From: a virus
IMG/VR virus record: IMGVR_UViG_3300049845_000032
Span: 1 to 25,807 of that record
Length of the DNA: 25,807 nt
Direction: 5' to 3' (one strand)
Shown: piece by piece, positions 1 through 25,807 of the stretch
How the letters are laid out: each line of letters starts with the position of its first letter
How positions within the stretch are numbered: the stretch's first letter is position 1
Notes under the pieces: generated by a model
What the model saw: the letters and a program-made list of their open reading frames with translations, nothing else
Database searches by the model: none
What the model was told of the DNA's origin: nothing
Translations under genes and position numbers: made by a program

Positions 1-97
1 CGAGAATGATTAGTGGTTCATGGTAATGGAACATAGACCAACGGCGCACGAATGCACTACCAATAAAACCCAACCCACCTGTCACTAGAATAGTCAT
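1..97 (-). CDS. NAD-dependent sugar epimerase/dehydratase, N-terminal fragment
   Basis: Reading down from the ATG at 97 gives 32 codons before the window edge. The protein starts MTILVTGGLGFIGSAFVRR, which carries the TGGxGFIG dinucleotide-binding loop of extended short-chain dehydrogenases such as RmlB (dTDP-glucose 4,6-dehydratase) and GalE. These enzymes act on nucleotide sugars with a bound NAD. The substrate cannot be inferred because the catalytic YxxxK region lies outside the window. The gene follows the 116-910 gene on the same strand with an 18-nt gap. Together with the glycan cassette at 7401-12119 it suggests that this phage makes or alters activated sugars. Family assignment is good; the exact enzyme is unknown. 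Confidence 0.8.
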   Translation of the reverse strand, partial: MTILVTGGLGFIGSAFVRRWSMFHYHEPLIIL

Positions 98-115
98 AAT
101 GTCACCAGAATAGTC

Positions 116-910
116 TTAAGAGTCGAATCTCACCACGATTTCGTTGAGTCGAACTTCCTTACCCGCAACTTCGGTCTTGCCGCGTCCCTTCAATGCAATA
201 CGCACAGAGGTCTTATCGGAAACCGACTTGATGAACTTTTCATCGATCTTAGTGATCGACTTGTCTGTGAGAATATGGTCAGCCGATTTGATGCCACCCT
301 TGAATGTGAATCTGCCAGTCAAGGCTTCTTCGACAATCGCGTGCTTGATCTTGGCATACTCTTCGCTGACGATTGGCTCCCTTCTGGAACCGATGACAGT
401 CTTTAGCAACTGGTCATATCGTTCAGCCTTGCCGATCATGATATCAGCCTTATGGCGTGGCATCTTACCAATGTCACCATACTTCTCATCCAGTTCTGCC
501 AGAACCGAGATAATGGAAGTGACCTGTTTCTTGTTGTATCCGTCTTCTTTCTTGATGTTCTCAAGAACACCCGTAAGGAACCTGACGGTGTTGGAAATAC
601 CGCCAGACGATAGCTGAATGGATTCACCATATTTGAGGGAACACTTTAGCGTTCCCTTTTTGGTTTTGATGATGAGGTCTGTCTTGGGTTCGTCGCCACC
701 GGATATCTTCACGATCCCGGTGATCTTGCCATACTTCTTTTCGACAACATTCACAGCATTCAAAGCCGCCTTCTTTACTTCGGTCGGCGCGGACTTGTAA
801 TTCGCTGCTGATTGCCGATAGGCATTTTGATCAGCCGCAACCATCTTCGGGTCGGTTCTAGCGACCAGATAGTAGATGCACCATTCGAATTGTAGTCCTT
901 TGTTAGCCAT
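116..910 (-). CDS. Conserved-looking phage protein, possible nuclease fold
   Basis: This is a 264-residue soluble, lysine-rich protein that I do not recognise with certainty. Around residues 76-100 a strand with Asp (TDLIIKTKKG) is followed by a second strand with SLKYG and then a QLSSGG turn. This resembles the Asp...x-x-Lys core of PD-(D/E)xK nuclease-like folds, but the middle acidic residue of the ExK motif is replaced by Ser, so activity is doubtful. The ATG at 910 shares one base with the gp41 stop codon (TAATG), so translation is probably coupled to the helicase gene. A role in DNA processing is suggested only by this neighbour and the weak motif. Confidence 0.75.
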   Translation of the reverse strand: MANKGLQFEWCIYYLVARTDPKMVAADQNAYRQSAANYKSAPTEVKKAALNAVNVVEKKYGKITGIVKISGGDEPKTDLIIKTKKGTLKCSLKYGESIQLSSGGISNTVRFLTGVLENIKKEDGYNKKQVTSIISVLAELDEKYGDIGKMPRHKADIMIGKAERYDQLLKTVIGSRREPIVSEEYAKIKHAIVEEALTGRFTFKGGIKSADHILTDKSITKIDEKFIKSVSDKTSVRIALKGRGKTEVAGKEVRLNEIVVRFDS

Positions 911-2283
911 TAGACTTTGAACCCTTTGAACTTGTTACCGCCGCCGCTAGGTGAACTGCCTTGATGACCGGCATCCACCAGACCTTGTTGCGCCGTAGGG
1001 TCTAGATCATACAGCCTCATTTTGGCTCTGTCAATACCTACGGTGAACCTCTTATTTAGCGTCGGATCATTGTAGCGGTTCTTAAGCTGCTTTACCATAA
1101 TCTGATTCAAGGCTTCCAATTCCTCGGTGCTAACCAGAGCAAACATCAGGTCAGCCGTAGCCGGTAGCCCGAAGGATTCGGACGTATCTTCCAGACCGGG
1201 ATCCGAGTTGGAGAATCCGCCGCGAGTCGTCTGTGTGGCTGAGAACACCGGAACGTCGAATTCCACAGCCAGACCGCGCAGTTCTTCCGCGATAGCCTTG
1301 ACGTAGGTGTACGAGTTGATGTTCGCACCCGGCTTGATACGTGCGGACGCGCAGATATTCAGATAGTCGATGAAGATGATATCTGGCTTGAAGTTGCGCT
1401 TGAGCTTGAGGTCTTGCAGCAACGCACGAAAATGCGAAGCGTGTGCGGAGGCTGTAGGGTATTCCTTGATGATCAACTTGCCCTTGACGTTCTCCTTGAT
1501 CTTCTCCATGCGAGTCTCGTACATGTCTTTCGACAGGCACTTTACGTCGTCCATGGTGAGGTTCAACAGATTGGCGTCGATGCGTTCCGCAATGCGCTCT
1601 TCCGCCATTTCCATCGTGATGTACAGGACATTGAATTGCTGCTGCATAGCCGCAGACGCAAAGTGGCACATGGCTAGAGACTTACCGACACCCGTACCCG
1701 CGAGGATGATGTTCAGCGTTTTCCGACAAACCCCTCCGTTCGTGATCTTATTAAAGTACGTAAGGTCGAATGGGATCCGCTTTTCGATTCGATGATAGAA
1801 ATCGTAGCGGTCAGAAGACATATCCAGATAATCATGACCAACGTTGGGATCAAAGCTAACGCTAAGAGCGTCACTAAGAATGCTAGGAATAGCTCCCTTA
1901 TGATGCTTCTCATCTTTGCCATCAAGGATTTGAACCGACTGTGTGATAGCATTGAAGATAGCCTGATCTTGACAGAATTTTTCGGTGGTATCAAGTATCC
2001 ATTGTGTATCTTTTTCGTGACAATCGCCTTCTGAGATTTCGCTCAGAATTTGCCCACATGCCTTGAACTCACTTTCCGTGAGGTCGTTTCTTTCCTGTAG
2101 TCCGAGTGCGAGTGCGCTTTGGCTTGGCAGGCTGTTGTACTTCAGGATGTACTCCTGAATCTGTTGGAACAACTTTCTTTCGGGGCTTTCTCTTAGATAC
2201 TCGCTTTTCAAGAACGGGAGAGCTTTCCTCATAAAAGTCTCGTTCTTGATCAAACTTGTCAGTATCAGTGTTTCGGTTCTCAT
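910..2283 (-). CDS. 41: Replicative DNA helicase, DnaB-like, T4 gp41 type
   Basis: This 457-residue protein is the hexameric 5'-3' helicase that unwinds DNA ahead of the phage polymerase. An N-terminal helical region (residues 1-140) precedes a RecA-like motor. Walker A is GTGVGKS at about 196-202, the TMEM strand lies near 223-226, Walker B is IIFIDY at about 302-307, and an SATQTTR sensor segment follows. T4 gp41 is 475 residues, so this is full length. The start at 2283 is supported by AGGTGA a few bases upstream and by N-terminal similarity to gp41. The first 215 nt are also covered by the reading frame of the preceding gene (2069-2611). It follows UvsX and that gene, matching the T4 order uvsX-40-41. 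Confidence 0.95.
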   Translation of the reverse strand: MRTETLILTSLIKNETFMRKALPFLKSEYLRESPERKLFQQIQEYILKYNSLPSQSALALGLQERNDLTESEFKACGQILSEISEGDCHEKDTQWILDTTEKFCQDQAIFNAITQSVQILDGKDEKHHKGAIPSILSDALSVSFDPNVGHDYLDMSSDRYDFYHRIEKRIPFDLTYFNKITNGGVCRKTLNIILAGTGVGKSLAMCHFASAAMQQQFNVLYITMEMAEERIAERIDANLLNLTMDDVKCLSKDMYETRMEKIKENVKGKLIIKEYPTASAHASHFRALLQDLKLKRNFKPDIIFIDYLNICASARIKPGANINSYTYVKAIAEELRGLAVEFDVPVFSATQTTRGGFSNSDPGLEDTSESFGLPATADLMFALVSTEELEALNQIMVKQLKNRYNDPTLNKRFTVGIDRAKMRLYDLDPTAQQGLVDAGHQGSSPSGGGNKFKGFKV

Positions 2284-2611
2284 CTATCACCTGTATTTCT
2301 TCATGCTTCTGTACGGCTGTTTCTGGAATCGCTTCGGTTAGAAGGATGCGCAGGATATTAGTAGTCAGCCTTACAAACTTTGGATCCGTTAAGTCAACGC
2401 TCAGTGGAGCATACTCCACATACGTCCGAAAGTCAACCAATCCTTCATCGTCTACTACCGTCAGGGGAGAGTACCGGAACTGGACGCCCTTGAACTTGCC
2501 ACTAATGATGGTTACGAGCATTCCGACTTCATCCATTTGGAGTTCGAAGTCGCGCCCGTCCTTGAGGGTTTTCTTAGCCCACCAGAACTGTAGTTTCTCT
2601 TTAATCTTCAT
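2069..2611 (-). CDS. Unrecognised protein at the T4 gene 40 position, basic C-terminal tail
   Basis: The frame encodes 180 residues from ATG 2611, which overlaps the UvsX stop by 11 nt. A longer frame is open upstream to 2824, but that part lies inside uvsX and is not expected to be used. Residues 1-105 look like a compact mixed alpha/beta domain. Residues about 110-180 are strongly basic and Pro-rich (KRKPRKKVV, KPKRTRTRTTGKKRP) and probably disordered. That tail is encoded entirely within the first 215 nt of the helicase gene in another frame. T4 has gene 40, a head vertex assembly chaperone, between uvsX and 41, but I see no motif proving homology. A nucleic-acid-binding or helicase-related role is only a guess. 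Confidence 0.75.
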   Translation of the reverse strand: MKIKEKLQFWWAKKTLKDGRDFELQMDEVGMLVTIISGKFKGVQFRYSPLTVVDDEGLVDFRTYVEYAPLSVDLTDPKFVRLTTNILRILLTEAIPETAVQKHEEIQVIDENRNTDTDKFDQERDFYEESSPVLEKRVSKRKPRKKVVPTDSGVHPEVQQPAKPKRTRTRTTGKKRPHGK

Positions 2612-3644
2612 CTGCCTCTTCCTTTTCGTGGAATACTGACGCAAACTTGTATTTAGCTTCGACAGCATTCTTGAATGATTCGGAAGACAGGATAGGATCC
2701 CAAAACTCTCCGGTTTGAGTGTCAGCCAGACGCCACTTCTTCTCTTCGACTTCGCCGGTTTCGGTATCGACCTTGGCGTACCAACCCTGATTAGGCTTGA
2801 CGACATGCCCGGTTTCCAGAGCAATGTCCATCAGTCCGGAATACTTGTTCACACCGCCTTCGAACGTGACGGTGACAGGAATCTTCGACTTCTCGCGCAC
2901 GTAACGAGACTTCTCCACGTTGATGATGAACGAGTAACCAATGACTTCCGTGCCTTCCTTCTCCTGCTGTCTGCCGAGAATGTAAATGTTGTCTGCGGAG
3001 TAGTACGAGCCGGTGCCGCCGCCGACGATATCCTTGGGATACATGCCGATTTCCTTGTAGGTGTGATTGACCACAACCATCGGAATGTCCTTGAGCGTCA
3101 GGTGCGGAGTGACCATACGGAACAAGGACTTGATCTGTTTAGCCCTAGTCATATCAGCCACGCTCTTACCCTCTAGCGCATCCTCAACTTCCTTCTTGGA
3201 AGCAAGGTTTCCGATAGAGTCGATGACGATCATGACACGTTCACCGCGAGCAATCTCATTTAGCTGCGTCATGATATCGAACTTCAACTGCTCTACGTCG
3301 GTGACTGGCGTATGAATGACGCGAGCCGTGTCGATGCCGAAGGTGTTGAAGTAGTTCTGCGGTGTACCGAATTCGGAATCGTAGAACAGAACCACGCCGT
3401 CCGGATACTTCTCCTGATAGGCTTTCACCATGATCAAGCAGAATGCGGTCTTGAAGTTCTTCGACGGTCCTGCCCACATGGTCAGACCGGGAGTGAATCC
3501 ACCGTCCAGTGATCCACCGAGCGCCACGTTCAACACCGGAATGTCCGTGCTGATCATGTCTTTCTCTTGGAAGAACTTGGACTTCTCAAGGATTGCTGTG
3601 TCCTTGATTGTGGAGTTCTTCTTAATTTTGTCTAGTAAGCTCAT
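2601..3644 (-). CDS. uvsX: UvsX, RecA-like recombinase
   Basis: This 347-residue protein is the strand-exchange recombinase of T4-like phages, used for recombination-dependent replication and repair. Walker A is GPSKNFKT at about 59-66. The catalytic Glu lies in the YDSEFG segment at about 88-93, and Walker B is IVIDSIGN at about 139-146. The VVVNHTYKEIG strand and the GGGTGSYYSAD loop correspond to the RecA motifs that contact DNA and ATP. T4 UvsX is 391 residues; this one is somewhat shorter, mainly at the C-terminus, which ends in an acidic stretch (EKEEADED). The start at 3644 has AGAGGAA upstream. It overlaps a small gene upstream (3622-3822) and the gene 40-position protein downstream. 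Confidence 0.95.
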   Translation of the reverse strand: MSLLDKIKKNSTIKDTAILEKSKFFQEKDMISTDIPVLNVALGGSLDGGFTPGLTMWAGPSKNFKTAFCLIMVKAYQEKYPDGVVLFYDSEFGTPQNYFNTFGIDTARVIHTPVTDVEQLKFDIMTQLNEIARGERVMIVIDSIGNLASKKEVEDALEGKSVADMTRAKQIKSLFRMVTPHLTLKDIPMVVVNHTYKEIGMYPKDIVGGGTGSYYSADNIYILGRQQEKEGTEVIGYSFIINVEKSRYVREKSKIPVTVTFEGGVNKYSGLMDIALETGHVVKPNQGWYAKVDTETGEVEEKKWRLADTQTGEFWDPILSSESFKNAVEAKYKFASVFHEKEEADED

Positions 3645-3822
3645 AGTGCGGTAGTTCCTCTGTTGTCATTCCTAATTCATATTTGCAGTAAGTGTAGAGT
3701 GCTTTCGCAACTGCTTCCTTCGTTTCGTATGGTCCGTATCTATCAGACCATACTTCATTCCAGAACCACCACTTACCGTCCGCATCCTGTTCGACAGGAT
3801 CAGGCGGGATTGCAGCCTTCAT
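3622..3822 (-). CDS. Small hypothetical protein between polymerase and uvsX
   Basis: This 66-residue soluble protein is rich in aromatic residues (KWWFWNEVWSDRYGPYETKE). Its single-domain look, a W/Y-rich turn followed by a helix with YCKYELG, resembles small conserved proteins seen in many phages, but I cannot name a function. The ATG at 3822 has GGAG about 11 nt upstream and lies 18 nt after the polymerase stop. The 3' end overlaps the uvsX start by 23 nt, so it is probably co-translated with the replication genes. Confidence 0.75.
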   Translation of the reverse strand: MKAAIPPDPVEQDADGKWWFWNEVWSDRYGPYETKEAVAKALYTYCKYELGMTTEELPHYELTRQN

Positions 3823-3840
3823 TGTAACACACTCCGTCAG

Positions 3841-6390
3841 TTAAGTAAAGAACGAATCTAGGGTGGATACCTCTTCGGCTTTCCAACCAATCACACTTAG
3901 AATGCCCTTCATCGGCTCAAGGAAGGTGCCATCGAACTGCTCGTCATAGTCGATGTATTCGTCTAATTCGAATTCCTTCGGCAGACGATTGATGAATCCT
4001 ACCGTGTTATTGCGATAAGGGTTAGGCACTTTCAGATGGACGAACTTGAATTTGTCGCCGTCCTTGATGGCTTGATACTTCTTAGTGAGATTCTTCTCTT
4101 TCAGAATATGGTTGTAGAGAATCGCAGCCTTCGTATGCTGCGGCGTATTCTTAATCCATATGTCCGATTCAGACGAATTCTTTTCGATGCCGTTCACACC
4201 ACGCGGGAATGCGATATCTGCAATCGGCAACGTGCGGAACTTCTCACGGAACTCAGCAATGAACTTGATAGCCGCCGCCTCGTCCTTGTCCAGAATGACC
4301 TTGATGCAGTCGCGCATTGCTGCACGGGTCGCAGCCGGATACGCGGAGGTCTTATTGGTTTCGATGCCAACGGTCTTGACCTTCGGTTCCGCATACTTCA
4401 CACCTTCCTCGTCATAGACGTTGAGGATGTAGTGCTTCTTAGCTTTCCAGATTGCACGGTCGCACAGGGACTCGCGCTTCATCTGCATCTTCTGCTCATA
4501 GGCATTAGTGTAGTCTGCGAGTTCCTGATAGGTCTTGTCGATGAATGGCTGAATCTTCTCTTCGCAAATCTTGTCCAGAATCTCAATGACCTTGTGCTTA
4601 TCAGAAGTGTTCTTGATGAACTTCTGTACAAGAGCTTCAAGGTTGAGATACATGGAGTCGGTGTCACCCGCGATTACATAGTCCACACCTTCGGTGCCGA
4701 CGAGCTTGTTAAGGTAGGCATTGATGTGCTGCTCAATCCACTTGTAGGATAGTTGACCTCCAAGTGTGATAGCTTCGGCAATTCTAATATCAAAGAATCG
4801 GAAATACTGGTTGCCGATTGCACCGTAGGCTGAGTTGAGCGAAACCTTCTTAGCTTGTTGAAGATTGTTGTAACGAGCCACTTCACGCTGAACATACGCA
4901 TATTGATTAGGATCCTCTTTCACAGTCTCAAGCTTTTTCTTAGCCTCAATCGCCATCTTCTTGTAGCGGGAGCGACCCTTGTACATATCGTCCATAATCT
5001 CACCGAGGAAGCCGCGCTTGCCGGTGTAGAAGAACTGCTTGTTCGGCGTGACCGTGACCTTCGTACCCTTGAGGAACGACAGGTCGGGTTCCTTGTTCAA
5101 CAGGGAGTCCACAGACACGGATGGGCGCACCGCACGCATTTCGTCGGAGTAATCGTCAATCTTGATTAGAGTTTCAGGCGACAGGTTGTATTGCATGATC
5201 AAGTGCGGGTACAGTGAGTTCAAGTCGAACGACACAACCCAATTGTACATACCCGGCTTTGGTTCCTTGACGTATGCGCCTGCGTATTGATCGTCTTTCT
5301 TACCCTGCTTCTGCATCGGAATGACGATGTTCTTCTTCTTCAAATGATTGAAGATGATGGCATCCCACATTCGGACCTGTTGGAACACATCCTCGTAGTT
5401 GCACTTGTTGTCATATGCGAGAGTCAACGCCAGTTCAAGCAGCTTACTCGACTTGACACCGTTGACTTCAATCTCGTAGACCAGTTCGGTGTCGAGGATG
5501 TTGTACTCAATGAACTTCTGATGGTCGCGCTTGTACAAATCGAACAGGCTGTCATACTCTGAGTAGTCGAGTTTCTTGCGTCCTAGCTCGACGGATGCGA
5601 TATGGTTCAATGCATAGGATTCCTGCGAAGCGACGGGCGAATACTTCTTGTATAGCTCCATGTAGTCGAGAATCGCAATGCCGAAGACCATGTAGGACTG
5701 CTGCTCCTGATCCTTGATCATCGTATTCTTTTCGCGCACTTTCTTCCACGGCGAAATGATGTTAGCTTCGCCGTCATCTAAGACGCGAAGCATACGGTTA
5801 ATCAGGTACGGGATATCGAAGAACTTGACGTTCCAACCCGTGACGATATCAGGATAGTTGCAAGACCAATGCCCAAGGAACTTGCGCAGCAGTTCGATTT
5901 CATCCTTACACTTGATGTAAGTGATGTTCTCACGATGCGGCACATAGTCACCACAGCCGAAGGTGGTGTACTTGCCGTCAATGAGAATCGTGATTGCGGT
6001 TACGGGTTCGTTGGCTTCGCGGGGTTCGGGGAAGCCATTGTCGGATCCAACCTCAATGTCGAGGTAGGCGATAGTAAGGTACTTCTGATCCCATAGTACG
6101 TCATCAGCATGTAGGTCAGCAATGTACGTGTACTCGTACCGATTGTTACCGTATATGGGAAAGGTTTCCACTCCCTGATATCGCTCAAGGAAGTCACGCG
6201 CATCGTTGATGTTTCCCGGTTCAATAGGCTCGACATAGTGACCATCCAGTGTCTTGTACTTGGACTTCTTCTTCGAAGGAACGAAAAGCGTAGGGCGATA
6301 CTCTATGCGGCGTGCGACCTTCTTGCCGTTTTCCACGCCACGATAGAGTATGTACTTGCCGTACTGACGGACATTAGTATAGAAGTCCAA
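3841..6390 (-). CDS. 43: Family B DNA polymerase with 3'-5' exonuclease, T4 gp43 type
   Basis: This 849-residue replicative polymerase contains all expected motifs. Exo I is DIEVG (D111, E113), Exo II is GWNVKFFDIPY (D192) and Exo III is YNILDTE (D300). Polymerase motif A is DLNSLYPH (D389), motif B is KKVSLNSAYGAIGN (about 515-527) and motif C is GDTDSMY (D576, D578). The C-terminus (STLDSFFT) is a short hydrophobic tail like the clamp-binding peptide of T4-type polymerases. T4 gp43 is 898 residues. There is no in-frame ATG at the start: the frame opens after a TGA and the best initiator is TTG at 6390, with GGTGA just upstream and an N-terminus that lines up with gp43. An ATG in the TAATG at the preceding stop is in the wrong frame. 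Confidence 0.97.
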   Translation of the reverse strand: MDFYTNVRQYGKYILYRGVENGKKVARRIEYRPTLFVPSKKKSKYKTLDGHYVEPIEPGNINDARDFLERYQGVETFPIYGNNRYEYTYIADLHADDVLWDQKYLTIAYLDIEVGSDNGFPEPREANEPVTAITILIDGKYTTFGCGDYVPHRENITYIKCKDEIELLRKFLGHWSCNYPDIVTGWNVKFFDIPYLINRMLRVLDDGEANIISPWKKVREKNTMIKDQEQQSYMVFGIAILDYMELYKKYSPVASQESYALNHIASVELGRKKLDYSEYDSLFDLYKRDHQKFIEYNILDTELVYEIEVNGVKSSKLLELALTLAYDNKCNYEDVFQQVRMWDAIIFNHLKKKNIVIPMQKQGKKDDQYAGAYVKEPKPGMYNWVVSFDLNSLYPHLIMQYNLSPETLIKIDDYSDEMRAVRPSVSVDSLLNKEPDLSFLKGTKVTVTPNKQFFYTGKRGFLGEIMDDMYKGRSRYKKMAIEAKKKLETVKEDPNQYAYVQREVARYNNLQQAKKVSLNSAYGAIGNQYFRFFDIRIAEAITLGGQLSYKWIEQHINAYLNKLVGTEGVDYVIAGDTDSMYLNLEALVQKFIKNTSDKHKVIEILDKICEEKIQPFIDKTYQELADYTNAYEQKMQMKRESLCDRAIWKAKKHYILNVYDEEGVKYAEPKVKTVGIETNKTSAYPAATRAAMRDCIKVILDKDEAAAIKFIAEFREKFRTLPIADIAFPRGVNGIEKNSSESDIWIKNTPQHTKAAILYNHILKEKNLTKKYQAIKDGDKFKFVHLKVPNPYRNNTVGFINRLPKEFELDEYIDYDEQFDGTFLEPMKGILSVIGWKAEEVSTLDSFFT

Positions 6391-6400
6391 GTAATCACCA

Positions 6401-6718
6401 TTAGCCCAAAATCAAACTCTTAGGTGGCGTAACAATTCCACCGAAGATAGCATTATACTGGTTTGCCATCTGAACGTCAACCTCTTTCACAAAGAGAAGC
6501 TTGTCGTGCTTGAAGTCGAAGGTTACATCCTTGCCGAGATACGGTGCGAACGGAACGAAACCTACATTGAGATTACCTTCACGGTCACGCTGAATCATGA
6601 TTGCGAGGACGTTCTTGAGAGAGATTTCTTCGATGAAACCATCATTACCCTTATCCTCATGCACCACTTCACCGACGAGTTCTTCGCCACTGACCAACTT
6701 AATTGCCTTGACTGTCAT
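6401..6718 (-). CDS. Sm-like beta-barrel protein
   Basis: This 105-residue protein starts with AIKLVSGEELVGEV, the first-strand signature of Sm/LSm-type small beta barrels. A second half follows with VGFVPFAPYLG and a conserved-looking tail. T4-like cyanophages encode proteins of this kind annotated as Sm-like domain proteins. If it assembles as Sm proteins do, it could bind RNA or a partner protein, but the role in phages is not established. It lies directly upstream of the polymerase, with its TAA 10 nt before the TTG start, so it may influence polymerase expression by coupling. The ATG at 6718 has AAGG just upstream. Confidence 0.7.
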   Translation of the reverse strand: MTVKAIKLVSGEELVGEVVHEDKGNDGFIEEISLKNVLAIMIQRDREGNLNVGFVPFAPYLGKDVTFDFKHDKLLFVKEVDVQMANQYNAIFGGIVTPPKSLILG

Positions 6719-6959
6719 TGTCCTTGCTCCGATTTGCTGTGATTTTCTTAGGCTTGCGTTTACGTAACTTTGGAGGGTTAGCCTTCAAACCCTTCAAGTA
6801 TGCAGGAAGATCTTTCTCTGCGAATGGTTCGCCGTTGCGATACAGGCGAGAGTCGAGCATCGTCCATCGATCATTGCCGACATAAATGAACCATCCCTCA
6901 AACCGAATTTCTAAGTTCAGCTTGAGGAACTGTTCTTTCAAGTCGGAAAGAGCTTGCAT
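6699..6959 (-). CDS. Small basic hypothetical protein
   Basis: This 86-residue protein is not recognised. Residues 1-55 look folded, with strands around RFEGWFIYVGNDRWTMLDSRLYRNG that resemble a small beta sheet. The C-terminus is very basic (KLRKRKPKKITANRSKDN) and probably disordered, hinting at nucleic-acid binding. I chose the ATG at 6959 over an upstream TTG because it forms a TGATG overlap with the SEC-C gene stop and has GGAG at a normal distance. The last 20 nt overlap the Sm-like gene. Confidence 0.7.
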   Translation of the reverse strand: MQALSDLKEQFLKLNLEIRFEGWFIYVGNDRWTMLDSRLYRNGEPFAEKDLPAYLKGLKANPPKLRKRKPKKITANRSKDNDSQGN

Positions 6960-7204
6960 CAAACTCCGGTGTTGATGACGATCATCTGCTTGCCGTTGCA
7001 GCAGAACTTGAACTTCTTACCGCTGCCACAAGAGCATGGCGAATAGAGTTTCAACTGACGATCAGCCTTGAGCTTCACGCGGGAATCGCGAATGACGGGG
7101 ACTCGACCCACGGTGTTAGCTGTGAATGAGTAGCCTTCCTTCAATTGAGGCTTAGGTGGTTCGACCACAATCGGAGTCTCTACCGTCTGATTTGGGTTTT
7201 CCAT
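6959..7204 (-). CDS. SEC-C motif zinc-binding protein
   Basis: This 81-residue protein carries a SEC-C motif at residues 57-69: PCSCGSGKKFKFCC, with the ligands C57, C59, C68 and C69. In SecA this motif binds zinc and contacts SecB. Many stand-alone SEC-C proteins exist whose role is unknown. The N-terminal 20 residues are Pro/Val rich and likely flexible. The ATG at 7204 shares a base with the preceding stop (TAATG), and its own TGA overlaps the next ATG. A link to the host Sec or ribosome machinery is only a hypothesis. Confidence 0.85.
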   Translation of the reverse strand: MENPNQTVETPIVVEPPKPQLKEGYSFTANTVGRVPVIRDSRVKLKADRQLKLYSPCSCGSGKKFKFCCNGKQMIVINTGV

Positions 7205-7398
7205 TACTCTGCCTCGGTGGTGTCAACCGCAGTCTCGTCACCACGTTTGAGCTTGGCAGCTACGTGAGCAAGATGCGCACCCATGAAGATCCGACGAATC
7301 TCGGGAGTGCCGCCGTTGAGGGCTAGCATCTTCTTGAGATAACGCGGAAGCTTTGGTGTCTTCGGGGTTGAGTTGAAAAAGTCACTTCTATTTGCCAT
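7204..7398 (-). CDS. Small conserved-looking phage protein (MANRSDFF type)
   Basis: The gene encodes 64 residues starting MANRSDFF, with the segment LPRYLKKMLALNG and a helix EIRRIFMGAHLAHVAAKLKR. Proteins with this look occur in many T4-like phages, without a known function. An upstream in-frame ATG at 7425 would add nine residues. I chose 7398 because GGAG sits about 7 nt before it, whereas the longer start would lie inside the preceding gene. Its stop overlaps the SEC-C start. Confidence 0.75.
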   Translation of the reverse strand: MANRSDFFNSTPKTPKLPRYLKKMLALNGGTPEIRRIFMGAHLAHVAAKLKRGDETAVDTTEAE

Positions 7399-7400
7399 GA

Positions 7401-8114
7401 TCACTCCGTCAATAACGATTCGCACTTTTTCCAGAACTTCTCTTCGACTCCCGGCATCCGGATTTGGAATTGGTGGTAGAAGAGTTCGCCTAGATTGTCA
7501 CCGAAGGAAGTACCTTGTCCGTAGTTTGGAAATCCCTTGGCGAGAGTCCAGTAAGGCGGCGCATCCTTTGGTTCCCAATCATATCTAACTGGTGGTTCAT
7601 TGTAGCATATTGGCATGGCTAAGTCAACCGGAATTGCGTGCTGTCTGGCTGCGCGAGTCCACTCTTCGCCTACATCTGAATTAGGATTTTCGTATGCGGA
7701 GGGTCTGCCGATCTTGTCGTAAGTCTCCTTAGAGATAGCAACGGCACTCGGCGCGGCGAACATGTGTTGTCCATCGCCAATGTGATTAGAACTCTGAGCA
7801 TTGCCTGCTAGATGCCCCTCATAGGCATAAGCGAGATATACGTCAATAGCCCGGTCCACAAGAGGAACAGCATCGATATCAAGGAACAGAACGCAGTCGT
7901 GTTCCAACTGCTGTGCCACCTTGTCGCCAAAGGCTTCGACGGGCGAGCCGTTCAATGCCCAAAAGTAATCCATCGCGACACCGTGCGGAAGGTCTACCTG
8001 AATCTGGTAGTGCTTCACACCGGAGCGATTGAATTTCTCGACCACCGAGCGTTGCAGCCCAACAGTCTTCATGTTGATGTTGTTCATGAAGAACGATACG
8101 ATACATGGGTTCAT
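7401..8114 (-). CDS. Putative GT-A-like glycosyltransferase
   Basis: This 237-residue soluble protein begins with a strand and loop (CIVSFFMNNINMKTV). At about residues 70-85 it has CVLFLDIDAVPL, where DID is a DxD-type motif used by GT-A glycosyltransferases to bind metal and the nucleotide sugar. It is shorter than many GT-A enzymes and the rest is not diagnostic, so donor and acceptor are unknown. It is the last member of the glycan cassette and has GAGGA upstream of the ATG at 8114. A non-catalytic relative of glycosyltransferases is possible. Confidence 0.6.
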   Translation of the reverse strand: MNPCIVSFFMNNINMKTVGLQRSVVEKFNRSGVKHYQIQVDLPHGVAMDYFWALNGSPVEAFGDKVAQQLEHDCVLFLDIDAVPLVDRAIDVYLAYAYEGHLAGNAQSSNHIGDGQHMFAAPSAVAISKETYDKIGRPSAYENPNSDVGEEWTRAARQHAIPVDLAMPICYNEPPVRYDWEPKDAPPYWTLAKGFPNYGQGTSFGDNLGELFYHQFQIRMPGVEEKFWKKCESLLTE

Positions 8115-8126
8115 TTTGTTTCCTCG

Positions 8127-8960
8127 TTATCTGACAACTGTTCCGTTGTCGGGGTTTAGAAATTTCTTGGAATGCTCTTCCATCAAGGTCATCGCATTCA
8201 AGTCGTTGTATTTGTTGCTTACCCATCTGCCGCGAAGATGAAGACCGCACTCAAATCGTTCCACAGCCAGTCGATTGATTTCGACATGCCTGCGCAGCAT
8301 AGATTCTGGATGGATGCCGATGTTTGCATAGGAGTATCGGTATATCTCAGTATACATTTCGCAGTATAGATCCATGGTCTGAGAATCGGCAATGGCACAT
8401 TGGTCGTTCAACCCGCCGTCATAGTCGCCACCCACCGGGATGTAGAGGGTCTTGTGCTTTGGTTCGATGACAGGAAAGCTAGTGAACGAACTGTCGAATC
8501 TAAGTCTGATGATACGGTCATATCGAATGCGATTACTCTCTTCGTATAGCCGACGCAATTGATTACACTTCCATAGCTTGTACCACATGAACATCACGTT
8601 CTCGGTCTTTGTTCCCTCAGAAGATACACCGGTTATGGTCTTCTTGTTCTTAGGAAGAAGAGAGCGTATCTGGTGGGTGAGTGGCATAGCGTCAAAGTTA
8701 TCCAGAATCATCATCTTCGGTTGATACTTCTGAGCGAACTCCTGAATGTCTGGCTTGGGTGGTATCGGCTTCTCCAACACAGAGACACCGGCTGCAACAA
8801 GGTCAGCGTCACTCAGTCCTGTCTGAATGGATGTTTCCTCAAAGGGAATCCACGTATCGATGAATACGTCAGCCGCATACGGATCAAGAACATGCTTCTT
8901 GATGTTGTCGAAGTTCCAGATGGCATCCAGTCTGCCAGATATGCACACGGCTGTCTTCAT
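8127..8960 (-). CDS. Uncharacterised glycan-cassette protein, glycosyltransferase-like
   Basis: This 277-residue protein starts KTAVCISGRLDAIW, followed by a strand DVFIDTWIPFEE. It has a central segment RYDRIIRLRFDSSF and later PVGGDYDGGLNDQCAIAD. The opening CISGR and the 'R-x-R-x-D' strand are typical of a family of poorly characterised proteins found in LPS and capsule clusters of bacteria and viruses. They are thought to be glycosyltransferase-like, but no activity can be deduced here. The ATG at 8960 overlaps the GDPD-like stop (ATGA) and is preceded by GGTGA. The next gene follows after 12 nt. Confidence 0.6.
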   Translation of the reverse strand: MKTAVCISGRLDAIWNFDNIKKHVLDPYAADVFIDTWIPFEETSIQTGLSDADLVAAGVSVLEKPIPPKPDIQEFAQKYQPKMMILDNFDAMPLTHQIRSLLPKNKKTITGVSSEGTKTENVMFMWYKLWKCNQLRRLYEESNRIRYDRIIRLRFDSSFTSFPVIEPKHKTLYIPVGGDYDGGLNDQCAIADSQTMDLYCEMYTEIYRYSYANIGIHPESMLRRHVEINRLAVERFECGLHLRGRWVSNKYNDLNAMTLMEEHSKKFLNPDNGTVVR

Positions 8961-9400
8961 AGATCACCACGATACTTCAACACGTAGTCGGTGCACACGC
9001 CGAGACAGTGAGTAATGTCGTCATTGTGGATTTCCGGTAGCACTGCGATGGAGTTACGTACCGGCTGTTTGCCGGGATAGACCCACAGATAGCCTTTGCT
9101 CGTCATGGTCATGTGGTCATTCTCATGCCAGAAGTAGTGCCAGAGATTGTGGAACTCATTGAAAAATTCGATAGCTTGGACGTTCTTGCAGTGAATCCAT
9201 AGATCATTCTGATGATCGTGGAACCACTTTATCGATACCCGATAGGTGGGTTTGTCGTGTCCGAGCCACAGTTCGTTCTGATGCATCCACACATCAACCT
9301 CTGCATTGCCGCAGACACTAATGGCTTCCTCAATGACCCACGGAGCATTCTCATGTGGGGAGGGACCGTTGATCAAACCACGATGGGCGATGTAGATCAT
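8957..9400 (-). CDS. Short GDPD-like (PI-PLC fold) phosphodiesterase-related protein
   Basis: This 147-residue protein has the N-terminal signature of glycerophosphodiester phosphodiesterases: AHRG near residue 5, an EN pair near 16, EVDV near 34 and LGHD near 47. In the family these His, Glu and Asp residues bind the metal and phosphodiester. Full GDPD domains form a TIM barrel of about 230-300 residues, so the second half is missing or strongly reduced here. I chose the ATG at 9400, which overlaps the FkbM stop (ATGA), over a longer frame to 9532 that lies inside the FkbM gene. A role in phosphoglycerol-type glycan chemistry is an inference. Confidence 0.7.
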   Translation of the reverse strand: MIYIAHRGLINGPSPHENAPWVIEEAISVCGNAEVDVWMHQNELWLGHDKPTYRVSIKWFHDHQNDLWIHCKNVQAIEFFNEFHNLWHYFWHENDHMTMTSKGYLWVYPGKQPVRNSIAVLPEIHNDDITHCLGVCTDYVLKYRGDL

Positions 9401-9993
9401 TTTGGTCTGCCGAAGTATACATCCGCTTCCTTGCGGTGACTGTGTGGGACCACGTTGGTTAGGAACCCATGAGAGTGTAGCCACTCGACAACACTGGTAT
9501 GGGAGTTGTCCACGCCAGTATAGAGGTCGCATTCATAAGCCACTTCAACCTGTCCTGCAACGATATCCTTGACTCGTTCGCCTAGGCTTTGTAGTACGCG
9601 GAAGTCGTTACCCTGCGCATCCACCCATAGATACTGGACAGTTTCAATCCCGTAAGTATCCATGAACGTGTCTAGGCGCATTGTGAGGACACGGCATCGA
9701 TCTGTCACATCGAAGTCTGGTCTACCTTCCCACTTGCGGTGAATGTCTGGATCAAAATTGAACATGGAAGAGCAACCCCAATCTGCATGTCCTGCGATGT
9801 TGAACCATGTCCACCCATTCTCAATGTCTACTGCGGCAGGAATCGGATAGTAGTTCTGATAGTTCTTGAATCGATTCTTCAGATGAAGATTCAACTCTGG
9901 TGTGGGTTCGAACGCGAATACGCGCACGCCTGCATCCAGATACCGGACAGTATCGTTTCCAACGTTTGCACCTACTTCGATGACGGTTTCCAT
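9397..9993 (-). CDS. FkbM-family SAM-dependent methyltransferase
   Basis: This 198-residue protein begins METVIEVGANVGNDT, a classical glycine-rich SAM-binding motif I. FAFEPTPE follows at about residues 25-32, where the acidic residue binds the ribose. The segment LWVDAQGNDFRVLQS corresponds to the D-x-x-G-x-(D/E) strand of FkbM enzymes, which methylate hydroxyl groups on sugars and polyketides. The start at 9993 lies one base after the preceding stop. A longer open frame to 10122 lies inside the upstream gene and is ignored. It probably methylates a sugar made or transferred by neighbouring proteins. Confidence 0.88.
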   Translation of the reverse strand: METVIEVGANVGNDTVRYLDAGVRVFAFEPTPELNLHLKNRFKNYQNYYPIPAAVDIENGWTWFNIAGHADWGCSSMFNFDPDIHRKWEGRPDFDVTDRCRVLTMRLDTFMDTYGIETVQYLWVDAQGNDFRVLQSLGERVKDIVAGQVEVAYECDLYTGVDNSHTSVVEWLHSHGFLTNVVPHSHRKEADVYFGRPK

Positions 9994-9994
9994 A

Positions 9995-11365
9995 TTATGC
10001 CTGATGATGTAGTAAGAAATAGTTAAGGTCTTCGGGCGTGCCGATTCCCCACATAGCTTGTGCGTCCTTGATGCGAATCTTCTTACCATCGGCAATGGCT
10101 TCGTTGAAGACTGGCGCGACATAGAACTCGTTGTTCACTCGGATATCCTTCGCGATCATCTGTTCCGCGTACTTCACGTACTCAGATCCTTTCTTCCAGA
10201 AATAGATTCCGACAGTCGCATGGTCCGAGATTGGCTTCTTCTCTGCGACTTCGGAAACAAACCCTTGCTCGTTCAGCTTGGCGTAAGACCACTTAGGATG
10301 GTTCGAATGGAAGGTCACGATGCCTGCGTCGATGGAATCGGCGTTGAACGCATAGAGACACTCATTGGAGTTCCACTCTACGAACTGGTCGGAGTTGGCA
10401 ATGATCAAAGGATCACCCGTGTTGATCAATTCCTTGGCTAGCAGCGTCGTGCAGGCTGCGCCCTCGGTCATGCCGGGAATGATCACGATGGAGCATCCCG
10501 GCGCGATTGCGTTCAGGAGATACTGTAGATGATATTTCTCGTAGTGTTCCTTCTGCACGATGAAGATGTAGTGCGCTTGAATGTTCAGGTTCTCCACAAC
10601 TACCTGAATCATTGGTTTCCCATTAACCTCAATGAGAGGCTTCGGGAAGGTGTAACCCGCAGCCGCGAAACGTGAGCCTGCGCCTGCCATTGGAATGAGT
10701 ACGTTCATGTTCTTAGACTTCCACGGTATGTTGGTCTTACTTTTCACTTGCAGAATACTTTTCACTTGCAGAATATGGTCGTGGCTGAAGTCCTTTCGGT
10801 TCTCGACCGTGACCAGATGCGCACCCGAATCCAAGGCACCCTGCCGTCCGATATGGGAATCTTCTATGATCACCGTATCTTTCGGGAGCGCCTTCATTTC
10901 GGTCATAGCCTTCCAGTACATTTCAGGGAAAGGCTTATTGTGCTTAACGTCTTCGTTGGAGACAAAGATATCCACGTATTCCAGAATGCCCAATCCTAAC
11001 AGAATGATCTTGACTGTGTTGCGAATGGAGTTGGAACAGACTGCGATCTTGTATCCCTCTTCCTTGAGTTCGGCAAACCAGTCGATCAGTTGTGAATCTG
11101 GATTGAGGTCGCGGAAGATATGGAATGTCTCTTCCTGCTTCTCTTCCCAAATCTGCTGATAGGTTTCAGCCGGGAGTCCCTTCTCGCGTGTCAGCTTTTG
11201 CAGCTTTGCGGTCGTCGGAAGCCCATCGTAGGTGGACAGGTGTTCCTCGTAGGTTATCACATATTTCTTGTCTATGTGTGATAACGCCTCGTTGAGAGCT
11301 TCATAATGAATGTCTCGCGAGTCGATCAGCACTCCATCCAGATCAAAAATGACTAGCTTATTCAA
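9995..11365 (-). CDS. HAD phosphatase-nucleotidyltransferase fusion
   Basis: This is a 456-residue two-domain enzyme. Residues 1-205 form a HAD hydrolase of the beta-phosphoglucomutase-like group: motif I FDLDGVL (D8, D10), motif II CSNS, a Lys in KHNKPFPE and motif IV VIIEDS. Residues about 218-456 form a sugar nucleotidyltransferase with IPMAGAGSRF, FPKPLIEVNGKPM and a later ANSDQF metal-binding segment. Such pairs dephosphorylate or activate sugar phosphates for glycan synthesis. The start is TTG at 11365, with GGAG 9 nt upstream, overlapping the GT2 stop by 8 nt; no ATG is available in the HAD N-terminus. The linker contains a perfect 18-bp tandem duplication (10738-10775). Confidence 0.9.
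   Translation of the reverse strand: MNKLVIFDLDGVLIDSRDIHYEALNEALSHIDKKYVITYEEHLSTYDGLPTTAKLQKLTREKGLPAETYQQIWEEKQEETFHIFRDLNPDSQLIDWFAELKEEGYKIAVCSNSIRNTVKIILLGLGILEYVDIFVSNEDVKHNKPFPEMYWKAMTEMKALPKDTVIIEDSHIGRQGALDSGAHLVTVENRKDFSHDHILQVKSILQVKSKTNIPWKSKNMNVLIPMAGAGSRFAAAGYTFPKPLIEVNGKPMIQVVVENLNIQAHYIFIVQKEHYEKYHLQYLLNAIAPGCSIVIIPGMTEGAACTTLLAKELINTGDPLIIANSDQFVEWNSNECLYAFNADSIDAGIVTFHSNHPKWSYAKLNEQGFVSEVAEKKPISDHATVGIYFWKKGSEYVKYAEQMIAKDIRVNNEFYVAPVFNEAIADGKKIRIKDAQAMWGIGTPEDLNYFLLHHQA
10738..10775. repeat. 18-bp tandem duplication in the fusion linker
   Basis: The unit ACTTTTCACTTGCAGAAT occurs twice head to tail at 10739-10756 and 10757-10774, with one further matching base on each side. 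It encodes a repeated ILQVKS hexapeptide between the HAD and nucleotidyltransferase domains. The frame is kept, so the effect is a six-residue longer linker. Confidence 0.95.
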
Positions 11366-12119
11366 GAGGTAGCTCCCGCACCTTCCATGGCAGACCGTCA
11401 GGGAATCGGCGGCGCATTTCAGCGTTGCCGTTCGCGAAGAACTCAGGCTGTACGGAATTCGGTGTGTTGCCCACGGTGTAGTTGACCGTGTGCTTATAGG
11501 TCGTGTCGAACTTAAGGTTGTTGTTCATGAGCGTGTGAGCCAGAACACGATCCACTTCCGGCATACCCGGCTCACGGAACTTGCGATACCACGCCGGTCC
11601 TAGATGAATGGCTAGGGTCGTCGGAATGAAATAGCAGTTAACGTCGATGAAGAAGTCCTGCGGACCTAGGACGGATGCCCATTTGCCTAGGCTCTCGCAT
11701 TCGTCTTTGCAGAGAAACTTGTGTTCCTTGTCCACGATGTTGCGGAACGAATATGCCCAATCGTTACCGGCTTGAATGACCTTGAGGCAGTCTTCGATGT
11801 GGGTCGGCTCAAGGGAGTTGTCATCATCCAGATAGATGATGAACTGCCCTTCGGCTTGGAACGCTCCCGCTGCGTAGATGCGGTGTCCATTCCATCGGTC
11901 TTTACCAATGGAGTACGGCATGGCGATAATGTCTACGTGGGACAGATCAATATCCGGTCCTTCTAGGTCATGGTAGATATCGCTGACTTTCTGCCAATGC
12001 TCCTGCCCGTCCACCACCAGAAGGTGCTGAACGTCTTTATGAGTCTGATTAGCAATAGACCGCAGAGTATGCGGCAGCAACGGGTTGCCGACCGTGGCTG
12101 TAATCACAGTTACTTTCAT
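11358..12119 (-). CDS. Family 2 glycosyltransferase
   Basis: This 253-residue GT-A enzyme opens with KVTVITATVGNPLLPHTLRS and a strand LLVVDG, typical of GT2. The metal-binding IIYLDDDNSLEP lies at about residues 93-104, with DDD acting as the DxD motif. A later EVDRVLAHTLM stretch may hold the catalytic Asp. There is no membrane segment, so it is likely cytosolic or peripheral. It is the first large gene after the strong promoter at 12262-12290 and overlaps the HAD-nucleotidyltransferase start. Donor and acceptor are unknown. Confidence 0.9.
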   Translation of the reverse strand: MKVTVITATVGNPLLPHTLRSIANQTHKDVQHLLVVDGQEHWQKVSDIYHDLEGPDIDLSHVDIIAMPYSIGKDRWNGHRIYAAGAFQAEGQFIIYLDDDNSLEPTHIEDCLKVIQAGNDWAYSFRNIVDKEHKFLCKDECESLGKWASVLGPQDFFIDVNCYFIPTTLAIHLGPAWYRKFREPGMPEVDRVLAHTLMNNNLKFDTTYKHTVNYTVGNTPNSVQPEFFANGNAEMRRRFPDGLPWKVRELPLE

Positions 12120-12121
12120 AA

Positions 12122-12211
12122 TTACTTCTTTTTGTTGCGAGACTTACGCTTCTTAGAACCGAGCTTTGCTCGACCTTTTCCGTGTCTTTTCAATCCAACT
12201 TTTGCGGGCAT
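12122..12211 (-). CDS. 29-residue lysine/arginine-rich peptide
   Basis: A short frame begins MPAKVGLKRHGKGRAKLG and continues to KKRKSRNKKK before TAA. About half of its residues are Lys, Arg or His. GGAG lies 7-8 nt upstream of the ATG, and the frame starts directly after the promoter and hairpin at 12233-12290, making it the first gene of that transcript. Its stop is two bases before the GT2 start. The peptide is expected to be disordered and to bind nucleic acid or an acidic protein, as an early host-modifying peptide might. No family was recognised. Confidence 0.7.
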   Translation of the reverse strand: MPAKVGLKRHGKGRAKLGSKKRKSRNKKK

Positions 12212-12232
12212 GGCAATTCTCCATAACAAAAC

Positions 12233-12261
12233 AGGGCATGGCGCATTGCACGCCATGCCCT
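12233..12261 (-). terminator. Terminator-type hairpin after the fibronectin-like genes
   Basis: A perfect 11-bp G/C-rich stem (AGGGCATGGCG pairing with CGCCATGCCCT, 7-nt loop) lies 11 nt after the stop of the 12273-12578 gene. On the minus strand it is followed by TGTTTTGTT. It fits a Rho-independent terminator for leftward transcripts. The upstream promoter at 12262-12290 would start RNA inside the 5' arm, so its own transcripts would not form the full stem. Confidence 0.75.
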
Positions 12262-12290
12262 ATTATATATCATCAGAACGTAAGAGTCAA
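12262..12290 (-). promoter_or_regulatory. Near-consensus sigma70 promoter
   Basis: On the minus strand TTGACT (12285-12290) and a perfect TATAAT (12262-12267) are separated by exactly 17 nt. The expected start is near 12255. It overlaps the 3' end of the 12273-12578 gene and would drive the basic peptide and the glycan cassette with host RNA polymerase, as an early promoter. Confidence 0.82.
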
Positions 12291-12578
12291 CTCCAAAGTT
12301 CCGGGTGCAGTCTCGTCAGGAACCACAATGCTCTTGACGACAGGCTTGCTACGCTTGCCTGCGCTGTCCAGAACCACGCCCTGAACAAACCACTCACCGA
12401 TATCCAATTCAGGAATGACGGTGGCGAGGGTTGCCGGTACGAATGAATCGTAGGCGGTCCAATTCACGTTGTCTGCGGACAGGGATAGCTCGACCGCTGC
12501 GATATCGGCAGGGTTGAGAGGCTTACCGCTTTCGCGGGTTGTTGGGAGAACCCAACTTACATTTACTGATCGTGCCAT
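12273..12578 (-). CDS. Single fibronectin-III-like domain protein
   Basis: This 101-residue protein is almost entirely one beta-sandwich domain. VNVSWVLPTTRESGKPL resembles the first strands of a fibronectin type III module, and IGEWFVQGVVLDSAGKRSKP resembles the F-G strands. Fn3-like and Ig-like domains are common on phage virions and tail fibres, where they bind carbohydrate or decorate the surface. AAGGAG sits upstream of the ATG at 12578. It follows the membrane-anchored Fn3-like gene, and both lie behind the late promoter motif at 13295-13302. A virion role is likely but not proven. Confidence 0.78.
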   Translation of the reverse strand: MARSVNVSWVLPTTRESGKPLNPADIAAVELSLSADNVNWTAYDSFVPATLATVIPELDIGEWFVQGVVLDSAGKRSKPVVKSIVVPDETAPGTLELTLTF

Positions 12579-12676
12579 GTGTTTAGCTCCTTAAGTTGTG
12601 AAGGTGGGTCTTTTGGTTTCTTTTGGAACAGTCCCTTCAACCAGTCCCAAAAAGCTTTGATTATCTTAGTGAACAT
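12563..12676 (-). CDS. 37-residue amphipathic peptide between the Fn3-like genes
   Basis: A short frame from the ATG at 12676 reads MFTKIIKAFWDWLKGLFQKK and then a Pro/Lys-rich tail ending in TAA. The first 20 residues make a cationic amphipathic helix (I, F, W, L on one face; K on the other), like membrane-active peptides. It overlaps the upstream stop by 16 nt and the next gene by 16 nt, bridging an otherwise empty 82-nt gap. No clear ribosome-binding site is visible, so it would rely on coupling to the upstream gene. It may be real, or a chance open frame. Confidence 0.4.
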   Translation of the reverse strand: MFTKIIKAFWDWLKGLFQKKPKDPPSQLKELNTWHDQ

Positions 12677-13266
12677 TTTGCCAATACCACGATAGGTCTA
12701 GTAGTCCCCGACCACGAATTGACTGATGTAAACGGAACAACGTTGTACCCGTTTACGTATTGATTTGGATCACACGGGGTATTTAGGGGAACCGTACCTA
12801 CGAACACCATGACGAATCCGTTGTTCTTTTTGACCAGATTGTAGACCCCGGTTTCCACGGTCACGAATGATGGATTAGGCGGCAGCGGCGATGTGCCAAC
12901 CACAGTGGTCGTTACCGTGGGTGTCCTTGCGGACTCCACACCTTCGACGTTGTATGCGGTCATGGCAAACTGCCATACACCCGACGCCAATCCGGGGATC
13001 GAATAGGTCCGCGCTGCCGGGTCGGTGATATCCAACATGAATCCGGAGGTCGCGCCTTGGGCGTTGTAGTAGATCTTAAACCCGTCTAGACTGCCGGGAC
13101 CGGTGGCAGGAATCGGGCTGTTATCGGTGTTTTGGGTAGGAGCTTCCCATGTGACCACCGTTGCTCCAAACGCGCTTGAGATAGCGAACAGCATATAGGC
13201 AATGATCACGATGATCACAGCCATCATTAGCTTTCCCCAATCGAATCCTTTGTTGTCGTCTGACAT
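12661..13266 (-). CDS. Membrane-anchored or secreted fibronectin-III-like protein
   Basis: This is a 201-residue protein. After a short charged N-terminus it has a hydrophobic segment at about residues 12-34 (LMMAVIIVIIAYMLFAISS) that ends in FGA, so it is either a membrane anchor or a signal peptide with an AFGA cleavage site. Residues 36-110 look like an Fn3 module (VVTWEAPTQNTDNSP, FKIYYN, WQFAMTAYNVEGVES). A Pro-rich linker (SPLPPNPS) and a second beta domain with two Cys follow. The ATG at 13266 has AGAAGGGAA upstream and lies about 28 nt after a T4-type late promoter motif, consistent with late expression. Confidence 0.8.
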   Translation of the reverse strand: MSDDNKGFDWGKLMMAVIIVIIAYMLFAISSAFGATVVTWEAPTQNTDNSPIPATGPGSLDGFKIYYNAQGATSGFMLDITDPAARTYSIPGLASGVWQFAMTAYNVEGVESARTPTVTTTVVGTSPLPPNPSFVTVETGVYNLVKKNNGFVMVFVGTVPLNTPCDPNQYVNGYNVVPFTSVNSWSGTTRPIVVLAKCSLR

Positions 13267-13439
13267 AGCAGTTCCCTTCTGAGTTCTATCATTGTATTTA
13301 TGTAGGCTCGCTGCTCTTCGGTGTATTTGAGCCAGTCTGTGATTTCCCCAAGCGTGCGAAAACAGCCAGAGCATAGATTGCTCTGGCTGTCCAGTTTACA
13401 CACTCTGATACAGGGAGTCCCTGTCGTTCTTTTGCTCAT
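13227..13439 (-). CDS. DUF1289 small cysteine-rich protein
   Basis: This 70-residue protein has the DUF1289 pattern: PCIRVC (C10, C14), then LCSGCFRTLGEITDW (C23, C26). Four Cys are placed to bind iron-sulfur or zinc. The family is common in Proteobacteria and has no firm function. The ATG overlaps the upstream stop (ATGA). The coding sequence contains a 12-bp inverted repeat followed by U's (13362-13390) and a late promoter motif (13295-13302), and its last 40 nt overlap the Fn3-like gene. The regulatory load may explain part of its codon choice. Confidence 0.85.
   Translation of the reverse strand: MSKRTTGTPCIRVCKLDSQSNLCSGCFRTLGEITDWLKYTEEQRAYINTMIELRRELLCQTTTKDSIGES
13295..13302 (-). promoter_or_regulatory. 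T4-type late promoter motif CATAAATA
   Basis: The minus strand reads CATAAATA, matching 7 of 8 positions of the T4 late box TATAAATA and fitting the NATAAATA form described for T4-like cyanophages. I found no second copy of this motif by eye on the coding strand. It lies 28 nt before the Fn3-like start, leaving room for a roughly 22-nt leader with a ribosome-binding site. Confidence 0.62.
13362..13390 (-). terminator. Intragenic terminator-like hairpin inside the DUF1289 gene
   Basis: ACAGCCAGAGCA and TGCTCTGGCTGT form a perfect 12-bp stem with a 5-nt loop, followed on the minus strand by TTTCGC (four U's counting the last stem base). It covers codons 17-26 of the DUF1289 gene. It is well placed to stop early transcripts before the late promoter 60 nt downstream. 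Confidence 0.6.
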
Positions 13440-13882
13440 CTGAACCCGAATTCGTCTTCGACAAAATCGATGCTGTCGTTTTCATTCACCATTTGATCGT
13501 AGGACTTCTGTTCTTCTTCAAGGAAGAGTTCTTCCAGTGTCTTACCCTCATGTTCCTGCGCAAGAGCGTCAGCCACTTCAAGGTTTGCTTCCTCAATTGC
13601 TTCCATTTCTTCGCGCAGATCGAAGAGTTCTTCCTTCGTGTGCTTGAGTTCATTCTTAAGAGCGTAATGCGTCTTGAGGAACCCTTCGAACGTGCGGAAA
13701 AGCTTTTCGAACTTTGCACCGTAGATCGTCGTGAGTCCGAGGACAAAGTTGGATGCCTGATCCTGCGTAAAGCACTGGTTCTCCACCAGTTCTTCAAACA
13801 GAGTGTCGAGGTCGTCGGTCACATGCCAACAGGACATGATGCCTTGTTCAAGGTCAAATTGGTTAGCCATTTTCGTACCCAT
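13436..13882 (-). CDS. Conserved-looking T4-like phage protein with coiled coil
   Basis: This is a 148-residue acidic protein. The segment FDLEQGIMSCWHVTDDLDTLFEE is split by a loop from YGAKFEKLFRTFEGFLK. This arrangement is familiar from a family of unknown function in T4-like cyanophages and relatives. A long acidic coiled coil (about residues 75-130, ELKHTKEELFDLREEMEAIEE) follows. It could start at 13882 or at the second Met (13870); neither has a clear Shine-Dalgarno, and both overlap the preceding stop. Function unknown. Confidence 0.75.
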   Translation of the reverse strand: MGTKMANQFDLEQGIMSCWHVTDDLDTLFEELVENQCFTQDQASNFVLGLTTIYGAKFEKLFRTFEGFLKTHYALKNELKHTKEELFDLREEMEAIEEANLEVADALAQEHEGKTLEELFLEEEQKSYDQMVNENDSIDFVEDEFGFR

Positions 13883-14138
13883 TAGGAAAGAGGTCGTTGA
13901 CGATTAGGAGCCGGGAAGGATAGTTCAACGGCACCTTGCTTGAGGCGAGGTAAACCTTGCCATTCTTGATTTCACGAATCTTCGTGAATTCGAATCCTGC
14001 GGCGCGTCCGAAGGTCACGGAACGCAGCACTAGGTCGCCCACGGTGAGCGGCTTGCCTAGCGCATCCACAAGCTTGTCGCTTGAGTGTTCAACTAGATGA
14101 AAGCGACCTTCCCGCCAACTACTTTCTCTGATGGTCAT
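13863..14138 (-). CDS. Small beta-rich hypothetical protein
   Basis: This 91-residue protein starts MTIRESSWREGRFHLVEHS. Its middle (KPLTVGDLVLRSVTFGRAAGFEFTKI, given in part) suggests a small beta barrel of the kind that opens with 'x-x-G-D-x-V', followed by REIKNGKVYLASS. I cannot assign a function. The ATG at 14138 overlaps the Pth2-like stop (ATGA); a longer frame to 14201 lies inside that gene. Its own stop overlaps the next gene. Confidence 0.7.
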   Translation of the reverse strand: MTIRESSWREGRFHLVEHSSDKLVDALGKPLTVGDLVLRSVTFGRAAGFEFTKIREIKNGKVYLASSKVPLNYPSRLLIVNDLFPNGYENG

Positions 14139-14593
14139 CGTGCGAGTCCTGTCTTGGAAAGACGTTCGATTAGTTCGTATTCCCATTGAGTGAATCCGCA
14201 CTTCGGAATCTGTTCACCACCCTTCAACTTGCGCATGTTCTCTGCCGTGCCGTAGATGCGGTCGGGTAGGATGGTAGCAATCGAAGTTAGCAGACCGCCG
14301 AGGGAATCCACCGATTCATGGAATGTCGCCCAAGGGAATTCGTTGTGTTCATGCGAAAGGAACTTGCCTAGTTCGCACAGTTCTTGCAGGTCGCCACCAT
14401 TCAGAAGCACCATCGTCTTCCAGTTAGAAGACCAGTCATGGTACATTCTGAAATGATCACCCTTGAGCGTGCGTTGAAGACGAGTGTAGGCTCTCATGCC
14501 TAGCTCGACAGCCGCATGACCGGCTTGAATACCCTGCTGAATGGGTGATAGCTGATACAGGGTAAACGTGTAGCAGCGGAGTTCTTCGGTCAT
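14135..14593 (-). CDS. Pth2-like (peptidyl-tRNA hydrolase II fold) protein
   Basis: This 152-residue protein begins with a strand CYTFTLYQL and then GIQAGHAAVELGMRAY, similar to the conserved 'K-x-x-x-Q-x-x-H-A' helix of type II peptidyl-tRNA hydrolases. TMVLLNGGDLQELCELGKF and a late SLGGLLTSIATIL helix/strand follow in the order expected for that fold. True Pth2 enzymes free tRNA from peptidyl-tRNA. The Lys usually before the motif is not at the expected place, so activity is uncertain. Translation is coupled by ATGA overlaps at both ends. Confidence 0.5.
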   Translation of the reverse strand: MTEELRCYTFTLYQLSPIQQGIQAGHAAVELGMRAYTRLQRTLKGDHFRMYHDWSSNWKTMVLLNGGDLQELCELGKFLSHEHNEFPWATFHESVDSLGGLLTSIATILPDRIYGTAENMRKLKGGEQIPKCGFTQWEYELIERLSKTGLAR

Positions 14594-14850
14594 CGTCTTA
14601 AACCTTGTGTAAACACATCGACTTCGGCACCGATTTCATCCAGTTCCCATCGATAGTTATCCTGTTCGGATTGAAGATTGTTGATAGCTTCTGAGTTCTG
14701 TCCACAATCCACTTCCAGTCCACGAATCATTTCCCGCGCTTCGTCCAGTTCGCTTTCTAGGAACGTGACACGCTCCGCGAGTTGTTCAACAATTGCTCTG
14801 TTGATTTCAAGAATCGAAAGAATCGATTCAATCTGTGCCTTGTCAGTCAT
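14590..14850 (-). CDS. Small coiled-coil protein
   Basis: This 86-residue protein is nearly all helical, with heptad-like repeats (LEINRAIVEQLAERVTFLES; EAINNLQSEQDNYRWELDE) and an acidic charge. It probably forms a dimeric coiled coil. It starts with an ATGA overlap on the upstream gene and ends with one on the Pth2-like gene. Function unknown. Confidence 0.7.
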   Translation of the reverse strand: MTDKAQIESILSILEINRAIVEQLAERVTFLESELDEAREMIRGLEVDCGQNSEAINNLQSEQDNYRWELDEIGAEVDVFTQGLRR

Positions 14851-15059
14851 ACGATACTCATAAGTGATCTTAGGGAAGCTTCCGCGATCTTAGCGTTGAT
14901 CATGGTAGGAATGTCTTCATACGGATCTTCTAAGAGGAACGGGCAACCCGCACGCCAGTTATTATACTTCAAATAAGAAGCATAGTCAAGCCGATGTTCG
15001 TGATTAGACGGATCGAAAATGACGCGGGGTTTCGGATTGTAGGATTTCACGCGATACAT
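14847..15059 (-). CDS. Small conserved-looking phage protein
   Basis: The gene encodes 70 residues. The segment KPRVIFDPSNHEHRLDYASYL, given in part, followed by NWRAGCPFLLEDPYEDIP and a C-terminal helix MINAKIAEASL, resembles a family of small T4-like phage proteins of unknown function. GGAG lies upstream of the ATG at 15059, which is a normal spacing. The stop overlaps the coiled-coil gene. Confidence 0.75.
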   Translation of the reverse strand: MYRVKSYNPKPRVIFDPSNHEHRLDYASYLKYNNWRAGCPFLLEDPYEDIPTMINAKIAEASLRSLMSIV

Positions 15060-15070
15060 AGTAACTCCAA

Positions 15071-15421
15071 TTAGTCTTCGGCGTCGGTGGGATCAATGAT
15101 CAGGTTAAGCCGTTTGGCTTCCTTGCGTGCTTTCTTGAGTTCCACATTGGCTTCGCTCATGAACTTGCGCAGTTCGGTCAGTGCGCTAATCGCGATATCC
15201 AACTTTTCGATGTGATAGTTGTTATCGTCGTCGGTCATCGCCCACTGAATGACGCGGTTGCAGTCGGAAAGTGACACGGACGCACCGTACTCTACGTCCC
15301 ACTTTCGCTTCCCGTAATTGCGCTGAGTCAACTCGGGGAAGCGAACGTAGCCGTGAATCACGGAGCCGCAGTCGTCAGGGTCTAGCGGAATGCAGACCGA
15401 TTTTACTTTCTTGGGAGTCAT
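15071..15421 (-). CDS. Hypothetical protein
   Basis: This 116-residue protein is not recognised. The N-terminal half (CIPLDPDDCGSVIHGYVRF) is beta-rich. The C-terminal half is a long helix with ISALTELRKFMSEANVELKK and a basic patch. I used the ATG at 15421, 4 nt after the stop of the secreted-protein gene, rather than a longer frame to 15472 that lies inside it. Function unknown. Confidence 0.7.
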   Translation of the reverse strand: MTPKKVKSVCIPLDPDDCGSVIHGYVRFPELTQRNYGKRKWDVEYGASVSLSDCNRVIQWAMTDDDNNYHIEKLDIAISALTELRKFMSEANVELKKARKEAKRLNLIIDPTDAED

Positions 15422-15425
15422 GGTG

Positions 15426-15758
15426 TTACTGACAGATGAACCTTGTCGCCTTTTCTTCGGCGTTGCTAGCAATGGCTAGAACCAACTTGTTGTCAGCGAC
15501 CTTTGCCACGCCAACTAGAACGCCGCTGTCCAACTCTGCCACCAGAAACGGTGTGCCGTCCTTAGTCTCAGACTTGTCGGTGAATTCTGCGGCAGCGAGG
15601 AATCCGCCCTTATCGTCCCACAGGACAAAGCTGCCCTCGCCGGTATTCAGTGCCATGTACATGACCGTGGATTCGTTGGAGCAAACCCAATGGTCAAGCG
15701 ATGCGAATGCAGGCATGGTGAAGAATAGAGCCACCAATCCAATTAGAAATTTACGCAT
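15426..15758 (-). CDS. Secreted small protein with Sec signal peptide
   Basis: This 110-residue protein has a classical signal peptide, MRKFLIGLVALFFTMPAFA, with a likely cleavage after AFA. The mature part (about 91 residues) has two Cys (one near its start, one near its end) that could form a disulfide. It contains strands such as STVMYMALNTGEGSFVLW. It is expected to act in the periplasm or outside the cell, for example in superinfection exclusion or lysis control, but nothing proves this. The ATG at 15758 overlaps the upstream stop and has GAGG about 10 nt before it; a TTG at 15773 was rejected. Confidence 0.8.
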   Translation of the reverse strand: MRKFLIGLVALFFTMPAFASLDHWVCSNESTVMYMALNTGEGSFVLWDDKGGFLAAAEFTDKSETKDGTPFLVAELDSGVLVGVAKVADNKLVLAIASNAEEKATRFICQ

Positions 15759-15936
15759 GATAGTCGTCCTCAAAATAGTGTTTTGGAACCTTCGGCGCGG
15801 ACGACATGACGATTGATTCCGTTATCGTATGCGTATTCGGAAAGTAGATCTTTTCCACTTCGATCTTTACGCCCATGTTGTAATACGTCTTATTAAGACG
15901 GACTACCGTATCAAGAGTCGTTATTTCCGAATCCAT
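15751..15936 (-). CDS. Small hypothetical protein
   Basis: This 61-residue protein (MDSEITTLDTVVRLNKTYYN at the start) is predicted to be mostly beta strand with a Tyr-rich middle and an acidic C-terminus. It has no membrane segment. It follows the tiny membrane peptide gene by 10 nt, and its stop overlaps the start of the secreted protein by 8 nt. No family recognised. Confidence 0.6.
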   Translation of the reverse strand: MDSEITTLDTVVRLNKTYYNMGVKIEVEKIYFPNTHTITESIVMSSAPKVPKHYFEDDYHA

Positions 15937-15946
15937 AATATCTATG

Positions 15947-16054
15947 TCACTTTGCGAGTGAAAGATTCCAAGAGTTGAGCAACGAGAGAATCATCGCAAG
16001 CGCAACCCATGGATGCCCGGTGAACATTGCCCAAATTAGAACTAGGATTCTCAT
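15947..16054 (-). CDS. 35-residue membrane peptide
   Basis: A short frame starts MRILVLIWAMFTGHPWVALA and continues MILSLLNSWNLSLAK to TGA. It would be a single membrane-spanning or hairpin peptide. The ATG shares a base with the stop of the 16054-16299 gene (TAATG), the same coupling used elsewhere in this operon. It fills a gap that otherwise has no gene. Function unknown; small phage membrane peptides often block host functions or other phages. Confidence 0.6.
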   Translation of the reverse strand: MRILVLIWAMFTGHPWVALAMILSLLNSWNLSLAK

Positions 16055-16299
16055 TAGCGGTTGAACCAGTTAATGTGTGTCCACTCAGCCTTGCGCTGCT
16101 CGTAAGCCGGTTCGCCAATCATAGACGGGTAAACGTCAAAGGCGAAGAGTTCAAGCTTCGTTTCGGGGTTACAGAAGTAACCGGAGCCATCATAGTCGAT
16201 GAACAGTCCGTCGCGAACACAGTCTTCCCAATCCGCGATTGTGTATACGGTATCATTGGCGGAAGGAATCCAATCCATTATTCTATTCATTTGTGTCAT
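16054..16299 (-). CDS. Small hypothetical protein
   Basis: This 81-residue acidic protein is rich in Trp and Tyr (DWEDCVRDGLFIDYDGSGYF, then FAFDVYPSMI). The sequence looks like a compact alpha/beta domain with one Cys in each half. It starts at ATG 16299, overlapping the tiny upstream frame, and its stop overlaps the next small membrane peptide. No family was recognised. Confidence 0.7.
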   Translation of the reverse strand: MTQMNRIMDWIPSANDTVYTIADWEDCVRDGLFIDYDGSGYFCNPETKLELFAFDVYPSMIGEPAYEQRKAEWTHINWFNR

Positions 16300-16375
16300 C
16301 GTAAAGCATGTCGAGAATCCACAACAGAATGATGTAGAAATGCCCTACAATGGTATCCCAAATCTTTGCGATCAT
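16283..16375 (-). CDS. 30-residue membrane peptide
   Basis: A frame starts MIAKIWDTIVGHFYIILLWI and ends LDMLYDDTNE before TAG. It has one hydrophobic helix with an acidic C-terminal end. The ATG forms an ATGA overlap with the stop of the 16372-16617 gene, and its own end overlaps the next gene by 17 nt, which is typical of this operon. Function unknown. Confidence 0.55.
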   Translation of the reverse strand: MIAKIWDTIVGHFYIILLWILDMLYDDTNE

Positions 16376-16617
16376 CCGAAGACTGCCTGAACCTGCTCGC
16401 GCAGCTTCAACTGCGCAGGCGTGTGTTCCACCATGACCGAAGAACCGTCACCCGGAAAGTACCGCATGATATCGTGCGAGTAGACAGAACCGATTTCGGT
16501 AAAATCACCTTCGACTTCGCACATGCGGATGTTGCCGCGAGCGTTGTCATAGACGGTGGCGTACCAACCGTTGCGGAGTAGAACGCGAGCGCCCTTTTTC
16601 AGATCATTCGTTTTCAT
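16372..16617 (-). CDS. Small beta-barrel-like hypothetical protein
   Basis: The gene encodes 81 residues. The opening DLKKGARVLLRNGWYATVYD reads like the first strands of a KOW/SH3-like small barrel, followed by NIRMCEVEG and SVYSHDI. A short C-terminal helix (PAQLKLREQVQAVFG) ends it. Such domains bind nucleic acid or protein in other families, but no role is proven here. AGGAAG sits a normal distance before ATG 16617. Confidence 0.7.
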   Translation of the reverse strand: MKTNDLKKGARVLLRNGWYATVYDNARGNIRMCEVEGDFTEIGSVYSHDIMRYFPGDGSSVMVEHTPAQLKLREQVQAVFG

Positions 16618-16620
16618 ACA

Positions 16621-16710
16621 TCACTTCCTATCGTTGAAGCCACAAAACTGCGCAATGAAAAAGCCGAGCGCGAGCCAGAACAAAAGACCGAAGACAACAA
16701 CCCAAAACAT
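16621..16710 (-). CDS. 29-residue membrane peptide
   Basis: A frame starts MFWVVVFGLLFWLALGFFIA and ends QFCGFNDRK before TGA. It is almost entirely one membrane helix with a short positive C-terminal tail. The ATG shares a base with the upstream stop (TAATG), and the stop precedes the next start by 4 nt with its AGGAAG, so the ribosome-binding site of that gene lies inside this frame. It is the third such peptide within about 760 nt. Confidence 0.62.
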   Translation of the reverse strand: MFWVVVFGLLFWLALGFFIAQFCGFNDRK

Positions 16711-16916
16711 TACTTTACCTCTACCAGAGTGCGACCATCGACGGTCGAGTAGTTCACCGGATCGGTGGATTCATCCACGCGAGTATCGGTGACAGCAAAC
16801 CAACGGCACATCAGGTCATCAAGCCACAACTGCGCTTCGTTGGCAGTCGCGAACCGCAAGCCGTTACCGGCGTAAGGACCAAATTCCGTAGTGCGGACCA
16901 TCGGTGCGAAAGACAT
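16710..16916 (-). CDS. Small conserved-looking phage protein
   Basis: The gene encodes 68 residues. The pattern RFATANEAQLWLDDLMCRW, then AVTDTRVDESTDPVNY, is typical of a widespread family of small phage proteins of unknown function. It likely forms a helix packed on strands. It starts with a TAATG overlap on the preceding gene. Confidence 0.78.
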   Translation of the reverse strand: MSFAPMVRTTEFGPYAGNGLRFATANEAQLWLDDLMCRWFAVTDTRVDESTDPVNYSTVDGRTLVEVK

Positions 16917-17062
16917 TACATCATGCTCCTACGCATAAGGGTGTTGAGTCGAGCTTCCGGGTCGGTCGCGCCCATGCCATTTTCGTAGTGATACGAAAGG
17001 CGGCGCATGTAACGTCGATACTTGCCGACAAGGTAGCCGAGATAATAAGCGATCTTGTTCAT
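16916..17062 (-). CDS. Small basic protein
   Basis: The gene encodes 48 residues (MNKIAYYLGYLVGKYRRYMR at the start), basic with many Tyr and Arg and probably one amphipathic helix. I used the ATG at 17062, just after the preceding stop, rather than a longer frame to 17155 that overlaps the zinc-protein gene. Possible membrane or nucleic-acid contact is a guess. Confidence 0.6.
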   Translation of the reverse strand: MNKIAYYLGYLVGKYRRYMRRLSYHYENGMGATDPEARLNTLMRRSMM

Positions 17063-17064
17063 AA

Positions 17065-17424
17065 TCAGTCCGAAGAGTCGATTTCCCAAAGCTTGCCGCA
17101 ATGCTTGCACTTGTGCAGATTGAGGCAGCGTCCGGTGTTGCGAACGAATTCCCACTCATGTCCCGCGCACATTTCGTCGGCGCGGACATAGCCCCAACCG
17201 TTGCAATGCGAGCATGATGCGCGGAAGTGCGAGAACTTGTGACGGTTCGCAGCCGTGTCTTCCTTGCCGTGGAGCGGGTATTCGTTCAACAGAAGATTCC
17301 ACCCGCCATGTCCCTTGCAACGCGGACACTCTTTTGTGAGTGAATATTTTGCAGCCTGCACAGGATCCATCATGGGATGATCCGTGAATGCATCGGGCGA
17401 ATCGGGTGTGAGATATTTGGTCAT
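17065..17424 (-). CDS. Zinc-finger protein with DnaJ-like CxxC repeats
   Basis: This 119-residue protein has two CxxC-x-G-x-G type knuckles: CPRCKGHGGW (C33, C36) and CSHCNGWGYV (C71, C74). The pair resembles one zinc centre of DnaJ-type zinc fingers. A third cluster with C86, C100, C106 and C109 (CKHCG) lies near the C-terminus. It likely binds two zinc ions. The start at 17424 follows the previous stop by one base. No enzymatic motif is visible; a protein- or RNA-binding role is plausible. Confidence 0.72.
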   Translation of the reverse strand: MTKYLTPDSPDAFTDHPMMDPVQAAKYSLTKECPRCKGHGGWNLLLNEYPLHGKEDTAANRHKFSHFRASCSHCNGWGYVRADEMCAGHEWEFVRNTGRCLNLHKCKHCGKLWEIDSSD

Positions 17425-17425
17425 G

Positions 17426-17644
17426 TTAGCGAGTGCCGTAAGCTTGCGCGTCCGCGTCTGCCGAATCGTCGGCGTAATAGTGGCGGCTTGCGTTCTTATC
17501 CATGTAATCGTTGTACGCATTCTCTTCGATCATTTCCACAACCCAATGCTGCGGGATGCCGAGAGCCTTTGCGATTTCCGCAGGCGTCTGCCGAGCGACA
17601 GTGCGCTCGCGGATTTCGATATCCAATTCTGACATGCGGCTCAT
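17426..17644 (-). CDS. Small protein with HTH-like segment
   Basis: The gene encodes 72 residues. The central stretch TPAEIAKALGIPQHWVVEMI looks like a helix-turn-helix of the sigma-like or Xre type. The C-terminus is rich in Tyr, Asp and Ala and likely disordered. It may start at 17644 or at the third-codon-later Met (17635). It could be a small DNA-binding regulator, but the match is short. Confidence 0.6.
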   Translation of the reverse strand: MSRMSELDIEIRERTVARQTPAEIAKALGIPQHWVVEMIEENAYNDYMDKNASRHYYADDSADADAQAYGTR

Positions 17645-17646
17645 GA

Positions 17647-17946
17647 TTACATGCACATGTACGTTTCGGTCGTCGGGTCGCAACATGACGGCGTGCCGAG
17701 AGCAACCCAAACCTTGCGACCGGTGAACGGGGACACCTTCCACTCGCCCTTGCCATCAACTTCGGCGTTGTACTCTTCCTGAGAGTAAACGGCGTAGCGC
17801 GAGCCGCTAGACTTGCGAGCATCAAGCCGCGCATTCATCTTGTCGGCGGCATTCTGCGCACACTTGCGCGAAGCATAGCGCGTGCGAATGTTGAGCGGTT
17901 CAATCATGGAACCGGTATAGACGATCAGGAAGTTTCGCGTTTTCAT
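17647..17946 (-). CDS. Hypothetical protein
   Basis: The gene encodes 99 residues. An N-terminal strand (RNFLIVYTG) is followed by a basic helical region, NIRTRYASRKCAQNAADKMN, and a C-terminal part with two adjacent Cys (SCC). Not recognised. There is no Shine-Dalgarno before the ATG at 17946. If the promoter at 17953-17981 is used, the mRNA would start at or within a base of the ATG, so translation may be leaderless. Confidence 0.65.
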   Translation of the reverse strand: MKTRNFLIVYTGSMIEPLNIRTRYASRKCAQNAADKMNARLDARKSSGSRYAVYSQEEYNAEVDGKGEWKVSPFTGRKVWVALGTPSCCDPTTETYMCM

Positions 17947-17952
17947 ACTATT

Positions 17953-17981
17953 ATGATAGCAAGAGTGGGAAGGAAAGGCAA
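17953..17981 (-). promoter_or_regulatory. Extended -10 sigma70-like promoter overlapping a hairpin
   Basis: On the minus strand TTGCCT (17976-17981) and TATCAT (17953-17958) are 17 nt apart, and TGC directly precedes the -10 (extended -10). The -35 lies within the 3' arm of the hairpin at 17976-18000. The predicted start falls at about 17946, the A of the next ATG. Confidence 0.5.
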
Positions 17982-18000
17982 GGGGAAAATCCCCTTGCCT
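17976..18000 (-). terminator. Hairpin after the Ala/Lys-rich gene
   Basis: AGGCAAGGGGA and TCCCCTTGCCT form a perfect 11-bp stem with a 3-nt loop, starting 9 nt after the stop of the 18010-18339 gene. The following minus-strand bases are TTCCTTCCC, so the U-run is poor. It may be a weak terminator or an RNA-end stabiliser. Confidence 0.55.
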
Positions 18001-18009
18001 ATCAGTCAG

Positions 18010-18339
18010 TTACGAGGCGACCGTTTCGCCGTTCGCCACGATGACCGTGACCTTCGAAGCCTTGCGGTTCGCACGCTTGCGAGCCTTCGGGGTCGCAGCC
18101 TTCGCACGGAGCTTCGCGAGCTTCGCTTCCAGAGCTTCGATGCGAGCCTTGCGCTTCGCCTTGAGTTCAGCCGCCTTCGCGACCTTGCGAGCCGCACGTT
18201 CCGCAGCCTTCGAAGCCTTTTCAGCCTTCGCCTCTTCGCGGAGCCGCGTCACTTCGGCGCGAGCAAGCACAACAGCCGCCTTCGCGGTTTTCAGGGTTTC
18301 GCGAGCCGTCGCGAGCGTGGTGAGAGTCGTCATATTCAT
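18010..18339 (-). CDS. Ala/Lys/Arg-rich histone H1-like basic protein
   Basis: This is a 109-residue low-complexity protein made of Ala, Lys, Arg and Glu (for example EEAKAEKASKAAERAARKVA, then LKAKRKARIEALEAKLAKL). It forms a long helix followed by a basic tail with KARKRANRKASK and a short hydrophobic end. It resembles bacterial histone H1-like and AlgP-type proteins and could bind DNA or RNA. GC-rich repetitive coding sequence (many TTCGC steps on the plus strand) sets it apart from its neighbours. It has its own promoter, leader hairpin and repeats. The start at 18339 has AAAGG just before it; 18333 is possible. Confidence 0.75.
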   Translation of the reverse strand: MNMTTLTTLATARETLKTAKAAVVLARAEVTRLREEAKAEKASKAAERAARKVAKAAELKAKRKARIEALEAKLAKLRAKAATPKARKRANRKASKVTVIVANGETVAS

Positions 18340-18361
18340 GTACCTTTTGGGTTTCAGAGCC

Positions 18362-18385
18362 GGGTGGGGAACCATTCCCTCACCC
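18362..18385 (-). promoter_or_regulatory. Leader hairpin before the Ala/Lys-rich gene
   Basis: GGGTG and GGGAA pair with TTCCC and CACCC across a 3-nt loop, with a single bulged base. The ten-pair stem lies in the predicted 5' leader between the promoter at 18395-18422 and the start codon. It could stabilise the RNA or be a binding site for a regulator such as RegA-like proteins, which is a guess. Confidence 0.6.
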
Positions 18386-18394
18386 TGTAATACC

Positions 18395-18422
18395 AGTATA
18401 GCAAAACCGACGAAAAGTGCAA
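18395..18422 (-). promoter_or_regulatory. Extended -10 promoter for the Ala/Lys-rich gene
   Basis: TATACT (18395-18400) is preceded by TGC, giving an extended -10 (TGCTATACT). A weak -35, TTGCAC, lies at 18417-18422 with 16-nt spacing. It is followed by the leader hairpin and then the gene at 18339. It sits in the largest intergenic gap, where a promoter is expected. Confidence 0.68.
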
Positions 18423-18439
18423 TATTGAAAACCCTAATG

Positions 18440-18500
18440 AAATCAAGGACTTACGATATCCCTAATTTGAGGCTATTTTCCCTTATAAATCAAGGACTTA
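18440..18500 (-). repeat. Two 14-bp direct repeats upstream of the promoter
   Basis: TAAGTCCTTGATTT occurs on the minus strand at 18440-18453 and again at 18487-18500, 47 bp apart (close to four and a half helical turns). The nearer copy begins 17 bp upstream of the -35 element. They look like operator or activator sites. The sequence between them is A/T-rich and has no gene. Confidence 0.75.
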
Positions 18501-18509
18501 GGGGTGGTG

Positions 18510-18527
18510 CCTAGGACCGCCTAGGAT
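18510..18527. repeat. Tandem GCCTAGGA repeat
   Basis: GCCTAGGA occurs at 18510-18517 and 18520-18527, ten bases apart (one helical turn), each containing the palindrome CCTAGG. The spacing suits protein binding on one face of DNA. Its role is unknown. Together with 18440-18500 it makes up most of the recognisable structure in the 232-nt gap. Confidence 0.65.
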
Positions 18528-18545
18528 CGTTTTTAAGCGTATTAC

Positions 18546-18565
18546 AGGGTAAGACGGGCTACCCT
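18546..18565 (-). terminator. Weak hairpin after the 18572 gene
   Basis: AGGGTA and TACCCT form a 6-bp stem with an 8-nt loop, starting 6 nt after the stop of the 18572-19300 gene. There is no U-run after it, so terminator function is doubtful. Confidence 0.3.
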
Positions 18566-18571
18566 ACCGGG

Positions 18572-19300
18572 TCAGTCCCAAAGTGCGCGGAAATAGACTC
18601 CGAAGAGCCTTAAACCGTTGCCGATGCGCTCATGGTGGGCTTTCATAGCCTCAAAATCAAGCTTCCGGGTATGCCGGGGTCCATCGACCATCTGCCAACA
18701 GAGAATAGAATCATTCTTATCTAGGACGGTCTTTTCGCCCCATCGCACCGGTTCGCCAATCTTCTTACCGTCCGCGCCGACAGCCTGCATCATGTAATCC
18801 GATTCGCCAGTGTAGAACTGTTCGTCGTTGTTCTCGTCGTTCAACTGTTCGAACGCCCAAATCATTTCACCGATGATCCAATCCCAACGCTTGAAGTGAT
18901 TGTCGTCGGTGTCCCATTCGTTCTCTTTCGAAGGTGCAGCCGTGGAGCGCAGATGCTCCGGAACGTCAGAATCCTCGGTGCAAGGTGCGCCGTGCTTATC
19001 TCTCTGCAACTGCTTGAGCATCGGCAGGATGATTGGAGTGAGCGTCGAGTCCATGCTCCACGTATCGTAGCGGTCGATCTTGACATAGTGAATGCGCGGG
19101 ATTCTGTTGCTGATCCAGTTGAGCGGACGGCAGACGATGATGCGCCAGAGTCCCATGGTCGTTTCGAACGCACGGTCCCACAAGTCGCGAGCATCCTCTT
19201 CGACTTCGAAATCGTACTTGTCGTAACGCCACTTGTACCAACGAATCTCTGCTCGTTGAGTTGTCCAATGGCTGCGGTAGCTTCCAATCCAGATCTTCAT
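18572..19300 (-). CDS. Conserved-looking phage protein of unknown function
   Basis: This 242-residue protein is rich in Trp, Arg and Asp. Segments such as IHYVKIDRYDTWSMDSTLTP, then ILPMLKQLQRDKHGAP and WDWIIGEMIWAFEQLND, recall a protein family seen in many T4-like phages and carrying no assigned role. It has no membrane segment. The ATG at 19300 overlaps the previous stop (ATGA); a longer frame to 19387 lies inside that gene. It is the last gene before the regulatory gap. Confidence 0.8.
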   Translation of the reverse strand: MKIWIGSYRSHWTTQRAEIRWYKWRYDKYDFEVEEDARDLWDRAFETTMGLWRIIVCRPLNWISNRIPRIHYVKIDRYDTWSMDSTLTPIILPMLKQLQRDKHGAPCTEDSDVPEHLRSTAAPSKENEWDTDDNHFKRWDWIIGEMIWAFEQLNDENNDEQFYTGESDYMMQAVGADGKKIGEPVRWGEKTVLDKNDSILCWQMVDGPRHTRKLDFEAMKAHHERIGNGLRLFGVYFRALWD

Positions 19301-19728
19301 TCTTTCACCGACTCTCGTAAAAAGGCAGCGTAGTCTTCGATGACTTCGGCTTTGCCGTTCCCATATTTCAAACCACACTTCAAGCAATGGAAGCGAAACG
19401 TTCCATCGGTAGAAAGACTTGAAGTAGAACCGTGATGATCACAAGGCGTGAAGACTTGACTGCCTTGGGCGTCCCAATCTTTCTGCCACTCTTCCCGTCT
19501 TTTCTTTCTCGCGACCACCCGTTCCTGATCATTATCCCACACCGGATACATCAACATCGCGTAGCAGGTAAAATCGTAATTAACCGATTCCAGAACTGCC
19601 ATGACTTTCTCTGCGTCTTCCAGACGGTCGTAAGTGTGGAGTTCGCGATAAGCGTTACCGTCTTCGACCGGGAAGATTTCCACGATCTGATAGAGATAGC
19701 CGCGTAGCTTATACTGTGGGTGCGACAT
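19297..19728 (-). CDS. Hypothetical protein with C-terminal Cys/His cluster
   Basis: This is a 143-residue protein. The N-terminal part (KLRGYLYQIVEIFPVEDG) is beta-rich and is followed by a helix. The C-terminal part has C, H, H and later H, C, C in CDHHGSTS and FHCLKCGLKYG, which looks like a small zinc-binding site. Not recognised. Its start overlaps the nucleotidase stop by 20 nt, and its stop overlaps the next start (ATGA). Confidence 0.7.
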   Translation of the reverse strand: MSHPQYKLRGYLYQIVEIFPVEDGNAYRELHTYDRLEDAEKVMAVLESVNYDFTCYAMLMYPVWDNDQERVVARKKRREEWQKDWDAQGSQVFTPCDHHGSTSSLSTDGTFRFHCLKCGLKYGNGKAEVIEDYAAFLRESVKE

Positions 19729-20239
19729 ACTTCTGGTATCCTAACAGGTTGACCAATACATGAATTCGTTCGATGGTGTTGTTCATGGCATCCACCGTGT
19801 TACCATCGTGGCAGACACCGTAACCACCGGCATCGCAGAACTTCTGAATGATACCCTTCTGGTCGTCAATCAAGAGCCGGTGCGGTGTCGCATACTCAGT
19901 CTTGAATTTCTTGCCGGGGCAGAAGTTCGCATGATAGTTGATTCCCCAACGCTCAAGCCACTCTTTCTTCTGCGCGACGATTTCATCGTAGAAGTCGGGT
20001 CCACCCGTCGAGGACAGAATCTCGGTCTTGACTCCGAGACTTGCAATGTAGCCTAGCAGCAGGTTCGCACCGGGAAGCATCGGCTGAGTGACAAAGTTCC
20101 TGCCCTTCACCCACTTCTCCCAATTCTCTTCCCACTGGTCGGGCTGAATGGTGCGCGGGTCAATCTTGATGACCTTGTGATAGGTGTTGGAGAAGTCCGT
20201 GAGAACATCGTCCATGTCGAGATAGATAGTGCTGATCAT
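19709..20239 (-). CDS. 5'(3')-deoxyribonucleotidase-type HAD phosphatase
   Basis: This is a 176-residue HAD enzyme. Motif I is YLDMDDVLTDF (D8 and D10), motif II is ILSSTGG at about residues 74-80, the Lys lies in PGKKFK and motif IV is LLIDDQKG at about 121-128. The 'DMDDVL' form matches the 5' nucleotidase (deoxy) group, which dephosphorylates dNMPs or dUMP. It follows dCMP deaminase with an ATGA overlap, so it may adjust the dUMP or dNMP pool, or salvage bases for phage DNA. Substrate unproven. Confidence 0.85.
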   Translation of the reverse strand: MISTIYLDMDDVLTDFSNTYHKVIKIDPRTIQPDQWEENWEKWVKGRNFVTQPMLPGANLLLGYIASLGVKTEILSSTGGPDFYDEIVAQKKEWLERWGINYHANFCPGKKFKTEYATPHRLLIDDQKGIIQKFCDAGGYGVCHDGNTVDAMNNTIERIHVLVNLLGYQKYVAPTV

Positions 20240-20841
20240 TTCTCTAGTCCTGCCATGCGGAATCGGAGGTCTTCAAGTTCCTTGCGTTCTTCGGAGGTCA
20301 ATCCAGTCTTGTCGATTTCAATCTTGCGCTCAATCTCCCACGGAACGATGCGCTGAATCACTCCGGACTCTTCGCACATGACCTTCGCAAAGTCTAGGTG
20401 ATAGGATACTCCTGCGCCTGCTCCCTTGAACGGAATGTCAGGACCGATGATTTCCACGATACCGGCTTGAATGAGTCCGCGACAACAATCAGCGCAAGGC
20501 TGCGGTTCCCAATTGAGGTAAGCCTTTGCTCCCGCAATCTTTACGCCTGCTCGCGCTGCATTGTAGATGGCATTGCGCTCCGCGTGTTCGATCCACGAAT
20601 ACTTCGCGGGACGCGCCCAACGGTCAGCGATCAACCGCTTTTCGGGATAGAACACAGGGTAGTCTTGTACCTGTTCCATGTAGGACTCTTCCTCTTTCAC
20701 ACCGCGAGGAAATCCGTTGAATCCGGTAGACAGCACGGCGTTGTCTCTAGAGACAAGCACGCAACCTACTTTGGTGGACGGGTCTTTGCTTTTCTCGGAA
20801 ACAAGAAAAGCCATCTTGATAAACAGTTCGTCCCAATTCAT
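20236..20841 (-). CDS. dCMP deaminase
   Basis: This 201-residue zinc enzyme converts dCMP to dUMP, the substrate for dTMP synthesis. MNWDELFIKMAFLVSEKSKD and STKVGCVLV match the family's N-terminus. The zinc/catalytic motif HAERNA lies at 86-91, and PCADCC at 115-120 supplies two Cys ligands. T4 Cd is about 193 residues. I use the ATG at 20841 rather than 20871, because the promoter at 20872-20900 would start RNA near 20865, downstream of the longer start. GGAA lies before 20841. The C-terminus carries an extra helix. Confidence 0.93.
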   Translation of the reverse strand: MNWDELFIKMAFLVSEKSKDPSTKVGCVLVSRDNAVLSTGFNGFPRGVKEEESYMEQVQDYPVFYPEKRLIADRWARPAKYSWIEHAERNAIYNAARAGVKIAGAKAYLNWEPQPCADCCRGLIQAGIVEIIGPDIPFKGAGAGVSYHLDFAKVMCEESGVIQRIVPWEIERKIEIDKTGLTSEERKELEDLRFRMAGLEK

Positions 20842-20871
20842 ATTAGTTCCATAGCAAAGAGGTACGCTCAT

Positions 20872-20900
20872 AGTATATCACACCGAATCAGGAATGTCCA
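20872..20900 (-). promoter_or_regulatory. Strong sigma70-like promoter before dCMP deaminase
   Basis: TGGACA (20895-20900) and TATACT (20872-20877) are 17 nt apart on the minus strand, with TG at the extended -10 position. It overlaps the end of the dUTPase gene and would drive dCMP deaminase, the nucleotidase and the following genes. The predicted start is near 20865. Confidence 0.75.
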
Positions 20901-21427
20901 GTGGAACCGAATCCACCGTCGCGCTCCGAATACGGCTTGGGTTGATCATCGACTAATTGGAAATAGACTGGACACTGGCGCACCACTTCGGCTTGTGCGA
21001 TGCGGTCGCCTGCCCTGATGGTTACTGGCATAATACTAATGTTGGTTAGCATGACAAATATTTCTTTCTGGTAGTCTACGTCGATCACACCTTCGGCGTT
21101 CGCGAGGACTAATCCCTGCTTGAGCGACATGCCGGATCGTGCGTGCAAGCGAATGGAATAGGAAGAGTACATGTCCGCGTCCATGGAGTCGGGTTTGATC
21201 TTCATGACCAGACCGGTCGGCACAAGGATACGATCTTGCGGCAGAATCTCTACTGATCCGGCGTGACACATGCGGTCACAGGGTAGATTGTACTTGTCAT
21301 AGCCCTGAATGGAGAATCGACCTGTCGGTTGAAAGGACAGATCGAAACACGCTGCCATGGACGTACCGTAGGCAGGAACAGGAACATCATTTGTGAGTCG
21401 GAATAACTGGACAACCACTGACTTCAT
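20888..21427 (-). CDS. dut: dUTPase (dUTP diphosphatase)
   Basis: This 179-residue enzyme hydrolyses dUTP to dUMP and pyrophosphate, keeping uracil out of DNA and supplying dUMP. Motifs in order: AYGTSMAACFDLS (motif I), a Ser/Arg motif LHARSGMSLK (motif II), NAEGVIDVDYQKE (motif III), RIAQAEVV (motif IV) and SERDGGFGSTG (motif V), which closes the active site of the trimer. There is an insertion between motifs I and II (about 35 residues, YDKYNLPCDR) compared with short dUTPases. The ATG at 21427 has TTGGAG before it; a TTG at 21445 was rejected. Confidence 0.94.
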   Translation of the reverse strand: MKSVVVQLFRLTNDVPVPAYGTSMAACFDLSFQPTGRFSIQGYDKYNLPCDRMCHAGSVEILPQDRILVPTGLVMKIKPDSMDADMYSSYSIRLHARSGMSLKQGLVLANAEGVIDVDYQKEIFVMLTNISIMPVTIRAGDRIAQAEVVRQCPVYFQLVDDQPKPYSERDGGFGSTGHS

Positions 21428-21441
21428 AATAAACTCCAATT

Positions 21442-21855
21442 TCAATGCGCAGGGGAATCCTCGCGCTTCTTTTTACCGATATTGTACTTCGCGACTAGCT
21501 GCCATTCAGCCTTATCCTTGTGGGGCAGGATCTTGATCTGGCTCAGAGGCGCAACGGGATCCGCAGACTTAGCCGGGACGGTGAGTTTCACCAGACCCCA
21601 CTCTGCCATGAGATTCGCGATGGTGTTGCGGCGAGCCACATCGTTCTCAGAAATGTTGGCAGGCTTACCGTCCAACTCAAAGAGTTCCTTGAAATGGACG
21701 ATGTAGTACCGCCCCTGCTTATGCAGGATATGGCAGGACTGGTAGAGGACGTTCTGGTTCTTAGCCGCGACCCCAATACGGGTCAGGGTTTCGCGGACTT
21801 TCAGGAAGTCGTTCTTCTCGGCTAGCTCGACTTCCACTAATTTTTCGATGCTCAT
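21442..21855 (-). CDS. regA: RegA translational repressor
   Basis: This 137-residue protein is close to T4 RegA: the N-terminal part runs NDFLKVRETLTRIGVA, then VLYQSCHILHKQGRYYIVHF and KELFELDGK, and the middle has VARRNTIANLMAEWGLVKL. T4 RegA (122 residues) binds early mRNAs near the start codon and blocks ribosome loading. It is 15 residues longer than T4 RegA at the C-terminus (KKKREDSPAH). AAAGGTGAG precedes the ATG at 21855. It follows gp62 as in T4, where the order is 45-44-62-regA-43. Confidence 0.95.
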   Translation of the reverse strand: MSIEKLVEVELAEKNDFLKVRETLTRIGVAAKNQNVLYQSCHILHKQGRYYIVHFKELFELDGKPANISENDVARRNTIANLMAEWGLVKLTVPAKSADPVAPLSQIKILPHKDKAEWQLVAKYNIGKKKREDSPAH

Positions 21856-21857
21856 GA

Positions 21858-22238
21858 TTACTCACCTTTGTCTAATTCTTTTTTCAGTGAGTTAATCTGG
21901 TCGGGAGTCAGAATTCGAAGGGCTTCCAGAGCCTTTGCATCTGAGTATCCATAGTATTCTTTTACAACCGCCAAATCAACTGTCTCCACCTTCTTAGCCC
22001 ACTTTGAGAAGGGGCGTTTGTAAGGCTTAACAGTATTTAGTAGAAAGTCATATTTGAGTCGGTTGTCGAGCGACGGGTAGTAGTTGATGGCATTGGCAAA
22101 GAAAACCGTGTCGGGGAACTGCGAGAGCGCCCGATTGACCACGAACGCGGGGTACGATTTCTCGTCCTGCTCCGTGAGCATGACCGACCGCTTCGTTTTC
22201 AGAATGGACGGCAGGATTTCTGTGAATAGGTCAGCCAT
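21858..22238 (-). CDS. 62: Clamp loader small subunit, gp62
   Basis: This 126-residue protein matches gp62 of T4-like phages. It contains SYPAFVVNRALSQFPDTVFF, NRLKYDFLLNTVKP, FSKWAKKVE and YYGYSDAKALEAL. T4 gp62 is 187 residues, so this is a short form like those of cyanophages. With gp44 it forms the clamp loader that opens gp45 and loads it on DNA. The ATG at 22238 shares a base with the stop of the nuclease gene (TAATG), which separates it from gp44. Confidence 0.92.
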   Translation of the reverse strand: MADLFTEILPSILKTKRSVMLTEQDEKSYPAFVVNRALSQFPDTVFFANAINYYPSLDNRLKYDFLLNTVKPYKRPFSKWAKKVETVDLAVVKEYYGYSDAKALEALRILTPDQINSLKKELDKGE

Positions 22239-22855
22239 TACAAAAACGCCTCTAGAGTAGAAATATCACCTTGTCTTTCATTATCTTGCTCTGTGATAAC
22301 CACAGGACGTTCTTTGTATTCCGATATGAGTGTTGCATTCTTGACGCGATTTGCAGACAAACTACCTAGAACACTCCCATATGAAACACCAACAACTTCA
22401 CAGAATTCTTCACCCGTAATGATGTTGAGTTCTGGATGAATCAGATTACCCCGGCTATTCTTCCCACCAAAGAAATTCACGATGTTGACTTCAACCTTGT
22501 GCTTTGGGAACTGAGTCTGTAAATCCGCTTTCAGTGTTAGGTATGTTGTGGATTCAGACTTACATTGTTTAGAATCTAAACTGTTCAAATTAGTTTTGAT
22601 TTCTGCTACCCACACCAACATATTGATAGGATCAATCAATAGAAAATCTGGAATCTTCCTATTGATTTTGGGTTTTCTACACACAGACTTTACTTCGCAA
22701 AATGGCAAACGATCCCAATCTACTATAGGTAGGTTGATGTTTTCTGTTATTACATCCTCTAGAAAATACCCAAACCTAGAACTAGATGACGCTAACATAC
22801 TATAGAATCTTGCTGTCTCCAAATCTCCGGTCATCATATAGACCGGAGATTTCAT
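22238..22855 (-). CDS. PD-(D/E)xK-type nuclease, homing or restriction-like
   Basis: This 205-residue protein carries PDFLLIDPINMLVWVAEIKT, a clean PD-x(n)-ExK catalytic core as in restriction enzymes and some homing endonucleases. The C-terminal half has no recognised domain. Its sequence is A/T-rich relative to the flanking phage genes (37 G/C of 120 at 22561-22680, against 36 of 60 at 24241-24300), which supports recent acquisition. The start is unsure: I prefer the ATG at 22855, with AAGGAG 13 nt before it, over a GTG at 22894. A perfect 12-bp inverted repeat begins right after this ATG. It sits between gp44 and gp62. Confidence 0.75.
   Translation of the reverse strand: MKSPVYMMTGDLETARFYSMLASSSSRFGYFLEDVITENINLPIVDWDRLPFCEVKSVCRKPKINRKIPDFLLIDPINMLVWVAEIKTNLNSLDSKQCKSESTTYLTLKADLQTQFPKHKVEVNIVNFFGGKNSRGNLIHPELNIITGEEFCEVVGVSYGSVLGSLSANRVKNATLISEYKERPVVITEQDNERQGDISTLEAFL
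22821..22852 (-). promoter_or_regulatory. Perfect 12-bp inverted repeat at the nuclease start
   Basis: AAATCTCCGGTC and GACCGGAGATTT form a perfect 12-bp stem with an 8-nt loop, covering codons 2-12 of the nuclease if ATG 22855 is used. In mRNA this hairpin would sit next to the start codon and could block translation. A DNA-level binding site is also possible because the arms are palindromic. Confidence 0.7.
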
Positions 22856-22890
22856 GAGTAGTTCTAGACTCCTTTTAGAATCTTTGATGA

Positions 22891-23514
22891 TCACACAACT
22901 TCTTCCCACTGCCCCACATCGACAGTCCAGAACCACGATTCCTTTTCATCCTCGTAATTAAAATCTACGGGTGTTCCGAAAATATCGTAGTATTCGCGAA
23001 GTCTTGCGTGTGGATTCGTTCTCAGAACGATATCCATAATCTCGTTCAGTTTTTCGCGTAAACCCTGTTTATTAAACCACTCCCGCTTCCCCTTCGCCTT
23101 ATACGCATCTAGGAGTTCGTGGATTTTCTTCTCAGCCACGTAGCCAGATTTCTTCGGCATGGGAAACAAGAGTAGGAATTCAAGTCTACCGGGATATGAC
23201 GTATTCAGATTAGCAATTCTGTGGTCTGGTCTGGTCGTGTAACCAACCTTGACATATGGCGTATTTTCATCATGTGCCATGTAGAGATACGAGTAATCCG
23301 CCCCACATGTTTCCGTTATCTCCGTGTACCATTCTAACCAACGTGATATAGCGTCATCATATCTATCATCACCATAACAGATCATGTCAAACTCTTCGAC
23401 CACAGGTGGTGGGACGGGAACCACCTTAGTCTTGTGGTTCCTAGATTTGACAATCTTGCGCTTTGGCTCTTTAGCAATCTCAGCCAATCGCCTCTGGACA
23501 TATTCCTTGCTCAT
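22891..23514 (-). CDS. GIY-YIG-like nuclease (T5orf172/MUG113 type)
   Basis: This is a 207-residue protein. Residues about 78-150 contain YLYMAHDENTPYVKVGYTTR, then RIANLNTSYPGRLEFLL, an EKKIHELL helix and GKREWF. This is the T5orf172-type branch of GIY-YIG nucleases, with the KVG, R, E-x-x-x-H and EWF positions present. A basic N-terminal region (KEPKRKIVKSRNHKTKVV) may bind DNA. The ATG at 23514 overlaps the gp44 stop (ATGA), so it is translated with the clamp loader. It is A/T-rich and likely a homing-type insertion. Confidence 0.8.
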   Translation of the reverse strand: MSKEYVQRRLAEIAKEPKRKIVKSRNHKTKVVPVPPPVVEEFDMICYGDDRYDDAISRWLEWYTEITETCGADYSYLYMAHDENTPYVKVGYTTRPDHRIANLNTSYPGRLEFLLLFPMPKKSGYVAEKKIHELLDAYKAKGKREWFNKQGLREKLNEIMDIVLRTNPHARLREYYDIFGTPVDFNYEDEKESWFWTVDVGQWEEVV

Positions 23515-24446
23515 GCAAACTCACACTCAGCCATTAGTTCCGTCAGGCAGGCGGTAAGGTTCAATTCCTGATCCGCAACAAACGCAGCCTGATACTGGTA
23601 CTTCGCAAGGATAATGACCGCAGGCGGAATCGCTTCCTTCTTGAGAATCTCATACAGCGAATCGTAAATCTTGCGGTACAGGCGCGAGGGGTCATCGTTA
23701 CCGTGCTGCGCAACCCACTGGCGCATGTCACGGAAATTGCGATCCTTGAGGGCGCGGACCAGATCCGTGAGGGATACGTCAGCCGAAATAGAAAGAATGC
23801 CTTCGTTGACTTCGCCGTGCGCAACCACATAGGTCTGCAACTCATTGATGGTCTTGCGGAAGTCGGGGAAGTGCTTCATGATGAACTGCCCAACAGCCTT
23901 GCCGTTGTAAGCCACACCTTCACTCTTGAGCATGTCTTCGATGCGGCGCATGAAGTCACGCGCCATCTTCGGCTTCTCTTCGGCTTTCAGCTTGTAGTCG
24001 ATGACCGTGCTGCGCGAGTGCAGCGGTTCGATAATACGGTTCTTGTAGTTGCAAGTGAAGATGAAGCGGCAGTTGTCTTCGAACTCTTCCATCGCGCCAC
24101 GGAGCGCAGGCTGCACCGAATTAGGATTCAGATAGTCAGCTTCGTCAATGATGATAGCCTTCTTGTCGCCTGTCAGAGACATGGACGATGCGTAGCCTTT
24201 GATCTTCATGCGGAAGGTGTCGATGCCGTTTTCGTCGGAGCCGTTAAGGAACAGGTAGTCCATGCCCAACTGCTCGCACAGAGCGCGAGCCACGGTAGTC
24301 TTGCCGGTGCCTGCGGTACCCGCGAGAATCAGGTGGGGAATTCCACCCTTGTTGACGAACTCCTGAAACACGGACTTGAGGCGATCCGGCAGGACACAAT
24401 CCTCAATAGTCTTAGGACGATACTTCTCAACCCACAGCGAACTCAT
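23511..24446 (-). CDS. 44: Clamp loader large subunit, gp44
   Basis: This is a 311-residue AAA+ ATPase. It begins LWVEKYRPKTIEDCVLP, as RFC-type subunits do. Walker A is GTAGTGKTT (43-51), Walker B is IIIDEAD (98-104), sensor 1 is FTCNYKNR (130-137), and the HSRS segment (143-146) stands at the SRC arginine-finger position. T4 gp44 is 319 residues. It forms the ATP-driven part of the clamp loader with gp62. GAGG precedes the ATG, which overlaps the previous stop (ATGA). Confidence 0.96.
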   Translation of the reverse strand: MSSLWVEKYRPKTIEDCVLPDRLKSVFQEFVNKGGIPHLILAGTAGTGKTTVARALCEQLGMDYLFLNGSDENGIDTFRMKIKGYASSMSLTGDKKAIIIDEADYLNPNSVQPALRGAMEEFEDNCRFIFTCNYKNRIIEPLHSRSTVIDYKLKAEEKPKMARDFMRRIEDMLKSEGVAYNGKAVGQFIMKHFPDFRKTINELQTYVVAHGEVNEGILSISADVSLTDLVRALKDRNFRDMRQWVAQHGNDDPSRLYRKIYDSLYEILKKEAIPPAVIILAKYQYQAAFVADQELNLTACLTELMAECEFA

Positions 24447-24700
24447 AATGTAACCTCAGAAATGACAGTCAGTGTCATTCGAATTTTTACAACCTTGGCA
24501 CGCGGATAATCCCGGCGCAAGTATTCAACTTCATCTAATTTGTATACGATAGGATTTCCCGGCTCGTATTCTTCAAGCTTACCACGCTTGACTACACCAT
24601 AATACTCTCTTGTGGCATGATAGTCAAGATGATTAGAAGGGATATTGATTGGCTTCTGTGACTTTTTGGAGGGCTTCGATTTGCTTTTTGAGACTTTCAT
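24443..24700 (-). CDS. Small hypothetical protein, basic N-terminus
   Basis: The gene encodes 85 residues. The N-terminus is very basic and Ser/Lys rich (KVSKSKSKPSKKSQKP). The middle (HATREYYGVVKRGKLEEYEP) and C-terminus (KVVKIRMTLTVISEV) look beta-rich. The chosen ATG at 24700 lies within the preceding gene (68-nt overlap), as does a GTG at 24745. No family recognised. Confidence 0.6.
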   Translation of the reverse strand: MKVSKSKSKPSKKSQKPINIPSNHLDYHATREYYGVVKRGKLEEYEPGNPIVYKLDEVEYLRRDYPRAKVVKIRMTLTVISEVTL

Positions 24701-25040
24701 TTTCAGCCAATAGTAGTTTCTGTGTAACTTCCAGTTCCTTCGCACGGTTCCTTTCTATTCCTCGGATCCTCCTTTCCTCATGCCGCTCTTCTGCGGTGGA
24801 GTATGGAAACATTCGCAGGATGTAACTCAGCTTCTCATACTCACTCTTCCAGTAGTCGCGCTGCTGTGTTAGCTTTTGAATTTTCTTCTCTAGCCGCTGC
24901 GCCCTTATCTCCGAAGTCGTCTTGATAACTACCGGATTGGGACCAGTAGGCGGCAATGTCTGCGCGGAGGAGTTTGCGCTTTCGGAGAAAGGCGCGGTAA
25001 AGGGGTCGCCACTGAAAGGGGATTGCGAATTGTAGTCCAC
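24633..25040 (-). CDS. Coiled-coil protein, GTG start
   Basis: The gene encodes 135 residues. An N-terminal Ser/Pro-rich stretch (about 45 residues) is followed by a long basic coiled coil (RAQRLEKKIQKLTQQRDYWK, then EERHEERRIRGIERNRAKEL). No ATG is available before the coiled coil, and the best start is GTG at 25040. The first 200 nt overlap the preceding gene in another frame. It looks structural, but its function is unknown. Confidence 0.6.
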   Translation of the reverse strand: MDYNSQSPFSGDPFTAPFSESANSSAQTLPPTGPNPVVIKTTSEIRAQRLEKKIQKLTQQRDYWKSEYEKLSYILRMFPYSTAEERHEERRIRGIERNRAKELEVTQKLLLAENESLKKQIEALQKVTEANQYPF

Positions 25041-25113
25041 GTTTTTCTATCTCTTCAAAGACGTAGTAAGTGTAATCATCGATAACGGGAGTGTCGTCAC
25101 GCCGGTTCTTCAT
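24841..25113 (-). CDS. Small basic hypothetical protein
   Basis: The gene encodes 90 residues. Residues 1-55 (TPVIDDYTYYVFEEIEKRGL, then RPLYRAFLRKRKLLRADIAA) look folded and helical. The C-terminal third is Ser/Gly/Ala/Glu rich and likely disordered. It lies fully or partly over the start of the coiled-coil gene. Function unknown. Confidence 0.6.
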   Translation of the reverse strand: MKNRRDDTPVIDDYTYYVFEEIEKRGLQFAIPFQWRPLYRAFLRKRKLLRADIAAYWSQSGSYQDDFGDKGAAAREENSKANTAARLLEE

Positions 25114-25151
25114 GAGAGGACACTCTTAACCCCACTTAACCTAGGGAGCCG

Positions 25152-25535
25152 TTATAGCTGATTCAGGCGACGAACCTGATATTCCAGTGCTTCTAAGCCT
25201 CTCAGAATTTCTTTGGTCTGGCGAGTGATGCGATCCATCACACCACGATCAAGCGTAGCGGGAGCCTTGGCTGAATCGTCACGCGGACCAACGGTTGCGT
25301 CTGGTCCCATCAGACTGTCGTTTCGATCACGCAGCGCGACATACATTTGCTCAATAACCTTGAGTGCACCGTCAAGTCTGTTAGTAATCTGTGCGGTCAG
25401 GCACTCAGTCACCGCTTCCGGTGGCGCATAGTTACGGTCGGTATTCATTAGAGGACCGTCATAGGGTTCAGAAAAGGCGTTCTGCCGTCTGCTGTCATAG
25501 CCTGCGGGACGGTATTCGGGATTCTTCTCGTACAT
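25152..25535 (-). CDS. Hypothetical protein, disordered N-terminus and helical C-terminus
   Basis: The gene encodes 127 residues. The first 40 are polar and Pro/Tyr rich. Two helical stretches follow: TAQITNRLDGALKVIEQMYV and DRITRQTKEILRGLEALEYQ. The ATG at 25535 overlaps the DsbA-like stop (TGATG). It is not recognised. Confidence 0.65.
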   Translation of the reverse strand: MYEKNPEYRPAGYDSRRQNAFSEPYDGPLMNTDRNYAPPEAVTECLTAQITNRLDGALKVIEQMYVALRDRNDSLMGPDATVGPRDDSAKAPATLDRGVMDRITRQTKEILRGLEALEYQVRRLNQL

Positions 25536-25783
25536 CACTTAGTTACCAAATCGTAGGTTGTGTTGATTTCTTCCTGCTCCGCACGCTCTTCTTCGATGTT
25601 CCGCTTGTGGAAGATGCGAGCTAGCTTACGGGTGATGCGCTTGTTCATTTCGAACTCGGTGGCGCACCGGTTGACAATCTCGCGAATGTTCTCGCGCTCT
25701 GCTTCCATGCGCGTGAGTGAGTTGGAGATTTCCTGTAGGCAGGACTTGATAGCAACTTTCTGTGCCTGTGTAAACGATGCCAT
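25535..25783 (-). CDS. DsbA-like small DNA-binding protein
   Basis: The gene encodes 82 residues, nearly all helical. The C-terminal part (ITRKLARIFHKRNIEEERAE, then YDLVTK) has the layout of T4 DsbA (89 residues), where LLALYHK and an acidic stretch precede the end. T4 DsbA is a dsDNA-binding protein linked to late transcription. The N-terminal half is less similar. AAGGA precedes the ATG at 25783. This is a tentative identification. Confidence 0.5.
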   Translation of the reverse strand: MASFTQAQKVAIKSCLQEISNSLTRMEAERENIREIVNRCATEFEMNKRITRKLARIFHKRNIEEERAEQEEINTTYDLVTK

Positions 25784-25807
25784 GACGATAATTCCTTAAA
25801 TGGTGGA

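Follow-up and report, generated by a model that had tools for sequence, protein, structure and literature searches.

Organization of the Locus

The DNA analyzed is a 25.8-kb IMG/VR fragment (IMGVR_UViG_3300049845_000032; 25,807 nt), referred to here as the window, which its sequence assigns to a T4-like phage. Its gp41 is ∼60% identical to that of a cyanophage, and a megablast search of the window against phage genome records returned no close record. The islet under study carries three genes, FnA, a short peptide, and FnB (together, the trio), and is neighbored by replication-type genes (gp41, UvsX, gp43, and gp44) and by a glycan gene block, with the minus strand as the coding strand of the genes around it. 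Base composition does not mark the islet as foreign, its GC content being 52–54% vs 46–53% in the surroundings.

All features of the locus lie on the minus strand and are described in the order of transcription. A sigma70-type promoter, TTGACT-17-TATAAT, found by scan at 14961–14989, is located upstream of the islet and could read into it; it sits inside the coding sequence of g14847 (codons LDYA..LKYN) and is also found in the relatives L045 and L007, with its −35 box weakened in L003. The DUF1289 gene (13227–13439; 70 aa; Pfam PF06945, E 1.2e-17) houses a 12-bp hairpin at 13362–13390, within the codons for DSQSNLCSGC, and a late-type motif, CATAAATA, at its 3′ end (13295–13302). It is followed by FnA (12661–13266; 201 aa), the peptide (12563–12676; 37 aa), and FnB (12273–12578; 101 aa), the 3′ end of which contains a second TTGACT-17-TATAAT promoter (12262–12290) with an 11-bp hairpin (12233–12261) abutting its −10 box. 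The first gene past this hairpin, basic29 (12122–12211), encodes a highly basic protein of 29 aa that is 96–100% identical in L003, L004, and L045, and the second gene of this downstream early unit is a GT2 glycosyltransferase (11358–12119; PF00535, E 6.5e-8). The protein basic29 is almost invariant in near relatives and is found in many distant ones, usually encoded upstream of a glycosyltransferase gene; a PHROG search with it gave no match. The glycan-type block between the DNA polymerase and the islet (7401–12119, minus strand) comprises GT2, a HAD and nucleotidyltransferase fusion, an FkbM methyltransferase, and others, and its gene content varies strongly among relatives.

The informative relatives are L003 (52-kb contig G003), L045 (the same as L005), L004, L006, and L007 (172-kb contig G001). 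As far as the contigs extend, they share the gene order DUF1289, FnA, peptide, FnB, basic29, GT2, except that the FnB-GT2 interval of L007 lacks basic29. The two Fn3-like genes and the amphipathic peptide noticed in the first-pass annotation of this DNA are real and conserved in relatives.

The two islet hairpins, both present where that annotation had placed them, are the top two perfect hairpins of the window by score, and hairpins scoring at least 18 number four in the window vs 0.025 per dinucleotide shuffle. The promoter at 12290–12262, also reported earlier, is one of four 11-of-12 matches to the sigma70-type consensus, all on the coding strand, where shuffles yielded 0.275 on both strands. 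The late-type motif is likewise present on the minus strand and is the sole NATAAATA of the window. Most of the listed signals exceed chance. Elsewhere, at 22821–22852, the window has a 12-bp perfect hairpin (AAATCTCCGGTC..GACCGGAGATTT) with neither a T tail nor a promoter.

A Hairpin within the DUF1289 Coding Sequence

The stem at 13362–13390 is GC-rich (12 bp, 7 of them GC) and overlaps a Cys motif, the codons of which might have produced it as a by-product. When DSQSNLCSGC was recoded synonymously 1000 times with phage codon usage, 0 of 1000 recodings reached the observed hairpin in the window, L003, L045, or L034, and the by-product explanation was rejected for these four. In a paired-site alignment of the hairpin 98.5% of cells are paired and four pairs have both sides changed, in one sequence each; by alignment these changes all fall in L034 and so count as one comparison. 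The DUF1289 protein of L034 is only ∼40% identical, yet its gene has the hairpin at the identical register, built from another stem sequence. The hairpin of L007 has one mismatch, and in L035 and L042 DUF1289 is without it. These comparisons identify the hairpin as an RNA-level element under selection.

The hairpins had been described as terminator-like. With intrinsic terminators defined by at least five T among the eight bases past the stem, the DUF1289 hairpin, which is followed by TTTTCGC, falls short and is absent from the terminator-like list of the consensus scan, whereas the downstream hairpin is listed (12230–12264, minus strand). Since its tail is a poor U-tract, the DUF1289 hairpin is considered an RNA-level element rather than a demonstrated terminator.

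A Candidate Late Promoter Upstream of FnA

Contained in the final codons of DUF1289 (Y-I-N-T), the motif CATAAATA (13302–13295) is 28 nt upstream of the ATG of FnA. The octamer NATAAATA is the reported late promoter motif of T4-like cyanophages (PMC2984593). In the relatives' genomes gene-preceding NATAAATA sites are spaced 23–30 nt from the gene, with one exception at 42, and the late sigma factor gp55, sought in the relatives' contigs, is encoded by G001, G002, and G003 (E ∼1e-62); among the genes of the window fragment none of this kind was recognized. The octamer, strand, and spacing of CATAAATA are, as judged from sequence, those of a T4-type late promoter. Compared with the T4-type promoter itself (TATAAATA; NATAAATA in cyanomyoviruses), the window motif is alike in octamer, strand, 23–30-nt spacing, and the presence of gp55 in relatives, and differs in having C at position 1 and in being buried in a coding 3′ end within an early region.

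The position of the motif varies among relatives. L045 has GATAAATA at the same position and spacing as in the window. In L003 the sequence at the FnA position is CATATGTA; the TATAAATA of this relative is found 1.1 kb upstream of that position, ahead of DUF1289 and 28 nt from the start of a 65-aa gene, with an intact DUF1289 hairpin between TATAAATA and FnA. In L007, CATAAATA lies 25 nt before a DUF5658 gene that is again upstream of DUF1289. Consequently, late transcripts in L003 and L007 must cross the DUF1289 hairpin (intact in L003) to reach FnA. Overall, a NATAAATA 25–28 nt before a Shine-Dalgarno-ATG gene occurs in this segment in 4/4 phages (the window and three relatives). Only ATAAATA among the 128 A/T 7-mers reaches all four segments; the next, TAAATAA, reaches 2/4, at sites of this kind that it overlaps with a one-base shift, so that no independent A/T 7-mer matches the pattern. 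This count is strong, yet it does not convert to a clean p-value because the four phages are relatives of one another and the segment was delimited with the data already in view.

These observations bear on an alternative, an ordinary hypervariable insertion in which the Fn3 genes are expressed with their early neighbors, CATAAATA arose in the codons by coincidence, and mRNA stability or translation is what the hairpins serve. The location of the motif within codons, its absence from directly upstream of FnA in L003 and L007, and the weak hairpin tails speak for such an insertion; a correctly spaced NATAAATA in 4/4 phages, where the other A/T 7-mers reach no more than 2/4, and the late context of the trio in other phages (below), speak against it.

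The Promoter–Hairpin Joint at the 3′ End of FnB

The first-pass annotation had the 12233–12261 hairpin preceding the promoter in transcription order. This order is reversed: transcription of these genes proceeds along the minus strand and reaches the promoter (12290–12262) before the hairpin (12261–12233). The hairpin directly adjoins the −10 box, and its 5′ arm contains the predicted start point; transcripts from this promoter would therefore carry only a shortened hairpin, with the whole hairpin carried by transcripts derived from upstream. The genes served by this promoter are basic29 and GT2 rather than those of the islet.

A hairpin is kept at the same site in L003, L004, L045, L006, and, in a shorter form, L007, with differing stem sequences and, L007 excepted, folding z-scores of −3.6 to −5.6 (relative to simple base shuffles). 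In L006 and L007 the joint has only a weak sigma70 match or none. MAFFT placed too many gaps in the promoter-hairpin region for pairs to be counted. The U-tract past the hairpin is GTTTTGTT in the window, partial in L003, and absent in L045, L004, and L006. Hairpins following gp23 in the same phage group are terminator-like with T-rich tails, and the islet hairpin tails are poor by comparison. The earlier description of the islet as bracketed by terminators is not supported in that form, given a DUF1289 hairpin that lacks a proper U-tract and a downstream hairpin that has one only in the window and, in part, in L003.

Other hairpin-promoter composites occur in the window, G001, and G003. At 17953–18000 of the window (minus strand), the 3′ arm of an 11-bp hairpin, AGGCAAGGGGATTTTCCCCTTGCCT, holds the −35 box of a TTGCCT-17-TATCAT promoter, an arrangement kept in G003 at 34895. 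Window 17976–18000 and the stem of the islet hairpin in L004 have 9-mers in common, hinting that stem-loop cassettes may have been shuffled.

The joint recalls the promoter-early stem-loop (PeSL) cassettes of the T4-like phages RB49 and phi1, reportedly described by Arbiol in 2010 and by Comeau in 2014. Both join a strong sigma70-type promoter directly to a stem-loop on the border of a variable gene block. In the window, however, the promoter precedes and overlaps the stem-loop, whereas the stem-loop comes first at the three RB49 promoters that have a hairpin close upstream, as judged from a scan of RB49; for this reason the joint was not classed as a PeSL. No repeated identical copies were seen in the window fragment, which has other hairpin-promoter composites (above). 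In RB49 (L086), a strong promoter immediately followed by a hairpin, the order of the window, occurs at 20558, where genes 45 and 44 meet, and at 15803, close to the end of gene 43.

The FnA, Peptide, and FnB Proteins

FnA begins with a predicted signal peptide or anchor helix, followed by an Fn3 domain and a conserved C-terminal β domain with two Cys residues. FnB is a single Fn3-type β-sandwich without a signal peptide. The AlphaFold models of FnA and FnB (pLDDT 81 and 89, respectively) have Fn3 structures as their Foldseek matches, and the predicted structures place both proteins in the Fn3 fold. The Pfam Fn3 profile scores FnA below its cut-off and does not match FnB, and the FnA and FnB profiles are related to each other (hhalign E 2.6e-6). 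The peptide between them consists of an amphipathic or hydrophobic helix and a conserved PSxLKxLN-type tail, although conservation of its LKEL partly reflects nucleotide constraint, as part of the tail overlaps the FnB ribosome-binding site.

Database searches gave few matches. NCBIfam had none for FnA or FnB, PHROG returned only generic Fn3 regions or unnamed families for the trio (including a weak match to the phrog_31 Fn3 region), and a comparison of the trio with lysis-protein families gave no match. By tblastn, FnA and FnB were not found in phage records, where the FnB of L082 as query gave one weak match, and a pattern scan for FnB in bacterial genomes found none. FnA and FnB share their fold with Fn3/Ig-like phage domains such as those of tail fiber J and decoration proteins, but stand alone outside any fiber, one with a signal peptide, and are paired with a membrane peptide.

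The Trio in Unrelated Phages and an Empty Site

Profile searches of contigs located all three members of the trio in the unrelated contigs L081, L082, and L115, and FnA with FnB in L104, L106, L107, and L116. In L104 the peptide is also present, in frame with FnB and continuous into it (L104:5471–5881), and this in-frame joining suggests that peptide and FnB may work together. In L115 the genes ahead of the trio are those of an endolysin and an Rz-like spanin and a lipoprotein-like gene that overlaps the Rz-like gene in the fashion of Rz1, and in L081 the trio is downstream of Rz-like and Rz1-like genes; the label Rz1-like reflects position and a lipoprotein appearance, the PHROG match being phrog_2425, which has no named function. 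In L082 the trio heads a structural block, just ahead of a conserved phage gene and tail-type genes, and in L108 a small terminase gene comes shortly after FnA. The genes found here mark these neighborhoods as late (lysis, packaging, and structural).

The trio resembles phage lysis cassettes (endolysin, holin, and Rz/Rz1 spanins) by its position in L115 and L081, and is unlike them in the T4-like relatives, where lysis genes do not accompany it; none were recognized next to it in the window. Judged by its profile matches, the trio is an unnamed three-gene cassette common to unrelated phages, and we infer a role in lysis or at the envelope, at or near lysis.

L031 and L034 have DUF1289 with its hairpin, then a TTGCCT-17-TATAAT promoter in the DUF1289 3′ end, then basic29, and the trio is absent. 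This arrangement supports the trio behaving as an insertion between DUF1289 and basic29; a deletion in L031 and L034, rather than an insertion in the window, is a possible alternative. At about the same codons L034 has an early −10 box and the window and L045 the late-type motif, which suggests that the promoter class may have been swapped on insertion.

Discussion

The islet would probably be a mobile late-phase accessory cassette, late-transcribed and hairpin-edged, inserted in a T4-like early operon, a reading held with moderate confidence. The earlier proposal of a late cassette in early DNA is supported by signals beyond chance, the spaced NATAAATA in 4/4 phages, gp55 in relatives, late neighborhoods elsewhere, and the empty site. 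What finds no support in its original form, besides terminator bracketing, is its self-contained nature, as the downstream sigma70-type promoter is part of the next early operon and the late motif of L003 and L007 lies upstream of DUF1289.

In the proposed scheme, the trio (an exported FnA, a membrane-active peptide, and FnB) would have been inserted between DUF1289 and basic29-GT2 of an early, replication-side operon. Early transcripts from 14989 would be weakened at the DUF1289 hairpin, and RNA polymerase directed by gp55 would probably start late at CATAAATA to transcribe FnA, the peptide, and FnB. The full hairpin at 12261–12233 would then weaken late read-through and close the islet, and the adjoining sigma70-type promoter would restart early transcription of basic29-GT2. 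The timing, the termination, and the direction of the insertion event are what we infer here. The main weaknesses of this reading are that a late transcript in L003 would cross an intact DUF1289 hairpin and that the hairpin tails are poor; the early promoter at 14989 directed toward the islet, the motif within codons, and the weak or absent sigma70 match in L006 and L007 also count against it.

A rival is dual early-plus-late (middle-like) expression, an unlikely reading in which the trio ends the early transcript from 14989, a late promoter has been added, and the hairpins are no real barriers. It agrees with the conservation of TTGACT-17-TATAAT at 14989 in L045 and L007 and with the weak U-tracts at the islet hairpins. 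Overlapping early and late promoters, moreover, are described as the middle mode of RB49 and S-PM2, proposed for RB49 and for cyanophages without MotA (PMC2984593). Against it, the DUF1289 hairpin is under RNA-level selection, for which there would be no need in a neutral read-through region. The ordinary hypervariable insertion, with the spaced motif and the late contexts of the trio against it, is improbable.

A broader interpretation of the late cassette is offered tentatively, as a possibility that falls short of an even chance: FnA-peptide-FnB may be an undescribed mobile module that acts on the host envelope at lysis and moves among unrelated tailed phages, embedded here behind a coding-sequence terminator that would keep it silent until late. 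The RNA-selected hairpin inside DUF1289 would be an unusual case of regulatory and coding information sharing one sequence. Collectively, the locus would provide a concrete case of a late module placed in an early block of a T4-like phage by means of two hairpins and a late promoter that lie within or next to coding sequence, and it points to an unnamed three-gene cassette adjoining lysis or packaging genes in unrelated phages.
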